This document shows, in pieces, positions 1-64,000 of a stretch of 64,000 nucleotides of DNA. The DNA is from an uncultured Draconibacterium sp. GTDB lineage: Bacteria; Bacteroidota; Bacteroidia; Bacteroidales; Prolixibacteraceae. The position numbers were made by a program, and so were the translations under genes. The DNA lies in NCBI RefSeq assembly GCF_963677155.1, contig NZ_OY781884.1:4832501-4896500 (forward strand). Reading direction: 5' to 3'. How positions within the stretch are numbered: the stretch's first letter is position 1; each line of letters begins with the position of its first letter. The notes beneath the pieces are model-generated. The model saw only the letters and a program-made list of their open reading frames with translations, was not told where the DNA came from and did no database searches.

Positions 1-403
1 AGTGGTTTAAAATGGTTGTTTTTTCAAGCAAAGTCAGCGAGTTATTCAACTCCAGCCAGATTGACTTTCGCAGGTTCTCGATTTTTAAGGTCAGGTTTAA
101 GGGATTCAAATCAGGATACTGGAATTTATCTATCGCACAAAATCCTTCAAAAAGATCCTGCGTTCCCAGCGTTTGATTGATCCAGTTTTTTAGCCCGCCA
201 AGAGTTCTTTTAAACTGAAGGCTTTGAATGATATTTTCAATACGATTCTGACTGTTCTCATCAAAGCTTTGTTCCCACTTTTTCTCTAATGCTGGAATAA
301 TTGCTTCATCTTCTTTTAATAATTCCTGTTCAACCATTTGAAATACAGTTGTGTCGGGATCATCTAAAAGTGTCACAAGTGCATTAAATCTTTCTTGTTC
401 CAT
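1..403 (-). CDS. Transglutaminase-like (SirB1-type) protein, N-terminal part, cut by window edge
   Basis: Reading the minus strand from an ATG at 403 gives 134 open codons that run off the left edge. The start (MEQERFNALVTLLDD) and the all-helical text that follows, with a DDPD motif and a conserved W in 'LEKKWE', match the helical N-terminal region I know from Bacteroidota SirB1/transglutaminase-core-2 proteins. The catalytic part would lie outside the window, so activity cannot be judged. It starts two bases after the stop of the nucleoside phosphorylase, so the two are almost certainly cotranscribed. Family assignment rests on recall of the N-terminal pattern only. Confidence 0.6.
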   Translation of the reverse strand, partial: MEQERFNALVTLLDDPDTTVFQMVEQELLKEDEAIIPALEKKWEQSFDENSQNRIENIIQSLQFKRTLGGLKNWINQTLGTQDLFEGFCAIDKFQYPDLNPLNLTLKIENLRKSIWLELNNSLTLLEKTTILNH

Positions 404-405
404 GC

Positions 406-1275
406 CTAGTTGCTTAAATTATCGAGTACCGCTTTTATCAGTTTTTTCATCTCGTCGCGGTAGTTTTCGTTGGCGGTAAGCGTTACGCGGTTAGCTATAA
501 TTAAACAAACTGTAAGCGCGTTGTGGCCCATTAATTTCGACAAACCATAAATGGCCGAACTCTCCATTTCGAAATTGGTTATCCACAAATCTTTGTACGA
601 AAAGGTTTCAACCAATTCGTTCAATTGAGGAAAAGCCAAAGGCAAGCGCAACTCCCGCCCTTGTGGAGCATAAAAGCCCGGCGCCGAAATGGTAACACCT
701 TTATTAAACTGTTTATCCGAAAATTTGTCCAGTAAACTTTGTCCGGCATCAACGGTATATGGTGCTGCCAGCGAATCGCTCCATTGGGTATGATTTCGAA
801 ATGCTGCTTCAAACTCCATATCGGAAACCTGCTCGCGGTTGGCATAATAATTTAGCAAACCATCAAAGCCAATCGATTTCTCTGAAACCACAAAGCTGTT
901 TACAGGAAGATCGGTTTGCAATCCTCCCGAAGTGCCAATACGTACAATATCAAGCGAACTCAGCTCTTTTTTCACGCTTCGGGTTTCCAGGTCGATATTT
1001 ACCAATGCATCTAATTCGTTTAATACAATATCTATATTGTCGGTGCCAATTCCGGTTGAAATAACGGAGATTTTCGTTTGCTTATAAAAACCGGTAACCG
1101 TTTTAAATTCACGATTTTGAACCGAAAATTCGATTTTGTCGAAAAAACCGGCAATGGTATCAACGCGGGCAGGATCGCCAACAAGAATAATTTGTCGACC
1201 AATGTTTTCCGGTTTCAGGTGTAAATGGAATATACTTCCATCGTTATTCAAAATTAATTCTGAGTGTTTAATCAT
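406..1275 (-). CDS. Nucleoside phosphorylase (uridine phosphorylase-like)
   Basis: A 289-residue cytoplasmic enzyme of the PNP/UDP phosphorylase family, expected to split nucleosides with phosphate into base and ribose-1-phosphate for salvage. The phosphate-binding motif 'VGDPARV' is near residues 32-38, the glycine-rich 'RIGTSGGL' strand near 111-118, and 'FEMESSAIYGL' near 236 carries the Met-Glu pair that contacts the ribose. Length and motif order are normal for the family. Substrate preference (uridine versus purine nucleosides) cannot be read from sequence with confidence. A TAGATTTG box at 1297-1304 precedes it, and the downstream transglutaminase-like gene follows with a 2-base gap. 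Confidence 0.85.
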   Translation of the reverse strand: MIKHSELILNNDGSIFHLHLKPENIGRQIILVGDPARVDTIAGFFDKIEFSVQNREFKTVTGFYKQTKISVISTGIGTDNIDIVLNELDALVNIDLETRSVKKELSSLDIVRIGTSGGLQTDLPVNSFVVSEKSIGFDGLLNYYANREQVSDMEFEAAFRNHTQWSDSLAAPYTVDAGQSLLDKFSDKQFNKGVTISAPGFYAPQGRELRLPLAFPQLNELVETFSYKDLWITNFEMESSAIYGLSKLMGHNALTVCLIIANRVTLTANENYRDEMKKLIKAVLDNLSN

Positions 1276-1296
1276 AGTGTGCTTTTATTATCTGAT

Positions 1297-1327
1297 CAAA
1301 TCTATTTAAAATAACACGGAACACCAA
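1297..1327 (-). promoter_or_regulatory. Bacteroidota-type promoter of the nucleoside phosphorylase
   Basis: On the minus strand TTGG (1327-1324), a 19-base spacer and TAGATTTG (1304-1297) fit the TTTG-N19-TAnnTTTG consensus. The box ends 21 bases before the ATG at 1275. Confidence 0.55.
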
Positions 1328-1482
1328 TGGTAGCGGCGAAAACATATAAACAGCTAAGAGCAAAGCTTTTGTTTTTATTCTGTGATTTTGTTAAAAACAT
1401 TACATATGTTAAGCAGGAAGGCTGATATTTGCAGAATTCCCCAGAATATTACGTTTTTATACTAAAAAAAACATTAAATTTT

Positions 1483-1490
1483 TATTTTTG
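1483..1490 (+). promoter_or_regulatory. Candidate -7 box before the repeat protein
   Basis: TATTTTTG matches the TAnnTTTG element and lies 29 bases before the ATG at 1520. No clear TTTG is seen at the usual distance upstream, so this is a weaker call. Confidence 0.4.
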
Positions 1491-1519
1491 ATATAAATAC
1501 TAATCTAAGAGTAAACCAG

Positions 1520-3337
1520 ATGTCATTTAAAATTTTTTCATTTCAGCTTACAGGTAAGATAAAGTCGGTTGAGGTAATCGAAAAAAAGCGCAAGCAATTA
1601 GCCGACGATTACGCTGAGTTTTTAAAAACGGAAAGTTCAGATGAGCTAAAAACGTTTTTAGAGTTGGAAAAATATGTTACTTCCAGTGAATTTACCTCTA
1701 AAAAGAAGGAGATTGAAGGACAATCGTTTAAAGGAAGCGAAGAGGAAAAGCAATTAAAGGAATTTCAGCGTTTGCAAAAGGCTGCACGCATAAAGAATTA
1801 TTTTAAGATAGAAGGTTCAGCTGATCTGGTTCGGTACGAGAAAGAAAAGGAATCGCAAAAGCTTACAGACTTTTATGCGCTTGAAGAATATGTGAAAGAC
1901 GGTGATTTAGAGAAGGATAAAAAGGAAATTAAGGGACAGGTTTTTAAAGGATCGGCAGAAGAGAAGCATCTAAAGGAATTGGCAAAACTTGAAAAGTCGG
2001 CCGGAATAAAAGCATATATTCAGCTTGAGGGATCGGAGAAACTGAAAAAACACAAGGCATTTGAAGCTTCGGAAAAATTAAAACAATATAAGGAGTTAAA
2101 AACGGCTGCGGTTAACGATAGCGAAAAAAAGAAAGAGTTTAACCGTTTGAACAAGGATACCGAAATTGTAAACTATTTCAAGTTCGAGAAATCGAAAAAT
2201 CTGAAGTTGTATCATGAAATAAGCGGAAGTCATAACCTGGTTCGCTACAAGGAATTAAAAGAACAGGTAAACACCGAAGAATTTAAAAAGAAGGTTGCCT
2301 TTTTAAAAGACAAGAAGAAGTTTGAAAAAAGTGAAGCCTACAAAAAATATACTGATTATAAGAAACTTGCCAGTGATCCTGTAGTAACATTTGTGTTGAA
2401 ATTCGAAAAATCGAAACTCTATAATAATTATCTCGACGTAAAAGAATCGTATGATTTAAAACGTTTTAACGAACTGAAGGAGTTGATAGAATCGGAAGAA
2501 TACAAAAAGAAAAAAGCGTGGTTGGAAGACAAAAAACGCTGGGAAAAAACAGAAGATGCTCAGAAATTAAAACAATACGAAACCGATAAGAAGAAGCCTG
2601 AATTTGTAAAATATTTCAAATATAAAGACAGAAGCGATTTTGACTTTTTCAAAAACTGGGATGTTGTATTTGAGGACTCCTTTCGCGACAAAAAACTGAA
2701 TGACTCTAAGTGGATGACAAGCTCGCTAGCGGCTTCAAAAACATTGGGGCAAAATTATGCATTGCCTGGCGATTTAAGTGTTTTCACTGATGGCGCCAAT
2801 ATACAAACAGGCAATAAACTTAGTATTTTGGTTAAAAGAGAACACAAAGATGGTATGGTTTGGCAAATGCCTGGTGGCTTCGTTCCGGCTGGTTTCGAGT
2901 ACACCTCGGGTATAATTAGTTCGGGCGAAAATTTCCAACTTGAGGACGGAATTGTTGAGGCAAAAATTTATTTTAACCCGGTAAAGCAGGTGGCCAGTTC
3001 ATTTTTCCTTGCCAATGGCAGCAACGTTCCGCGTGTAAATTTGGTTGAAATGGGGGCAAAAAATATACTGGGAATATACACCATGAACGGAAGTGGAAAA
3101 ATAGCTTCGGAGGGATTGGAGATCAATAATCTGAAAAAAGGAGCGTATATTTTTACACTCGAAAAATCGGGAGCAACTTTTACCTGGAAGATTAATGACC
3201 AGGAAGTTTTGCAGCTGAACAACAACGATTTAAATAAACCTTTGGAGTTAAGTGCTTCAAGTCTTGTTATTGGTAAATTACCCGGATCATCAGTTAATTT
3301 TGAAGTTGAATGGGTTAAATGTTATCGTAAAAAATGA
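1520..3337 (+). CDS. 72-residue-repeat helical protein with degenerate GH16/laminarinase-like C-terminal domain
   Basis: 605 residues in two parts. Residues about 42-373 are five tandem copies of a lysine/glutamate-rich helical unit (starts near 42, 114, 186, 238 and 311). Residues about 378-605 look like a concanavalin-type jelly roll of the GH16/LamG kind: 'VVFEDSFRD...LNDSKW' opening, 'SGIISSGENFQLEDGIVEAKIYF' strand pair and a C-terminal 'VEWVKCYRK' strand are typical of family 16 folds. The GH16 catalytic ExDxxE motif is absent; its place reads 'VNLVEMGAKN', so it is probably a binding module or inactive enzyme. No signal peptide or membrane segment is visible, which is unusual for such a domain. 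The stop overlaps the start of the PAS gene (ATGA), implying coupled translation. Function unknown. Confidence 0.7.
   Translation: MSFKIFSFQLTGKIKSVEVIEKKRKQLADDYAEFLKTESSDELKTFLELEKYVTSSEFTSKKKEIEGQSFKGSEEEKQLKEFQRLQKAARIKNYFKIEGSADLVRYEKEKESQKLTDFYALEEYVKDGDLEKDKKEIKGQVFKGSAEEKHLKELAKLEKSAGIKAYIQLEGSEKLKKHKAFEASEKLKQYKELKTAAVNDSEKKKEFNRLNKDTEIVNYFKFEKSKNLKLYHEISGSHNLVRYKELKEQVNTEEFKKKVAFLKDKKKFEKSEAYKKYTDYKKLASDPVVTFVLKFEKSKLYNNYLDVKESYDLKRFNELKELIESEEYKKKKAWLEDKKRWEKTEDAQKLKQYETDKKKPEFVKYFKYKDRSDFDFFKNWDVVFEDSFRDKKLNDSKWMTSSLAASKTLGQNYALPGDLSVFTDGANIQTGNKLSILVKREHKDGMVWQMPGGFVPAGFEYTSGIISSGENFQLEDGIVEAKIYFNPVKQVASSFFLANGSNVPRVNLVEMGAKNILGIYTMNGSGKIASEGLEINNLKKGAYIFTLEKSGATFTWKINDQEVLQLNNNDLNKPLELSASSLVIGKLPGSSVNFEVEWVKCYRKK
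1643..2638 (+). repeat. Five tandem ~72-residue coding repeats
   Basis: Within the protein starting at 1520, units begin at residues 42, 114, 186, 238 and 311. Units 1 and 2 share 'KKEI.GQ.FKGS.EEK.LKE' at the same offset and are exactly 72 residues apart; unit 3 has lost about 20 residues; units 4 and 5 keep the 'yKeLke.v.seE.kkK..L.dKk' and 'F..yFKfe.S' pattern. Seen by eye in the translation. Confidence 0.75.
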
Positions 3338-3687
3338 CACTGAAAGAATGTAATGTAAATTGGATGGACGGATTTGGTGGAGCAATTACTGTTTGCGATA
3401 CTGAAGGTATTATTGTTTATATGAACGATTTTGCCATTCGGCAGTTTGAAAAGTATGGCGGCGAAAAATTGCTGGGAACAAATCTGTTGGATTGTCATTC
3501 CGAACCATCAAAAAACAAACTTCGCGAAATGCTGGCTACACCCACTGAGAATACTTACACTACTGAAAAGAATGGGGTGAAAAAGGTAATTACCCAAAAA
3601 CCGTGGATAGAAAACGGGAATTTCTGTGGGGTAGTGGAGTTGTCGTTTGAGCTTCCTTCAGATATCGAAAATCAGATTCGTAGTTAA
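3334..3687 (+). CDS. Small single-domain PAS protein
   Basis: 117 residues that make up little more than one PAS fold: 'GFGGAITVCDTEGIIVYMNDFAIRQFEKYGGEKLLGTNLLDCH' is the classic PAS core, followed by 'TYTTEKNGVKKVITQKPWIENGNFCGVVELSF', the beta-sheet half. It carries no output domain (no kinase, GGDEF or HTH), so it may sense a small ligand or bind its neighbour. It begins inside the stop codon of the repeat/GH16-like gene (ATGA overlap), so it is translated with it and probably works with it. The downstream gene is convergent. Confidence 0.8.
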   Translation: MTLKECNVNWMDGFGGAITVCDTEGIIVYMNDFAIRQFEKYGGEKLLGTNLLDCHSEPSKNKLREMLATPTENTYTTEKNGVKKVITQKPWIENGNFCGVVELSFELPSDIENQIRS

Positions 3688-3700
3688 GTTGCTTCCTAAT

Positions 3701-5989
3701 CTACAAACCTCGTTTGTTGAATAAGATATATCCAAAATTAAGGGTAACGTAAAGGTTGGTATTATTTTTTTCGTAATAATTAAACGAAAGACTCACTGGT
3801 CCAATTCCGGTTTGATAAACCAACGCTGCCAGCCCCTGTACATAATAATTATCGATAAAATCATCGCTTTTTGCTACTGTAAGGTCTGGTTGTTCCTGCT
3901 CTTCATGAATAGGGCAGAATCCATAACCTTCAACACGAAGATGCACATCGGGCGAGAATTTAAATATCGCTTTTAAGCCTCCAGCCAGAAAATTATTCGA
4001 GTTAAATTCGTTAATAAACAGCGATTTACTGTGTGGTGTTGGTGTAAATCCCTGAGCTGACAGTTTTGTGGCCCGGTACGTTTGAAACAATTTTTTTGTA
4101 CTTAAAAATGATTCGAGGTGAGTACCCAATACAAATCGTTTGCCCAACGAAAAATAGCGTAATGAGTGGGCGTGAAGCTCAAAATATTTGTGGTTGTTAT
4201 ATTGTGTACGCGAATTTATAATATTTCCGGCTTTGTATTTCTCTTCGCCAATAACAAATCTGCCATCAATTCCCCGGTGAGCCCCTTCTGTTGCATATTG
4301 TTTGTAGTTCAGTGAGTTATTTTCGAAAGCCAATTTTGAAACAAATGCATTGAATTTCGAGTTGTTGGGCATTTTCCCTTCTTCTGATTCATCGCTCTGA
4401 TAAAAATCATTACTGGCAGAAGAATAGGCAACACCCGCATAAATTTTACTATGTAAGCCTAGCGGAAGTCCTGTTTCGATTTTGAAGCTGGTTTCGTCTT
4501 TTATAATATACGGCGAGCGAACATCTTCGAAAATCAGTTCTGTGCTCGACGAAAAATAATCCCACCGGTTAAAAGTTAAATACGACTCAAGGTAGAAAGG
4601 CAGCGCTGTTGGATAATCAATTCGGCCACCCAATTTAAATGAACTGTAAAAACGACCAAAATAGATGTTTGAATGCAGCGAGTACGCTCTGCTGTTGTAA
4701 CTTCTGAAGTTAATCGCCGCAAAACCCTGGTTAATGGGTTTACTGGAAATATTACCGCCAATACTCAAATCCAGGCGTTTTTCGGGTTCTACTTTTAAAT
4801 GCAGATCAAAATAACCCGTACTGTGATTGTAGCGCGTAATGGGTTGTATTGATTTCAGTTGTTCATCGGCCACCAATTTAAAATATTCGGTTTTTAAGGT
4901 TGGTAAGGATACAATATTATTTCGGTGTTTAATACTTTGAATGATAAACTGGCGTTGCATGGGGTCGCTTACGCCTTCAACCTGAATGTTTTGAAAATTT
5001 AACTCCGGCTTTCTTGCATTAAAACTGTCGCGTTTTGCCTGAACTACTTCCTTCGGAACACGACGTTTAATCAGTTGTTTTATGCTATCTATTTTGGCTC
5101 GGGTTGTTTGTTCTCCACGTGCCAGAACAGTATCAATTTTATTAAAATCGAGCAAGCCAACATTGTCAAATTTTGTTTCCAGCAAAATGCCATCTGATGG
5201 TTTGATTTCAAAATTAGTTGGACGCATAACCATGTTCGAAATTTGCCGCATAACATCATCGGCATCGGCGGCTCTTGCATCATCAGCAACCTTATGGCCA
5301 ATAATTATATCCGGGTTAAAAATTTCTTTCATGTGGTCGGTAGGAAAGTTATTTAGCAAACCTCCGTCGAACAATAATTTACCATCAATTTCAATAGGTT
5401 TAAAATAAAGTGGAACGGTCATTGATGCCCGCATCGCATTTCCCAAATCACCATTGCGTAAAACCAGCGGCTTACTATTGTTTACATCGGCGGCAATACA
5501 AAAATAGGGCACCATCAACTGATTGAAATCATAATTACAGGCCGCACTGGTTGCAGCTGTTAATTCCATAAATGCAAAATCCATTTGTTCGCCGGGAATA
5601 ATATTGGTTGGGGGCAGTATTTTTACTTTTTCATCTTTTTTAGCCACGCGCAGTTGTATCCAGGTTGGATCGTCTTCCTGGCGCTTAAAATAATAGCGGT
5701 ATTCGCGTTGTATTTTTCCGGTCGACCAGAAATAAAAATCGTCCGACTTAAAAAGCTCTTCCATTTCGTCGGCAGAATATCCGGCAGCATAAAGCCCCCC
5801 AACAATTGCTCCTATTGAAGTTCCTGCTATATAGTCGATTGGAATATTGTTTTCTTCCAAAACCCGTATCACGCCAATGTGTGCCATGCCTTTGGCACCA
5901 CCACCACTGAGCACAAGCCCAACCGTCTGAGCATTGCTTTGCACAATAGAAAAAGTAAATAGCAGGATAACGAGTAGAGATTTATTCAT
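3701..5989 (-). CDS. Patatin-like phospholipase with POTRA and outer-membrane beta-barrel
   Basis: 762 residues. A signal peptide (residues 1-20, ending SNAQ) leads to a patatin domain with oxyanion motif GGGAKG (29-34), nucleophile elbow GTSIG with Ser58, and catalytic DGG at Asp208-Gly210, so the Ser-Asp dyad is complete. A POTRA-like segment follows near 335-400 ('FQNIQVEGVSDPMQRQFI'), then a barrel of the surface-antigen/Omp85 kind that ends in an aromatic-rich strand. This is the layout of PlpD-type (type Vd) proteins, which hydrolyse phospholipids at or outside the outer membrane. Monocistronic, convergent with the PAS gene. Confidence 0.85.
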   Translation of the reverse strand: MNKSLLVILLFTFSIVQSNAQTVGLVLSGGGAKGMAHIGVIRVLEENNIPIDYIAGTSIGAIVGGLYAAGYSADEMEELFKSDDFYFWSTGKIQREYRYYFKRQEDDPTWIQLRVAKKDEKVKILPPTNIIPGEQMDFAFMELTAATSAACNYDFNQLMVPYFCIAADVNNSKPLVLRNGDLGNAMRASMTVPLYFKPIEIDGKLLFDGGLLNNFPTDHMKEIFNPDIIIGHKVADDARAADADDVMRQISNMVMRPTNFEIKPSDGILLETKFDNVGLLDFNKIDTVLARGEQTTRAKIDSIKQLIKRRVPKEVVQAKRDSFNARKPELNFQNIQVEGVSDPMQRQFIIQSIKHRNNIVSLPTLKTEYFKLVADEQLKSIQPITRYNHSTGYFDLHLKVEPEKRLDLSIGGNISSKPINQGFAAINFRSYNSRAYSLHSNIYFGRFYSSFKLGGRIDYPTALPFYLESYLTFNRWDYFSSSTELIFEDVRSPYIIKDETSFKIETGLPLGLHSKIYAGVAYSSASNDFYQSDESEEGKMPNNSKFNAFVSKLAFENNSLNYKQYATEGAHRGIDGRFVIGEEKYKAGNIINSRTQYNNHKYFELHAHSLRYFSLGKRFVLGTHLESFLSTKKLFQTYRATKLSAQGFTPTPHSKSLFINEFNSNNFLAGGLKAIFKFSPDVHLRVEGYGFCPIHEEQEQPDLTVAKSDDFIDNYYVQGLAALVYQTGIGPVSLSFNYYEKNNTNLYVTLNFGYILFNKRGL

Positions 5990-6015
5990 AGGGTCAATTG
6001 TTTTCTGAACGCGAT

Positions 6016-6023
6016 CAAAATTA
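6016..6023 (-). promoter_or_regulatory. -7 box of the patatin gene
   Basis: TAATTTTG on the minus strand, 26 bases before the ATG at 5989. A matching TTTG at the upstream position is not clear. Confidence 0.45.
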
Positions 6024-6269
6024 CGAAAAACGGGAGTATGTTAAATGTACTTATTCTAAAATCTTATTAAAAACTGATTAAATTCAGTTGTATTCTCTAA
6101 TACAGACAAAGAACTGTATGTGTAGGTTGCTTTCATGTAGCATAGTTTCTTAACCATTACTTTTTTGATAGTTTTGTTAAGAAGAATTTTTAATTTATAG
6201 TTCAGGGTAAAATGAGGGTGAAGTGTTTTGGAGATACAAATAGCAACTGGCTTTAATTGAAATTGAGGA

Positions 6270-7646
6270 GTGAAACGATTAATCATCATATTTATACTTG
6301 CTTTGCTAAGTTTTTTGGGGAATGCACAGCTGGTAACCGAACCTGAGTTTAGTTGGGGAAACTGCCATTACTACAATGCCAATGTAGGAGATACTATTCT
6401 GTTTAATGGGATTGATGTGGTTTTGCTCGGCATAAAAAATCACTACAACAAACTGAGTATTGATAATGATACCATTGAACTAAAGGTAAGCCGGCGCAGC
6501 TTACCATCAAGTTTAAATTTAGTGCGTGTTTTTGTGGCAGATAACCAAAATGTAAGAAAACTGGTATCCAATAAAGCGGCGCACGGATTATTAAAAAAGG
6601 ATGCACTGATTTGTTTATCGGACAACCAAAGTCTGATGTTGGCTCCTAATTCCTTTAGTTTTCCGGTAAGTTATAACGATGGTTTTAACTGGAGTATGAA
6701 CGAAGATAATCACATGTTTTCGTATATGGCGAAAGGATGTAGCTCCGTTGAATCCCCTAAATCGAACGAGGGAATTGGAATTGCTTTAACTGATGCCCGT
6801 GGCATTGAAAAACACTGGTTACTGGCCATCGAAAATAGCACAGTAATTTGGGTTGATGAACAAAAGAAAAATCGCAATAGCAAAGAGGCGTGTGTTCTTT
6901 TGCAGAGCAACTCCAATCCTTCAATTTTCTATGTGTACGATCATTTATACGCAAACAATATTCAGGTAAAGGAAGGACAGAAAGTGAGAATGGGAGAGCT
7001 TTTAGGAACTGTTTTGGGAGACGAAAAATGGGGCTATTTGCAGCTGGCAGTAGTTAAAAGCGATACCATTCCTGATTACGAAAACCGATATGCCAATTGT
7101 GTAAATTTTTTCCCACAGCTTTACGAATTGTATTTTAAAAACACCTTTAACTATACGAAATCCTTTACACGTGGGAAAGTGGAATTTGCACAATCACCAC
7201 AAAGTAATGGAAACAGAAAGAACCTGCTGGCTTTTGAAGAATATACAGGAATGGGCTGGGATTTGGGAACCTGGAATACTGCCGATAAGGTAATGTTCTG
7301 TACGAATAGAGAACAAGGGAATGCCCGGTTAAAGAAAATATTGTTCGGGAACTCTTACGCGGAATGTCGTAATCCTCATGATTATTTTGAATATGAAATT
7401 AATGTGCGAAACGGAGTTTATCGTGCTCGGGCACAGGTGGGAGATGTGGAACAGGCTTCGTGGCAAAAAATAGAATACGAAGGTGTTGAGGCTGCTACTT
7501 ACGATTTGGCCGCAGGCGAGCAAAAATGGACATCGGAAAAAGTGGTAAAAGTTACAGATCGCAAATTGACCGTTCGTATTTATGTTGATCCAACTAACCA
7601 GAAAGTTGCCGGAATTAGCGAAATTGTTTTTCAGCAAGCTTATTAA
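6270..7646 (+). CDS. Secreted protein with degenerate LytM/M23-like core
   Basis: 458 residues from a GTG start preceded by a purine-rich 'gagga' about where a ribosome site would sit. Residues 1-19 are a signal peptide (ends GNAQ). Residues about 190-265 follow the LytM/M23 layout: 'YDHLYANNIQVKEGQKVRMGELLGTVLG' matches the YAHL...V..G..V..G..IG loop, but the downstream HxH reads 'GYLQLAV' and no zinc ligands are apparent, so it is likely inactive. The last ~150 residues look like a beta-sandwich (malectin or CBM-like: 'YRARAQVGDVE', 'VKVTDRKLTVRIYVD'). Role unknown; a periplasmic or surface scaffold is possible. Its end overlaps the convergent metallo-hydrolase by four bases. Confidence 0.6.
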   Translation: MKRLIIIFILALLSFLGNAQLVTEPEFSWGNCHYYNANVGDTILFNGIDVVLLGIKNHYNKLSIDNDTIELKVSRRSLPSSLNLVRVFVADNQNVRKLVSNKAAHGLLKKDALICLSDNQSLMLAPNSFSFPVSYNDGFNWSMNEDNHMFSYMAKGCSSVESPKSNEGIGIALTDARGIEKHWLLAIENSTVIWVDEQKKNRNSKEACVLLQSNSNPSIFYVYDHLYANNIQVKEGQKVRMGELLGTVLGDEKWGYLQLAVVKSDTIPDYENRYANCVNFFPQLYELYFKNTFNYTKSFTRGKVEFAQSPQSNGNRKNLLAFEEYTGMGWDLGTWNTADKVMFCTNREQGNARLKKILFGNSYAECRNPHDYFEYEINVRNGVYRARAQVGDVEQASWQKIEYEGVEAATYDLAAGEQKWTSEKVVKVTDRKLTVRIYVDPTNQKVAGISEIVFQQAY

Positions 7647-8428
7647 AAATGGAAAATCATTCCTGTTTTTAACTGCTCTGTTTTAAAAGTTGAATGAAAT
7701 AATGCCAGTGCCGGAAGTGCTGTACAGTGTGATGGCAAAAGCTTCTCAGCCTTATTTTGCCTGAAATATTCTATGGTTTTTAAGGTTTGTTTGTCTTGTC
7801 TTTTCAAATGAAAACCGCCAATTACAGCTTTTATTTTATCAACTCCGGTAACTTTTTTGGCGTGTTCACAAATGTTACAAATACCTGAATGCGAGCAGCC
7901 GGTAATCACTATCAGTTCATTATTTACAATTGCAGCTAAAGCCGAATCGTCAGGTATAAAATCATCGGACCCATCAGCAAATTCAAAGCTTGTCGACTGG
8001 CTTTCAAAATCAGTATTTCTTGGAATTTCTCCTAAAAAGAACAGGTTATCTGTAAGTTGAACTGAGTTTTTGCTTTCCTTTAATGTAAACTGTTTTTCAA
8101 TTTCGCTTCTGGTTAAATCCAATCCAACGGTAGTATGAACTGCTTTTCTGTATCGTTGGGAAAAACTGGCCGGATGAGTGACCAGTATCTTGTCTTTCAG
8201 GTGTTTTAAACCATTTCCATGGTCCCAATGTCCATGGCTTAAAACAACGGTTTTCACCTCTTTTTCAATGTTGTTTTTTAGTTTAGCTGCATTCTTTAGA
8301 AATACATCAGAATGACCAGCATCGAATAAAATCTTTTCGTTGTCGATTTCAACGAGGTAGGAGAGTCCGTGCTCTGCCATAAATTGCCCGCCGGCAGTAT
8401 TATCTGTTAAAATAGAGATTGTTAGCAT
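7643..8428 (-). CDS. Metallo-beta-lactamase-fold hydrolase, DHPR-P synthase-like
   Basis: 261 residues with the metal-binding motif SHGHWDH (His65, His67, Asp69, His70), a distal 'TGCSHSGICN' His and 'GGFHLKR' His near the end. This set is that of the MBL subgroup near 7,8-dihydropterin-6-methyl-4-(beta-D-ribofuranosyl)-aminobenzene-5'-phosphate synthase, often annotated so in anaerobes that lack methanopterin; the true substrate is unknown. It is the last gene of the MinD/NifX cluster, two bases after the preceding ATPase stop, so it shares that transcript and may act in the same redox or metal-cofactor process. Confidence 0.8.
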   Translation of the reverse strand: MLTISILTDNTAGGQFMAEHGLSYLVEIDNEKILFDAGHSDVFLKNAAKLKNNIEKEVKTVVLSHGHWDHGNGLKHLKDKILVTHPASFSQRYRKAVHTTVGLDLTRSEIEKQFTLKESKNSVQLTDNLFFLGEIPRNTDFESQSTSFEFADGSDDFIPDDSALAAIVNNELIVITGCSHSGICNICEHAKKVTGVDKIKAVIGGFHLKRQDKQTLKTIEYFRQNKAEKLLPSHCTALPALALFHSTFKTEQLKTGMIFHF

Positions 8429-8430
8429 AT

Positions 8431-9309
8431 TTAATTAGTCGAATTGTCGCATATCCATTCCCAAATGGATTTTAAATTTAAACTAATTGGATGATTCGGA
8501 GCATATTCTACCAACGATTTTTCGTGTAACATACACTCAACAAATAGTTCCGAAAAAGGGACTTTTCCAACAAGCGGAATATTGTTGTCGATTAAGTAGT
8601 GTTCTACAGTTGCCGTAAACTCAGTATTTATGTCGTACTTATTAATGATGGCATAAATGGGAACGTTAAACGAATTAACCAATTCCACGAGCCGTTTAGC
8701 ATCGTGCAATCCAGAAACAGTTGGTTCTATCACCAGCAGAACTGCATTTGTTCCGGTTATAGATGAAATCGCAGTGCAGCCAATTCCCGGAGGGCCATCG
8801 TTTATTATAAATTGTGCTTTATTTTCTCTGGCCAGATCTTGCGCTTTTTCCCTTATTCGTGTTACCAGTTTTCCTGAATTTTCTTCGCCCGGGCCCATTT
8901 TTGCATGTACCATCGCTCCAAAACGAGTGGTTGAAACAAACCACTCGTTATTCAAGTTTTGGGTGGTTTGAATGGCGCCGACCGGACAAAGTCGCTCGCA
9001 TAAACGACATCCTTCGCACTGATAGGGATTGATTTCTGGGGAACCATCACTATTAGTGAAAATGGCTTCAAAACGGCATGATTCCTGACAGGTACCACAG
9101 TTGGTACACTCTTCCTGATTGATAAAAGCCAATGAACCGCTATCGAATGGATGCGTTTCTTTTATCTCGGGCTTTAAAATTAGATGTAAATCGGCAGCAT
9201 CAACATCGTTGTCGCAAAATACGGCGTTTGGCGCCAACGAAGCCAGTGCCGCCGCTATGCTCGTTTTTCCGGCTCCTCCTTTTCCGCTGAGTATGGTAAT
9301 TTCTTTCAT
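8431..9309 (-). CDS. MinD-superfamily P-loop ATPase with inserted 2x[4Fe-4S] ferredoxin domain (second copy)
   Basis: 292 residues. A deviant Walker A 'GKGGAGKTS' lies at residues 9-17. Between it and the rest of the fold sit two ferredoxin motifs: 'CTNCGTCQESC' near 72 and 'CEGCRLCERLCPVG' near 98. 'NDGPPGIGCTA' near 168 is the Walker B-like switch of Mrp/MinD proteins. Such proteins are paired in tandem in anaerobic bacteria and archaea, next to NifX-like proteins; in Desulfovibrio the homologues belong to the orange-protein complex. It starts one base after the stop of its paralogue (9311-10174), which suggests they form a heterodimer. Confidence 0.85.
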   Translation of the reverse strand: MKEITILSGKGGAGKTSIAAALASLAPNAVFCDNDVDAADLHLILKPEIKETHPFDSGSLAFINQEECTNCGTCQESCRFEAIFTNSDGSPEINPYQCEGCRLCERLCPVGAIQTTQNLNNEWFVSTTRFGAMVHAKMGPGEENSGKLVTRIREKAQDLARENKAQFIINDGPPGIGCTAISSITGTNAVLLVIEPTVSGLHDAKRLVELVNSFNVPIYAIINKYDINTEFTATVEHYLIDNNIPLVGKVPFSELFVECMLHEKSLVEYAPNHPISLNLKSIWEWICDNSTN

Positions 9310-9310
9310 T

Positions 9311-10174
9311 TTAGTTGATTATTGTTGCCAATTTTCGAACGATAGATTGATAGGCTTTTTCTACCTCTTCAGGAATATTTTCAAACAAATTTCCCTGCGA
9401 ATAATTTCCGGCATAAGCTTTTGAAAACGGTATCTTACCCAGCAACGTGATGTCGCTTTCTTCCAAAAAACGATAAATAGCGTCGTTCCCCAAACCGGCT
9501 TTGTTAACAATTACGCCAAATGGTTTATGTATTTCGTTGAGTAACTCAACGGTTATTTTTAAATCGTGCAGGCCAAACGGAGTTGGTTCGGTAACCAGAA
9601 TGACGTAGTTGGCTGTTGCAACGGTTTCAACAACAGGACAACTTGTTCCGGGAGGTGCATCAAGCAAGGTAATTTGTTGGTTTGAATCAGCATGCTTTTT
9701 TACTTTTTTGATGAGAGCTGTTTGCATGGCAGAACCAATTTCGAGACGTCCTTCTGAAATTCCGGCACCAAAGGTTGTCTGGTAATCGGAAATGCTGCCT
9801 AAAGGATTTTGAATCTGTTTAAGCGCATCAAACGAACAAGCCTCGAAACAAGCACCGCACGAATGGCATAGCTCGTAATTTACTTCTGCAAATTCCAGTT
9901 TCTTAACGATGCTAATTGCATTGAATTCGCACCATTCAACACATTTTTTGCAGTAGGTACATTTTTCTTTATCAATTTCAGGAACGACGGTAAATACCTC
10001 TTTTTCTGTTTCTTTTTTCGCTTGAGAGAAGAAAAGTATGTCGTTAGGCTCTTCAACATCACAATCGATTAGTTGTACCTGATTGTTATATTTTTCAGAT
10101 AAGAAATAGTACAGGTTAACAGAAACGGTTGTTTTGCCCGTACCACCTTTTCCACTTGCTATGGCAATTTGCAT
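9311..10174 (-). CDS. MinD-superfamily P-loop ATPase with inserted ferredoxin domain (first copy)
   Basis: 287 residues, paralogous to the adjacent gene. Walker A 'GKGGTGKTT' at residues 8-16, ferredoxin motifs 'CTYCKKCVEWC' near 75 and 'CHSCGACFEAC' near 102, and 'LDAPPGTSCPVV' near 168. The two paralogues keep the same order of parts but differ in most positions, so the duplication is old. An ATP-dependent Fe-S or Mo-Cu cluster assembly role is inferred from the Mrp/Nbp35 relationship and the NifX neighbours. A hairpin with a U-run sits directly before the ATG (10194-10218), so expression relative to the upstream NifX genes may be set there. Confidence 0.85.
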   Translation of the reverse strand: MQIAIASGKGGTGKTTVSVNLYYFLSEKYNNQVQLIDCDVEEPNDILFFSQAKKETEKEVFTVVPEIDKEKCTYCKKCVEWCEFNAISIVKKLEFAEVNYELCHSCGACFEACSFDALKQIQNPLGSISDYQTTFGAGISEGRLEIGSAMQTALIKKVKKHADSNQQITLLDAPPGTSCPVVETVATANYVILVTEPTPFGLHDLKITVELLNEIHKPFGVIVNKAGLGNDAIYRFLEESDITLLGKIPFSKAYAGNYSQGNLFENIPEEVEKAYQSIVRKLATIIN

Positions 10175-10187
10175 GACACATGATTTT

Positions 10188-10218
10188 AAAAAATTCCCCG
10201 GAGTGTTGCTCCGGGGAA
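10188..10218 (-). terminator. Rho-independent-type terminator or attenuator inside the MinD/NifX cluster
   Basis: Perfect 10-bp inverted repeat TTCCCCGGAG / CTCCGGGGAA (10194-10203 and 10209-10218) with a 5-base loop; on the minus strand it is followed by AATTTTTTAAAA. It lies between the NifX gene ending at 10324 and the ATPase starting at 10174. Confidence 0.75.
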
Positions 10219-10323
10219 TACCGATTTAGTAGCTAACTCTGAGTGACTAAGAAAAACGACTCAGAAATGCGCTCTATTTTGGCGCAATTGTATTTTACGA
10301 CGGTTGTGTTTAACTACTTTTAT

Positions 10324-10665
10324 TTAATGATCGCAGTAATTGGCTGTAAATTCTATTGTTTCGTTGAGATAACCTTGTACCAATTCGCCTGCTGATAGTT
10401 GCGGTGCACCAACAAAAACATTTACATTGTTGTAATTGAAAATTTGAATGGCTTTATGGCCCATTCCTCCGGCCAATACATCGGTAACACCTTTTTCGGC
10501 TAACCATTTAGGCAACACTCCCGGCTCGTGAGGAGGAGGAGTTAACCGTTCTTCGTTTACAATTGTTGTATCTTCAACATCTAACAGTGCAAAGTACTTG
10601 CAGTGTCCGAAATGTCCGTCTAAAATCCCGCTTTCGTCAACAGGAACAGCAATTTTTTTATTCAT
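10324..10665 (-). CDS. NifX/NifB-family Mo-Fe cluster-binding protein (orange protein-like)
   Basis: 113 residues covering one dinitrogenase FeMo-cofactor-binding domain: 'KIAVPVDESGILDGHFGHCKYFALLDVED' at the start, then 'LAEKGVTDVLAGGMGHKAIQIFNYNNVNVFVGA', the central strand-loop of the NifX fold. Small stand-alone members of this family bind Mo-Cu-S or Fe-S clusters (ORP in Desulfovibrio) or act as cofactor chaperones. The 'GHFGHC' and C-terminal 'NYCDH' provide possible ligands. No nif structural genes are in the window, so a nitrogenase role is unlikely. Sits 15 bases after the DUF5320 gene. Confidence 0.85.
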   Translation of the reverse strand: MNKKIAVPVDESGILDGHFGHCKYFALLDVEDTTIVNEERLTPPPHEPGVLPKWLAEKGVTDVLAGGMGHKAIQIFNYNNVNVFVGAPQLSAGELVQGYLNETIEFTANYCDH

Positions 10666-10680
10666 GCTTATTTCAATTTG

Positions 10681-10908
10681 TTAATTTTCTAATCGGCCAA
10701 ATCCCCGGGCACGACCTCTTCCTTTTCCGCGTCCGCAACCTGTTGGTACGCTTTCGTCGGTTTCTTGATTTCTAAATCTGAAACCTTTGCCACCTCGTCT
10801 TCCAAAGTTGGTAAACTGTTCTTCATTTAATGCATTGCTACATCTTCCTTGTTTTCTCCCGGTTTGGGCTCCTTGTCCCATCGGTCCGGTTTTGTTTAAT
10901 CCTGGCAT
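10681..10908 (-). CDS. DUF5320-family small Gly/Arg-rich protein
   Basis: 75 residues opening 'MPGLNKTGPMGQGAQTGR', the signature of the DUF5320 family, followed by a 'GRCSNA' turn and a Gly/Arg-rich tail ending 'GRGRARGFGRLE'. Function is unknown, but the family is routinely found between NifX-like and MinD-ferredoxin genes, as here (3-base gap to the upstream NifX gene). The basic, flexible tail and a few Cys residues could bind a cluster or nucleic acid; that is speculation. Confidence 0.8.
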   Translation of the reverse strand: MPGLNKTGPMGQGAQTGRKQGRCSNALNEEQFTNFGRRGGKGFRFRNQETDESVPTGCGRGKGRGRARGFGRLEN

Positions 10909-10911
10909 TTT

Positions 10912-11232
10912 CTAATTGTTTTCAATTTTCGAAATAATATCCTTCACATTCATCTCTTCCTCATGCAACTCAATCATTTGTATCTGAAACTTTTCGAGCA
11001 TGTCTTTTGCTTTAGGTCCGAAGTGTCCTGAAATGATTTGGCTTGCGCCCAACTCGGCTGCCATCTCCGAAGATTTTGTGCCAGCTCCTCCATTCGTGTT
11101 TTTAAAGCTGTTTTCGATAAAATTGGTTGTACGGGTTTCTTTGTCGTAAACACAAAACCAGCCTGCACGACCAAATCGTAAATCAAATTTTGACTCAACG
11201 TTATCTCCTGATGATGTAATAATAGTTTTCAT
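10912..11232 (-). CDS. NifX-family protein, first gene of the cluster
   Basis: 106 residues, second NifX-fold protein of the operon: 'KTIITSSGDNVESKFDLRFGRAGWFCVYDKE', then 'GGAGTKSSEMAAELGASQIISGHFGPKAKDMLEK'. The GHFG turn is conserved with the fold, but it is shorter at the C-terminus and has a single Cys, so the two NifX proteins probably have different cluster roles. It is the first gene of a six-gene minus-strand set that ends with the MBL hydrolase at 7643. The 188 bases before it hold no gene. Confidence 0.8.
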   Translation of the reverse strand: MKTIITSSGDNVESKFDLRFGRAGWFCVYDKETRTTNFIENSFKNTNGGAGTKSSEMAAELGASQIISGHFGPKAKDMLEKFQIQMIELHEEEMNVKDIISKIENN

Positions 11233-11420
11233 TTGTTTATGTAACTTATGTCCTTTACAAAGATATTGAATTATTGATTAAAAAACAAAAGTTTAAAAGA
11301 ACAAATGGTCATTAATAATATTTGTTGAAATTTGAAATCACTAGATTTAGCAGAAGGTTTGTTGTTGAATGGGAAGTTATAAATTACAAAAAAATGAGAT
11401 ATTGTGCTTGATGCTGTATG

Positions 11421-11981
11421 TTAGGTGTTTTTTCTGACTTGATTGCCCAGAAATAAAGTAATTGAACCTGCAAATATTGCGAGTGCGCCAATAACTTTAA
11501 CCACCACCAATGCTGAGGTGTAGGGCGATGAGATGAGTAATATACCCAGAATTATGGAGAAGACTCCACTCCAGAGCATGGAGCGTTCGCCGGTATGGTG
11601 CTTTTTAATTCGAATAGCCGTAATTACGTTACTAATTCCGTTTATGAGTGCAACAATGCCTAAAAACCACATTAAAAATGATGTTGTTAATACCGTACTT
11701 GAAAATGGTTTCATTACTACAATTATTCCGGCTATAACTGCAAGACTTCCGGTAACTAAGCCCCACCACCAATTTCTTCGAATTTTTCGTTGTTTAAAAG
11801 TGTTATAGAGGGTGACTACGCCATCGATTAACCAGTAAATACCTAAAATAAAAATAAGGGTTGTTAATGATGCTGAGGGAAATAGCAGTAATACCAGCCC
11901 GATAATTACAAGAACTGCACCACGGGTTATTATGAGTTTCCAAACGTTATTGGCCATGTCTTTATTTGTGTTGTTTGTCAT
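11421..11981 (-). CDS. HdeD-family (DUF308) membrane protein
   Basis: 186 residues with six hydrophobic helices in three similar hairpins: residues about 15-60, 70-115 and 130-182, each with the 'G...L..G......G' helix pattern of HdeD/DUF308. HdeD is linked to acid resistance in enteric bacteria; in Bacteroidota the role is not established. It stands alone, downstream of the DUF2892 gene but separated from it by a terminator-like hairpin. Confidence 0.85.
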   Translation of the reverse strand: MTNNTNKDMANNVWKLIITRGAVLVIIGLVLLLFPSASLTTLIFILGIYWLIDGVVTLYNTFKQRKIRRNWWWGLVTGSLAVIAGIIVVMKPFSSTVLTTSFLMWFLGIVALINGISNVITAIRIKKHHTGERSMLWSGVFSIILGILLISSPYTSALVVVKVIGALAIFAGSITLFLGNQVRKNT

Positions 11982-12060
11982 ATCAATACATTAATTGTGT
12001 TTGTGTGAGACTAAAGTTAGCAGAAATCCATTGAAAATACTAAAATTAACTGAAATAAGA

Positions 12061-12087
12061 AAAGGTTGCCTGTTACAGACAACCTTT
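12061..12087 (-). terminator. Terminator after the DUF2892 gene
   Basis: Inverted repeat AAAGGTTG / CAACCTTT (12061-12068, 12080-12087) with inner CTG/CAG pairs; on the minus strand it runs into TTCTTATTT. It ends the transcript of the gene at 12112. Confidence 0.65.
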
Positions 12088-12111
12088 CATATCACGCATT
12101 TTATTGCAGAG

Positions 12112-12294
12112 CTATTCTATTCCTGCCTTTTCCAGGAAAAACTCCAGGGGACAGAATTTTGTAATTGATGATTGAAACAAATTCAGTCCAACAAAACCTG
12201 CCAGGCCAAGCCAGTAAATATTAACGAATATGGCCAATAGAATGCTTGTCAACACAAATATTCCTGCAACTGCGCGTACTATTCTCTCTTTCAT
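12112..12294 (-). CDS. DUF2892-family small membrane protein
   Basis: 60 residues: a basic start (MKERIVRAVAG), two membrane helices (about 8-25 and 28-43), then 'ITKFCPLEFFLEKAG'. The 'CPL' motif after the second helix is the hallmark of the DUF2892/YgaP-like membrane module, often found with rhodaneses or metal-efflux genes. Here it is the last gene of the PII-like/RND group. Function unknown. Confidence 0.8.
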   Translation of the reverse strand: MKERIVRAVAGIFVLTSILLAIFVNIYWLGLAGFVGLNLFQSSITKFCPLEFFLEKAGIE

Positions 12295-12330
12295 CGTATT
12301 CTATTTAATGTTATTAATTTTTAAATGCGA

Positions 12331-12639
12331 TTAAACAAATTTGTCGATAGCCGATATATAGGCACTTATAGGGCTAATACCTTCGGCCTCCTCATTAAAC
12401 TTTCTGATTCGTTCAAGGAGTTCATTTGCTTTGTCCCCTTCCAAAAAGGTAAAGGAAATGAAATAGCGATACGGATTTTTTGAAGACCCAAACCAGTTGG
12501 AAATATCCGAATTTCCATCAGCGCTTTCCATAAAACCATCAACCGGTAACTCGCTGTAAGAATTTATCTTAATGTCGCGAAAGATTTGCTCCAGCTCGTG
12601 ATGATAAGCTTCGGCGCTTTGAATAATTACAAATTTCAT
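12331..12639 (-). CDS. Small PII-like protein linked to RND efflux
   Basis: 102 residues without signal peptide: 'MKFVIIQSAEAYHHELEQIFRDIKINSYSELPVDGF' then 'YRYFISFTFLEGDKANELLERIRKFNEEAEGISPISAYISAIDKF'. The beta-alpha-beta pattern repeated twice, a long loop between them and a C-terminal 'ISAYISAID' strand fit the PII/GlnB-like fold. Proteins of this shape (DUF3240-like) follow metal RND genes in other phyla, so a metal- or ligand-sensing role is inferred. I cannot place it in a named family with certainty. It lies 97 bases downstream of the RND permease. Confidence 0.55.
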   Translation of the reverse strand: MKFVIIQSAEAYHHELEQIFRDIKINSYSELPVDGFMESADGNSDISNWFGSSKNPYRYFISFTFLEGDKANELLERIRKFNEEAEGISPISAYISAIDKFV

Positions 12640-12736
12640 TCGTTTATAGTTTTAATTATTAACGGTAACTCATGTAACTCGCATGATGTTGATTCATACG
12701 ATTTTGTCAAATACAGCTTAAATACTCGTTTCATCG

Positions 12737-15700
12737 CTAAATTTCCTCCTCGTTAGTTGAGTTATTTTCAGTTTCAGTAGTTTCTGCAAATGGAGCTTCT
12801 TTTACCGGGTATTTTTTCTTCTCGGTCATGTAATAAATCAGCGGAACAATAATCAGTGTTAAAAATGTTGAAGCAATTGTTCCCCCCATAAGTGAGATTG
12901 CTAATCCCTGGAAAATTGGATCGAATAAGATCACTACAGCCCCAATTACAACTGTTCCGGCGGTAAGCAGGATAGGTGTAGTTCGAACTGCTCCGGCCTC
13001 TATAACCGCTTCTTTTAGCGGAGCTCCGTCCTTAAGCCGGAGATTTATAAAGTCGATGAGCAGTATGGAGTTTCGGACCATAATTCCCGCCAGCGCAATT
13101 AATCCGATCATTGATGTTGCTGTAAAGAAAGCACCCATCAGCCAGTGACCGATTAGAATTCCAACCAAGGAAAGCGGAATGGCAACCATCATTACAAACG
13201 GTACTTTAAAGTTCTGGAACCATCCGATAATGAGCATGTAAATTACCAACAGAACGACTGCAAAGGCAGTTCCCAAATCGCGGAAGACTTCGTAGGTAAT
13301 TTGCCACTCTCCGTCCCATTTCAGGCTGTAATTATCTTGTACAAAAGGTTGTTGAGTAAACTCTTCGTTTAGCGTGTAACCTTCGGGTAACTTTATTTTA
13401 TCAAGGTTTTTACTCATATTCAGAATACCATAAACCGGACTTTCCAGCGCTCCGGCAATATCGGCAGTTACGTAAACTACGCGTTTCTGATTTTTTCGGT
13501 AAATGCTTTTATCCTGAAGTGCTTCTTTTATTTCAACCACATCGCCCAGAGCCACTTTTTGCCCGGTCATGCTCATAATGTTGATTTTCTTCAGATCTTC
13601 AATGCTAGAGCGTTCATCTTCCGAAAAACGCAACTGAATTCCCACCTGCTCGTGTTCTTTCTCAGCGTAAAGTTGTGTTACTTCCTGACCACCGAGTGCC
13701 ATGGCAACACTGTTTATAACTTGTTGTGTTGAAACGCCTGCCAATGCAGCTTTTTCTTTTAGTACATTGAATTTATATTCTACCTGATCGTCTTCCACTT
13801 GCCAGTCGATATCTACCACATCGGCTGTTTCTGCAAACAAGTTTTTTACCTGGCGGGCAACCTCAATTTGTTCGTCGTAATCGGGGCCGTAAATTTCGGC
13901 AACTAATGTTGAAAGTACCGGTGGACCCGGTGGAACCTCTACAACTTTTGCATTGGCGTTGAATTTTTTCGCCAGTTGCTGAATACCTGGACGCATGGCT
14001 TTTGCAATGTCGTGACTTTGTGTTTTACGCTCGGTTTTATCAGTCAGGTTCACCTGAATATCTGCAACGTTTGAGCCTCTGCGTAAATCGTAGTGACGAA
14101 CCAACCCGTTAAAGTTCATTGGCGAAGCAGTTCCTACATACGATTGGTAATTCAATACCTCTTTCTGCTGAGCAATGTAAGCCGCCAGCTCTTTTGTTAC
14201 AGCAGCAGTTCGTTCAAGTGTCGTTCCTTCCGGCATATCGATAATTACCTGGAATTCGTTTTTATTGTCAAACGGAAGCATTTTAACAGTTACCATTTTA
14301 AAATAAACCAGTGTCATCGATGCTAACAAGAAAAATGTAATGGTACCGATAAATGTCCAGCGTTTCCACGATGATTCCAACATCGGATTCATCGTTTTAT
14401 AATAAATCTTGTAAATCGGCGAATTTTCCAGTTTGAATGCCTTTTTTACTTTGTCATCTTTTTCAACAACTCTCAGTAAACGGAAAGCAAGATACGGTGT
14501 AATTGTAAGTGCAACCAGTAACGAAAAGATCATTGCAATGGAAGCACCAATTGGCATCGGGCTCATATAAGGCCCCATTAATCCTGAAACAAAAACCATT
14601 GGCAGTACCGCTGCAATTACCGTAAATGTGGCCAGAATTGTTGGGTTACCCACTTCATCAATCGAGCGCAGAGCGGCCTGGATGAACGGCAGTTTTTTCA
14701 TCTTAAAATGCCGGTGCATGTTCTCTGCAATAATAATCGAGTCGTCGACTACAATACCTGTTACAAAAACCAGGGCAAAAAGTGTAATCCGGTTCAAAGT
14801 GTAATCGAGGAAATAGTAACTGAACATGGTTAATGCGAATGTAATTGGCACCGAAAGGAATACAACCAGGCCGCCGCGCCAGCCCATTGCCAGCATAACC
14901 ACAAATGTTACGGCAATAATTGCTCCGGCAAGGTGCATCAGCAGTTCTGATACTTTGTGCGATGCTGTTTCTCCGTAGTTCCGGGTTACATCAACATGTA
15001 CGTCGGAAGGAATGAGATCCTTTTCAAGATGTTTTACTTTCTCCAGAATCTGGTCTGATACTTTCATGGCATCGGCACCACGACGTTTCGCTATCGAAAT
15101 GGTAACTGCAGGGTATTCTCCAGGATTGTCGGTTTTCTTTTCGTCCATTGTTCCGTAACCAAAATTCACATATTGAATCGGTTCTTCAGGACCGTCAAGA
15201 ATTTCGGCAACTTGTTTCAGGTAAACCGGACTTCCGTTATGAATACCCACTATCAGATTGGCAACGTCATCAGAAGTTTGCAGAAACTCACCAGCTTCAA
15301 CCAGGTATTCGGTATCGTTATTGTTGAAGGCTCCGGTATTAAATTGCTGATTTGCAATCTGGATTTTCTGTGCAATACTAAGCGCATCAACATTATAACG
15401 GGCCATTGCTCCGTTGTTCAGCGCAACACGAATTTGGCGTGAGCGCCCTCCAATTACTTTTGTTTCCGAAACATCTGTAATCTGTTCAATCTCGTTATTT
15501 ACTTCCTGTGCAATTCTTTTTAATTGGTAATCATCGTAATTTTCGCTCCAGAAAGTTAGTCCCAATACCGGCACATCGTCGATAGAACGCGTTTTTACCA
15601 AAGGTAAACTTGTTCCGTGCGGCATCTGGTCCATGTGCTTCATAATTTCGTTGTACATTTTTACCAACGAACGTTCGATGTCTTCTCCAACGTAAAACTG

Positions 15701-15994
15701 AACGATAAGCATGGCCTGACCCGGCATTGAGGTAGAGTATACGTATTCAACTCCCGGAATATTGGCTACCACTTTTTCGAGCGGTTGCATCACGCGGGAT
15801 TCAATTTCTTTTGGGCTGGCTCCCGGGTAGCTAAAGAGGATATCGGCAATTGGTACGTCAATTTGCGGTTCCTCCTCACGGGGAGTCAGGTACGAGCTGT
15901 AGATACCGATTGCCATAAAAGCAATCATCAACAGCGGCGTTAATTTTGAGTTTATAAATTGTTTGGCTATTCCGCCAGCAAATCCTGTTTTCAT
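12737..15994 (-). CDS. Efflux RND transporter permease (AcrB/MexB superfamily)
   Basis: 1085 residues, full length for the inner-membrane pump. TM1 near residues 17-33 is followed by the porter region ('EEEPQIDVPIADILFSYPGASPKEIESRVMQPLE'), a TM block near 340-540 with 'VTGIVVDDSIIIAENMHRH' (the proton-relay helix 4 with two adjacent Asp), a second porter region and a TM block near 890-1055 ('GIMVRNSILLIDFINLR'). Driven by proton influx it would export drugs or metals through the adaptor and TolC-like partners encoded upstream. The neighbouring HMA proteins make a metal substrate attractive, but the heavy-metal subfamily is not proven by motifs I can read. Confidence 0.88.
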   Translation of the reverse strand: MKTGFAGGIAKQFINSKLTPLLMIAFMAIGIYSSYLTPREEEPQIDVPIADILFSYPGASPKEIESRVMQPLEKVVANIPGVEYVYSTSMPGQAMLIVQFYVGEDIERSLVKMYNEIMKHMDQMPHGTSLPLVKTRSIDDVPVLGLTFWSENYDDYQLKRIAQEVNNEIEQITDVSETKVIGGRSRQIRVALNNGAMARYNVDALSIAQKIQIANQQFNTGAFNNNDTEYLVEAGEFLQTSDDVANLIVGIHNGSPVYLKQVAEILDGPEEPIQYVNFGYGTMDEKKTDNPGEYPAVTISIAKRRGADAMKVSDQILEKVKHLEKDLIPSDVHVDVTRNYGETASHKVSELLMHLAGAIIAVTFVVMLAMGWRGGLVVFLSVPITFALTMFSYYFLDYTLNRITLFALVFVTGIVVDDSIIIAENMHRHFKMKKLPFIQAALRSIDEVGNPTILATFTVIAAVLPMVFVSGLMGPYMSPMPIGASIAMIFSLLVALTITPYLAFRLLRVVEKDDKVKKAFKLENSPIYKIYYKTMNPMLESSWKRWTFIGTITFFLLASMTLVYFKMVTVKMLPFDNKNEFQVIIDMPEGTTLERTAAVTKELAAYIAQQKEVLNYQSYVGTASPMNFNGLVRHYDLRRGSNVADIQVNLTDKTERKTQSHDIAKAMRPGIQQLAKKFNANAKVVEVPPGPPVLSTLVAEIYGPDYDEQIEVARQVKNLFAETADVVDIDWQVEDDQVEYKFNVLKEKAALAGVSTQQVINSVAMALGGQEVTQLYAEKEHEQVGIQLRFSEDERSSIEDLKKINIMSMTGQKVALGDVVEIKEALQDKSIYRKNQKRVVYVTADIAGALESPVYGILNMSKNLDKIKLPEGYTLNEEFTQQPFVQDNYSLKWDGEWQITYEVFRDLGTAFAVVLLVIYMLIIGWFQNFKVPFVMMVAIPLSLVGILIGHWLMGAFFTATSMIGLIALAGIMVRNSILLIDFINLRLKDGAPLKEAVIEAGAVRTTPILLTAGTVVIGAVVILFDPIFQGLAISLMGGTIASTFLTLIIVPLIYYMTEKKKYPVKEAPFAETTETENNSTNEEEI

Positions 15995-16005
15995 TCTTTT
16001 TCTTC

Positions 16006-17097
16006 TTAGTTGTTAGCAATTAGTGCTCCGTCAAAAAGTTTGCTGTCAGACTTTACAACATATTGTTCTCCATCCGTTAAGCCTGAAATTATCTCAACTT
16101 TATCGCCAAATGTTTTACCGGTTTTTACCCAGCGAAGCAGGGCATTTCCCGACTGGCTAACAGCATAAATTCCTACTAACTGACCACGGTGAATCAGTGC
16201 TGATTCTGAAATTAGGATGCGTTTTTGTGTTCCGTGTTCAAACAACACCTCGGCATACATACCACTGTACAATTTGGCAGTACAGTTTTTAGGAACGGTA
16301 ACCAAAACCTTTGCCATGTATTGGTTGCCGGTATTTGTTGTTGATGGATTTATTTCAATAATTTTTCCTTCCAATTCTACTTCGGCTGAAGTGAATTTTA
16401 CTTTAACAGCATCGTTCAACTGAACTTTTGCAATGTCGGCTTCGGGAATGCGTGCAATAACTTTCCATTGCGATGGGCTTTCCATGCTTAAGAGCGGCAT
16501 TCCCGGATTGGCCATGTCGCCTTCCTGAACGAATTTAGTCGTGATAACTCCACTGTAAGGGGCGCGAATTGATGCATAACGCATGTTTTCTTTCACTTCG
16601 TTTTCCATTTGCTCAACGGCTGCCAAACGTGCTTTGGCCATGTCGTAACGGGTACGCATGTCGTCCATTTCTTTATCCGACACACTGTTTGATTCGTATA
16701 GTGCTTCGTAACGTTTCAGGTCTTTTTCAGCACTCTCGTAAGCAGTTGTAGCTTCAACCTTGCTGGCTTCCACCTGTGCTTCCTTGGCCAGAATATCCTG
16801 GTTTCTGATCTGAATCAACAGATCGCCCTGGTGTACTTTCTGCCCTGGTTTTACATAGATACGCTGAATTTGCCCCATAATTCGGGTGCTTAAATTAGTT
16901 TGTTTGTCGGCCTCCAGTTTGCCCGAAAAGCTATGTACTATCGGGTAATCAGCTAATTGGGCAACAGCAGTTTGTGCCGCAATTTTTTCTTGCGATGCCG
17001 TGGCATGTTCTTTCTCTTTTTTACCACATGATATTGCAATTAGAGGGAATAATGCAACTGCAATAATGAGTTTCGATTTTTGTACTAGTGTCTTCAT
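16006..17097 (-). CDS. Periplasmic adaptor (membrane fusion) lipoprotein of the RND pump
   Basis: 363 residues. Lipobox 'AISC' with Cys24 shows a lipoprotein. Then 'SGKLEADKQTNLSTRIMGQIQRIYVKPGQKVHQGDLLIQI' (barrel-sandwich half), an alpha-hairpin (about 105-170, 'AYESAEKDLKRYEALYESNSVSDKEMDDM'), 'YASIRAPYSGVITTKFVQEGDMANPG' (second sandwich half) and beta-barrel/proximal domains. It joins the inner-membrane pump (next gene, 11-base gap) to the outer-membrane channel (previous gene, 14-base gap). One operon of three genes in the order channel, adaptor, pump. Confidence 0.88.
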   Translation of the reverse strand: MKTLVQKSKLIIAVALFPLIAISCGKKEKEHATASQEKIAAQTAVAQLADYPIVHSFSGKLEADKQTNLSTRIMGQIQRIYVKPGQKVHQGDLLIQIRNQDILAKEAQVEASKVEATTAYESAEKDLKRYEALYESNSVSDKEMDDMRTRYDMAKARLAAVEQMENEVKENMRYASIRAPYSGVITTKFVQEGDMANPGMPLLSMESPSQWKVIARIPEADIAKVQLNDAVKVKFTSAEVELEGKIIEINPSTTNTGNQYMAKVLVTVPKNCTAKLYSGMYAEVLFEHGTQKRILISESALIHRGQLVGIYAVSQSGNALLRWVKTGKTFGDKVEIISGLTDGEQYVVKSDSKLFDGALIANN

Positions 17098-17111
17098 TTT
17101 TGATATGGCGT

Positions 17112-18455
17112 TTATTCGTTAATATCTTGTTCGATAAGCAATTCCATTTCGAAAATGGCTTGCTTGTAATTATAAATTGATTGAATGTATTCTAATTCTT
17201 TTTGTGAGGTAAGGGCCTCCGACATCAACAGATCAGCAGTTTTTTCCAGTCCTTGTTCGAAACGGTTTGTTCTGATTCGTAACGATTCCTGCGCTTGTTC
17301 TTTTGCCAGTTTGCTTGATTGAATTCGCTTATAATTTAGTTCCATTTTTCGTGTAGCACGATTGATTTCAATTTGGCTTTGAGACAGATAATCTTTGTAG
17401 TTAATACGTGCTTCATCTAATTGTGCAGTGGCGTGTTGGATGGCGCCTGCATTTTTGTATCCACTGAAAAGGCTCCAACTTAGTGACGCGCCAACCATGT
17501 AATTATTTGCTGAAGTTCCGAACAGCGATTCGTCATTCCATTCCATTGCTCCAAAAGCATTCAGGCGGGGAACGAATTTCATTTTGTTCGATTTAACCAT
17601 ATTCTCGCCAGCCTCTATTTGTTTTTGGTAAGCCAGCATGTCAGAACGGCTTTCTAGGTTTACAGAATTGCGATCGATAATCACCTGCATTGGTGGTTGG
17701 ATAAGAGAATCGGTGGTCTCAATAACTTCGCTAAATTCCATGCCTAACAAATAAGCCAAAAAGTCGTTGGCTGTTTGTTGCTGGTTTTGCGCTTCAAGTA
17801 ACTGATTTTTGCGTTCTTCAACACGAACAGAGGCTTCAAGCACATCTGCTTCTTTAGCAAACCCCTGTTTGGCATTGTTTTTTGTTAGGCGTAAAGCTTC
17901 TTCTGCAACAGCTACCGATTTTTGTAAAACTGCAACCGACGATTCAGCCAGCTCAAGCATATAATAAGCTTTTTTTACTTCGTATTTTATATTCAGCTTA
18001 ACCCGGTTATTCTGAAATGACATCGCATCCAGTTGATTTTTGGCGGCTTTGCGGGCGTAGATTCCGTCGAGGTTCAACAATGGTTGCTGCAATTCGATTT
18101 TTGTCTGGAAATTCTGAATACTACCCGGATCATTCAATAAATCAGGATTAAAATCTTGTTGCGTAACAATTTCTTGTTTTAATTTAAACCCGAAGGAATT
18201 TAACGGGTCGTTGGTAGACATTCCGGTGTGGCTCGCTTCCAGGCCCGGTAAAAAAACAGAGTTTGTCATTCGGTAGCGGGCGCGTGCGGCCTCCACACGG
18301 GCTTCAGCACTTTTTACATTAAGATTGTTTTCTTCGGCAAGGGTAAGTGCCTCACTCAAACTTAATGGTCTGGGTTGTGCCTTTAATATTGCCGGCGTTA
18401 ATAACAGCAATAATACTAGGTAATTGAATTTTTGTGTTGACATATTAGTAATCAT
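17112..18455 (-). CDS. TolC-family outer-membrane channel of the RND pump
   Basis: 447 residues with a signal peptide (cleavage near ILKAQP, residue 27) and the two long alpha-helical pairs of outer-membrane efflux proteins: 'LSLSEALTLAEENNLNVKSAEARVEAARARY' opens the first repeat, 'NRFEQGLEKTADLLMSEALTSQKELEYIQSIYNYKQAIFEMELLI' closes the second. First gene of the efflux operon. A second ATG at 18443 is an equally possible start. A TATATTTG promoter box at 18476-18483 lies just upstream. Confidence 0.88.
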   Translation of the reverse strand: MITNMSTQKFNYLVLLLLLTPAILKAQPRPLSLSEALTLAEENNLNVKSAEARVEAARARYRMTNSVFLPGLEASHTGMSTNDPLNSFGFKLKQEIVTQQDFNPDLLNDPGSIQNFQTKIELQQPLLNLDGIYARKAAKNQLDAMSFQNNRVKLNIKYEVKKAYYMLELAESSVAVLQKSVAVAEEALRLTKNNAKQGFAKEADVLEASVRVEERKNQLLEAQNQQQTANDFLAYLLGMEFSEVIETTDSLIQPPMQVIIDRNSVNLESRSDMLAYQKQIEAGENMVKSNKMKFVPRLNAFGAMEWNDESLFGTSANNYMVGASLSWSLFSGYKNAGAIQHATAQLDEARINYKDYLSQSQIEINRATRKMELNYKRIQSSKLAKEQAQESLRIRTNRFEQGLEKTADLLMSEALTSQKELEYIQSIYNYKQAIFEMELLIEQDINE

Positions 18456-18835
18456 TTTTGATTCTTTTTTCGCTGCAAATATATGTGATAGAATGCAAAT
18501 ATCTAAATAAATAGATATATAAATAATTTATAGGTCATCTTTGAAATCTATTACGGTTAAATGCTGTTGATATACATAAGCAAAATCGATGCGAAATTGA
18601 CAAATAGCTTTGCTTTAGTAACGTGTTATTATTCTTTTAGTTACTAATATTTAGCGAATTAATTTTATTGAAGGGGAGATTAATTAACGAGGTGGGTGCT
18701 GACAGAAAATAGTGAACATTATTTCAATGTTAACTGGTCTGTTTTGAGATAATGGGAGAGGTCATAGCTACGAAGGTAGCGTTGCAGATAATGTTTAGGT
18801 CTAATATTTTAGCTAAGAAAAGGTTTAAACAAACC
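18456..18835. other. Gene-free stretch between efflux operon and permease gene
   Basis: 380 AT-rich bases. Apart from the promoter and palindrome at 18476-18518 I see a weak short hairpin GCTAC/GTAGC near 18768-18781 that could end the permease transcript. No open frame with coding character. Confidence 0.5.
18476..18518 (-). promoter_or_regulatory. Promoter and candidate operator of the RND efflux operon
   Basis: TATATTTG on the minus strand (18483-18476) is a full -7 match, 20 bases before the ATG. Just upstream, ATATCTA / TAGATAT (18499-18505 and 18512-18518) forms a perfect 7-bp inverted repeat with a 6-base spacer that would cover the -33 region, as a repressor or activator site could. 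Confidence 0.5.
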
Positions 18836-20095
18836 TTACTCTATTTTATACCCAATCGACTCAACGGTTTCTTTTACTTTATCCATATCGATGTTGTCGC
18901 CCTCTAAAGTAACCGTTTTTTCGGCCAGGTTTACAACTGCACTATCTACAAATGCCAGTTTTTGCAGGTTGGTCTCTACATTTGCTTTGCAATGGTTGCA
19001 AGTCATTCCTTCAACTTTAATCGTTTTTAATTGCATTGTATTATTTTTTAATTGTGTTTCAGCTTGTCCTTTTGGAGTCCGGTACCGCTGAAGGTAGCCG
19101 TTAATAATCAATCCCAGAAGTAAAATTCCTGAAGTAATTTGCCACCAATTCAAGTGAGCTCCGTGATCGTGTCCCAAATGTTGTTGGGTAATTTCTGTAA
19201 ACCACTGCACCGGTAACAGATAATCTATGATCAGGCCAAATCCCATGGCGCCGATAATAATGGTTCCTAGATAAGTGAAAAGACTTTTTTTACCTAAAAC
19301 TTTACCAATCATTGTAATTGTTGCTGCATTGGTTGCCGGTCCGGCCATAAGCAATACAAAAGCCGCTCCGGGGCTTACTCCTTTTAATATAAGTATGGCT
19401 GCCAGTGGAATAGAACCGGTTGCACAAATGTATAAGGGAACCGATACAACCAAAATTAGCAGCATCTGCAAGATTGGCGACAGATTTAAAAGTTCAAAGA
19501 AATCGTTGGGTATCAGAGCCGAAATAATGGCGGCTAAAACCAACCCAATGATCAGCCATTTCGAGATATCCTGGATGAACTCCACAAAACCGTAACGAAA
19601 AACAGCCTTGATTTTCTGTCCTACTGTTTTCGGTTTTGAAGTTTTGTCTTCAACGTACGCTTGTACAGGTTCTTTTTTTGTAATTACACTTGTAATTAAA
19701 CCTCCTGAAATTCCGGTAATTAAAGCGGAAATCGGCCGGATAATGGCAAATGGCAATCCCATGAGCGAAAATGTTGCCAATATGGAATCGACACCGGTTT
19801 GCGGTGTCGAAATCATAAACGAAACTGTTCCTCCTTTTGAAGCACCATTTTTATACAAGGCTGCTCCTGTAGGAATTACTCCGCAAGAACATAATGGCAG
19901 CGGAATTCCGAATAATGATGAAAAAATAGAGGAGCGAAATGGCGATCCATTAAAATACTTGTCTATTTTTTTGCGTGGAATAAATGCATACAATAGTCCT
20001 GCAAAGAAAAATCCCAATAAAAGATAAGGGGCCATCTCACCTAGAATAGTAGCGAAATCGCCTAAAAACTTTAATATGTATTGTCCTACTTGCAT
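18836..20095 (-). CDS. SO_0444-type Cu/Zn efflux permease with C-terminal HMA domain
   Basis: About 419 residues. Eight or more membrane helices of the DUF318/UPF0718 permease family (starts 'GEMAPYLLLGFFFAGLLYAFIPRKKI', with 'GIPLPLCSCGVIPTGAALYKNGASKGGTVSFMISTPQTG' carrying the conserved CSCG pair), then a linker and a heavy-metal-associated domain with 'VEGMTCNHCKANVE' near residue 359. The fusion is characteristic of SO_0444-type transporters thought to export Cu or Zn. I prefer the ATG at 20095 because it begins at the family's first helix; the frame is open 32 codons further (to 20191) but that extension is Cys/Tyr-rich and atypical. Confidence 0.82.
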   Translation of the reverse strand: MQVGQYILKFLGDFATILGEMAPYLLLGFFFAGLLYAFIPRKKIDKYFNGSPFRSSIFSSLFGIPLPLCSCGVIPTGAALYKNGASKGGTVSFMISTPQTGVDSILATFSLMGLPFAIIRPISALITGISGGLITSVITKKEPVQAYVEDKTSKPKTVGQKIKAVFRYGFVEFIQDISKWLIIGLVLAAIISALIPNDFFELLNLSPILQMLLILVVSVPLYICATGSIPLAAILILKGVSPGAAFVLLMAGPATNAATITMIGKVLGKKSLFTYLGTIIIGAMGFGLIIDYLLPVQWFTEITQQHLGHDHGAHLNWWQITSGILLLGLIINGYLQRYRTPKGQAETQLKNNTMQLKTIKVEGMTCNHCKANVETNLQKLAFVDSAVVNLAEKTVTLEGDNIDMDKVKETVESIGYKIE

Positions 20096-20265
20096 TCTGT
20101 TAAATATTAGAATACAAAGTAAAGGAAGATAATGGAGATTTTGTTTACACGATTTTGGAAATGATTTATAATATTTTGGAGTTTCAAGCAAATCTGCACC
20201 ATCTGCATGAGACTGTAATATTAATTATTTGCAGAAATAAGGTGGAATATAAATTTTGTTTTTTA

Positions 20266-20835
20266 CTACACCTCGTCAAGCGGTTTGCGCTTGTTTTCTT
20301 TTAGGCTTCTAAAGTGCGAAGGCGTTAATCCGGTAACCTTTTTGAACTGGTTTGATAAGTGTTGAACACTGCTGTATCCCAGTTGATAAGATATTTCGTT
20401 TAAGGTAAGCTCGCCGTAAACCAGGAGCTCTTTAACTTTTTCGATTTTTTGATTGATGATGTATTTCTCGATGGTAATTCCTTCAACCGATGAAAACAAC
20501 TTGCTCAAATACGAATAATCGTGACCAACTTCTCCGACAATCATCTCCGAGAAATTAACAGGTTCTTTTTCGTTATTTGAGTAATGCGTTTTTTCAATGA
20601 TAATGGTTTTAATCCGGTCGATCAGCTGACTTTTTTTATCGTCCATCAGCTCAAAACCATTCTCATCTAGTACTGAGCGTACTTTCTCCGTTTGGTCTAT
20701 ATCCAGATTTTCTGAAATACCAACTTTCCCCAATTCTATTGTTTCAACCTGTATATCAAGTTTCTCAAGTTCTTCTTTCACCACTTTTATACAGCGGTTG
20801 CAAACCATATTTTTTATATGCAGAACCTGTTTCAT
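20266..20835 (-). CDS. AraC-family regulator with N-terminal HMA-like metal domain
   Basis: 189 residues. Residues 1-65 resemble a heavy-metal-associated domain: 'HIKNMVCNRCIKVVKEELEKLDIQVETIELG', with the metal-binding CxxC at Cys12 and Cys15. Residues about 90-182 are an AraC DNA-binding domain: 'YLSKLFSSVEGITIEKYIINQKIEKVKELLVYGELTLNEISYQLGYSSVQHLSNQFKKVTGLTPSHFR' with both helix-turn-helix motifs. It likely senses Cu or a similar soft metal and controls the adjacent HMA permease and perhaps the RND operon; that regulatory link is inferred from position and the shared metal domain. Confidence 0.85.
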   Translation of the reverse strand: MKQVLHIKNMVCNRCIKVVKEELEKLDIQVETIELGKVGISENLDIDQTEKVRSVLDENGFELMDDKKSQLIDRIKTIIIEKTHYSNNEKEPVNFSEMIVGEVGHDYSYLSKLFSSVEGITIEKYIINQKIEKVKELLVYGELTLNEISYQLGYSSVQHLSNQFKKVTGLTPSHFRSLKENKRKPLDEV

Positions 20836-20881
20836 GTCGTTGTATTTGTGCCCTCAAACGAAATGGGGGAGTTTGCAGCAA

Positions 20882-21367
20882 CTATTTAAACGATTGCTGC
20901 AATGCCACCATCTTAATGGCGGTAATGGCAGCTTCGTCTCCTTTGTTGCCCAATTTGCCTCCGGCACGGTCAAGTGCTTGTTGTTCGTTGTTGGTAGTAA
21001 GAACACCAAAAATAAACGGTTTGTTGTATTTCAGGTTTAAATCTTTTGTGCCTTGTGTTACGCCTTCGCAAATATAGTCGAAGTGGCGGGTGTCGCCCTG
21101 AATAACGCAACCCAGCAGAATTACAGCGTCTACATTATCCAATTCCGCAAAATACTGTCCGCCCAGCGGAAGCTCAAAAGTTCCGGGAACATATTTCACA
21201 GAAATGTTTTCCTCGGTAGCACCGTGTTTTTTTAATGTGTCAACGGCGCCGTTTGCCAGTGCCGATGTAATTTCCCAGTTCCATTCGGCTACTACCACGC
21301 CAAAACACATGTTTTCTGCTGATGGTACCGAATTAATATCGTATGCTGATAAATCTTTTGTTGCCAT
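20882..21367 (-). CDS. ribH: 6,7-dimethyl-8-ribityllumazine synthase
   Basis: 161 residues, normal length. Makes 6,7-dimethyl-8-ribityllumazine from 5-amino-6-ribitylaminouracil and dihydroxybutanone phosphate, the next-to-last step of riboflavin synthesis. Signature stretches: '[18 protein letters not shown]' (substrate Trp/Asn loop), '[10 protein letters not shown]', '[25 protein letters not shown]' with the catalytic His of the 'DTRHFD' motif, and '[21 protein letters not shown]'. Stand-alone; an upstream terminator (21422-21443) and its own TACTTTTG box separate it from the TPR gene. Confidence 0.95.
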
Positions 21368-21396
21368 AATTCTGTCTTTTTGTATTGCTTATAACG

Positions 21397-21404
21397 CAAA
21401 AGTA
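21397..21404 (-). promoter_or_regulatory. -7 box of ribH
   Basis: TACTTTTG on the minus strand, full match to TAnnTTTG, 29 bases before the ATG at 21367. Confidence 0.5.
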
Positions 21405-21417
21405 ATGTTTATACAAA

Positions 21418-21443
21418 CAAAAAACCCCTCCGAAGAGGGGTTT
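21418..21443 (-). terminator. Terminator after the TPR-protein gene
   Basis: On the minus strand AAACCCCTC-TTCG-GAGGGGTTT followed by TTTG: a 9-bp perfect stem (21422-21430, 21435-21443) with a UUCG tetraloop and a U-run, a textbook intrinsic terminator. Confidence 0.9.
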
Positions 21444-21464
21444 AACTATCGTTTGAATTCTTTT

Positions 21465-22151
21465 TTAATTCAATTTTGTTTTGATGCGGGCAATGTAGCG
21501 TTCGGCATTTGTGCCTTCTGTTGTCTGTGGATATTCTGCTTTAATACCTTCGTACAACGCCAATGCATCTTCCAACTCGTCCATCGATTCAAGCAAATTA
21601 GCTGCTTTCATCATATATACCGGAGCCGTTAATTCGTTATCGCTTGCTGCGTAGGCTTTTTTGTATTGTTTCAATGCGCTGTCGGTCTCACCTAATTCAA
21701 GGTAAGCATCTCCTTTAGCACCTTCGGCAACCGGAGCAAGCAATAAATCGTCGGTTTCAAAATCATTTAAATAATCCAGTGCATCTTCGTACTGACCAAG
21801 GTACAGGTACGAAATACCGGTGTAGTATTTTGCACGGTTAGCCGATTTTGTCATTCCGTAATCGTCAATAATATCAAGGAAACCCAGGTAGTTACCATCG
21901 CCGTTGATAGCCAGATTAAACGAATCTTTTTCGAAATAATTCTCGGCCATAAACATCTGCGATATCGCTTCGTCTTCCTTTGGTTGTATATAAAATTTGT
22001 TAAACCCAAGGTATGCGGCAACAACTATAATAATTCCTCCAACCACGTAGCTGATGATTTTCGAATTATCTTCAACAAATTGTTCTGTTTTTGTTAACGC
22101 ACTTTCAAGTTCCTGTAAATTATCGTCTTGCTTTACATTCTTCTTTGCCAT
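21465..22151 (-). CDS. Membrane-anchored tetratricopeptide protein (YfgM/BamD-like layout)
   Basis: 228 residues from the ATG at 22151 (a TTG five codons earlier is possible). One membrane helix near residues 33-53 ('ISYVVGGIIIVVAAYLGFNKFYI') follows a charged cytoplasmic start, so the bulk is periplasmic. It carries three to four TPR-like units: 'AKYYTGISYLYLGQYEDALDYLNDFE', 'GDAYLELGETDSALKQYKKAY', 'AANLLESMDELEDALALYEGIKAEYP'. The layout resembles YfgM-type proteins that assist protein export, but no closer assignment is safe. Divergent from recF. Confidence 0.8.
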   Translation of the reverse strand: MAKKNVKQDDNLQELESALTKTEQFVEDNSKIISYVVGGIIIVVAAYLGFNKFYIQPKEDEAISQMFMAENYFEKDSFNLAINGDGNYLGFLDIIDDYGMTKSANRAKYYTGISYLYLGQYEDALDYLNDFETDDLLLAPVAEGAKGDAYLELGETDSALKQYKKAYAASDNELTAPVYMMKAANLLESMDELEDALALYEGIKAEYPQTTEGTNAERYIARIKTKLN

Positions 22152-22176
22152 TTGTCTCTTTTTCAAAATTGTGCCG

Positions 22177-22184
22177 CAAAAATA
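22177..22184 (-). promoter_or_regulatory. -7 box of the TPR-protein gene
   Basis: TATTTTTG on the minus strand, 25 bases before the ATG at 22151, with TTTA at the -33 position (22204-22207). Confidence 0.5.
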
Positions 22185-22298
22185 GCTTTTTTTTCAAAAC
22201 AGCTAAACCAATGCTTGTTTTATTTTCCAGAATAATCAACATAGTAGTGTTATTAAGTCCTTTTTGTCAACATTTCAGAAATGTGCTGCGTTTTTATT

Positions 22299-22306
22299 TA
22301 GTTTTG
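22299..22306 (+). promoter_or_regulatory. -7 box of recF
   Basis: TAGTTTTG lies 26 bases before the recF ATG. It supports the start at 22333 because transcription would begin after any earlier start in this frame. Confidence 0.45.
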
Positions 22307-22332
22307 TACAAACGAATACAAAGAAACTGATA

Positions 22333-23439
22333 ATGCATATTGAAGAGATTTCAATTGTAAATTTTAAAAATATTCTGGAGGTAAAGGCTGAATTTTCGCC
22401 CAAACTGAATTGTTTTATCGGGAAGAACGGCGCCGGAAAAACCAATATGCTCGACGCTATCTATTACCTGTCGTTTTGCAAAAGTTTTTTTAATGCTACC
22501 GATCAGCTGAATATTAATCATGACGAGAGTTTTTTTATGCTGAACGGCAACTACAGCCGAATGGAATCGAAAGAAACCATTAATTGCGGTTTGCAAAAAG
22601 GGCAGAAAAAGCAGTTTAAACGAAATACAAAGGTGTATAAAAAGCTGCAGGAACATATTGGTTTGTTGCCTTTGGTTATGATTACACCGTCGGATGTAAA
22701 CCTGATTTTAGGTGGTAGCGATGAACGCCGTAAATTTATGGACGGTGTAATATCGCAATACAACCAAACTTACCTCGATGATCTTTTGAAATACAACCGG
22801 GCACTGATGCAGCGGAATAATCTGCTGAAACAATTTGCCAGCGATCGTTATTTCGATGAAGAACTGCTGAGCATCTGGGACGATCAGTTGGTGGAGTATG
22901 GAACACGGATTCATGAAGAACGGACACGTTTTGTAGAAAAGCTGATTCCGGTTTTTCAACGCTACTATAATTATATATCGGGAGGAAACGAAGTGGTGGA
23001 GTTGGTTCATCAGTCGGATCTGTATGATTTCGATCTGGAAGCATTGCTAAAAACTTCGTTGCAAAAAGATCGGGTGGTGCAGTATACTACTGTTGGAATT
23101 CATAAAGACGATCTGCAGCTAAAAATTGGCGATTACCTGATAAAAAAGCTGGGGTCGCAGGGACAGAAAAAAACCTACCTGGTAGCGCTGAAACTGGCGC
23201 AATTCGAGTTCATAAAAGAAATTTCGGGCATAAATCCCATCCTTTTGCTGGATGATATTTTTGATAAACTGGATCAGCACCGGGTGGAGCAAATAGTTAC
23301 TGCTGTAGCGGGCGAACAGTTTGGTCAGATATTCCTGACCGACACCAATCGCGAACATCTCGACACCATAATTAAAAGGATGGACGCCGATTATCGTATT
23401 TTTAAAGTAGAAAACGGAAAAGTAGAACTGGCACAATGA
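22333..23439 (+). CDS. recF: DNA replication and repair protein RecF
   Basis: 368 residues. RecF is an SMC-like ATPase that helps load RecA at single-strand gaps. 'ISIVNFKNILEVKAEFSPKLNCFIGKNGAGKTNMLDAIYYLSFCKSF' has the Walker A GKNGAGKT near residues 34-41; 'GSQGQKKTYLVALKLAQ' is the ABC signature and 'ILLLDDIFDKLDQHR' the Walker B/D-loop. I chose the ATG at 22333 because it begins right at the conserved N-terminal strand and a promoter box lies between it and the earlier frame start. Its stop overlaps the DUF721 gene (ATGA), so the two are translationally coupled. Confidence 0.95.
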   Translation: MHIEEISIVNFKNILEVKAEFSPKLNCFIGKNGAGKTNMLDAIYYLSFCKSFFNATDQLNINHDESFFMLNGNYSRMESKETINCGLQKGQKKQFKRNTKVYKKLQEHIGLLPLVMITPSDVNLILGGSDERRKFMDGVISQYNQTYLDDLLKYNRALMQRNNLLKQFASDRYFDEELLSIWDDQLVEYGTRIHEERTRFVEKLIPVFQRYYNYISGGNEVVELVHQSDLYDFDLEALLKTSLQKDRVVQYTTVGIHKDDLQLKIGDYLIKKLGSQGQKKTYLVALKLAQFEFIKEISGINPILLLDDIFDKLDQHRVEQIVTAVAGEQFGQIFLTDTNREHLDTIIKRMDADYRIFKVENGKVELAQ

Positions 23440-23726
23440 GACGAAGCAATACACAATCGTTAAGCGAGGTTTTAAAACAGTATATCGAGGAAAACCGCAT
23501 GGAGCGGAAATTGAAAGAAGTGGATATTGTTCAGGGCTGGGAAAACCTGCTCGGAAAAACCATTGCTCGTTATACCCGAAATATTTACATCCGCAACCGG
23601 ATTTTGTATGTTGAAATAACTTCGGCAGTAGTAAAAAACGAATTATTTTTAATGCGCGAAGAGATTTGCCGACGCATTAATGAGAATGCAGGAGACCAAA
23701 TGATTAACCGAATTATATTCAAATAA
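23436..23726 (+). CDS. DUF721 / DciA-like protein
   Basis: 96 residues of the DUF721 family: 'LSEVLKQYIEENRMERKLKEVDIVQGWENLLGKTIARYTRNIYIRNRILYVEITSAVVKNELFLMREEICRRINE'. The W in 'GWENLLG' and the 'L.V...S....EL......I...IN' beta-alpha part are family marks. Related DciA proteins load or assist the replicative helicase DnaB in bacteria without DnaC; this short version has the core domain only. Coupling with recF by a 4-base overlap supports a DNA replication or repair role. Confidence 0.85.
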   Translation: MRRSNTQSLSEVLKQYIEENRMERKLKEVDIVQGWENLLGKTIARYTRNIYIRNRILYVEITSAVVKNELFLMREEICRRINENAGDQMINRIIFK

Positions 23727-23737
23727 CTAAACAGATT

Positions 23738-24634
23738 ATGGATATTGATGAATTGAACGAAAAATTTGGAGTTGAAGGCGAAGTTGGTTTTATGGAACTC
23801 GACGGCGATTTGCCTTTTATAACAATAACAAATAAATATGCCGAAGCTGATATCTGCTTGTATGGCGCACAAATTACCAGCTTCAGGCCAATGCGAACTA
23901 CCGATGTTTTATGGATGAGCCCGTACAGCGTTTTCGAAAAAGGCAAAGCAATTCGTGGCGGCATTCCGGTTTGTTTTCCGTGGTTTGGCCCACATGGAAG
24001 CGATTCTACCCTACCGCAACACGGTTTCGCCCGTACATCGATGTGGGAAGTTACCAAGGTAGATACATTGGAAAAAGGGGAGACATACGTCTCGATGCAA
24101 CTAAAATCGTCGGAAGAAACCAAAGCCTACTGGCCCCATGATTTTGTTGCTGAAATGATTTTTGTAATTGGCGATTCATTGTCGGTTACTTTAAAAGTTA
24201 CCAATCCTTCTGATTCGGTTATTTCGTACACATCGGCATTGCACACTTATTTTAATCTTTCGGCAATTGAAAATATTAAAATCTCCGGGTTAGCAAATAC
24301 GCATTACGAAAACCAGCTGGATGGTAATCGATACGTTCAGGAAGAAGAATTGCTGGAAGTGTCGGAAGCTACAACACGGCATTATTTCAATACGGAAGCT
24401 GATTGTATTATTCATGATCCGTATTTTAAACGCAACATCCGAATTGCCAAAGAGGGCAGTAAGTGCTCAACCGTTTGGAATCCCGGAGCCGAAGTATGCG
24501 AACAAATGAGTGACATGCCCAACGACGGACATGAAACCTTCGTATGCCTTGAAACGGTTAACAAGATCAATGATCAGATTGATCTCGCACCAGGGGAAGA
24601 GCACGAAACAACAGCTGTAATTAGTGTTGAATAA
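23738..24634 (+). CDS. D-hexose-6-phosphate mutarotase (aldose 1-epimerase-like)
   Basis: 298 residues of the YeaD-type galactose-mutarotase fold, expected to interconvert the anomers of glucose-6-phosphate or related sugars. 'LYGAQITSFRPMRTTDVLWMSPYSVFEKGKAIRGGIPVCFPWFGPHG' holds the conserved GG(I)P.C(F)PWFG; 'HGFART' and 'LHTYFNLS' give the two active-site His residues; the C-terminal 'FVCLETVN' holds the catalytic Glu. Starts 11 bases after the DUF721 gene. Confidence 0.88.
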   Translation: MDIDELNEKFGVEGEVGFMELDGDLPFITITNKYAEADICLYGAQITSFRPMRTTDVLWMSPYSVFEKGKAIRGGIPVCFPWFGPHGSDSTLPQHGFARTSMWEVTKVDTLEKGETYVSMQLKSSEETKAYWPHDFVAEMIFVIGDSLSVTLKVTNPSDSVISYTSALHTYFNLSAIENIKISGLANTHYENQLDGNRYVQEEELLEVSEATTRHYFNTEADCIIHDPYFKRNIRIAKEGSKCSTVWNPGAEVCEQMSDMPNDGHETFVCLETVNKINDQIDLAPGEEHETTAVISVE

Positions 24635-24650
24635 AAACTTACTGGTAATT

Positions 24651-24683
24651 TAGTGTGGTTTACAATGTCGCAAAACCACACTA
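24651..24683. terminator. Inverted repeat between convergent genes, probable bidirectional terminator
   Basis: Perfect 11-bp repeat TAGTGTGGTTT / AAACCACACTA with an 11-base loop lies between the ends of the mutarotase and ndk genes. No long U-run, so termination strength is uncertain. Confidence 0.5.
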
Positions 24684-24746
24684 AATAATAGTCAAGCAAT
24701 CCACTAAAATGGTGTTTTTTCGTGTGGTAAATTCAATCCTGGTCTG

Positions 24747-25178
24747 TTATTCATAGTCGTAAAACCGTTCGAAAGTAGAAAAGAAAAAGTCGGCTTCGCG
24801 CGTAGCATTTTCATCGCTGTCGGCGCCATGAACAGCATTTTCGGTAACACTACAGGCAAACATTTTACGCACGGTGCCTTCGGCCGCATTTTCCGGGTTG
24901 GTGGCTCCAATTAGTTTGCGAAAATCTTCAATGGCATTTTCTTTCTCTAAAATGGCAGCAACAATTGGTCCTGAGCTCATAAACTTAACCAGTTTATCAT
25001 AGAACGGTTTTCCTTTGTGAACTTCGTAAAAAGCACCGGCTTGAGTCGTCGACATACGCGTAAGTTTCATTGCACGAATTTTAAAACCTGCATCGTTTAT
25101 CATTTTTAAAATTGCGCCCTCGTGGTTCTTTCTTACCGCACCGGGCTTAATCATTGTAAAGGTTCTGTTTCCAGCCAT
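24747..25178 (-). CDS. ndk: Nucleoside-diphosphate kinase
   Basis: 143 residues, standard length. Transfers the gamma-phosphate of ATP to NDPs through a phosphohistidine. '[38 protein letters not shown]' is the family opening; '[17 protein letters not shown]' and '[20 protein letters not shown]' contain the phosphate-site Arg and the active-site His of the N-x-x-H-G-x-D-S motif. The usual HGSDS reads HGADS, a harmless variation seen in the phylum. Monocistronic. Confidence 0.95.
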
Positions 25179-25295
25179 TTTAAAAGTTTTTGTTGTTATT
25201 GTCTGTTTATTGGTTCAAGCCATTAACAAAAGCTTGTTGTTTACAATATTAACAAAATTTGGGTTATTAGCGTTTTCAGGCGAGGTAAGATTTCT

Positions 25296-25303
25296 TATCT
25301 TTG
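25296..25303 (+). promoter_or_regulatory. -7 box of the nrnA-fkp-Nudix operon
   Basis: TATCTTTG, full consensus, 22 bases before the TTG chosen as start at 25326. Drives at least the four genes to 28567. Confidence 0.55.
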
Positions 25304-25325
25304 CCAATTCTAATTTTTGCTAATT

Positions 25326-26357
25326 TTGAAAAACACTAACATAGAGATTATTACATCGATTAAGGCATTGCTCACTACTTCGAAAAAGAAGTTGGTAATT
25401 ATTCCGCATGAAAATCCGGACGGCGATGCTATTGGCTCTGCACTTGGACTTGGGCAGGTACTTACCGATTTTGGACATGAGGTAAAAGTACTTTCTGCAA
25501 ACAACTATCCTGTATTTTTGAAATGGTTTTCTTCCGATGTTCCGGTAATCATTTACGATAAAGACAAAAAGAACGCTAAAAGCTGGTTGAAACAGGCCGA
25601 TGCAATGATCTGTGTGGATTTTAATGAAGCCTCGCGCGCCGGAAAACTTGAAAAGAAAATTCTCGAATTTGAGCATAAAAAGGTATTGATTGATCATCAT
25701 CCGTACCCAACACCGTTTTGCGATTTTATGGTTTCCGAAACTTCGTACAGTTCTACTGCCGAATTGGTTTTTGATGTGCTTGAAGCTACAGGTTTAAACG
25801 CAAATTTGTCGGAAAAAGCAGCAGAAGCATTGTATACCGGCATTCTAACTGATACAGGAGGCTTTAGTCACAACATCTCGAAGAACACTTTTAAAGTGGT
25901 TTCTGGGTTGTTAAAGTACGAGATAAACACCGATAAAATTCAGTCTTCGGTATTTCATAATTATTCGGCCGATCGAATGAAATTACTGGGTTATTGTCTG
26001 AATGAGAAAATGCAGGTTTTTCCAGAATACCGAGCTGCGGTGATAAGTATTAGTAAAGAAGAATTGAAACAGTTTAATTTTCAGCCCGGCGATACCGAAG
26101 GGTTTGTAAATTACCCGCTTTCGATAAAAAATATAGTGTTTAGTGCCCTGTTTATCGAAAAAGATGATTATGTAAAAGCCTCCTTTCGCTCAAAAGGAAA
26201 TTTTCCAGCCAACGTATTTTCATCGAGGCATTTTAATGGTGGCGGGCATTTAAACGCAGCCGGAGGAGAGTCGGAACTAAATTTTGAAGAAACTTTATTA
26301 AAGTTCACGCAACTTTTACCTGAATATCAGCATCAGTTGTTAAAAACAACTATTTAA
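25326..26357 (+). CDS. nrnA: DHH-family oligoribonuclease / pAp phosphatase (NrnA-like)
   Basis: 343 residues. Degrades 2-5 nt RNAs and pAp in bacteria lacking Orn. DHH motifs in order: 'IPHENPDGDAIGSALGL' (motif I), 'MICVDFNE' (II), 'VLIDHHPYPT' (III, the DHH), 'TGILTDTGGFSH' (IV), and the C-terminal DHHA1 'FNGGGHLNAAGG' that grips the substrate. No ATG fits; TTG codons at 25317 and 25326 are both possible and I favour 25326 for its distance to the promoter box. Only 3 bases separate it from the next gene. Confidence 0.88.
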   Translation: MKNTNIEIITSIKALLTTSKKKLVIIPHENPDGDAIGSALGLGQVLTDFGHEVKVLSANNYPVFLKWFSSDVPVIIYDKDKKNAKSWLKQADAMICVDFNEASRAGKLEKKILEFEHKKVLIDHHPYPTPFCDFMVSETSYSSTAELVFDVLEATGLNANLSEKAAEALYTGILTDTGGFSHNISKNTFKVVSGLLKYEINTDKIQSSVFHNYSADRMKLLGYCLNEKMQVFPEYRAAVISISKEELKQFNFQPGDTEGFVNYPLSIKNIVFSALFIEKDDYVKASFRSKGNFPANVFSSRHFNGGGHLNAAGGESELNFEETLLKFTQLLPEYQHQLLKTTI

Positions 26358-26360
26358 AAA

Positions 26361-26870
26361 ATGTTAAAAATGAAAATGAAATTAGTTACAAGGTTTTTAT
26401 TGGCGATTATTATCGGAGTTGCAGTAGCGTCGTGTATTGACGAGGGAGAACCATATATTCCGCCAACAAAAGCTGAAGAGGACGCTTTGTTAAAAGTGTA
26501 TCTTGATACCTTAACCAACAGGGGACTGGATATTGATACAACCGCGATGGGAGTATACTATATTACTGATTCGATAGGAAATGGTACTTTCCCACACGAT
26601 GGAGATACCTGTGTAGTAAAATACTCTGGTAGGTTTATCGATGGTAGCATATTTGAATCGACCGGGAATAGTACCTGGGAGTATGTATTAGGTGCCGAAA
26701 AATTGATTGACGGATGGAATGACGCAACACGCTTTATTGATGAAGAAGGTTCTGCATTTTTAATTATTCCTTCAGAATTAGGATATGGAGAAAAGGGGGC
26801 CGGAAATATTCCACCAAATACTACGACAGTTTTTTGGATAGAAATGGTAAAAATCAAACCACATAATTAA
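26361..26870 (+). CDS. FKBP-type peptidyl-prolyl isomerase lipoprotein (copy 1)
   Basis: 169 residues. Signal peptide with lipobox 'VASC' (Cys24) sends it to the periplasm or outer membrane. The FKBP domain runs about 65-165: 'DTCVVKYSGRFIDGSIFESTGN', 'LIDGWNDATRFIDEEGSAFLIIPSELGYGEKGAGNIPPNTTTVFWIEMVKI'. It keeps the GYG and IPPN turns of active FKBPs. Such lipoproteins are abundant in Bacteroidota, often in pairs as here, and assist folding of exported proteins; gliding-associated GldI is a relative, but no gliding genes are nearby. Confidence 0.85.
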   Translation: MLKMKMKLVTRFLLAIIIGVAVASCIDEGEPYIPPTKAEEDALLKVYLDTLTNRGLDIDTTAMGVYYITDSIGNGTFPHDGDTCVVKYSGRFIDGSIFESTGNSTWEYVLGAEKLIDGWNDATRFIDEEGSAFLIIPSELGYGEKGAGNIPPNTTTVFWIEMVKIKPHN

Positions 26871-26933
26871 ATTTGTAGCAAATTATAACTGGAACGACAC
26901 TGTTTTAAACAATAGAAAATAATTAAAGATCAG

Positions 26934-27479
26934 ATGAAGAAAACATTTTCATATATTTTATTGATGTTAGGGGCTGTGGCTTTTTTTGCCTGCAACGACG
27001 GGATTGATTACAAAAAAATGAGGGATAACGAATTGGCGTTACTGAATGAATACATGGAAATTGCCCACCCCGGAGCAGAGGCAACACCATCTGGCCTTTA
27101 TTATTTTAACGAGCCGGGTACCGGAGAAGGTGATACTATAAAAGCTGGAGACAAAGTGCGGTTGTTTTATGCTACTTGGACCCTGGATAGAAAAGACGAA
27201 AAGATTGATAGTACTTTGGTCGATGAATCAAATGGTTATCTTGATGGACACAGGTTTGAACCTTACGAGGTTACTGTTGGTGCCGGAGGATCAATTCAGG
27301 GGCTTGAAGAAGGCTTGCTTTATATGCAGCCCGGTACGCGTTCAAGATTGGTAATTAACTCCGAGTTAGCCTATGGTCAGAGAGGTTCTGGATATGCTAT
27401 TGGAGCTTTTAAAACGGTATTAATGGAGGTAGAAGTACATAAGGTTATTCCTCTTGAAACTTCTTCCGACGAAGAATAA
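26934..27479 (+). CDS. FKBP-type peptidyl-prolyl isomerase lipoprotein (copy 2)
   Basis: 181 residues. Lipobox 'FFAC' puts the lipidated Cys at residue 20. FKBP domain about 70-175: 'GDKVRLFYATWTLDRKDEKIDSTLVDESNGYLDGHRFEPYEVTVGAGGSIQGLEEGLLYMQPGTRSRLVINSELAYGQRG'. The first loop is longer and the IPP turn is replaced by 'YAIGAFKTV', so catalysis may be weaker than in copy 1. Tandem paralogue of the preceding gene (63-base gap). Confidence 0.85.
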   Translation: MKKTFSYILLMLGAVAFFACNDGIDYKKMRDNELALLNEYMEIAHPGAEATPSGLYYFNEPGTGEGDTIKAGDKVRLFYATWTLDRKDEKIDSTLVDESNGYLDGHRFEPYEVTVGAGGSIQGLEEGLLYMQPGTRSRLVINSELAYGQRGSGYAIGAFKTVLMEVEVHKVIPLETSSDEE

Positions 27480-27499
27480 TTCTTTGTTCTTTGTTTGCT

Positions 27500-28567
27500 A
27501 TGAACAGAGCACAATTATTAAAAAAATTACTGCCTGGTTTTATTCCTCTGTTTGTTTTCATCGCTGCTGATGAAATATGGGGGACTAAAATCGGGCTTTT
27601 TGTTGCAATAGCAGTAGGTGTTGCCGAAATGGCCTATGTTGCTGTTAAAGAAAAGCGCTTTGAAAAGTTTGTGCTTTTCGACACTTTGCTGCTGGTGGTT
27701 CTGGGTGGTGTTTCTATTCTGCTCGACAACGATATCTTCTTCAAACTGAAACCCGGACTGATCGAATTGATATTGGTGGCAGTTCTTGCTATTTCAGCAT
27801 TCTCTGAAGTAAATATTATTGGAATGATGGGGCAGCGATACATGAAAGATGTTGAGTTTAGCACTGCCCAAATGCAGCAAATGCGGCAGAGTATGAAGAG
27901 CCTGTTCTTTATCTTTTTGATTCATACAATTTTTGTTTTTTATTCGGCCTTTTTTATGAGCAAAGAAGCCTGGGCTTTTATCAGTGGCGGATTGTTCTAC
28001 ATTATTTTTGGTGTTTATTTTTTGTTCGAGTTCCTTCGTCAGAAAAAGAAACAAAAGACGCTTGTAAACGAAGAGTGGGTGCCGCTGGTTGATGAACAGG
28101 GAAAAGTTACCGGTCAGGCGCCACGCAGTCAGGTACACAACGGGAGTAAATTATTACATCCGGTGGTACACTTGCATGTGCTGAATAAGAACGGAAGCAT
28201 ACTTATTCAAAAACGCCCTGCCAACAAGCTTATTCAACCCGGGAAATGGGATACGGCTGTCGGTGGTCATATTTCGGCAGGTGAGACCTTAGAGCAGGCG
28301 CTGAAGAAAGAAGTTTTTGAGGAAATTGGGTTAAAAGAATTTTCGGCAAAACTTCAAAAGGTTTACAAATGGGAGTCGGAGGTGGAAGCTGAATTGATTT
28401 ACCTGTTTACGACCTACGATTATAAAGGTTTTGGCATCCAGTCAGACGAAGTGGAAGAACTTCGCTTCTGGACAAAAAAGCAGGTGGCGAAAAATTTGGG
28501 TAAGGCTATTTTTACACCGAATTTTGAGGTGGAGTTTCGATTACTCCAGGAACTCAAACTTATCTGA
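27500..28567 (+). CDS. Integral membrane protein fused to a Nudix hydrolase domain
   Basis: 355 residues. Residues 1-180 hold five or six membrane helices resembling the IspZ/YciB septation family ('LPGFIPLFVFIAADEIWGTKIGLFVAIAVGVAEM', 'DTLLLVVLGGVSILLDND'). Residues 192-350 are a cytosolic Nudix domain related to isopentenyl-diphosphate isomerase-like Nudix enzymes: 'EEWVPLVDEQGKVTGQAPRS', and a Nudix box at 256-278 (G-x5-E-x7-K-E-x2-E-E-x-G-L) with Lys270 in place of the usual Arg. Metal-binding Glu residues are kept. The start is the ATG at 27500. Substrate unknown; the fusion suggests a membrane-borne diphosphate. Confidence 0.8.
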   Translation: MNRAQLLKKLLPGFIPLFVFIAADEIWGTKIGLFVAIAVGVAEMAYVAVKEKRFEKFVLFDTLLLVVLGGVSILLDNDIFFKLKPGLIELILVAVLAISAFSEVNIIGMMGQRYMKDVEFSTAQMQQMRQSMKSLFFIFLIHTIFVFYSAFFMSKEAWAFISGGLFYIIFGVYFLFEFLRQKKKQKTLVNEEWVPLVDEQGKVTGQAPRSQVHNGSKLLHPVVHLHVLNKNGSILIQKRPANKLIQPGKWDTAVGGHISAGETLEQALKKEVFEEIGLKEFSAKLQKVYKWESEVEAELIYLFTTYDYKGFGIQSDEVEELRFWTKKQVAKNLGKAIFTPNFEVEFRLLQELKLI

Positions 28568-28577
28568 AAACTATAAA

Positions 28578-29279
28578 TTACCCCAGCAGGAAAATTACCG
28601 GTTGTTTGTGTAAATCGGGAACTCCCGCTTTTTTCCAATCCTGAACAGATTTGGTTTGGATGAATTCATTTTCGCCGGTAATATTGGCAGCTACACAAAA
28701 TAACGTAGATGGCGAGCAGGCTTTTAAAACGTCGCTCATCAATTGGTTGTTTCGGTATGGTGTTTCGATAAAAATTTGCGTTTGCCGGCTGCTTCTGATT
28801 GTTTTTTCCAGGTTTTGTAGCTCTTTTATCCGCTCCTGTGGTTTAACCGGCAAATACCCTTTAAATGCAAAATTTTGCCCGTTCATGCCGGAGGCCATCA
28901 GTGCCAAAAGAATCGACGAAGGCCCTACAACTGGTACTACTTTTATGCCTTTTTGATGAGCGATTTTTACCACATCAGCCCCCGGATCGGCAACACCCGG
29001 GCAACCGGCTTCGGAAAGTACAGCTACATCATGTCCATCGTTAACGGGCATTAAAAAGCGCGGCAAATCAGCAGCATTGGTACGTTTGTTAATTTCGTAA
29101 AAGGTACACTCGTCAATATTTATCTCGCGGTTTACCTGTTTCATAAACCGACGTGCCGTGCGTATATTTTCTACAATAAAATATTTGGTGGTGGTTAAAA
29201 TTGGTTCTACCCGGGCAGGTAAAACTGTTTGCCAGTCGCCATCGGCCAAAACGTTCGGTACGAGATAAAGTGTTGCCAT
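28578..29279 (-). CDS. RsmI-like SAM-dependent (tetrapyrrole-methylase fold) methyltransferase
   Basis: 233 residues. 'LSEAGCPGVADPGADVVKIAHQKGIKVVPVVGPSSILLALMASGMNGQNFAFKGYLP' is the RsmI/YraL core; RsmI 2'-O-methylates 16S rRNA C1402. The N-terminus ('ATLYLVPNVLADGDWQTVLP') and overall length match a shorter Bacteroidota paralogue that coexists with true RsmI, so the target may differ; hence no gene symbol. Divergent from the PhnP-like gene with interleaved promoters. Confidence 0.8.
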   Translation of the reverse strand: MATLYLVPNVLADGDWQTVLPARVEPILTTTKYFIVENIRTARRFMKQVNREINIDECTFYEINKRTNAADLPRFLMPVNDGHDVAVLSEAGCPGVADPGADVVKIAHQKGIKVVPVVGPSSILLALMASGMNGQNFAFKGYLPVKPQERIKELQNLEKTIRSSRQTQIFIETPYRNNQLMSDVLKACSPSTLFCVAANITGENEFIQTKSVQDWKKAGVPDLHKQPVIFLLG

Positions 29280-29296
29280 TCGTTAAAAGATTTTTG

Positions 29297-29304
29297 CAAA
29301 AGTA
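29297..29304 (-). promoter_or_regulatory. -7 box of the RsmI-like gene
   Basis: TACTTTTG on the minus strand, 17 bases before the ATG at 29279. Confidence 0.5.
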
Positions 29305-29314
29305 ATGAATATAC

Positions 29315-29343
29315 TTGTTAAAGAATTGCTTTTATTAATTTTG
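29315..29343 (+). promoter_or_regulatory. Promoter of the PhnP-like gene, implying a leaderless mRNA
   Basis: TTG (29315-29317), 18-base spacer and TAATTTTG (29336-29343). The ATG at 29350 is only six bases past the box, about where transcription should begin. Confidence 0.55.
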
Positions 29344-29349
29344 CCGCAA

Positions 29350-30132
29350 ATGGAAAATCCTTTAATAAAAATAAAAGCAACCTTGCTCGGAACGGGCACC
29401 TCGCAGGGAGTGCCGGTTGTAGCCTGCGACTGCGACGTTTGTACTTCAACAAATAAAAAGGATAAACGGCTGCGATCATCATTACTGCTGAATATAAACG
29501 ATAAAAATTTTGTGATTGACGCGGGGCCTGATTTTCGCCAGCAGATGTTACGCGAAAAGGTAAAAACTCTCCGGGCTATTTTACTTACACACGAACATGT
29601 CGATCATATTTTTGGATTGGATGACATCCGTTCATACAACTGGGTGCAGAAAAACCACATGGAAATTTATGCCGAAGAACGGGTACAAAAAGCGATCAAA
29701 CGCATTTTTAATTATGTGTTTGCCACGTTTAAATATCCGGGTGTTCCGAAGATGGAATTGCGTACTGTTGATGATGTTTCGTTCGCTGTTGATGGTGTTG
29801 AGTTTGTGCCAATTCGTTGCTGGCATCATAAATTGCCGGTTTATGGCTATCGGGTAGGCGATTTAACCTACATAACCGACACTAATTTTATTGAAGATAG
29901 TGAGTTGGTAAAGGTTGAGGGAACAAAAATTCTGATTATAAATTGCCTGCGAAAAGAAAAGCACTTGTCACATTTTAACCTGGCAGAAGTGCTGGAAATT
30001 GTTGACCGGATTAAACCGGAACAAACCTATCTTACGCACATTAGCCATGCTTTGGGTAAATACGACGATGTGATGAAGGAGCTGCCGGAGAATGTATATC
30101 TGGCGTATGACGGGTTGAAATTGGAACTTTAA
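29350..30132 (+). CDS. PhnP-like metallo-beta-lactamase-fold phosphodiesterase
   Basis: 260 residues. 'ATLLGTGTSQGVPVVACDCDVCTS' opens with the GTGTSxGVP loop and Cys residues of the PhnP subgroup; 'LLTHEHVDHIFGLDDIR' gives the HxHxDH metal site; 'RCWHHKLPVYGYRVGDLTYITDTNFIED' carries the distal His and Asp; 'THISHALGKYDDV' the last His. PhnP cleaves phosphoribosyl cyclic phosphate in phosphonate breakdown, but no phn genes are near, so the substrate here is open. ATG at 29350 is chosen over 29305 because the promoter box lies between them. Ends 4 bases inside the convergent HAD gene. Confidence 0.85.
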   Translation: MENPLIKIKATLLGTGTSQGVPVVACDCDVCTSTNKKDKRLRSSLLLNINDKNFVIDAGPDFRQQMLREKVKTLRAILLTHEHVDHIFGLDDIRSYNWVQKNHMEIYAEERVQKAIKRIFNYVFATFKYPGVPKMELRTVDDVSFAVDGVEFVPIRCWHHKLPVYGYRVGDLTYITDTNFIEDSELVKVEGTKILIINCLRKEKHLSHFNLAEVLEIVDRIKPEQTYLTHISHALGKYDDVMKELPENVYLAYDGLKLEL

Positions 30133-30749
30133 ATAAACTTCGCGAGCCCGGCAAAATTGTCGATTTTATTAGTCAAATTCAAGTCGGTATATTTTTCCAA
30201 ACGATCATAAATAACGGTGTCGATTCCAAGTTCTTCTCCGGCCTTAATTTCTGAATTAATATCATCGCCAACAATCAAAACATCTTCTTTTGGTAATTGG
30301 TATTTATCCAGAAGCCGTTTAAAAATATCCTTTTTGGTGTCGTTTGTTTGTTGGAGGTCGAGAATTACTATTTCTTTAAAATCGTTGTGAATACCCAGGT
30401 TGTCTATCTTGCTGTGTTGTAGTTTGCTAAACCCCGAAGTAACCAGGAACTTCGTTTGCTGAAGTTCTCTCACTAGTTTATAATCAGGGAAATAGTGCAT
30501 CGGATCATCGTAGGTAAGGTTGATGTGCACTTTCAAACAATCTTTCAATAATTGCTCACTAAAGGAAAATGCTCTGGCTACCTTCTGAAACGGAGTTCGC
30601 TGTATTTCCAGTTTCACGGCCTCAAAATTTCCTTTGTATTCGCCGCTTTTTTCAATAACAGCAAAAAGCTTTTCAAATAACTTTTCAGCTATTGAACTTA
30701 CAGGATAAATAGTATTATCAAGATCAAATATCAACACCGATTTACTCAT
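30129..30749 (-). CDS. HAD-superfamily phosphatase
   Basis: 206 residues. Motif I 'FDLDNTIY' (nucleophile Asp near 10), a helical cap (about 15-95), motif II 'LVTSGFS' near 105, motif III Lys in 'QTNDTKKDIF' near 137 and motif IV 'VLIVGDDINSEIKAGEELGIDTV' near 160. This is a complete phosphatase set of the subfamily I kind (pyrimidine 5'-nucleotidase or phosphoglycolate phosphatase-like). Substrate unknown. Confidence 0.85.
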   Translation of the reverse strand: MSKSVLIFDLDNTIYPVSSIAEKLFEKLFAVIEKSGEYKGNFEAVKLEIQRTPFQKVARAFSFSEQLLKDCLKVHINLTYDDPMHYFPDYKLVRELQQTKFLVTSGFSKLQHSKIDNLGIHNDFKEIVILDLQQTNDTKKDIFKRLLDKYQLPKEDVLIVGDDINSEIKAGEELGIDTVIYDRLEKYTDLNLTNKIDNFAGLAKFI

Positions 30750-30977
30750 TTTAATTCATTTTCAGGTTGCTGACGAAAACATCGGAATACGTTTCTAAAA
30801 ACAATTATAATAAGTTTATATTGAATTTAGAATGTTGATTAACGAATTATGATTGAAGAACTGGGTAAAACTATTTGTTGATTTCTTTCTTCCGATCGCT
30901 AATCTAAAATCGTTAATCGATATTCATCATTCGTAGAGCTCCTGGTTTATTGAGTTTTATTCTTTAATTCAATTACA

Positions 30978-32156
30978 TCACGTTTTAATACTCTTTGTTC
31001 GTAGCCAGGGTAGTGAAACAGCTGTTGCTGCCACAATATAAATGATTCCTGCCATTAAAAATGCTTTATTTAAACTTACATTGTCAGTAATCCAGCCAAG
31101 TAGCGGTCCGATGCCTGCAAAAGCCATTCGAATAATAAAATTTCTGACCGAAAGCATGGTTGCCCGCACTTCGCTGTCGGTGTACTGGTTAATGTAGTTT
31201 TTGAAGATAGGAGTCGCTAAACCTCGCACCAGGTAAAAGAGAAATAAGAACACAAATCCATAATACGAGATGGAGATTCCTGAAAAGAAATATCCGAACG
31301 ATAATAAAAGTATAACAGCAAAAACCGACCTGCGTTTTCCCAAAAATAATTCAATTTTATAGGCAAAAACCGAAGAAATACCTACACTTAAATTCAGGGC
31401 TGTCCAAAATATGCCGAATAATTCTTCGGGTAAACCTATTGCCACAAAAAATGGCTGAACCAACCATGCAAAGGTGAGTGTGGCGGTTCCGGTAAGCGCC
31501 GAAAGCAATATGGCAACTCTAAGATTTGTGTTCGAAATCAGTGTGTTTTTGATATTCTTAACTAAATTCCTGATGGAATGTACGTGCTCAACCGAATGTA
31601 CTTTGGGTTCGATCAGTGTAAATGCCGCAGGAATTGCCAGTGCAGCCACTCCAAACTGAAAATAGAAAGGTGTTCGCAAACTAAAATAAACCAGTAAGCC
31701 GCTAACCACACCCGCTATGGCCTCTGCAAAATTTCCGGCAGAAGTTATGCGTCCCTCTTCTCTAGTATATTTGTCAGCTTTGTTATCGGCTTTCAGACTA
31801 TCGTAGAGTAAGGCCGAATCTGCCCCCGAAATAAACGATACTCCTATGCCTAGTACAATCTCAGCGGCAACAAAAGCCCAGAATTCATAGGAAAAACTGT
31901 AAATAAGAAACCCAAGGCTTCCTAAAATGCTTCCAAGAATAAGCGTTTTTTTACGTCCCCAAACATCGGCCATCCACCCCGAGGGGATTTCCATAATAAC
32001 CACTGCAACCGAATAAATGGCTTTTAGCACAAATAATTCGTACGATCCCAATCCGTTACTTTTATAAAAAAGCAACATAATGGGCATTACCATATTAAAC
32101 CATTTCGAGATTTTTATCAGGTAAAGGCGCGGTATATTCCTACTAAAATTTGCCAT
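30978..32156 (-). CDS. Major facilitator superfamily transporter
   Basis: 392 residues with about twelve membrane helices. 'SGWMADVWGRKKTLILGSILG' after helix 2 is the MFS signature loop (DxxGRKK), helix 5 holds 'AGVVSGLLVYFSL', and a central charged loop near residues 185-205 divides the halves. The closest pattern I know is the group of MFS proteins annotated as drug or unknown-substrate exporters in Bacteroidota. Monocistronic, with a promoter box 11 bases before the ATG and thus a very short leader. Confidence 0.8.
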   Translation of the reverse strand: MANFSRNIPRLYLIKISKWFNMVMPIMLLFYKSNGLGSYELFVLKAIYSVAVVIMEIPSGWMADVWGRKKTLILGSILGSLGFLIYSFSYEFWAFVAAEIVLGIGVSFISGADSALLYDSLKADNKADKYTREEGRITSAGNFAEAIAGVVSGLLVYFSLRTPFYFQFGVAALAIPAAFTLIEPKVHSVEHVHSIRNLVKNIKNTLISNTNLRVAILLSALTGTATLTFAWLVQPFFVAIGLPEELFGIFWTALNLSVGISSVFAYKIELFLGKRRSVFAVILLLSFGYFFSGISISYYGFVFLFLFYLVRGLATPIFKNYINQYTDSEVRATMLSVRNFIIRMAFAGIGPLLGWITDNVSLNKAFLMAGIIYIVAATAVSLPWLRTKSIKT

Positions 32157-32167
32157 CTGGTCGGGTG

Positions 32168-32175
32168 CAAAAATA
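32168..32175 (-). promoter_or_regulatory. -7 box of the MFS gene
   Basis: TATTTTTG on the minus strand, 11 bases before the ATG; predicts a 5' leader of only a few bases. Confidence 0.45.
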
Positions 32176-32266
32176 GTGTTTACTTTTTACTCCCGGTTAT
32201 TTTGTGTACGTTGTTGTAGTTTTTCAGATTAAATGTAAAATAGCTTTTAAATTGATAGCGGATTTA

Positions 32267-32274
32267 TATTTTTG
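32267..32274 (+). promoter_or_regulatory. -7 box of asnA
   Basis: TATTTTTG, 113 bases before the asnA ATG, leaving a leader of about 105 bases that holds no clear structure. Confidence 0.4.
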
Positions 32275-32387
32275 CTTTCACAGACAGAATGATTTAGAAG
32301 TATTAACAGCACAAGAAATTGTGTAAGGGAGACTGTGCATAAAAATACCTTATATGTTGATTGTATGGTTTTTCAAAAAAATATGAC

Positions 32388-33422
32388 ATGAAACTTACAA
32401 TACCACAAGGCTATCAGTCGGTTTTAAATGTGCCACAAACCGAGCAGGCAATTAAATTAATTAAAGATTTCTTTCAGGAGAACCTCGCAGCAGAATTACG
32501 TTTGCGCAGGGTAACCGCGCCGTTGTTTGTAAAACAGGGAACGGGAATAAACGACGATTTGAATGGAATTGAGCGTCCGGTGTCGTTTCCGATGAAAGAC
32601 CTGAATGAAGAACGGGCAGAAATCGTGCAATCGCTTGCCAAGTGGAAACGTATGGCACTGGCCGACCTGAAAATCGAAGAAGGTTTCGGACTTTACACTG
32701 ATATGAACGCCATCCGCCCAGATGAAGAACTGACAAACATTCACTCACTGTATGTCGATCAGTGGGATTGGGAGCGTGTTATCGCACGCGAACAGCGTAA
32801 TCTTGATTTCTTAAAATCGGTGGTGCGAAAAATATATTCGGCCCTTGTTCGTACTGAGTTTTTGCTATGTGAAGCCTTTCCTGCAATTAAAGCAGAATTA
32901 CCAGAAGAGATTACTTTTATCCATACCGAGGAGTTAGCGGCAAAATATCCGGATTTAACGCCTTTTGAACGCGAAACAAAAGAAGCCAAAAAACACGGCG
33001 CTATTTTCGTTATAGGTATTGGCGGCGAAATGCCAAACGGAGAGATTCATGACGGTAGAGCACCTGACTACGACGACTGGAATACCAAAACAGTAAATGG
33101 TTTTAAAGGGCTGAATGGCGATATTATACTTTGGAATAATGTTCTGAACAGAGCTTTCGAAATTTCATCGATGGGTATTCGTGTTGACAAAGCAGCATTG
33201 CTCGAGCAACTAAAAATACGTAATGCTGAAGAACGTAAAGAAATGCTTTGGCACCAGAAACTGTTGAATGGGGAATTGCCGCTAACCATTGGTGGAGGTA
33301 TCGGGCAATCGCGTTTGTGCATGTACTTTTTGCGTAAGGCTCACATTGGCGAAATCCAGTCGAGCATTTGGCCCGATGCAATGAAAGAACAATGTAAAGC
33401 TGCAGGAATTAATCTGCTTTAA
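32388..33422 (+). CDS. asnA: Aspartate--ammonia ligase (asparagine synthetase A)
   Basis: 344 residues. Makes asparagine from aspartate, ATP and ammonia; class II aminoacyl-tRNA-synthetase-like fold. 'VTAPLFVKQGTGINDDLNGIERPVSFPMKD', 'LYVDQWDWERVI', 'PFERETKEAKKHGAIFVIGIGGEMPNGEIHDGRAPDYDDW' and 'LPLTIGGGIGQSRLCMYFLRKAHIGEIQSSIWP' are the family blocks. The start at 32388 begins with the conserved 'LTIPQGYQSVLN'; an earlier in-frame start nine codons up is not needed. Confidence 0.95.
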   Translation: MKLTIPQGYQSVLNVPQTEQAIKLIKDFFQENLAAELRLRRVTAPLFVKQGTGINDDLNGIERPVSFPMKDLNEERAEIVQSLAKWKRMALADLKIEEGFGLYTDMNAIRPDEELTNIHSLYVDQWDWERVIAREQRNLDFLKSVVRKIYSALVRTEFLLCEAFPAIKAELPEEITFIHTEELAAKYPDLTPFERETKEAKKHGAIFVIGIGGEMPNGEIHDGRAPDYDDWNTKTVNGFKGLNGDIILWNNVLNRAFEISSMGIRVDKAALLEQLKIRNAEERKEMLWHQKLLNGELPLTIGGGIGQSRLCMYFLRKAHIGEIQSSIWPDAMKEQCKAAGINLL

Positions 33423-33486
33423 CAGTATAAAATAACGGTACCGATTCATGAAAATCTATCCAATTTCAATTATTTCATATTTGGTA

Positions 33487-33517
33487 TTTGTTATTTGCGT
33501 TTAGATTTATACTTTTG
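33487..33517 (+). promoter_or_regulatory. Consensus promoter of tRNA-Arg
   Basis: TTTG (33487-33490), exactly 19 bases, TACTTTTG (33510-33517): an exact match to the Bacteroidota housekeeping promoter, 17 bases before the tRNA. Confidence 0.8.
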
Positions 33518-33534
33518 CAGCGCAAAATAAGGCT

Positions 33535-33608
<74 letters not shown>

Positions 33609-33632
33609 CAGGTATTATAACCAGAATTAATT

Positions 33633-33672
33633 AAAGGCGCTTAAAATCAATGATTTAAGTGCCTTTTTGTTT
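33633..33672 (+). terminator. Terminator of tRNA-Arg
   Basis: AAAGGCGCTTAAA / TTTAAGTGCCTTT (one G-U pair) with a short loop, then TTTTTGTTTT: a clear intrinsic terminator about 25 bases after the tRNA. Confidence 0.85.
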
Positions 33673-33720
33673 TGGTGAACTCTTTAAAAAGGCCAACTTT
33701 GGAGGGACTATTTGACATTC

Positions 33721-34453
33721 TTGATATTGATTACGCTTTTATTGCAGATTTTGACAAATATCTTAAAGAACACTATAGAGAATAATCTGAATACAGTTTG
33801 GGGGTATCATAAGCATAAAAAAAGATACTCAACATCGCCGTTTCAGTCGATTATATTGTGAAGAATCCTTACCTTAAATTCAAGGTGAAGAATCAGGAAG
33901 CAAAAAGAGAATATCTTACACTTAAGGAATTGAAAATTATAAAAGAAAAGGACATTGAAATAAATAGATTAAGAATCGTTCGTGATATCTTTTTGTTCGC
34001 TTGCTATACTGGTTTATCTTACGTTGATATTGCCAAGTTAAATGCAAGCCATATACAGAAAGGAGTAGATGGTGATGATTGGATTATTATAGATAGAACA
34101 AAAACATCTACCAGATGTAGAATTCCCTTATTGGATGTTCCAAGGAAAATAATTAAACAATACACGAATTATCCGGTATGTGAGCAGAAAGGATTACTTT
34201 TGCCTGTGTTAACCAACCAACGCATGAATAGTTATTTAAAAGAGCTGGCTGACATTTGTAACATCAAAAAGAACCTTACAATGCATGTAGCCAGACATTC
34301 ATTCGCAACTTCAGTTACTTTAAATAATGGAATTCCGATTGAAACTGTTTCAAAGATGTTAGGCCTACTTCAATAAAAACAACTCAAGTTTACGCTAAAA
34401 TCATTGTTGACGAAATCTCAACAGATATGAAAAAATTAAAAGAAATATTATGA
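33721..34453 (+). pseudogene. Tyrosine recombinase (integrase) pseudogene
   Basis: Remains of a Bacteroidota site-specific integrase. The core-binding part ('DIDYAFIADFDKYL' from 33723, 'NNLNTVWGYHKHKK' near 33781 in another frame, 'NIAVSVDYIVKNPYLKF' near 33831 in a third) is broken by at least two frameshifts. The catalytic part is open from 33858 to 34376 with 'CYTGLSYVDIAKL' (Arg position substituted by the usual Bacteroidota variant), 'MHVARHSFAT' (HxxR) and 'TVSKMLG', then a one-base loss near 34366 moves the reading to 'TSIKTTQVYAKII', which holds the catalytic Tyr, ending at 34453. The N-terminal arm domain is missing. Inactive; marks an old insertion at the tRNA. Confidence 0.8.
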
Positions 34454-34529
34454 GTAATTGCTTTATTGTTAGGTTTTGCATGAGAATCTTGTTTAGTTTG
34501 AGTACCAGTATCTCTAATTGATCATTAAA

Positions 34530-35069
34530 CCTTCGCCTATGGCGATGGTAATATATGTTTTGTTACGCATTTTATAACTTTGCCTTTATGGCAAAGTACC
34601 GAAAACTATCGCATACCGTTTATCACTGTAATTTTCACGTGGTCTTTGTACCCAAGTATCGTTACCGTATTTTGGAAAGCAAAGTGAAAGACATTGTAGA
34701 CCACAAGATTCGTCAGGTCTGTGAGTGGAATGATGTTGAAATTGAGGAGATGAACATTCAGGCAGACCATGTTCATCTGCTGATAAGCATTCCCCCAAAG
34801 CGCTCCGTTTCTGAAATTATGGGAATTATAAAAGGGAAAAGCGCCATTCATCTGTTCAAGACGCGAAAACGGTTGAACGAGAAACCATACTGGGGCAATC
34901 ATTTTTGGGCCCGTGGCTATTTTGTAACGACAGTTGGCGTAGATGAAGAGCTAATCCGGCGTTACATTCAGCATCAAGAAAAAGAAGAAAAGAAACGCGA
35001 AAACGAAAGTCAAGATTACCGCCTCTTTTAGAGGCAGCGGCTCAAGAAAGCCACCACCTCCGGTGGTGG
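34530..35069 (+). mobile_element. IS200/IS605-family element (tnpA only)
   Basis: A single TnpA gene flanked by subterminal hairpins: left CCTTCGCC-TAT-GGCGATGG (34530-34548, one mismatch) and right CCACCACC-TCC-GGTGGTGG (35051-35069, perfect). This is the IS200 plan: no terminal inverted repeats, no target duplication, end hairpins recognised by TnpA. The true ends lie a little outside these hairpins and cannot be fixed by eye. Confidence 0.8.
34588..35031 (+). CDS. tnpA: IS200/IS605 transposase TnpA
   Basis: 147 residues, full length for a Y1 HUH transposase that moves single-stranded DNA as a dimer. 'ADHVHLLISIPP' contains the metal-binding HUH (His61, His63) and 'RRYIQHQ' the catalytic Tyr126. 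The N-terminal 'YRKLSHTVYHCNFHVVFVPKYRYRIL' is the family opening. Intact and therefore possibly active. The ATG at 34588 is favoured because the family begins there. No tnpB lies beside it. Confidence 0.92.
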   Translation: MAKYRKLSHTVYHCNFHVVFVPKYRYRILESKVKDIVDHKIRQVCEWNDVEIEEMNIQADHVHLLISIPPKRSVSEIMGIIKGKSAIHLFKTRKRLNEKPYWGNHFWARGYFVTTVGVDEELIRRYIQHQEKEEKKRENESQDYRLF

Positions 35070-35286
35070 TAGTTTACTAATTAAATGCTATGAGAAAAAT
35101 TTTGGCAGAAATATCCAAGTAAAGATTCTGGTCTGTTAAATAAAATTAATTTTGAGGGTGAATTTTACAAATCCGGTATTTGATGTGTGTAAGTATTTTG
35201 AAGTTGGACTTCAGAGGTCTTTTTTTATAATCTGTAAAATAACTTTCTAGATTTAATGGACAGTAAAATAGATAAAAGGTAATTCC

Positions 35287-38200
35287 ATGATGCAAAAGCT
35301 CGGTTTATTAATTGCAGTTTTAATAACGTATTCATATCAGAATTTTGCATTTGCACAAGATAAAAATGTGCAGTTTTATAATTTAAATGAAGAATATAAT
35401 ATTGCTATTCGAGAAGCCAATCAAGCTTTGAGTGATGACTATGGCTTTACCTGGATATCATCTAAAATGGGAATTGTGCGCTATACGATGGATGATATTA
35501 GGATATACCACCTGCCTTATAGTTCGGAAGATATCATTATGGTTCACCTTGCCTATAAAAGTGGCGTTTTATATGCTTACACTAATAATGGGCAAATTTT
35601 TGAATATAATTCCATCCAAGACAAATTCTATTTGATTTTGGATATGGCAAAGGAGATGAATAATCCTTATATTTTTATAAAAAGAATGCTTTTGGATGGA
35701 GAAGGTAAATTATGGATGGCTACCTCTTTTGGCTTATTCAGCTACGAAAAGGGAGAAGGAATAGTAGAACTGGGAGAAAACAAAAATATTGAATATATCG
35801 AATGGTATAATGCTACTTCTTTTTTCTATGTAATAAGTGAGCATATAGGATTATTTAATATAGACACAGGTACATTCGAGAATTATTTTGGTCTTCCTGA
35901 AGAAGTTATTCATTCCGTCTCAAATTTGTACTATGACCGGCATACAGATGGATTATGGATTGGAACAATGACCAAAGGTCTTTTTTATCTGAAGAATCAG
36001 AAGGGGCGTTATAATCTGATATTAATAGATGGTATTCCCAATCAGCCAATATTGGCGCTTGAGGAATGTTCCGATTCAATAATGATGGTAGGGATTGATG
36101 GACAGGGGCTTTGGGAGGTAAATATAAATAACGGAAAAATTCTTAATGCTTTTAAAAAAGATGAGGACGATCCACATTCACTTCAGGGAAATGGAGTCTA
36201 CGATATATTTTGCGACGGCAACGACCGAGTCTGGGTGTGTACGTATACCGGAGGTGTATCTTATTTTGATCAGGCAAATCCTTTGATAACGAATATTAAC
36301 CATAAAATAAATAATTCAAATTCATTGGTTAATGATGGGGTTAATTCAGTATTGGAAGATTCAAATGGAAATTTATGGTTTGGCACAAACAATGGTATCA
36401 GTTACTGGAATACATCAACTAATGAGTGGAAATCTTTTTATCATAACAAAGAGAAGAATGCTCCGGTATTTCACGATTTATGTGAAGATGATAGTGGAAG
36501 GATCTGGGCAGGAACTTATTCTTCGGGCGTTTACGTGTTGGATATTAAGTCGGGACGTCAGATACACCATTATTCGCCAGATGAAACAAATGGAGAGTTT
36601 AGTCTCAATTATGTTTTTGATATATACAAAGATAGCAAGGGGAATATATGGATTGGAGGCGTGAATGGTGATTTGATTTGCTACAAGGTTAAAGAGAAAA
36701 AATTTAAAGTATATGAGAATTTTACTGTAAAGGTAATCAAAGAGTATCAACTGGGGCAAATGCTAATTGGCACGACTCTCGGACTTGTATCGCTGGATAC
36801 GGAGACCGGTAACACAGAAAGATTGCTCGAAAGGTATTTGGTTTATGATTTTTTTATAGATGGTGACAATGTTTGGGTATGCACAAGCGGTAGTGGTATA
36901 ATTTCTTATAATATGAAAACAAAAGAGCAAAAACGGCTGACCATTGATTCTGGTTTACCATCAAACTTTGTTAATAGTATTATTTCTTCGGGTGGGTATT
37001 TTTGGATCGGTACAGAAAGTGGCTTATGCAGATTGGATAAAGATGGAAACTCCATTCTCTCCTTTAAAACCTTTCCGGAATTATCTGGGGTTTCTTTTAA
37101 TCAAAATTCTCACTATGTTCAAAAGACTGGTAAGCTAATTTTCGGGACGGATAAGGGGGCGATTGTTTTTGATCCTGATATTATTCCGGCTAGCGAGCAG
37201 GAAGGTAAAATATTTTTTCAGGATATGATGATATCCGGACGTTCTATTCGTCAATTACCAAAATTTGAATTGACTGCTCCTTTAGATAGTTTGGGAGAGA
37301 TTTCTTTAAAATATTATCAAAATACAATTAGTTTGGAATTAATTCCAATCGGAGTTAAGTCTCCGGGATCTAAGTTTTCCTGGAAAATGGAAGGAATTGA
37401 TGATAATTGGACCAAACCAACAAATAACAGAATTTTATCTTATTCAAATATTCCCAGTGGAACCTATTTTCTTCGAGTAAGAATGTTAGATAGTTCTTTG
37501 GATCATATCATTGAAGAGCGTGCTATTACCTTGCACATCATACCTCCATATTGGGAAAGGTGGTGGTTTCGAGTTTTTGTGCTGGTATTTTTTATCGGTT
37601 TCGGTGTATTTCTTTTATTCTATTATGTCGATCGATTAAAAAAACGGCATTCTGAAGAGAAGATTCGTTTTTTTGCGAATACGGCTCATGAACTTCGAAC
37701 ATCATTAACTCTTATTAAAGGGCCGATTGATGAAGTCAGTAAAGATCAAAGCCTAACCGATAGCAGCCGTACTTATCTGCAATTAGCGCGAGAACAGGCG
37801 AAACGTTTGTTGAATGTTGTCACTCAATTAATGGATTTTCAGAAAGTAGATGTGGGCAAAGAAAAGCTTTCGTTAACTATGGCAGATATTGTTGGAGTTG
37901 TGAGAGGTAGAGTCGTGATGTTTGAATCCTATGCACACAGAAGAAATATTAAAATAGAGTTTACTGCTAATTGCCCCGAGTTTGTTACAGCAATTGATGA
38001 AGCGATGATCGAAAAAATCGTTGATAATTTACTTTCAAATGCGATAAAGTATTCAAAATCAGGACAGTTGGTTTTTGTTTCAATTGAATGTACACCATCA
38101 AAATGGATATTTGAGGTGAAAGATCAGGGAATTGGCATAGATAAGAGAGCCCAGAAACAGCTTTTTAGAGAATACTATCGTGGCGAAAATGCAGTAAACT

Positions 38201-39195
38201 CAAGAGTTGTAGGATCAGGAATCGGGCTATTGCTGGTAAAAAATTATGTGGATTTACTTGATGGGAAAATTACTTGTAATAGTCAATTGGGCATTGGCTC
38301 TACATTTCAGGTTGTGGTTCCTTATAAGGAGGTAAGCGAGTTTGCAAGCTCTGAAGACTTGTTGATGAATTCAACTCTGCTTTTGTCTGAAGAAACTCAG
38401 GAAGGCTTAATGGAGAAGGAGTCAATTGAACAAGGTTCAATGCCGAAAATGAAGATTTTGGTTGTTGAGGATAATGACAGCTTACGAGGTTTTTTAAAGT
38501 CGGCAATGGCGAATCGATTTCGGGTAAGCATCGCTGAAGACGGAGAGCAAGCGTTGGAAAAGATCAGAAAAGAAGCCCCGGATTTGGTGGTTTCCGACAT
38601 CATGATGCCAAAGATGGATGGATTTGAACTTTGTCGTAGAATGAAATCAACTTATGAAACCTCTCATATACCTCTCATTCTATTAACAGCTTTGGCTGGC
38701 AAGGCGCAGCAGTTGAAAGGTTTGCGACTTGGGGCAGACGGCTATTTGACCAAACCATTTGATGTTTCATTACTTGAGGAACGAATAAATTCAATCATCA
38801 AAAACCGGGAAATTGTACGCGACCGGGCTTTAAAGATTATAAAACATAGTGAAAACGAGGTTGTTTTGGAGAATGAATTAAACGACGCATTTATGAAACA
38901 AATGTTGGTGGTAGCACGCGAAAACATTTCAAATGCAGAGTTTTCACGAAATGATTTTGCGGCCGCTATGAATGTGAGTCCTTCGCTTTTGTATAAAAAA
39001 ATGAAATCGTTGACAGGTCAGTCTCCAAGTGATTTTGTTAGGTCAGTCCGACTTGATCATTCATTAGAGTTGTTAAAAACAAAAAAATATACTATTACCG
39101 AAGTAAGCGAGATGTGTGGTTTTTCCAGCATAGGTTATTTCGGTATGGTCTTTCGTAAACATTACGGTAAATCCCCCTCTCAGGTTTTCGATTAA
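35287..39195 (+). CDS. Hybrid two-component system sensor-regulator (HTCS)
   Basis: 1302 residues. Signal peptide 1-24; a periplasmic two-component propeller of many ~45-residue blades ('GLWIGTMTKGLFYL', 'GNLWFGTNNGISYW', 'GNIWIGGVNGDLICY') to about 640; a Y_Y_Y domain; membrane helix 759-782; HisKA with phospho-acceptor His801; HATPase with 'NLLSNAIKYSK' and 'GSGIGLLLVKNYV'; receiver domain from about 1055 with acceptor Asp1104; AraC helix-turn-helix near 1200-1302. The H-box reads HELRTS rather than HELRTP. Such proteins sense a breakdown product of a polysaccharide and activate the adjoining SusCD operon, which begins 716 bases downstream. Confidence 0.93.
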   Translation: MMQKLGLLIAVLITYSYQNFAFAQDKNVQFYNLNEEYNIAIREANQALSDDYGFTWISSKMGIVRYTMDDIRIYHLPYSSEDIIMVHLAYKSGVLYAYTNNGQIFEYNSIQDKFYLILDMAKEMNNPYIFIKRMLLDGEGKLWMATSFGLFSYEKGEGIVELGENKNIEYIEWYNATSFFYVISEHIGLFNIDTGTFENYFGLPEEVIHSVSNLYYDRHTDGLWIGTMTKGLFYLKNQKGRYNLILIDGIPNQPILALEECSDSIMMVGIDGQGLWEVNINNGKILNAFKKDEDDPHSLQGNGVYDIFCDGNDRVWVCTYTGGVSYFDQANPLITNINHKINNSNSLVNDGVNSVLEDSNGNLWFGTNNGISYWNTSTNEWKSFYHNKEKNAPVFHDLCEDDSGRIWAGTYSSGVYVLDIKSGRQIHHYSPDETNGEFSLNYVFDIYKDSKGNIWIGGVNGDLICYKVKEKKFKVYENFTVKVIKEYQLGQMLIGTTLGLVSLDTETGNTERLLERYLVYDFFIDGDNVWVCTSGSGIISYNMKTKEQKRLTIDSGLPSNFVNSIISSGGYFWIGTESGLCRLDKDGNSILSFKTFPELSGVSFNQNSHYVQKTGKLIFGTDKGAIVFDPDIIPASEQEGKIFFQDMMISGRSIRQLPKFELTAPLDSLGEISLKYYQNTISLELIPIGVKSPGSKFSWKMEGIDDNWTKPTNNRILSYSNIPSGTYFLRVRMLDSSLDHIIEERAITLHIIPPYWERWWFRVFVLVFFIGFGVFLLFYYVDRLKKRHSEEKIRFFANTAHELRTSLTLIKGPIDEVSKDQSLTDSSRTYLQLAREQAKRLLNVVTQLMDFQKVDVGKEKLSLTMADIVGVVRGRVVMFESYAHRRNIKIEFTANCPEFVTAIDEAMIEKIVDNLLSNAIKYSKSGQLVFVSIECTPSKWIFEVKDQGIGIDKRAQKQLFREYYRGENAVNSRVVGSGIGLLLVKNYVDLLDGKITCNSQLGIGSTFQVVVPYKEVSEFASSEDLLMNSTLLLSEETQEGLMEKESIEQGSMPKMKILVVEDNDSLRGFLKSAMANRFRVSIAEDGEQALEKIRKEAPDLVVSDIMMPKMDGFELCRRMKSTYETSHIPLILLTALAGKAQQLKGLRLGADGYLTKPFDVSLLEERINSIIKNREIVRDRALKIIKHSENEVVLENELNDAFMKQMLVVARENISNAEFSRNDFAAAMNVSPSLLYKKMKSLTGQSPSDFVRSVRLDHSLELLKTKKYTITEVSEMCGFSSIGYFGMVFRKHYGKSPSQVFD

Positions 39196-39910
39196 TCTAA
39201 TATTAAATAAGTAGAATCTCCATTTTGTTTCATTAGGTTGTATTTATATGTTGTTGTTATTGAGTGTTTTGTTTATTGTATGTTTAGGTATATCTCAAAA
39301 CAGTAATCAATTATCTTAAAATAGCAATTAGTGTTTTTATGCGATTTTATATTTGTTCGAGTGAAGTAGAAGATATGTGTTTACATTCTCTTTTACTAGC
39401 AGTACAACACCTAACTTGTCAACCTTAAATATGAATGAACTAAGCAGAAAATTATCACTTTCTATTTGTTGTGGCGTAGCCATATTGTCGATGACTAACT
39501 ACAATTTGAGGCGTTGGTTAACTTCTAAATTTATAGCCAACTTAACAATTAAGCGATCCACTTATTTGGCAATACAAGATGCTTGTTCTTCATTAAAAAG
39601 ACGTTTACCCTCATTTATCGATCTCTACAATAGTTCAATTCCCCAGCCTTTCTACTTTTCTCGCCCCATCGGAGAGAATCTAGGAATAGGTTTGCTAAAA
39701 CTTTACACTAATACATGAATCGAAATATTAACTAAAAAGATGTTTGCTTATGATGAATTACTTTAAAACTTTTTTACAACAATTTATGAATTATTTGAAG
39801 AATACACCTTTTTCGCAGAAGATGGTTATTGCCTGTTACTATGGGTGATCATTTTGTATCTGTGATGATAAAAAACTTTATTAATGAAACTTAATTAAAA
39901 TAAACACAAA
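39196..39910. other. Long intergenic stretch between HTCS and SusCD operon
   Basis: 715 AT-rich bases likely to hold the HTCS-controlled promoter of the downstream operon. An open frame of 113 codons at 39377-39718 has no recognisable domain and biased low-complexity character; a 31-codon frame at 39750-39845 is also present. I do not support either as a gene. Confidence 0.4.
39377..39718 (+). CDS. Doubtful small ORF in the pre-SusCD gap
   Basis: 113 codons without family resemblance, Ser/Leu/Thr-rich, with a possible inner start at codon 19 and one weak hydrophobic stretch (about 29-42). No promoter or ribosome site supports it. Listed only because it is the longest frame in a 715-base gap. 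Confidence 0.15.
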   Translation: MFTFSFTSSTTPNLSTLNMNELSRKLSLSICCGVAILSMTNYNLRRWLTSKFIANLTIKRSTYLAIQDACSSLKRRLPSFIDLYNSSIPQPFYFSRPIGENLGIGLLKLYTNT

Positions 39911-41329
39911 ATGAGAAAATCTTATTTTATTTTTTTATATGGTTTATCTCTGGTTTTTCTATTTGCGGCTTGTAATGATACTGATATAATCGAAAAAATA
40001 CCGGAAGTAGAAAACCAATATGACCCGAGTAAACCCACAATGGCTTCTGAAATTTTACCCGATAGGGGGGTTATTGACCAAACTTTTATTGTAAACGGGA
40101 ATTTCCCTGGCGAGCTTTCTGACATGAAGGTCTATTTTGACAAGAAAAGGGCTGTTATCACTGCTACAGATGGAATTAGTATAACAGGTCTTGTGCCAAA
40201 ACAGCAGGAAGGACGAAATCAGATATCGTTAGTATTTGGAAACGATAGTATTGTGCCTGATGGAATGTTGTTTAAGTATAAACAAAGCCGTTCGCTTAAA
40301 ACCATTGCTGGAAAATTGGGCGAGGATAATTGGATGGAAGATGCCGATTATGCAGGAGCTGCTTTAGATGCGGTAACTTTTGGTGAAGTTTATTGGGTAG
40401 CTACGGTTGCAGGACAAACAGCTGATAACATTATTATGATTCAAGCCGGATGGGAGAACCGAGTGTTCTTGTTGTCGCAGGATGACAATAAAGTTCAAAA
40501 GCTTGGATCTCCCGATAATTTATGTGCACCAGCTGTTCCCAGTACACGCGACAAGTTTTTTGTAACCAGGTTTCGTGGTGGTGGCGACCGCACCATTTAT
40601 TATTATTCAAAAGAAAACAGTTGGGAATATAATACAACAGGCATTGTTTTAAAGCAGAGTGATTATCCTGCAGACCACCTTCCTTCAATGACTTTTGCAG
40701 AAGATGATAACTTGTTGTATGCAATGGATAACCAAGGGCGCATAGCAGAAATAAATTTGGATGATAAAACGTATCAGGTTTATGCTTCGGCAGCTAAAAA
40801 GCCGGGAGGTATTAACCCCGATAATTATGGTGGCGAAATAACAGGAGATCTTCCTTCTGCTTTTGGTGGTTGGAATGATTCTTATCTCTGTTATAGTAAA
40901 TACCATCAATGTTTTTTTGCAACTTTTACTAGTCAAAATGCAATTTATAAGCTCGTAAAGAATGCTGATAATACATGGACATCGACTTTGTATGCAGGAA
41001 ATAATGGGAAAGGAGTAACAACCGGTGATCGCCTTGTGGATGCACAGTTCTATAATCCTTTAGGAATGGTTGTGAATGAAGACGGTGAAATTTTCGTCTG
41101 CAATAGGAATGGTAATTATTGGGAGGCAGCCGGACATTATATCTCGGTTATTAAAGGAAACATGGTAGAAGTGGTAGCTGGCGATCCGGGTAAAAGGGAT
41201 CCGCTGGTCAATGGAGATCCCTTGGAGTCCACATTCTCAAGTCCTCGTAATATTGTACTTGACTCAGAGGGAAATTACATTATCGCAGGAGGAAGGGATA
41301 ACACAGTGAGAAAACTTTCCATTGAATAA
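39911..41329 (+). CDS. IPT/TIG- and NHL-repeat surface lipoprotein
   Basis: 472 residues. Lipobox 'LFAAC' (Cys21) predicts a lipoprotein. Residues about 40-120 form an IPT/TIG immunoglobulin-like domain ('PTMASEILPDRGVIDQTFIVNGNFPGELSDMKVYFDKKRAVI', 'ISITGLVPKQQEGRNQISLVF'). The rest is an NHL/6-bladed propeller ('LVDAQFYNPLGMVVNEDGEIFVCNRNG', 'STFSSPRNIVLDSEGNYIIAGGRDNTVRKL'). Proteins with this build sit beside SusCD pairs and bind the substrate at the cell surface. First gene of the operon that runs to 47414. Confidence 0.82.
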   Translation: MRKSYFIFLYGLSLVFLFAACNDTDIIEKIPEVENQYDPSKPTMASEILPDRGVIDQTFIVNGNFPGELSDMKVYFDKKRAVITATDGISITGLVPKQQEGRNQISLVFGNDSIVPDGMLFKYKQSRSLKTIAGKLGEDNWMEDADYAGAALDAVTFGEVYWVATVAGQTADNIIMIQAGWENRVFLLSQDDNKVQKLGSPDNLCAPAVPSTRDKFFVTRFRGGGDRTIYYYSKENSWEYNTTGIVLKQSDYPADHLPSMTFAEDDNLLYAMDNQGRIAEINLDDKTYQVYASAAKKPGGINPDNYGGEITGDLPSAFGGWNDSYLCYSKYHQCFFATFTSQNAIYKLVKNADNTWTSTLYAGNNGKGVTTGDRLVDAQFYNPLGMVVNEDGEIFVCNRNGNYWEAAGHYISVIKGNMVEVVAGDPGKRDPLVNGDPLESTFSSPRNIVLDSEGNYIIAGGRDNTVRKLSIE

Positions 41330-41367
41330 TAACCCCAAATGTAAAACCATTTTAATTGGATAATAAC

Positions 41368-44300
41368 ATGAATAAATATATAATAGCGATAGCATTTCTG
41401 CTAGGAATCTTTTGCCAGCTACCTGCCAGGGCACAGTCTGATTTAACCGTTGCCGGTTTGGTTATGTCTGAAACAGGAGAAGCATTAATTGGAGTTACGG
41501 TAATTGTAAAAGAAATCCCCGGGAAAGGTGTAGTAACCGATGCAGACGGACGTTTCAAACTTACCGGTTTAGAAAAAGATCATACACTAATATTTTCTTA
41601 CATTGGATATGAGAAACAAGAACTTAAAGTTACAAAAACCAATGAGCGAATACGTATAACACTGAACGAAGAAGTTAATGCTCTGGATGAATTAGTAGTT
41701 GTTGGGCATAGTACACAGCGTAAGGCTTCTGTTGTTGGGGCAATTGCTAACGTAGAAGTTAAGGACTTAAAGGTGCCAGCTACTTCTGTCTCTAATATGC
41801 TAGGAGCCCGCGTTCCTGGTATTATTGCAGTAACACGAAGTGGTGAACCTGGAAAAGACTTTTCCGAATTCTGGATTCGGGGTATCAGTACTTTTGGAGC
41901 CGGTTCAAGTGCTTTAGTACTAATTGACGGTGTTGAAGGAGATATGAATACTCTTGATCCAGAGGATATTGAAAGCTTTTCGATTTTGAAAGATGCCTCG
42001 GCTACGGCGGTATACGGCGTTCGGGGAGCGAACGGTGTGGTATTGATTACGACTAAGCGTGGGCGTGCTGGTAAGCTTTCAGTAAACTTAAAAATGAATA
42101 GTGGTTATTCCTATTCTCCACGTATGCCTGAATACGTTGATGCAAATCAGTATGCAGCACTGGCCAACGAAGCAGCTTTGTCTAGAGGGATTGAACCGAT
42201 TTATAACGCTGTCGATTTACAGTTGTTTCGTAGTGGAATAGACCCTGATCTTCACCCGAACGTAAACTGGAGGGATGTTATTTTGAAAGATTATACAATG
42301 AACCAACAGGTTCACTTAAGCGCTTCCGGTGGTGGACAGGCTGCCCGTTACTATATGAGTTTGGGAGTGTTGAGTAAAGATGCTCTTTTTAAACAAGATG
42401 CCGGGATTAATAAATACGATACCAATGTTAACTATAAACAATATAACTTCCGCGCGAATATCGACATGAATTTGACAAAGTCTACCATCATGTCGTTGGG
42501 CTTGGAAACAATATTGGTAACGCAAAACTATCCAGGTTTTGGAAACGACAGCCAGTCCTTATGGGATGCTCAGGCTAATATGACCCCGGTTACTGTTCCG
42601 ATTATGTTTTCAACCGGACAGGTTCCTGCATACGGAAGTAATAATGATCAGGTAAGTCCTTATGTATTACTTAATTATACCGGTTACAGGAAGTTTTATA
42701 AAAACACAAATAACCTGACCCTTCAGTTCGAACAAGATTTGGGCATGTTAACTCAGGGGCTCAAGTTTACAGCGCTGTTCAGTATTAATGCCAATTCTGA
42801 AATGACGTCATCCCGGGCTAAAACTCCGGCTTTATACTATGCCCTCGGAAGGAAACGGGACGGTTCTCTGTCCATGGAGAAAAAGCGGGATGCAGCTGAT
42901 CCGGTATTTTCAGTAGATACGTATGTCGACAGAAAATACTATCTTGAGGCACATGCCAATTACGAACGAGTGTTTGATAAGGTACATCGTGTTACAGGTT
43001 TGTTTCACTATTACCAGGAAGATTATATTAGTTCTTATGACAGATCTATACCGTGGGACCCGAAACCCTTAACAGACCTTACTGCAATACCAAAACGTTA
43101 TCTGGGCTTTTCCGGACGCGCTACCTATTCGTATCAGGACACTTATATGGTCGAAGGAAACGTTGGTTATACTGGATCAGAAGCGTTTGAAAATGGCAAG
43201 AAATTCGGTATTTTTCCGGCCATTTCAATTGGATGGATACCAACACAGTATGCGGCGGTTAAAAATGCTGTGCCATTTCTTAATTATTTGAAATTCAGGG
43301 GGTCTTATGGTAAGGTTGGTAACGACCGGATGGATGTACGCTTTCCTTATCTCACCCTTATGGGAGAAACTGGTAGCGGTTTGTGGCGTTCAGGAAGTGG
43401 TTACACCGAAACTCAGGTTGGTTCGTCGAATCTAAGATGGGAAACTGCAACAAAATCGAATTTTGGTATTGATGCGAAATTTTTCAAGGAAAGTATTGAT
43501 GTAACTGTTGATTTTTTCAAGGATGTTCGTTCGGGCATTTATCAGCAACGACAAAGTATTCCTGCCGAAATGGGGTTGGTTAGTTTACCTTTTGCCAATG
43601 TTGGTAAAATGAAGAGTTGGGGTATTGACGGACATATTTCATATACCAAGCAATTTAATAAAGAAACATATATGATCTTGCGTGCCAATTTTACGCAGTC
43701 AAAAAATAAGGTATTAGAATATGAAGAGTCTATTGTTCGTTATCCATACCAATCAAGTGTTGGATACCAGTGGGAAATTAACCGTGGGCTTATTGCTTTG
43801 GGCTTATTTGAAGACGAAGCTGATGTAATGAACAGTCCGAAACAAACTTTTGGAGGTGATGTATTACCCGGTGATATTAAGTATAAAGATGTGAATGGAG
43901 ATGGTGTAATTGATGACTACGATGTAGTTCCTTTGGAATATTCTTCTAAGGCTCCGCAAATACAGTATGGTTTTGCCACCGAATTTGGGTGGAAAAACTG
44001 GAATCTAAGTGTTTTGTTCGAAGGAGTTAGCCGTATTAAATACTTTAGCGGCGGTAATGGTTTCTTCCCATTTGTGGGGAAAGAAACAGGTAATGTACTT
44101 TCTGATGTAGCCGATCAGTCTAAGCGTTGGACTTCAGCCGAAATATCCGGTGATCCTGCAACAGAAAATCCTAATGCCCGTTTCCCTAGGCTTTCATACG
44201 GAAGCAATCCCAATAATAACCGGAATTCAACTTTTTGGTTAAATGACGGAAGTTATTTGAGGTTGAAAAATGTACAGCTATCGTACCAAACAAAAGCTAA

Positions 44301-44472
44301 TTTCCTTAAAAAAGTTGGTATTCAAAATGCTACCTTTAGTTTAATTGGAGATAACTTATATGTTTGGGACAAACTGAAAGATAAAAGTTTTGATCCAGCT
44401 CAAGCTAGCAGTAACGGTGCTAGATATCCGCTGCAAAGAATCTATACAGTACAAATGAATCTTAAATTTTAA
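41368..44472 (+). CDS. SusC/RagA-family TonB-linked outer-membrane transporter
   Basis: 1034 residues. Signal peptide ending 'PARAQ' (about residue 22), carboxypeptidase-like regulatory domain (28-110, 'VAGLVMSETGEALIGVTVIVKEIPGKGVVTDADGRFKLTGL'), SusC signature 'EEVNALDELVVVGHSTQRKASVVGAI', plug ('SVSNMLGARVPGIIAVTRSGEPG...WIRGISTFGAGSSALVLIDGVEG') and a 22-strand barrel ending in 'YPLQRIYTVQMNLKF'. Imports oligomers across the outer membrane, powered by TonB, with SusD as lid. The ATG at 41368 starts the signal peptide; a TTG four codons earlier is unlikely. Confidence 0.93.
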   Translation: MNKYIIAIAFLLGIFCQLPARAQSDLTVAGLVMSETGEALIGVTVIVKEIPGKGVVTDADGRFKLTGLEKDHTLIFSYIGYEKQELKVTKTNERIRITLNEEVNALDELVVVGHSTQRKASVVGAIANVEVKDLKVPATSVSNMLGARVPGIIAVTRSGEPGKDFSEFWIRGISTFGAGSSALVLIDGVEGDMNTLDPEDIESFSILKDASATAVYGVRGANGVVLITTKRGRAGKLSVNLKMNSGYSYSPRMPEYVDANQYAALANEAALSRGIEPIYNAVDLQLFRSGIDPDLHPNVNWRDVILKDYTMNQQVHLSASGGGQAARYYMSLGVLSKDALFKQDAGINKYDTNVNYKQYNFRANIDMNLTKSTIMSLGLETILVTQNYPGFGNDSQSLWDAQANMTPVTVPIMFSTGQVPAYGSNNDQVSPYVLLNYTGYRKFYKNTNNLTLQFEQDLGMLTQGLKFTALFSINANSEMTSSRAKTPALYYALGRKRDGSLSMEKKRDAADPVFSVDTYVDRKYYLEAHANYERVFDKVHRVTGLFHYYQEDYISSYDRSIPWDPKPLTDLTAIPKRYLGFSGRATYSYQDTYMVEGNVGYTGSEAFENGKKFGIFPAISIGWIPTQYAAVKNAVPFLNYLKFRGSYGKVGNDRMDVRFPYLTLMGETGSGLWRSGSGYTETQVGSSNLRWETATKSNFGIDAKFFKESIDVTVDFFKDVRSGIYQQRQSIPAEMGLVSLPFANVGKMKSWGIDGHISYTKQFNKETYMILRANFTQSKNKVLEYEESIVRYPYQSSVGYQWEINRGLIALGLFEDEADVMNSPKQTFGGDVLPGDIKYKDVNGDGVIDDYDVVPLEYSSKAPQIQYGFATEFGWKNWNLSVLFEGVSRIKYFSGGNGFFPFVGKETGNVLSDVADQSKRWTSAEISGDPATENPNARFPRLSYGSNPNNNRNSTFWLNDGSYLRLKNVQLSYQTKANFLKKVGIQNATFSLIGDNLYVWDKLKDKSFDPAQASSNGARYPLQRIYTVQMNLKF

Positions 44473-44483
44473 CACACATTACA

Positions 44484-46475
44484 ATGAAGATAATAAATTG
44501 GATATACAATAGAGGCTTTTTAGCGTTGGTTTTTGGCCTTTTAGTATTTACCTCGTGTGAAAAGTACATCGATATTGATAAATATGTGTATGACAAAACA
44601 ACTATCGATTCTATATTCTTTTCTAAAACCAAAACCTTTGAATATATAAATGGGGCAGCAGAATTATTAAAAAATGAATCGAACTTTGTTGGAGACTGGG
44701 ATGGTAAAGCTGATTTCCCGACTGGTATGGGGGCTGACGAGGCAATTCAGCCATGGGTAAATGCAGACCATCCGGGAAGTTGTTTGGTGGTTGATCAGGT
44801 CTCCCCTCGAGATACAAAGAATGTTAATCCGTGGCCGGATTATTACAAAGGAATTCGTAAAGCAAACATCATTCTGAGCCGGATTGATGCTAACCCGGAA
44901 TTAACAGATTCAGAGATGAGGGATTATAAAGGACTAGCTTACTTTTTGAGAGCTTACTTCTATTATGGCCTGGTACGTTTATATGGCCCGGTTCCTATTT
45001 TACCCGACGAACCTTTCGATACTGATGCATCGGTACAGGAGACTTCTTTTGAGCGGTCATCGTATGACGATTGTGTGGAATATATTTGCGAGAATATGGA
45101 AATGGCTGCACAGTTGCTTCCCCGTGATCGCGAAATAGCCTACCAGTTTATGCCAACTAAAGGTGCCGCAATGGCTGTTATTGCACGTATGCGACTTTAT
45201 TCTGCCAGTCCATTGTATAATGGTAATACGTATTATGCCGACTGGAAACGTAGTGATGACACTCCATTTATTTCTCAAACAGAGGATCCTGCACGCTGGG
45301 GAAAGGCAGCTGCAGCATTTAAGCGGATTATTGATTTAGGAAAATATGAGCTTTACACTGAATCCCGAATTGAAAATGACCGGAATACGGGAACTTTACC
45401 GCTTCCTGATACTAATGATCCAAATCTGAAGTCACAGAGTTTCCCTGATGGCGCGGCAGATATTGACCCTTATTTGTCTTACAGAGCACTATTCGACGGC
45501 TCGGTAACACCTGACCGAAATCCAGAGTTGATTTATTTTTGTGTGGAATCTAATATAAATACTCGTTTTTCTTTCCCTTCAAAGCAAGGAGGAAATAGTA
45601 CGCTCAGTGTGCCTAAAGACGTAGTTGATGCTTTTAGTATGGCTGATGGAAGATCGTTCAGCGAGGCTACTGATGTGGAAAAATCATGGAAGGCTGTTGG
45701 TACCGGTCAAACATTTTCTGAAAACTATGTACTTAGTGCCGACCGCGCCTACATGGATGATAATCGTGAACCACGCTACTATGTTTCCATTGGTTTTAAT
45801 TATTGTGTATGGCCAGGTACGTCTTATCGTGGTACAACTGCCGGAACAACAAATTTGGCTGCCACTTATTACAAGGATGGTAACGCCCGCGGTAGTGATT
45901 TTAACTCCAACCGCACAGGGTACACTGTTCGCAAATGGGTAAACCAGGAAGATTGCAGAACATGGGATGGAAGTGTAAAGACCAAATATTATCCAATTTT
46001 TCGTTATGCAGAAGTATTGTTAGGCTATGTTGAAGCTATGAATGAAATTACCGATTCATATACCGATGAGGCTACCGGGATAACGGTATCAAGAGATGTT
46101 AATGAAATGGTAAAATACTTTAACCAGATTCGTTATCGTGCAGGTTTGCCAGGAATAACAGAAGCAGAGGCAGCAAATTACGAGACCATGAAGGAATTGA
46201 TCAAACACGAATGGCAGATAGAATTCTTCTTTGAGGATCATCGCTATTATGATCTCCGCCGTTGGATGGATGCCCCGGAAGCTATGAGTAAACCAGTTAC
46301 CGGACTGGATGTGAGTGCTAAGTCTTCAGAACGTGAAAGCTTTTATATGTCGAAGATTTGGAACACAGAAACAGCAATGAAGCGTGTTTGGGATAACAAG
46401 ATGTATTTCTTTCCAATAAGTCAAAACGTGTTGGATAAGAACGGTAAGCTGGTTCAAAATCCGGGCTGGTATTAG
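44484..46475 (+). CDS. RagB/SusD-family surface lipoprotein
   Basis: 663 residues. Lipobox 'FTSC' near Cys25. TPR-rich SusD core: 'YYKGIRKANIILSRID', 'GLAYFLRAYFYYGLVRLYGPVPILPDEPFD', 'KGAAMAVIARMRLYSASPLYNG' and C-terminal 'ELIKHEWQIEFFFEDHRYYDLRRWMDAPEAMS'. It binds the glycan or other ligand and forms the lid on the SusC barrel encoded 11 bases upstream. Longer than the usual ~550 residues because of an insertion near 290-440. Confidence 0.93.
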   Translation: MKIINWIYNRGFLALVFGLLVFTSCEKYIDIDKYVYDKTTIDSIFFSKTKTFEYINGAAELLKNESNFVGDWDGKADFPTGMGADEAIQPWVNADHPGSCLVVDQVSPRDTKNVNPWPDYYKGIRKANIILSRIDANPELTDSEMRDYKGLAYFLRAYFYYGLVRLYGPVPILPDEPFDTDASVQETSFERSSYDDCVEYICENMEMAAQLLPRDREIAYQFMPTKGAAMAVIARMRLYSASPLYNGNTYYADWKRSDDTPFISQTEDPARWGKAAAAFKRIIDLGKYELYTESRIENDRNTGTLPLPDTNDPNLKSQSFPDGAADIDPYLSYRALFDGSVTPDRNPELIYFCVESNINTRFSFPSKQGGNSTLSVPKDVVDAFSMADGRSFSEATDVEKSWKAVGTGQTFSENYVLSADRAYMDDNREPRYYVSIGFNYCVWPGTSYRGTTAGTTNLAATYYKDGNARGSDFNSNRTGYTVRKWVNQEDCRTWDGSVKTKYYPIFRYAEVLLGYVEAMNEITDSYTDEATGITVSRDVNEMVKYFNQIRYRAGLPGITEAEAANYETMKELIKHEWQIEFFFEDHRYYDLRRWMDAPEAMSKPVTGLDVSAKSSERESFYMSKIWNTETAMKRVWDNKMYFFPISQNVLDKNGKLVQNPGWY

Positions 46476-46505
46476 AATGTATTAATTTAAAAATGAGACA
46501 ATAAA

Positions 46506-47414
46506 ATGAAAAAAATAATATTATTTTCTTTATCACTTGTAGCTTTATTCGTTGGATGCGAAGAGGACGAATCTCCGATGAATAAAGAGTTGTTCCCGCA
46601 GAAAGTATACATTGTCGGAGCTAGAGATCGGGTTATTGATCGGGATGTTGATCTGGGGAGTTCACCGGATACGATTTCTGTTTCTGTTGCAGTAAGTGGT
46701 TCCCTACCTCTGGAAAGGGATGTAACGGTTACGCTTGGTGAAAACCCTGATGAAATAACTCTGTATAATGCTAGAAATGTTTCAGGAGAGGCTGTGCAAT
46801 ATCAGAAACCCGAAGAGGCCATTTATAGTTATCCTCTAGATCAGGTGACTATTAAAAGCGGAGATATTTACAGTACATATCCAATCGTTATCAATCCGGC
46901 AACATTGCAGCCTGATTCCCTGTACATGATTCCGTTACGTTTGACTTCAATCTCGGATTATGAATTGGCAGAGAATGATACAACCGTATTGGTTAAACTA
47001 AATTTGACAAATGACTATGCCGGATTGTATTATGTTGAGGGGATATTAAAAAATACCACAGATGCAAATGATTCTTTGGTTTATAAAATGGCCAGAAATC
47101 TAATAGCAACCGACAATGGTAGTACCGTGCGTATGTTCCACTTTAATAATGAAACTAAAGATTATCGTTCTGATTATGCTTTTAAGATTGCAGTAAATGA
47201 GGCTGACAGTACCTTGAGCTATGCTACCTGGGATCAGTTTACAATTCACGATGGAGGAGGTATGTATTATCCAAGTGTGAGATTATATGATTTTTGGTAT
47301 GAGTACGACAACAACGGAACCCGCTGGCGGGCCGAAGGAGTGATGTACAATGAACGTAAATCAATGGAAGACCAGTACCAGCTTGATGACTGGTTAGAAG
47401 AACACGGGAAATAG
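46506..47414 (+). CDS. DUF1735/DUF4361-type surface lipoprotein of the SusCD operon
   Basis: 302 residues. Lipobox 'FVGC' (Cys18). Residues about 30-160 match the BT_3987-like DUF1735 beta-sandwich ('VSVAVSGSLPLERDVTVTLGENPDEITLYN', 'YPIVINPATLQPDSLYMIPLRLTSISDYELAENDTTVLVKLNL'); the C-terminal half ('GLYYVEGILKNTTDAND...DYRSDYAFKIAVNEADSTLSYATWDQF') resembles DUF4361. Such proteins follow SusD in many loci and are taken as extra glycan-binding lipoproteins. Last gene of the operon; a terminator follows. Confidence 0.82.
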   Translation: MKKIILFSLSLVALFVGCEEDESPMNKELFPQKVYIVGARDRVIDRDVDLGSSPDTISVSVAVSGSLPLERDVTVTLGENPDEITLYNARNVSGEAVQYQKPEEAIYSYPLDQVTIKSGDIYSTYPIVINPATLQPDSLYMIPLRLTSISDYELAENDTTVLVKLNLTNDYAGLYYVEGILKNTTDANDSLVYKMARNLIATDNGSTVRMFHFNNETKDYRSDYAFKIAVNEADSTLSYATWDQFTIHDGGGMYYPSVRLYDFWYEYDNNGTRWRAEGVMYNERKSMEDQYQLDDWLEEHGK

Positions 47415-47428
47415 GTGTTAGGAAAGGG

Positions 47429-47457
47429 AAGTAGGGCAGTTTTGCCCTACTTTTCTT
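47429..47457 (+). terminator. Terminator of the SusCD operon
   Basis: Perfect 10-bp stem AAGTAGGGCA / TGCCCTACTT (47429-47438, 47443-47452) with a 4-base loop, followed by TTCTT, 15 bases after the last stop codon. Confidence 0.85.
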
Positions 47458-47729
47458 GCGATATCTTATTCTACTACAAAAACGGATGTATAGTTCAAAA
47501 TATCTTTTTTAGCCATATAAAAATGTAAAAAACAATACAAGTTAAATGCCCCAAGCGGATTCCTAACTAAAGCACAGTAAGTTTTGAATTACGGAAAGGA
47601 GTACAAGAGAGAAGTCTTTAACTTTAACTCCCGAAAGCCGAAACATTTCGAAAAAAGAGACTTCAAAAATTGATATTAAATTATAGAGGCCAAAAAATTG
47701 AAACGATCAGCCTCCAACGTTGTAAAATT

Positions 47730-48440
47730 ATGAAATTAAAAATGAAATTGAGGTATCGAAAATCTTTCGTTACCATTATTAGCTTAATAAGTATTACTGT
47801 TGTAAGTGTTGTTTTTCAGGGATGTCAAGAAGAATATTTGAATGAAAGTGAAGAATTGCCTTACCTTGAGTTGAGTTCTTTGTTAGAAGGAAATGTAATG
47901 CCTGCTGATTATGAAATTTTGAAACAAGCACAAGTTAGACTTGCTAAATATGTTTCTTCAGAAGATGGTAAATTCGTACTTAAATTAGAATCTGGTAATC
48001 CAGTTAATATATCGAATAACCTGTTCGAGTATTTTCAATCAACAATCAGTAATGCGAACAACATCCTAAAGGATGGCAACTATGAAATTAAGGGCCATTT
48101 GATTCGCAAAAAAAGCCCTGCGAATATATCCAGGCTTAAATCAGGAGTTACCGAGGATCATGGTGATTATTATGTGGCAGCGTCAGGTATTGATTACACA
48201 TGGTATGGAATGAATATAAATGTTAGTCATGAAGATGTCGCCGAATTTCAAGCTGGAACATTTGGTTCATCTTATTTACTATCAAAATATAGGACTGGCG
48301 TTCCACAAGTTGATGCTTGGATACAATCTGCTGAAGCAGTTACGTTCTTTACAGGTCTGCTTAGCAGTGTTTATGACAATGGAGATGGGTTTTCAATTGT
48401 TTGCATTCTTTATGTACCAACATATGCAGTTACGTATTAA
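47730..48440 (+). CDS. Unrecognised secreted lipoprotein with hydrophobic Gly/Tyr-rich C-terminus
   Basis: 236 residues from the ATG at 47730, where a signal peptide begins; lipobox 'FQGC' near Cys32. The middle is hydrophilic and helical (about 55-130). The last ~85 residues differ: 'GDYYVAASGIDYTWYGMNINVS', then an amphipathic helix region 'VDAWIQSAEAVTFFTGLLSSVYDNGDGFSIVCILYVP'. The final 'DNGDG' plus hydrophobic strand recalls the ends of some bacteriocin-like or pore-forming peptides, but I recognise no family. It is followed after 71 bases by a three-helix membrane protein, and the pair ends at a terminator. A secreted toxin with its immunity protein is one possible reading. Confidence 0.55.
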   Translation: MKLKMKLRYRKSFVTIISLISITVVSVVFQGCQEEYLNESEELPYLELSSLLEGNVMPADYEILKQAQVRLAKYVSSEDGKFVLKLESGNPVNISNNLFEYFQSTISNANNILKDGNYEIKGHLIRKKSPANISRLKSGVTEDHGDYYVAASGIDYTWYGMNINVSHEDVAEFQAGTFGSSYLLSKYRTGVPQVDAWIQSAEAVTFFTGLLSSVYDNGDGFSIVCILYVPTYAVTY

Positions 48441-48511
48441 AGAAAGGTTTAATATATAGTATCAAATAAATTGATCGATAATTAGTTAATGTTATATTAA
48501 ACGTTTAAGTT

Positions 48512-48775
48512 ATGAAAATAGAAAAGACATATAAGTCGTATAAAAATCTTCTGTTTGCTGTTTTATGCTTCTTATCAGGCATTTACACATTAACAAATGA
48601 ACAATATAAAAGCTTATATGGTTGGTTTATTTTGGGAATATCCTTTCTTTTTCTATCTACTTTTTGGGGACAAAAGAAATTGAACGTATTCCAACGTAAA
48701 CTTCTTGTAAGTACATCATACATCATTGCAATAGGTTTGATCATTTTAGGCTTGTATAAATTACTAATAACATAA
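48512..48775 (+). CDS. Small three-helix membrane protein (possible immunity protein)
   Basis: 87 residues with hydrophobic helices at about 12-27, 36-51 and 66-85 and a Lys-rich loop 'GQKKLNVFQRK' between the last two. No family recognised. Size, helix count and its place straight after the secreted lipoprotein, before a terminator, are what immunity proteins of small bacteriocins look like; nothing in the sequence proves it. Confidence 0.55.
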   Translation: MKIEKTYKSYKNLLFAVLCFLSGIYTLTNEQYKSLYGWFILGISFLFLSTFWGQKKLNVFQRKLLVSTSYIIAIGLIILGLYKLLIT

Positions 48776-48836
48776 ATCCATATTTAGCGATAGGTGAGTT
48801 ATTAGAGATCAGCTTTTACAATTAATAGCTGTTTTT

Positions 48837-48870
48837 TTACCGGAAGTATTTATGCTTCCGGTAAGTTTTT
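48837..48870 (+). terminator. Terminator after the lipoprotein/membrane-protein pair
   Basis: TTACCGGAAG / CTTCCGGTAA, a perfect 10-bp stem with an 8-base loop, followed by GTTTTT. Confidence 0.8.
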
Positions 48871-49010
48871 CGAGCACAATTGATTTGAACCCGACAAAAG
48901 CTAAAGGCATTGGGAAGGTACAACTACACAACAATGAATATATGCTGTACATAACAAAAAAGGATCTTTTGCAACTCAATGTGGTGCTCGGCAAAAAAAT
49001 AGATATTTAG
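48852..49010 (+). other. Small open frame, probably a gene remnant
   Basis: 52 codons with coding-like text ('GIGKVQLHNNEYMLYITKKDLL...VVLGKKIDI'). Its ATG falls in the loop of the terminator hairpin and the frame is open further upstream, so it looks like the tail of a lost gene rather than a working one. Confidence 0.25.
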
Positions 49011-49093
49011 TGATTTTATGCGTATATTGTTTAAAATCATTGTGTTATCCGTTGTGCATAAAAAAGGTTTTATCATTTGATCGATTAGTACTA

Positions 49094-50698
49094 ATGAAAA
49101 GACATTTTTTTAATATTTTGGTAATTACACTATTTCTCGGAGGTGTCTTCATCACTTCTGGGAAATTTGTAAATACTACAAATACTCCAAAGCTTTACTT
49201 TGTAATTGCAACATTCCTGGTTGTCGTGGCAATTACTGCCAAACATACAAGAAAGATAAATCTCGGTTTTTTATCGAGTAAAGCAACCTTTTGGGGAATA
49301 AGCATTATTTGTTTTATGCAGGCATGTTACGGGCTATGCCAGCTTGCAGGTTGGCTCCCGTCAAATCATGCTAAATTTGCGATAACAGGAAGTTTTGATA
49401 ACCCGGCTGGGTTTGCATCGGTTTTGGCAATTGGTTTCCCAATAATCCTGTTTTTACTTTCAAAATCAAAAAATGTTGCGAAATATTTGGCAAGTATAAT
49501 ATTGTTGGTGCTTGCAATTGCAGTCTTTTTTTCCGAATCACGTACAGGAATGCTATCAATATTAATATCATCTATAGTTTTCGTGCTATTTCAAGCTAAT
49601 ATTGTGGGTAAATTCCGGCAATTTAGAAATTGTAAACTACTTACAATTGTAATTATGATTTGTTTATTGTCTGGGGCTTACATTTTATATCTTCAAAAAA
49701 AAGACTCAGCAAATGGCCGGCTATTAATATGGAAGGTATCAGCTAAAATGATAAGAGACAAATCTATTTTAGGACACGGATATGGTGCTTTTCAGGCAGA
49801 GTATATGGATTACCAGGCAGTGTATTTTAAAAATAACCCTAATTCAAACTTTACTCAACTGGCCGATAATGTAAAACACCCTTTTAATGAATTTATAAAA
49901 GTTGCCGTTGAGTTCGGATTAATTGGGCTGGCAATTATCCTTTCAATTATTTTGTTTGTTTTATGGAAGCTAATAAAATCAAAGCATGAAAAGAGTGGGC
50001 TTATTTTAAGTGGACTGGTCTCTTTTCTTGTATTTGCATGTTTTTCGTATCCTTTGCAGCATGTGGTAGTTTGGATATTGCTTGCATTTTATCTTTTAAT
50101 GTTTTTGCCATCAAAAGAAATCAGTATAAACAATACTCCCATCTCAGTTATTACAAGAGGTATAATATTTATTGTATGTGTATTATGCTTGTTTTATATA
50201 ACTAAGCAGATACGTGCAGAAATGAAATGGAAAACCATTGCAATAAATTCATTAAGGGGAAATACCGAAAAAATGCTGCCTGAATACAAAAAGTTGTATT
50301 CAACATCGCTAAAACAAAACCCGTTCTTTTTATATAATTATGGTGCAGAACTGAATGTTGCAGGCAAATTTGATACAAGCATCGAAATCCTAAATGAATG
50401 CAAAAAGCGGTTTAATGATTACGATTTACAAATGCTTCTGGCTGACAATTATTACAAAAAAGGCGAAGTTGAGCGAGCAATCGAGGTATATAAGTATGCT
50501 TCGAATATGGTTCCATGTCGATTTTTGCCATTATACAATCAATTCGAAATATATAAAGAAACAGCCCAATACAGCGATGCGGCAAAGTGTGCAAATGATA
50601 TAGTCAACAAGAAAATAAAGATTCCATCATATACAATTCGTTCAATCAAAGCGCAGGCTGAAAGCTATCTGAAAGAAACTGAAAAGCATGCGTGGTAA
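49094..50698 (+). CDS. O-antigen ligase-like (Wzy_C) membrane protein with C-terminal TPR
   Basis: 534 residues from the ATG at 49094 (the frame is open from 49010 but the Cys-rich extension is atypical). Ten or more helices; the family's periplasmic loop lies near 200-275 ('GRLLIWKVSAKMIRDKSILGHGYGAFQAEYMDYQ', 'KHPFNEFIKVAVEFGLIGLAI'), with the Arg and His residues used by Wzy/WaaL enzymes. Residues about 385-520 are TPR-like ('ILNECKKRFNDYDLQMLLADNYYKKGEVERAIEVYKYASNMVP'). WaaL-type enzymes attach glycans to lipid or protein; ligases with TPR tails (PglL/TfpO-like) glycosylate proteins. No glycosyltransferases are adjacent, so target and donor are unknown. Confidence 0.78.
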   Translation: MKRHFFNILVITLFLGGVFITSGKFVNTTNTPKLYFVIATFLVVVAITAKHTRKINLGFLSSKATFWGISIICFMQACYGLCQLAGWLPSNHAKFAITGSFDNPAGFASVLAIGFPIILFLLSKSKNVAKYLASIILLVLAIAVFFSESRTGMLSILISSIVFVLFQANIVGKFRQFRNCKLLTIVIMICLLSGAYILYLQKKDSANGRLLIWKVSAKMIRDKSILGHGYGAFQAEYMDYQAVYFKNNPNSNFTQLADNVKHPFNEFIKVAVEFGLIGLAIILSIILFVLWKLIKSKHEKSGLILSGLVSFLVFACFSYPLQHVVVWILLAFYLLMFLPSKEISINNTPISVITRGIIFIVCVLCLFYITKQIRAEMKWKTIAINSLRGNTEKMLPEYKKLYSTSLKQNPFFLYNYGAELNVAGKFDTSIEILNECKKRFNDYDLQMLLADNYYKKGEVERAIEVYKYASNMVPCRFLPLYNQFEIYKETAQYSDAAKCANDIVNKKIKIPSYTIRSIKAQAESYLKETEKHAW

Positions 50699-50780
50699 TA
50701 TCTAATGTAAGCAAATTTCAAATCCAATAAACTGAACCGAGATTTTTAGAAAACTATCTAACAAAAAATAACGATATAGA

Positions 50781-53552
50781 ATGAAAACTAAACAAATCAG
50801 AATCATTATCTTAATTATTTTTTCTATTGCAATTGGGATAGGCATAATTGTCCGTTTATTGCGTCCTGAAACGGAATTAGAAAAAGTAATCCGTCACTAT
50901 AAAAAGGAGCAAAATGAAGAAAAATTGGCTGCTGCCCACTTTTTGATTGATAACATGGACGGAAGCTATTCTTATAGTGGAGAAGCTTATGAGATTATCC
51001 GAAAAGTATATAACGGTTTAAGCTTTGTCTCGGAATCAGAACGTAATAAAACACTTAAAAACAAACTTGACACTTTGCGGTACTTACCGGAACTGGCCAT
51101 TGAATACGATACAGGTAGCATTAAAGCTGAATTTCTTATAAAACATATTGATTTTGCTTACAATCTATGGAAAAAATCACTTTGGAATAAAGATGTGAGT
51201 TTCGACAATTTCTGCGAGTACATTTTGCCTTACAAATATAGAAATGAAGGAATCTCAGAATTCATTGGGGAATATAACAGGATGTATTCTCCCATCCTTG
51301 ATCATATTTATTTTGGGGAGGGCCCCAGGTACAATGCAACTAATGCCAATCCTGTGGCTACATCGGGTAGAAGCAATAACAACATTGGACCAGTTAAATT
51401 ATTTCCAGAATCAAAAAAGTTAATATTCAGCAATATCGAAAATGAAAGAGAGGGGACTAAAACGCTCTTCGTTCAATACTCCAATGTGAAGCGACGCAAC
51501 AAAATGAGGATATTTGTTAACAACAAAGATACTATATATGCCAATTTAGAACCTTTAAATAGTTTGCATGATTTTGCCAAACGTCCTTTAAAAATACCTA
51601 TCGAATTACTACAAGGGGTAAATACAATTGAGATTGCTGCCTGCGACGATACCATTGCAATTGACTACATCGAAATTGTGCCATTTGAAAAGTACTACCG
51701 GGATGATGCAAACTATAAAATAGTTGACGGTGCGAACTATATCATTACGAATGCAGCCAATAATAATTGTCTCGAAATCGAGAATGGATCTTCATTAAAC
51801 AATGCGCTTTTATGCTATAATGATTACAACGGTGAAATGTATCAGCATTTCAATGTTCAGAACATCGATTATGGATTTCTAAATCTTTCTCCTTGCCACA
51901 TGGAAGGCAATCAAAAATGTTTAGATGTAGCCTGGGCTTCAAAATCGAATAATGCAGCCATTATAATGTACGATTTCAATAAACAGTCAAACCAGCTATG
52001 GGCAGTTATCCCTGTTGGTCATGAAAAGTACAAGATCATAAACCGGATGAGTGGTAAATGTCTTGAAATCTCATCCAGTAATAATCAGGTTGTTCAAAAT
52101 GAATATATAGGTTCAGAGAGTCAGCACTGGATTTTCAAAAGAGCGGATAATACTATTTATTTCAACAAAAAATTCCATGTGCCACAAAACTCCGTTTTAG
52201 AAGCTACACGAAGAATAGCCGAAGAGCTGGATTTTGATTGGATGTGGTTGGATACAAACCTGCCGGAATTGCCTGCTCGTGATATTTTGAACACAAAAAT
52301 TGGAAATTGTGCTGTTGAGGCTCCGTTTCAACTCTCTGTTTTACGTTCGCTTGGAATCCCTGCCGTAATTGATTTCTATCCGGCTGGGGCAAATTCAAGC
52401 GTTGCCCATGAGTTTAATTCGATTATCGACAAAGACAATCATGCAATATATTGCCAGTTGGGTGAAATACCAGGGACAGGAAATGTGCCAATGCCCGCAT
52501 CTAAAGTGTTTAGGACGAGCTTTTCAATAAACGAAAACAGCTTACCTCTTTTGAAAGATAAAAATGATAGTATCCCTACCCTTTTTCAAAATATCCATTT
52601 ATATGATGTAACAGATGAATATTGTGCCACAACGGATGTTAATGTTGACTTATTTAAACCTGATGGTGCGAATTACAAGTATGCTTATCTATGCGTTTTC
52701 TCTAATAATGCATGGCATCCTGTTTGGTGGAACCGTATTTCAAACAATAAATGTTCATTTAAAGATATGGGGCTTGGTGTATTATACCTGCCTGCTTATT
52801 ATACCAATACTGAAAGTATAAAGGGTGCTGGTTATCCTTTTATTATAAAAAATGATAGTACGGTTGAAAAAATAATCGTTAACAAGAATGCAGTTCAAAC
52901 GCTTGTTTTAAAGCGAAAATATCCATGGAAAGGTGGTGGGTTAGATGGCAGGATGAATGAAGGTAAGTTCCAAGGGGCCAATAAACCTGACTTCTCCGAT
53001 GCAGTCACTTTATATACTTTCAAGGGAAATACTGAACCCATATTCTACAACCTGCCGGTTAATTGCAACAAAAAATTTACTTATGCGCGTTACTGTGGCG
53101 CAAATGGCACCAATTCCACATTAAGCGAATTGATGTTTTTAAATGAAAAAGGAGTTGAAATTCAAGGAGAACCTATTGGGACACCCGGGAGCTATTTGGA
53201 TGCAGGAAATACACTAGAGAAAGCGTTTGATAAAGACGTATTAACCTTTTATGACGGAGCAAAACCAGACAGTACCTGGATTGGATTAAAATTCACGAAG
53301 CCTGAAATTGTAAAAACAGTTCGTTTTATCCCCCGGAACGATGGAAACTGTGTTGAAATCGGAGATGATTATGAATTGGAATACTGGAATAACAGTGAAT
53401 GGCAATCATTAGGCAAACAAACCGCAGAAACTGATTCGCTTGTTTACCGTAGCTGTCCTAAAAATGCACTTTATATCTTACACAACCATACCAAAGGAAA
53501 AGAAGAGCGGATATTTACCATTGATAAAAATGGTAAGCAAATTTGGTGGTAA
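50781..53552 (+). CDS. Large exported protein: CBM-like, ricin, transglutaminase and discoidin domains
   Basis: 923 residues. One N-terminal membrane anchor (7-27). Then a helical region (30-170), a CBM6/malectin-like sandwich (about 190-305), a ricin-type trefoil (316-454, QxW-like 'YQHFNVQ', 'NQLWAVIP', 'SQHWIFK'), a transglutaminase-like fold with Cys510 in 'IGNCAVEA', His543 in 'VAHEF' and nearby Asp residues, and a discoidin-like C-terminus (about 766-905, 'WIGLKFTKPEIVKTVRFIPRNDG'). The Cys-His pair suggests activity as a protease or transamidase on surface material; lectin modules would direct it to glycans. Similar large transglutaminase/discoidin proteins occur in Bacteroides, function unproven. 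Shares a strand and a close gap with the ligase-like gene. Confidence 0.75.
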   Translation: MKTKQIRIIILIIFSIAIGIGIIVRLLRPETELEKVIRHYKKEQNEEKLAAAHFLIDNMDGSYSYSGEAYEIIRKVYNGLSFVSESERNKTLKNKLDTLRYLPELAIEYDTGSIKAEFLIKHIDFAYNLWKKSLWNKDVSFDNFCEYILPYKYRNEGISEFIGEYNRMYSPILDHIYFGEGPRYNATNANPVATSGRSNNNIGPVKLFPESKKLIFSNIENEREGTKTLFVQYSNVKRRNKMRIFVNNKDTIYANLEPLNSLHDFAKRPLKIPIELLQGVNTIEIAACDDTIAIDYIEIVPFEKYYRDDANYKIVDGANYIITNAANNNCLEIENGSSLNNALLCYNDYNGEMYQHFNVQNIDYGFLNLSPCHMEGNQKCLDVAWASKSNNAAIIMYDFNKQSNQLWAVIPVGHEKYKIINRMSGKCLEISSSNNQVVQNEYIGSESQHWIFKRADNTIYFNKKFHVPQNSVLEATRRIAEELDFDWMWLDTNLPELPARDILNTKIGNCAVEAPFQLSVLRSLGIPAVIDFYPAGANSSVAHEFNSIIDKDNHAIYCQLGEIPGTGNVPMPASKVFRTSFSINENSLPLLKDKNDSIPTLFQNIHLYDVTDEYCATTDVNVDLFKPDGANYKYAYLCVFSNNAWHPVWWNRISNNKCSFKDMGLGVLYLPAYYTNTESIKGAGYPFIIKNDSTVEKIIVNKNAVQTLVLKRKYPWKGGGLDGRMNEGKFQGANKPDFSDAVTLYTFKGNTEPIFYNLPVNCNKKFTYARYCGANGTNSTLSELMFLNEKGVEIQGEPIGTPGSYLDAGNTLEKAFDKDVLTFYDGAKPDSTWIGLKFTKPEIVKTVRFIPRNDGNCVEIGDDYELEYWNNSEWQSLGKQTAETDSLVYRSCPKNALYILHNHTKGKEERIFTIDKNGKQIWW

Positions 53553-53827
53553 AATAGATGGAAGTTATGAATACAAGGTATTTGCATTTGCTTTAATTCG
53601 TAAACTTAAATCAACTTAGTTGGCAGTATGGAAATCAAACAATATTTCTATGAAAAAATTAAAATGGAGACAATCAAACATTCCGGCACGTAGGTAATGA
53701 TTATATTACGAGTAAAATACATCTGCTTTTTAACGTATTTTCGGTTGATTCATTATCTGATAGACTATTTCTTTTAAAATATAAGATATTAAACCTGGTA
53801 TTTTATACCAACACGATAATAGTACAC

Positions 53828-56461
53828 ATGAAAACAATAATCTTCATCTCATGCATCTTTTCTCTTTTTAGTTTGAATGTTCAGGCACAGGAAGTGAGTA
53901 ACGATTCTATTCAAAGCCTTTTTCTCAAGCAGCTCTCTCTTTATCCGCAGGAGAAAATTCATGTACATACTGATAAGTCTTCCTACGTTTCGGGAGAAAC
54001 GATTTGGTTACGTGTTCATTTGGTTGATGCGCTGTTTTTGAAACAAGCCAATGCCAGCCGTTATGTGTATATCGAATTGATTAATCCGCTTGCCGATGTG
54101 GTAAACCGGGTGATGCTACGCTCTGACAGTCTGGGGTGTTTTTACGGGAATGTAAAAGTTGATGAAACGTTGCCGGAAGGCAATTATACCTTGCGGGCTT
54201 ATACCCGCTATATGCAAAATTTGGGTGAGGATTACTTTTTCAGAAAGTCGATTCATGTTATTGACCCGCTATCTGCTCAAATTTCTCCTGAGATTGATTT
54301 TGCTTTCGATGATAATAAGGTGAACGTAACAGTCTATTTTACAGATAAGATCAGCGAAAATCGGATTGTCCCCGATGCATGTAGCCTGTTTGTTGACGGC
54401 AACCTAAAAGGGGAAGGTGAAAAATTATCATTCGAGGAAGATTCATCTTATTACACGTTTCAACTAAAGGGAGTTCGTAACCAGTCGGTACTTCTTCTTC
54501 AAACAACTTATAAAGGACGGTATTACAATCGTTTCTTCAGAATTCCCCATCCTGATGATAGCTTTGACGTTTCCTTTTTCCCGGAAGGAGGGCACGCATT
54601 ATTGCAAACAGGGTTTCAGATGGCTTTTAAAGCACTGAAAAAAGATGGCTGGCATGAAAATGTGAAAGGGATTATTTATGACGACACGGGGAAGGAATGT
54701 GCAAGCTTTGAAAGCAGTCATTTGGGAATGGGGCAGTTTCGTATGTATTACTTCCCGGAAAGGACTTATTATGCCGTTTGCACGAACGAACAAAATATAT
54801 CAAAACGGTTCCCGCTTCCCATGGCAGAACCTGACAATGTTACACTGAAAGCAAACTGGGACAAAGGCAAGTTACGCTTAAGCTTGCTTAAGTCAAAAGA
54901 TTATGAAATGCCTTCTAATGTGTCTTTGGTGGCACATTTACGGGGTGTGGTTCTTTATTCGCAACCGTGGGATGAAAAGCGGGGCTACCTAAGCTTTGAG
55001 AAAGGTTTTTTCCCCGCTGGGATTGTACATCTTTTATTAATCGACAAAGACCGGAATATCCTGAGCGAGCGCCTGGTGTTTTCAAATCAAAACAGTACAA
55101 TTGCCAGAGTTAATGTAAAGTCTGATAAAACAGGCTATCAAACCCGCGATAAAATTAATCTGAAGATACAAGTCACCGATGAAAATCAAACACCGTTATC
55201 TGGTAGCTTCTCTATTGCTGTAGTGGACAAGCGAGATGTTGCTATTGATACTACTTCCAGTATTATTTCCACGCTTCTGCTTACTTCCGAGCTGAGAGGC
55301 TATATTGAATCGCCCATGAGCTACTTGCGAAATGATGCTCCAAAAACAATTGCAGCATTGGATGTACTGATGATGACGCAGGGGTGGCGAAGATATAATG
55401 TGCCGGACATACTTCGGGGGAATTTGCAGACGGAGCAAAAATATCCGGTGGAGTCAATCCGTCAGTTTTCAGGGAAAGTAACTGGTATTTTCTCAAGCCT
55501 TAAAGATGGCAGTATTTCACTGATTGCCCACAAGGACTCAATTCTGGGGACTTCGTTCGTTAAACCGGAAGAGGACGGTAAGTTTGTTTTCTCCAATGTT
55601 GATTATCCCGATAGTACACAGTACCTTATACAAGCGTTGAGGAAGAAGGGCTCGAACCTTGCTTTTATTGAAATGGATTCCATAGAAGTATTTCCGCCGG
55701 TTACATTACCTCCATTAGTTGCTCCTGAAAAGCCCGGCTCCGAAGAATCTTATCTTGTCAAGGCGAATGAAAAATATACCATTGAAAATGGAATGCGGCT
55801 CATTAATCTCGCAGAAGTTGTAGTGAAAGGACATCGAAAGATTCAACCGAAAACTGAATCGCCCTATTATTCAGTTTCAACATCATTTGTTTTGGGAAGC
55901 GAGGACATAGAAAAGGCAAACTTTATGACCATCTTTGACCTACTACGTCGCCTCCCGGGTGTTACAATTATAGGTGGTGAGGTTTCTTATCATCAGGCAA
56001 CACCTATGCTTATTCTTGACAATATGCCAACTGATAATTTTGACTATGATCTATTAAATGTGAATGATATCAGTGATGCTTTTGTGTCGCCGGCCACTTC
56101 GGTAATGCCCATATTCGGTGCCCGGGCGGCAAATGGAGCCATTGTAATCAACACCAAAAAGGGATTTGTGGCTAAAAACAGTTTGAATAAGAATATGCAG
56201 GTATTTACTCCTATCGGCTACCAACAGCATGTTGAGTTTTATTCGCCCACTTACGAAACAGAAGAACAACGAAGGAACGCGACCCCGGACCTGCGCTCTA
56301 CAATCTATTGGCATCCAAACGTCAGCACAGACAACACAGGGAGTGCTCATCTGAGTTTTTATTCTGCTGATTTGCCGTCGCAGTATGGTATTGTCCTTGA
56401 GGGGGTAAGTAGCTTCGGGCACCTGATTAATTTAACAGACGAAGTGATAGAAGTTGAATAA
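53828..56461 (+). CDS. MG2-domain protein with TonB-plug module but no barrel
   Basis: 877 residues. Signal peptide ending 'VQAQ' (20). Residues 40-135 match the MG2 domain of alpha-2-macroglobulins ('EKIHVHTDKSSYVSGETIWLRVHLVDA...LPEGNYTLRAYTRYM'); more macroglobulin-like sandwiches follow to about 600. Residues 690-790 are a TonB-receptor plug ('IFDLLRRLPGVTIIGGEVSYHQATPMLILDNMPTDNF...IFGARAANGAIVINTKKG'), and a last sandwich ends the protein. No 22-strand barrel is present, so it cannot be a transporter alone; it may dock on a receptor or bind a protease. Known as a recurring, uncharacterised Bacteroidota build. Confidence 0.8.
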   Translation: MKTIIFISCIFSLFSLNVQAQEVSNDSIQSLFLKQLSLYPQEKIHVHTDKSSYVSGETIWLRVHLVDALFLKQANASRYVYIELINPLADVVNRVMLRSDSLGCFYGNVKVDETLPEGNYTLRAYTRYMQNLGEDYFFRKSIHVIDPLSAQISPEIDFAFDDNKVNVTVYFTDKISENRIVPDACSLFVDGNLKGEGEKLSFEEDSSYYTFQLKGVRNQSVLLLQTTYKGRYYNRFFRIPHPDDSFDVSFFPEGGHALLQTGFQMAFKALKKDGWHENVKGIIYDDTGKECASFESSHLGMGQFRMYYFPERTYYAVCTNEQNISKRFPLPMAEPDNVTLKANWDKGKLRLSLLKSKDYEMPSNVSLVAHLRGVVLYSQPWDEKRGYLSFEKGFFPAGIVHLLLIDKDRNILSERLVFSNQNSTIARVNVKSDKTGYQTRDKINLKIQVTDENQTPLSGSFSIAVVDKRDVAIDTTSSIISTLLLTSELRGYIESPMSYLRNDAPKTIAALDVLMMTQGWRRYNVPDILRGNLQTEQKYPVESIRQFSGKVTGIFSSLKDGSISLIAHKDSILGTSFVKPEEDGKFVFSNVDYPDSTQYLIQALRKKGSNLAFIEMDSIEVFPPVTLPPLVAPEKPGSEESYLVKANEKYTIENGMRLINLAEVVVKGHRKIQPKTESPYYSVSTSFVLGSEDIEKANFMTIFDLLRRLPGVTIIGGEVSYHQATPMLILDNMPTDNFDYDLLNVNDISDAFVSPATSVMPIFGARAANGAIVINTKKGFVAKNSLNKNMQVFTPIGYQQHVEFYSPTYETEEQRRNATPDLRSTIYWHPNVSTDNTGSAHLSFYSADLPSQYGIVLEGVSSFGHLINLTDEVIEVE

Positions 56462-56484
56462 TAACTTTTTAGAAAAAATTGGAA

Positions 56485-56741
56485 ATGAACCCGTTGCTAA
56501 ACATGACAATGAAATACATAATTAGGAATGCGATCCCTTTTTTTCTGTTGTTGATTCTACTGTTGTGTACGAGCAGGTTTCCCAGGGGAGTGATGCTCGT
56601 ATAGACAGTTTCAGTCAGGCCGTTTTGGATACGGTAAGAAATATTCAGAAATCCACTTTTGATATCATTGGTGAGAAGTTTTCATTGTACGAATTAGGAG
56701 ATTCATTAGCGACCTGTGAGACAAATTTAGAAACTTACTAA
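56485..56741 (+). pseudogene. Frameshifted small secreted-protein remnant
   Basis: An ATG at 56485 (or 56503, 56509) opens a signal-peptide-like stretch ('KYIIRNAIPFFLLLILLLC') that soon stops at TAG near 56602. In another frame from about 56550, coding-like text continues ('VVYEQVSQGSDARIDSFSQ', 'TVRNIQKSTFDIIGEKFSL') to a TAA at 56739-56741. Restoring one frame would give a protein of about 85 residues: exported leader plus helical body. Family unknown. Either a decayed gene or a sequencing slip in the T-run near 56538. Confidence 0.45.
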
Positions 56742-56880
56742 ATAATTGACATACGCTCAACCTAAGTTTATTAATTCGCGAAACAATACATTCATAAAGT
56801 CGGGCAAAAAGCCAATAAAAGAGTTAAAAAACATCCTATTCATATTCCTTAAACATAAATCCATTTATCAAAAATATTAT

Positions 56881-56888
56881 TATTTTTG
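56881..56888 (+). promoter_or_regulatory. -7 box of the zinc-ribbon gene
   Basis: TATTTTTG, 34 bases before the ATG at 56923. Confidence 0.45.
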
Positions 56889-56922
56889 GCACACGTAGAA
56901 ATCAATTAAAAAACCAAGCAAA

Positions 56923-57483
56923 ATGGAACTAGTTAAGTGTACCCACTGTAACGAAGACAATAAAACTAATGCCAAATACTGCCGTTATTGTGGATACGAG
57001 CTGCCAAAAATTGAGCAAAAAGAAACCCTGGAACAACCACTTACAAAACAGCCAAAAAGTTCGCCGAAAAAGAAGTTGCTGGTTGCGCTTGTTGGTGTGG
57101 TGGCTTTTGTTATTGCCTTTTTTGTGGTACAACAACTAGTGCAGCGTGTTTTTTCTTTCGATAAGGTTTTAATGAAAACCGCCAGCGAATTAAACGAAGC
57201 CTGTCCGTTAATGGTTGATGCCGAAACGCGCCTCGACAATGCTGCGGCAATGGCCAATAATACTTTTCAGTATAACTATTCGCTAATGACTTTGGTAAAA
57301 GACTCAATCGATATCAGCAGTTTTGAAGCTTACCTGCTTCCGCAAATAACCAACAACATAAAAACCAACCCCGACATGGAATTATTTCGTGTAAACCAGG
57401 TTACCATGAATTATAAATATGTGGATAAAAACGGGGTGTTTGTAACCAAAATATCTGTTGGACCAGAGCAATACAACGAATAA
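56923..57483 (+). CDS. Zinc-ribbon membrane protein of unknown function
   Basis: 186 residues. N-terminal zinc ribbon 'CTHCNEDNKTNAKYCRYCGYELP' (Cys7, Cys10, Cys21, Cys24 as ligands), a linker rich in Lys/Gln, one membrane helix near 49-68 ('LLVALVGVVAFVIAFFVVQQLV') and an extracytoplasmic domain of about 115 residues with no family I recognise. The layout (cytosolic zinc ribbon, helix, outer domain) is common in Bacteroidota and Firmicutes. Single gene with its own promoter box. Confidence 0.7.
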   Translation: MELVKCTHCNEDNKTNAKYCRYCGYELPKIEQKETLEQPLTKQPKSSPKKKLLVALVGVVAFVIAFFVVQQLVQRVFSFDKVLMKTASELNEACPLMVDAETRLDNAAAMANNTFQYNYSLMTLVKDSIDISSFEAYLLPQITNNIKTNPDMELFRVNQVTMNYKYVDKNGVFVTKISVGPEQYNE

Positions 57484-57591
57484 ACTTAAAGCCCCAAAGC
57501 GGAGAGCCGATTTGTATAATCTGCAATAAGTACGGATCGAAACCTTATATTTTCCCAATGTAAACTTTATCTGAAATCATTCCATATAAGC

Positions 57592-57621
57592 TTGCATTTA
57601 TCGAAAATCAATTTATATTTG
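57592..57621 (+). promoter_or_regulatory. Promoter of the aspartokinase/met leader
   Basis: TTG (57592-57594), 19 bases, TATATTTG (57614-57621): near-perfect consensus. It predicts a transcript starting about 57627, some 190 bases before the aspartokinase ATG, with the leader peptide near its 5' end. Confidence 0.7.
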
Positions 57622-57642
57622 TGGCAAACAAATTCGGCAAGA

Positions 57643-57735
57643 ATGAACATTGAGGCAAGAAATATTACTTCTTCTATCGCAGCTATCCGTTGCGGAGCAA
57701 TGTTTATGTCGTCTATGTTTATGTCTATGCGATAG
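57643..57735 (+). CDS. Methionine-rich leader peptide upstream of aspartokinase/met genes
   Basis: 30 codons and a TAG stop, starting about 16 bases after the predicted transcript start. Six Met codons in all; codons 20-29 read MFMSSMFMSM, five Met in ten codons. Four Ile, one Thr and one Cys codon add the other end-products of the aspartate and sulfur pathways. This is the plan of an amino-acid attenuator: ribosomes stall at Met codons when methionyl-tRNA is scarce and so change the folding of the following RNA. The downstream genes are an aspartokinase, metY and metA, exactly the pathway that such a sensor should control. Not known to me as a named leader. Confidence 0.65.
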   Translation: MNIEARNITSSIAAIRCGAMFMSSMFMSMR

Positions 57736-57768
57736 CCTTCATTCGATGGTTATTCGTTGTTTGAAGGC
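57674..57768 (+). promoter_or_regulatory. Candidate alternative RNA stems of the methionine attenuator
   Basis: CTATCGCA (57674-57681) can pair with TGCGATAG (57728-57735), enclosing the Met codons and the leader stop. The overlapping GCCTTCA (57735-57741) can pair with TGAAGGC (57762-57768). A stalled ribosome on the Met run would hide parts of the first stem. A strong U-run after the second stem is lacking, so the control could act on translation or by another stem. Confidence 0.4.
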
Positions 57769-57819
57769 ATTCCGTACAAGCGTTTATTACACAAACAAAA
57801 TTTCAAAAAAAATATTTTT

Positions 57820-59133
57820 ATGTCGGATAATGTTATTCGATTTGGTGGAAGCCATATTGGCAACCAAATAGCATCTCAAAATTTAAAAGCCTTTTTAACA
57901 GGCAGCACAAGCCGCAATTATGTGGTGGTTTCAGCTATTCCTGGGTTACTCGATTTTATTCAGTTTAACCTTGAACAGGTATTTCAAAACGAACTGGATG
58001 AAGAGGAAATCCTGAACGAGATTTGCGGATTCTATATTTGTGCAGTTGATGAGCAACCATCGGAAGTCTATACAAAATTAGCTAAACAGTTGGTTGGATT
58101 ACTAAAAGGAATCGGGCTTATCGGTGATTATTCCAGTGCTTTAAAAGATCAGGTATTGAGTTTTGCAGAAAAACTGTCGGTTGAAATTCTATCGTCGCTC
58201 TGGAACGAAGCAAGTATCATATATCCTGAAGAAATTGATTTGCAAGTGTCATCTGATTTTGGAAATGCAACTTTCCTTTCGGTCGATACGGATAAACTCA
58301 ATAATCTGAATGAAGGTTTTTACCTGATTCCAGGAACTTATGGAGTTAACGAAAACAAAAAACTGGTGAGAACCGGTAAAACAGCAGCCGATTATACAGC
58401 AGCTTTTCTTACCAAAGAACTAGGTATTGATACGCTGAAACTTTGGGGCCTCGACAGCGATTTTCAGCGGGCTAAGCCTGCAATTATCGATAATCCTGAG
58501 ATCATTAAGCGCCTTACGTATTCCGAGGCCAGTGAGCTGGCTTATTTCGAGCACTATTCGTTTCACCCACGGACGGTGGAACCGCTGGAATACGCTCATA
58601 TCCCGATTCAGGTGCTGAATGCTGAAACTGCCAACGGAGATGTGCAAACGGTCATCAATACCGAGACTTACATTGAGGAGCAGATTGTAAAAAGTGTAGC
58701 CTGCACCGACGATATTTCGCTGCTAAAGTTGGATGGACCGGGCGTTGGTTTAAAACCGGGTATCCTGGCAAAAGTTACCAATCAGTTGAACGATGCCGGG
58801 CTAAACATTAAGTCGGTGATTACCTCGCAAACGTCTATCAACTTTATCTTGAGTAAAGAAAATGGTGCAAAAGCACTAAACCTAGTGCACAAATTGGGCT
58901 TTTCGGCTGTTACTGATATCAAAGTAGTGAACGACGTGGCATTGATTGGTATTGTTGGCCACGGAATGCAGCAGGCTTACGGCGTGTCGGCAAAGATATT
59001 TGCTGCGGTGGCTAATAACAAAATTAATGTAATACTAAGCGGCTCCGGCGCATCCGACCTGGTAAGCTATTTGGTGGTGCAGGAATTCGACAAAGAAAAA
59101 AGTGTAAGAGAAATTTATAACGCGTTTTTCTAA
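57820..59133 (+). CDS. Divergent aspartokinase-like protein with ACT domains
   Basis: 437 residues. Amino-acid-kinase fold then two ACT regions: 'LKLDGPGVGLKPGILAKVTNQLNDAGLNIKSVITSQTSINFILSK' and 'VVNDVALIGIVGHGMQQAYGVSAKIFAAVANNKINVILSGSGASDLVSYLVV'. The family layout is clear ('LTYSEASELAYFEHYSFHPRTVEPLEYAHIPIQVLNAE'), but key catalytic motifs differ: KFGGTSV reads RFGGSHIG and GRGGSDYTAA reads GKTAADYTAA. Activity may be reduced, altered or lost. The ATG at 57820 fits the conserved start. Behind a methionine-rich leader peptide and ahead of metY and metA, it likely serves methionine synthesis or its regulation. Confidence 0.8.
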   Translation: MSDNVIRFGGSHIGNQIASQNLKAFLTGSTSRNYVVVSAIPGLLDFIQFNLEQVFQNELDEEEILNEICGFYICAVDEQPSEVYTKLAKQLVGLLKGIGLIGDYSSALKDQVLSFAEKLSVEILSSLWNEASIIYPEEIDLQVSSDFGNATFLSVDTDKLNNLNEGFYLIPGTYGVNENKKLVRTGKTAADYTAAFLTKELGIDTLKLWGLDSDFQRAKPAIIDNPEIIKRLTYSEASELAYFEHYSFHPRTVEPLEYAHIPIQVLNAETANGDVQTVINTETYIEEQIVKSVACTDDISLLKLDGPGVGLKPGILAKVTNQLNDAGLNIKSVITSQTSINFILSKENGAKALNLVHKLGFSAVTDIKVVNDVALIGIVGHGMQQAYGVSAKIFAAVANNKINVILSGSGASDLVSYLVVQEFDKEKSVREIYNAFF

Positions 59134-59204
59134 TCTTGAAGAGAAAAGTAACATTTTAAAACAAAGATTTTATTATCCTTTTGGTTGTCGTCATTTTCCT
59201 TTAA

Positions 59205-60649
<1,445 letters not shown>

Positions 60650-60666
60650 TTAGATTTTTAGAGAAT

Positions 60667-60698
60667 ATTCACCTGCTGATTTCAGTTAGCAGGTGAAT
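60667..60698 (+). terminator. Terminator after metY
   Basis: ATTCACCTGCT / AGCAGGTGAAT, a perfect 11-bp stem (60667-60677, 60688-60698) with a 10-base loop, then AAATATTTT; 17 bases after the metY stop. Confidence 0.7.
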
Positions 60699-60726
60699 AA
60701 ATATTTTCCAACTTCATAATGTTGGT

Positions 60727-60734
60727 TATTTTTG
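60727..60734 (+). promoter_or_regulatory. -7 box of metA
   Basis: TATTTTTG, 66 bases before the metA ATG. It shows metA is transcribed apart from metY. Confidence 0.45.
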
Positions 60735-60800
60735 CGCGAACTAAAAAAGTAGCAATGTGGTAGGAATCGAATCCTCTTGTTACGAAAAAACGACTATAAA

Positions 60801-61718
60801 ATGCCACTAAATATAAACGACAAATTACCGGCAATTGAGATCCTTCGCGAGGAGAATATTTTTGTAATAGATTCATCGCGGGCTTCGCACCAGGATATAC
60901 GACCACTAAAAATTGTGATTTTAAACCTGATGCCGTTGAAAATATCAACAGAAACGGATTTGCTTCGTTTGTTGTCCAATTCGCCTTTGCAGATTGAAAT
61001 CGACTTTCTGAAAATAAAAGGACATACGCCAAAGAATACGTCATCGGAGCACATGAGCGAGTTTTACGATACTTTTGATGAATTGAAAAACAAAAAGTAC
61101 GACGGAATGATTATTACTGGCGCACCGGTTGAACAACTTGAATTTGAAGATGTAACGTATTGGGATGAAATGAAGGAGATCCTCGACTGGGCTGAGCATA
61201 ACGTAACTTCGTCGTTGTTTATTTGTTGGGCGGCACAAGCGGCTTTATTTCATTATTATAAGGTTCCCAAATATCCGCTCAATAAAAAAATGTTTGGCGT
61301 TTTCGAACATCATTTGACCGATAATACGCTGCCAATATTCAGAGGTTTTGATGATGTCTTTTTTATACCACACTCGCGTCATACCGAAATTCGTAAAGAG
61401 GATATCGGGAAAGTAGATGAGCTGAAGGTTATTTCCTATTCGGATGAAGCCGGTGTGTCAATTGTAAAAGCTAAAAACGGCCGGCAATTGTTTGTCACCG
61501 GACACTCTGAATATTCACGAAACACCCTGGGAGGCGAGTATAAGCGTGATAAAGCCAAAAATTTACCCATCGAAATTCCTAAAAATTACTATCCGGATAA
61601 CGATCCATCGAAAATTCCGGTTATGCGCTGGAAATCAACAGCAAACTTGTTGTTCTCCAATTGGCTGAATTATTACGTTTATCAGGAAACACCATACGAC
61701 CTGGAGCAAATAAGTTAA
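60801..61718 (+). CDS. metA: Homoserine O-acyltransferase (MetA family)
   Basis: 305 residues. Activates homoserine with an acetyl or succinyl group for methionine synthesis. 'KIVILNLMPLKISTETDLLRLLSNSPLQIEIDFLKIKGHTPKNTSSEHMSEFY' is the family opening; the nucleophile is Cys142 in 'FICWAAQAAL'; 'GHSEYSRNTL' holds His235 and Glu237 of the triad; 'RWKSTANLLFSNWLNYYVYQ' closes it. With a MetY-type enzyme next door the acyl donor is probably acetyl-CoA, though many MetA proteins cannot be told apart by eye. ATG at 60801 begins the conserved 'MPLNI' start. Confidence 0.93.
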   Translation: MPLNINDKLPAIEILREENIFVIDSSRASHQDIRPLKIVILNLMPLKISTETDLLRLLSNSPLQIEIDFLKIKGHTPKNTSSEHMSEFYDTFDELKNKKYDGMIITGAPVEQLEFEDVTYWDEMKEILDWAEHNVTSSLFICWAAQAALFHYYKVPKYPLNKKMFGVFEHHLTDNTLPIFRGFDDVFFIPHSRHTEIRKEDIGKVDELKVISYSDEAGVSIVKAKNGRQLFVTGHSEYSRNTLGGEYKRDKAKNLPIEIPKNYYPDNDPSKIPVMRWKSTANLLFSNWLNYYVYQETPYDLEQIS

Positions 61719-61760
61719 AAACTGATGATTACTGGGCTTTTTCATTCACATTTTATCTTG

Positions 61761-61768
61761 TAACTTTG
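61761..61768 (+). promoter_or_regulatory. -7 box of elbB
   Basis: TAACTTTG, 26 bases before the elbB ATG. Confidence 0.5.
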
Positions 61769-61794
61769 AGAAACCAATCCAAAATAGAGATAAA

Positions 61795-62442
61795 ATGAAA
61801 AATATAGCAGTAGTACTAGCCGGTAATGGCGTTTATGACGGTGCCGAAATTCACGAAGCCACATTAACTTTATTGGCCATTGCACAGCAAGGCGCGGCCT
61901 ATCAGTGTTTTGCTCCCGATGTGGATCAGGCTCATGTGGTAAACCATATTTCAGGAGAAGAAATGCCCGAAACCCGTAATGTAATGATAGAAGCTGCCCG
62001 AATCGCTCGCGGTAACATAAAAGCATTATCGGAATACAAAGCTGCCGATTACGATGCAATTATTTTTCCAGGCGGTTTTGGTGCTGCCAAAAACCTTTGC
62101 ACATTTGCTTTTGATGGTCCTGATTGTAAGGTAAATCCTGATGTTGAAAAAGCTATTAAAGCTACTGTAGAAGCAGAAAAACCTGTAGGAGCACTTTGCA
62201 TATCGCCGGCAATAATTGCAAAAGTTTTAGGTGATGTAAAACTTACCATTGGTCAGGATAAAGAAACTGCCGATACGCTGGAAGCGTTGGGAGCCAAACA
62301 CGTTGCCACTACACATGGAGAAATTGTGGTTGACGAAAAATACAAAGTAATTACAACGCCTTGTTATATGCTCGATGCTACTATAACACAAATTGCTGAT
62401 GGCGCATCAAATGTAGTTGCTAAAATGCTGGAGATGGCATAA
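61795..62442 (+). CDS. elbB: Isoprenoid biosynthesis glyoxalase ElbB (DJ-1/PfpI-like)
   Basis: 215 residues. 'VVLAGNGVYDGAEIHEATLTLLAIAQQGAAYQCFAPD' and 'FPGGFGAAKNLCTFAFDGPDCKVNP' are ElbB marks; the nucleophile-elbow Cys is in 'PVGALCISPAIIAKVLGDVKLTIG'. The family belongs to the DJ-1/glutamine-amidotransferase fold and shows glyoxalase activity in Escherichia coli, with an older link to isoprenoid synthesis. Length normal. A TatD-family gene follows after 31 bases. Confidence 0.92.
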   Translation: MKNIAVVLAGNGVYDGAEIHEATLTLLAIAQQGAAYQCFAPDVDQAHVVNHISGEEMPETRNVMIEAARIARGNIKALSEYKAADYDAIIFPGGFGAAKNLCTFAFDGPDCKVNPDVEKAIKATVEAEKPVGALCISPAIIAKVLGDVKLTIGQDKETADTLEALGAKHVATTHGEIVVDEKYKVITTPCYMLDATITQIADGASNVVAKMLEMA

Positions 62443-62473
62443 TTGAGAAGAGTTTAGCTAACAAAACTGATTT

Positions 62474-63163
62474 ATGAGTTCAATTCCCTATATTGATATT
62501 CACACACATCCGTTTCATAACGAAATTGAAACGATAACGGTACAAAATATATTTCCGGGCGATGGTTTTGCGGCTTTTAACGGACGTAATTTTTATTCGG
62601 TCGGACTGCATCCGTGGCACCTTGGCAGCAAACAGGAAAATAACGAAGCGCTGCAAATGGTGGAGGAAGCACTTGAATTTGACCACGTAATTTTTGTGGG
62701 GGAAGCCGGCCTCGACAAAATTAGCGGTGGTGATTTTATCGAGCAACTTAGGGTTTTTGAAGCGCAGGCTGTTATTGCCGAAGAGTATCAATATCCGTTA
62801 ATTATTCATTGTGTGAAAGCTTTGAATGAGGTAATTGCACTTCGCAAAAAACTAAATCCCGTTATGCCCTGGATTATGCATGGATACAACGGTAGTGTTG
62901 AAATAACAAAACAACTTGTGGATAACGGATTCCTGTTTTCGTTTGGAAAAAATCTTTTCCGGGAAAATTCAAAAGCAGTAAAATCATTTAAATATCTTTC
63001 TCTAAATAAAATTTTTCTGGAAACCGACGAGCTGGATTTAAATGTAGATACTATTTACGAGCACGCAGCAGCTTTAAAGGAAATGCCGGTTGAGGTGCTA
63101 AAAGAAGCCGTTTGGAAGAACTTCAACGAGATAGAAAAGTCGTTGATGCCCGGAAGAATTTAA
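62474..63163 (+). CDS. TatD-family metal-dependent hydrolase
   Basis: 229 residues. 'YIDIHTHPFH' gives the first metal site HxH, 'FVGEAGLDKI' the bridging Glu, 'PLIIHCVKALNEV' and 'WIMHGYNGS' the next His ligands, and 'KIFLETDELDL' the Asp. TatD proteins are nucleases or D-aminoacyl hydrolases of the TIM-barrel amidohydrolase group. At 229 residues it is shorter than typical TatD (~260), with loops trimmed near the middle, so it belongs to a Bacteroidota side branch. Confidence 0.87.
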   Translation: MSSIPYIDIHTHPFHNEIETITVQNIFPGDGFAAFNGRNFYSVGLHPWHLGSKQENNEALQMVEEALEFDHVIFVGEAGLDKISGGDFIEQLRVFEAQAVIAEEYQYPLIIHCVKALNEVIALRKKLNPVMPWIMHGYNGSVEITKQLVDNGFLFSFGKNLFRENSKAVKSFKYLSLNKIFLETDELDLNVDTIYEHAAALKEMPVEVLKEAVWKNFNEIEKSLMPGRI

Positions 63164-63210
63164 ACACAATTTTGTTTCTTTGCCGCACGAAAATTTAGTT
63201 TTAGAGAGTT

Positions 63211-63924
63211 ATGCACTGGTTAGAACGAACTGAGTTATTGTTAGGAGAAGAAAAACTGGCCAAACTTAAAACTGCAAACGTACTCGTAGTCGGGTTGGGT
63301 GGAGTTGGCGCTTATACGGCAGAACAATTGTGTCGCGCCGGAATTGGAAAAATGACCATTGTTGATGGCGATGTAGTGGAAGACAGTAACCGCAACCGCC
63401 AGTTGCCCGCACTTATAAGTACCAAAGGGCAACCAAAAGCCGAAATTCTGGCAAAACGCTTTATGGATATAAATCCGGATTTGGAATTGACAATTGTAAA
63501 TGATTACGTTCAGGATCAGCAAGTCATCGAACTCTTAAAAAGTGCGCCCTTTGATTATGTTGTTGATGCCATAGATACACTTTCTCCCAAAGTATTTTTG
63601 GTTTATCATGCACTTCAATTAAAACTTCGTATAATTAGTTCGATGGGGGCAGGCGGTAAAATGGATCCGTCGAAAATCGAAATCACCGACATAAAAAAAT
63701 CATACAATTGCAAACTAGCAAAAATGATGCGAAAACGTCTTGGTCGTCTTGGAGTAAAAAAAGGAGTGAAAGTGGTCTTCTCTTCCGAGGATATCGATGA
63801 AAAGGCCGTACGTATTGAGGAAGGCCGCAATAAAAAATCAACGGTTGGTACTATTTCTTATATGCCACCGCTGTTTGGAGGCTTTATTGCCAGTGCTGTA
63901 ATTCGTGATCTGATTGCTGAATAA
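63211..63924 (+). CDS. tcdA: tRNA threonylcarbamoyladenosine dehydratase
   Basis: 237 residues of the ThiF/MoeB/E1 superfamily. 'NVLVVGLGGVGAYTAEQLCRAGIGKMTIVDGDVVEDSNRNRQLPALISTKGQPKAEILAKR' carries the ATP-binding GxGGVG, the Asp of the strand end and the RNRQ motif; 'YVVDAIDTLSPKVFLVYHALQLKLRIISSMGAGGKMDP' is typical of TcdA (YgdL). It converts t6A37 of tRNA to the cyclic ct6A form using ATP. No Cys-rich zinc site of MoeB/ThiF is seen, which supports TcdA. Confidence 0.92.
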   Translation: MHWLERTELLLGEEKLAKLKTANVLVVGLGGVGAYTAEQLCRAGIGKMTIVDGDVVEDSNRNRQLPALISTKGQPKAEILAKRFMDINPDLELTIVNDYVQDQQVIELLKSAPFDYVVDAIDTLSPKVFLVYHALQLKLRIISSMGAGGKMDPSKIEITDIKKSYNCKLAKMMRKRLGRLGVKKGVKVVFSSEDIDEKAVRIEEGRNKKSTVGTISYMPPLFGGFIASAVIRDLIAE

Positions 63925-64000
63925 ACGTATGTTTAAGAAATATGTTAATTTTAGTTTGTTAGTTCGAATAAAGAATTACCTTTGAGCTGTTAATTTTTAG

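Follow-up and report, generated by a model that had tools for sequence, protein, structure and literature searches.

The aspartokinase (AK), metY and metA genes in a 64,000-nucleotide stretch of Draconibacterium DNA (the window) lie behind a short predicted ORF whose methionine codons cluster close to the stop. We favour, with moderate confidence and on the strength of sequence comparison, the reading that this leader is a translation-dependent leader-peptide attenuator of the AK, metY and metA genes. Direct sensing of charged Met-tRNA, which the first-pass annotation of this DNA had proposed, would fit the same comparisons; we infer both the Met-tRNA sensing and the shut-off step. Leaders carrying Met-x-Met also stand behind SAM-I aptamers across many families, and this is a more interesting result than the AK leader itself.

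The leader ORF and its conservation

The source genome of the window is a single contig of 5.27 Mb, and the closest named orthologues of its AK are those of Draconibacterium (90-91% identity; NCBI placement Prolixibacteraceae, Marinilabiliales, Bacteroidota). Features of the locus are collected in Table 1. The promoter proposed at first pass was borne out: both TTG and TATATTTG are present, the latter invariant in 29/29 aligned loci of the same genus and the former nearly so. The promoter type was assigned from the pattern TAnnTTTG, which we take to be the Bacteroidota -7 box. The annotated gene order holds as well, with AK beginning 84 nt past the leader stop and metY and metA following.

Table 1. 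Positions in the window of the leader, its paired elements and the neighbouring genes
Feature	Position	Strand	Description
Promoter	57592..57621	+	TTG 57592-57594 (-33 region) and TATATTTG 57614-57621 (-7 box)
P1 5′ arm	57635..57652	+	CGGCA of the 5′ UTR (57635-57639) and leader start ATGAACATTG (57643-57652)
Met leader ORF (predicted)	57643..57735	+	30 codons and TAG, ends M-S-M-R; conserved, in phase
P1 apical hairpin	57677..57695	+	TCGCAGC/GTTGCGG; both-side changes at all 7 pairs across relatives
P1 3′ arm	57698..57711	+	CAATGTTTATGTCG, overlaps Met codons 20 and 22
P2 hairpin	57735..57768	+	GCCTTC...GAAGGC; its first base is the third base of the leader stop codon
Aspartokinase (AK) with ACT domains	57820..59133	+	First structural gene
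metY (Cys/Met metabolism PLP enzyme)	59349..60649	+	Frameshift near 60.09 kb; domain scan of the first part
metA (homoserine O-succinyltransferase family)	60801..61718	+	

The leader ORF reads MNIEARNITSSIAAIRCGAMFMSSMFMSMR up to its stop; the ORF list gives it an upstream TTG start. Methionine occupies codons 1, 20, 22, 25, 27 and 29, as the first-pass annotation had counted, five of the six falling within codons 20-29. By position and phase this predicted ORF corresponds to the short ORF that a leader attenuator carries between promoter and biosynthetic operon, and its five clustered codons are those of the regulated amino acid. It was the only one among the 540 ATG-initiated ORFs of 15-70 amino acids in the window to have at least four Met in the last 11 residues, and none of 20,000 dinucleotide shuffles of positions 57484-57819 yielded such a Met-tailed ORF.

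Conservation within the genus was analyzed by a search of 61 genomes, from which 30 AK loci were fetched, all of them belonging to the same genus as grouped by the search tool, with records named Maribellus sharing contigs with it. One of the 30 (L031) came without upstream sequence, and six further genomes of the genus, which lacked a full AK match or gave fragments, were left out. The leader was present in the remaining 29 loci, that of the window included, with a length of 30-37 codons from the conserved ATG; it was also found in a further genome of the genus in which AK is split (L034), that is, at 30/30 examined genus loci. Comparison of 44 AK leaders, comprising these 29 and 15 named loci outside the set, showed that reading from the first ATG past the promoter box reaches the last Met codon in frame in 43/44, the two lying 81, 84, 87, 90 or 93 nt apart. 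The exception (L056) has an earlier ATG out of phase, followed almost immediately by a stop. At the hairpin-proximal end, ATG-NNN-ATG was found in all 44 leaders, and the codon after the last Met is Arg in 39, with Gln, Cys or His seen otherwise. The expected conservation of the stop position was observed in most leaders, a stop coming right after that codon in 41/44, and was not seen in the rest. In the upstream alignment that had been proposed as a check, orthologues keep both Met run and hairpin, with the ORF in frame in the 43 leaders already mentioned, while other codons drift. Some non-Met residues, namely Ser or Pro within the cluster and the final Arg, are conserved too, which counting of Met codons alone would not need.

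Presence of the leader followed that of metY. We collected 79 named AK loci and scored 64, after dropping one for short upstream sequence (L094) and setting aside 14, three without usable upstream sequence and 11 distant or partial. An ORF with Met-x-Met within its last 12 residues (MxM-tail ORF) was found upstream in 38/39 loci where AK is followed by metY and in 0/25 without metY; since 15 of the 39 overlap the same-genus set and the loci are related, these counts are not independent events. The single exception, L105, has a SAM-I aptamer and then an ordinary terminator in place of the leader. Conversely, the leader is absent from a record named Prolixibacteraceae in which AK lacks metY (L064). 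When the 11 distant or partial loci were added, with approximate AK starts, the counts became 38/41 and 1/34: two loci from other phyla (L097 and L111) have metY without the MxM tail, and an archaeal MAG (L108) has an MxM-tail ORF without metY.

Within the source genome, the fetched upstream regions of the other two aspartokinase genes showed no Met leader. A covariance model (R1) identified this element alone in its own genome and, with stricter filters, none in the other class genomes of a 295-genome set. As it matched only its own element, this model cannot show distant relatives; these were revealed by the AK/metY linkage. Two degenerate DNA patterns, each run on 395 class genomes, matched 16 and 13 genomes, and we found no leader among the matches apart from that of the window; the two best-looking peptides among the others (L134 and L145) were rejected because they overlap long ORFs of unrelated genes.

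Some peculiarities of the structural genes were also noted. The metY frameshift gives two overlapping ORFs, 59349-60095 and 60092-60649, in place of an ORF that is intact in D. orientale, and reflects either an error of sequencing or genuine damage to a methionine gene. The N-terminus of the AK reads MSDNVIRFGGS, with an Arg that is invariant in 18 aligned orthologues, at a position where aspartokinases usually have Lys (KFGGT); its kinase activity may thus be altered, judging from this substitution. The gap between AK and metY contains an inverted repeat, TCTCCCCGTATAAGGGGAGA, at 59265-59284.

Paired elements around the leader

The stem with the best support is P1, in which the 5′ UTR and the leader start codon pair with the first of the clustered Met codons; it did not figure among the stem candidates of the first-pass annotation. 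An alignment of 29 loci (A1) gave a consensus fold of P1 and P2 with 31 pairs. Pairing was kept in 94.2% of the cells of A1, compared to 86.5% in shuffled alignments, and 73 cells had changed on both sides, compared to 25.0, neither value being reached in any of 500 shuffles. Sliding the partners by 1 to 3 columns lowered pairing to 32.5-51.7%. Because related sequences can exceed shuffles of this type, a second test was applied to P1, using 20 representatives, grouped by hand according to similarity. Duplexes between cognate arms had a mean energy of -15.48 kcal/mol, compared to -10.15 kcal/mol for swapped arms, and 0/20,000 permutations matched this value. Beyond the genus, the sequence of P1 differs yet its pairing is kept.

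The outer helix of P2 comprises six pairs that form in every aligned sequence and, being nearly invariant, say little on covariation; the inner helix covaries. This stem, 57735-57741 with 57762-57768, was one of a pair of overlapping candidates at first pass and proved real. Its overlapping partner, 57674-57681 with 57728-57735, was rejected, as the eight pairs are complete in just 4/29 aligned loci, the window among them. An extended P2 base, GCGCU/AGCGU, was likewise discarded (87.9% pairing, no higher than in shuffles, and an absence of covariation). In the consensus fold P1 and P2 can coexist, so that it provides no mutually exclusive hairpins of the antiterminator and terminator kind. The folding energy of the window RNA lies 3.48 standard deviations below that of shuffles, although the fold of lowest energy for this RNA departs from the consensus in its details. 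Rfam scans at gathering thresholds identified no family at the leader locus, and those at E values up to 10 gave four implausible matches far under the gathering scores; neither threshold produced a match to the SAM-I aptamer (RF00162), Bacteroid-trp (RF01692) or a T-box at this element. The TGTCG engaged in P1 recurs in the AK start itself, ATGTCG (57820-57825), a repetition not kept in two of the loci (L025 and L030); pairing of the 5′ UTR element with the AK start is thus conceivable too.

P2 mostly lacks a U-tract, and no hairpin followed by a U-tract, as in an intrinsic terminator, was found at the leader of the window. In the terminator scan P2 was terminator-like in 3/29 AK leaders, that of the window not among them. 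Of the attenuator proposed at first pass, the translation-dependent Met leader is well supported by the conservation of its Met run and reading frame, and the overlapping stem is not conserved; the downstream hairpin is not a textbook terminator. In one leader (L184) a strong hairpin is followed by TGTTTTTT at the leader end, a sequence that suggests that intrinsic termination may occur in some members. The scan is lenient, as it passes 11/45 SAM-I loci of the order, several of them with hairpins inside an ORF or with weak T-stretches. The spacer between leader and AK contains 15.2% C and 7.2% G, with C exceeding G in 43/44 leaders compared to 20/43 control upstream regions. A G-poor spacer suits Rho and equally an open initiation region, and is weak evidence for Rho.

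Met-x-Met leaders behind SAM-I aptamers

Rfam scans of relatives placed SAM-I aptamers ahead of AK or metY in further families of the order. We assembled 45 SAM-I loci of the order: 27 from scans of relatives, 17 of 20 that were fetched (three duplicates dropped) and the one in the source genome. A short ORF begins within 30 nt of the aptamer end in 39/45, at 9-15 nt in 36 of these, and is missing in L105, L155, L156, L157, L166 and L196. Where several ATGs fell inside these 30 nt, we took the ORF with most MxM and, next, the longest one; L187 loses its Met tail if the first ATG alone is used. Met-x-Met was found in the leader ORF of 28/45 loci, 12 of the 28 being one metH-operon leader from one genus, and three of the short ORFs (L177, L189 and L195) have a single Met near the end.

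In the 30 best metY loci, drawn from 119 genomes of which 51 had a match, Rfam placed a SAM-I aptamer before metY in 13, each from a different family. A short ORF follows in 12/13, with Met-x-Met in 8/12. All 12 of these leaders have a Met within the last 8 residues, a result matched by 0/20,000 residue shuffles, the 8-residue cut-off having been set after the peptides were inspected. SAM-I was missing from the other 17 metY loci. An MxM-tail ORF stands at two of them (L179 and L197), and 11 lack both such an ORF and an adjoining AK; in the rest, AK lies directly upstream and puts the leader region out of view (three loci) or the upstream sequence is short (one).

The source genome itself contains one SAM-I aptamer found with stricter filters, on the minus strand at G000:C1:2762012-2762122 (L168 7013-7123). 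According to Pfam, it precedes genes for a homocysteine biosynthesis enzyme, an NIL/4Fe-4S protein and the B12-dependent methionine synthase metH, and the leader of this operon, ending in HGANMCMRQRF before its stop, opens 11 nt past the aptamer. The first-pass annotation had set the AK leader in contrast with SAM riboswitches. For the clade this contrast fails, since a leader of the same kind stands behind SAM-I in relatives and in the metH operon of the same genome. Two draft genomes of the genus (L157 and L166) have no leader in the metH operon, and their structural gene begins 11-12 nt past the aptamer; provided the assemblies are correct, this would be a natural deletion of the leader. 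That the gene start takes the place of the leader suggests that the aptamer acts on whichever initiation site lies there.

Class-wide, SAM-I was found in 210/295 genomes. The 30 loci examined from these, which are the best-scoring ones and not a random draw, had no MxM leader near the aptamer, and 22/30 had terminators. Six loci with AK and no metY (L072, L075, L077, L083, L084 and L086) have SAM-I and downstream of it a tiny ORF that carries a conserved R-M-P close to the end; in most of the six this overlies a hairpin resembling GCCC/GGGC. By their sequence, these short ORFs are possibly a one-Met sibling of the AK leader. No aptamer was found at AK-metY-metA of Prolixibacteraceae, where P1 covers the start codon. 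For the order as a whole we propose, tentatively and with slightly more doubt than belief, that the terminator platform which SAM-I usually has in the class was replaced by a small ORF ending in Met-x-Met to give a two-input device, and that the Prolixibacteraceae AK copy is an aptamer-free form with P1 as its lid.

Proposed mechanism, alternatives and significance

The proposed attenuator would work as follows. A pioneer ribosome would initiate the leader before P1 is able to form. When Met-tRNA is scarce, it would stall on codons 27 and 29, the final pair of Met codons, which are invariant and lie at 57721-57723 and 57727-57729. We estimate that the footprint of a ribosome extends some 12-13 nt past the first base of the A-site codon. 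On this basis, the stalled ribosome would reach part of P1 as well as the 5′ arm of P2; formation of P2 would be prevented and transcription would run on into AK-metY-metA. When Met is ample, the ribosome would reach the stop and depart, P2 would fold, P1 would shut the leader start against re-initiation and expression would stop. Given the rarity of a U-tract after P2 and the low G content of the spacer before AK, the off step would probably be termination aided by Rho or by pausing. Where the leader start follows the end of a SAM-I aptamer by about 9-15 nt, as in many relatives and in the metH operon of the source genome, the aptamer probably gates leader initiation; in such a two-input device the aptamer, through SAM, would set the leader start and the fate of the ribosome at the last Met codons, through Met-tRNA, would set expression.

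Several other readings of the same data have to be weighed. We give practically no credence to a chance ORF, with a Met run that arises from repetitive sequence rich in ATG: repetitive though the cluster looks (ATGTTTATGTC...), shuffling never reproduced it, it is kept throughout the examined genus loci and in other genera, and it follows metY linkage, so that conservation refutes this explanation. It is also improbable that P1, P2 and the linker make up a metabolite-binding riboswitch in which the ORF is incidental. Such a riboswitch would account for the high nucleotide conservation inside the ORF and for the strong covariation; against it, the ORF stays in phase in 43/44 leaders across several length classes, the MxM motif recurs downstream of SAM-I aptamers, and P1 pairs the start region of the leader ORF itself.

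Two further readings keep the leader as a translated ORF. The peptides TnaC, which arrests with tryptophan, and plant CGS1, which arrests with SAM, are precedents for nascent-peptide arrest, here at M-x-M-R-stop, with the chain sensing methionine or SAM in the exit tunnel and residues mattering rather than codons. We regard this as rather unlikely. The universal last M-x-M, the Arg (39/44) and stop (41/44) that follow, the Pro or Ser kept ahead of it and the reduction of clustered Met to two in some relatives all suit arrest, but the conserved ends may equally be due to RNA pairing, as P1 and P2 overlap the ORF; moreover, Gln, Cys or His can take the place of the Arg, and the tail of SAM-linked leaders varies widely. 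Alternatively, the leader could act on translation or message stability, its translation or the stalling on it protecting the message or aiding AK initiation. This reading, which we hold to be unlikely while giving it real weight, draws on the terminator scan, which fails in 26/29 leaders, and on the G-poor spacer, which should leave the AK start accessible. It is countered by the 84 nt that separate the AK start from the leader, with no overlap or visible sequestration, by the L184 hairpin with its TGTTTTTT, and by the terminators of the best class-wide SAM-I loci.

Methionine genes are usually under SAM riboswitches, MetJ or T-boxes. For this reason, and because every ORF starts with Met, methionine is the least expected amino acid for a leader attenuator. 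The classical amino-acid leader-peptide attenuators are those of the trp, his, thr and leu operons. The AK leader resembles them in having a promoter, a short ORF with cognate codons, a hairpin at the ORF end and a biosynthetic operon. It differs in that it uses methionine, places P1 over its own start codon and has no conserved antiterminator, in that its hairpin mostly lacks a U-tract, and in that the leader of relatives stands behind a SAM-I aptamer. The Bacteroid-trp RNA motif (RF01692) has a role as a Trp-codon leader. The AK leader shares with it the type of a Bacteroidetes candidate cis-regulatory RNA and differs in the amino acid, going by the name of the motif, and in structure. This motif appears in Table 1 of PMC2864571.

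Other comparisons can be drawn with systems as they appear in excerpts of the literature. Cysteine-run leaders of Actinobacteria, as described in the portion of PMC1262725 at hand, have cognate codons near the stop and no obvious terminator, and Rho was suggested for them; that study did not find conserved RNA structures for actinobacterial methionine operons. These leaders differ from ours in amino acid, in phylum and in having no conserved hairpins, whereas P1 and P2 of the AK leader covary. The Xanthomonas SAM-I riboswitch senses both SAM and uncharged initiator tRNA according to the available text of PMC7270179. In both cases one leader RNA would report SAM and the methionyl-tRNA state to met genes, but the Xanthomonas RNA binds tRNA and frees the Shine-Dalgarno sequence (same excerpt), while the second input here would be the position of a ribosome on a Met-codon ORF. 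The metE and ppe2 genes of Mycobacterium tuberculosis have B12 riboswitches with translated uORFs, as the partial text of PMC11260477 reports, and thus also a small ORF that, by being translated, determines expression of what lies downstream; the ligand is another one, no cognate-codon run is described in that text, and ppe2 has a stop/start overlap, whereas here the main genes begin tens to hundreds of nt past the leader. Short ORFs reminiscent of leader peptides are mentioned for 5′ UTRs of B. thetaiotaomicron in the excerpt of PMC7366714. The passages at hand from PMC6429828 and PMC1273637 contain nothing on a Met leader, and a search of titles and abstract beginnings in PMC, which excludes subscription papers and preprints, found no methionine leader peptide that is from Bacteroidota or coupled to a SAM riboswitch.

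If the proposed reading is true, a single transcript would serve, across many families, to read both SAM, as end product, and the charged tRNA. SAM-I with a terminator, SAM-I with a leader and the leader alone would then form a natural series in which the exchange of expression platforms could be studied. The finding also bears on the question whether attenuation in Bacteroidota operates without U-tract terminators.
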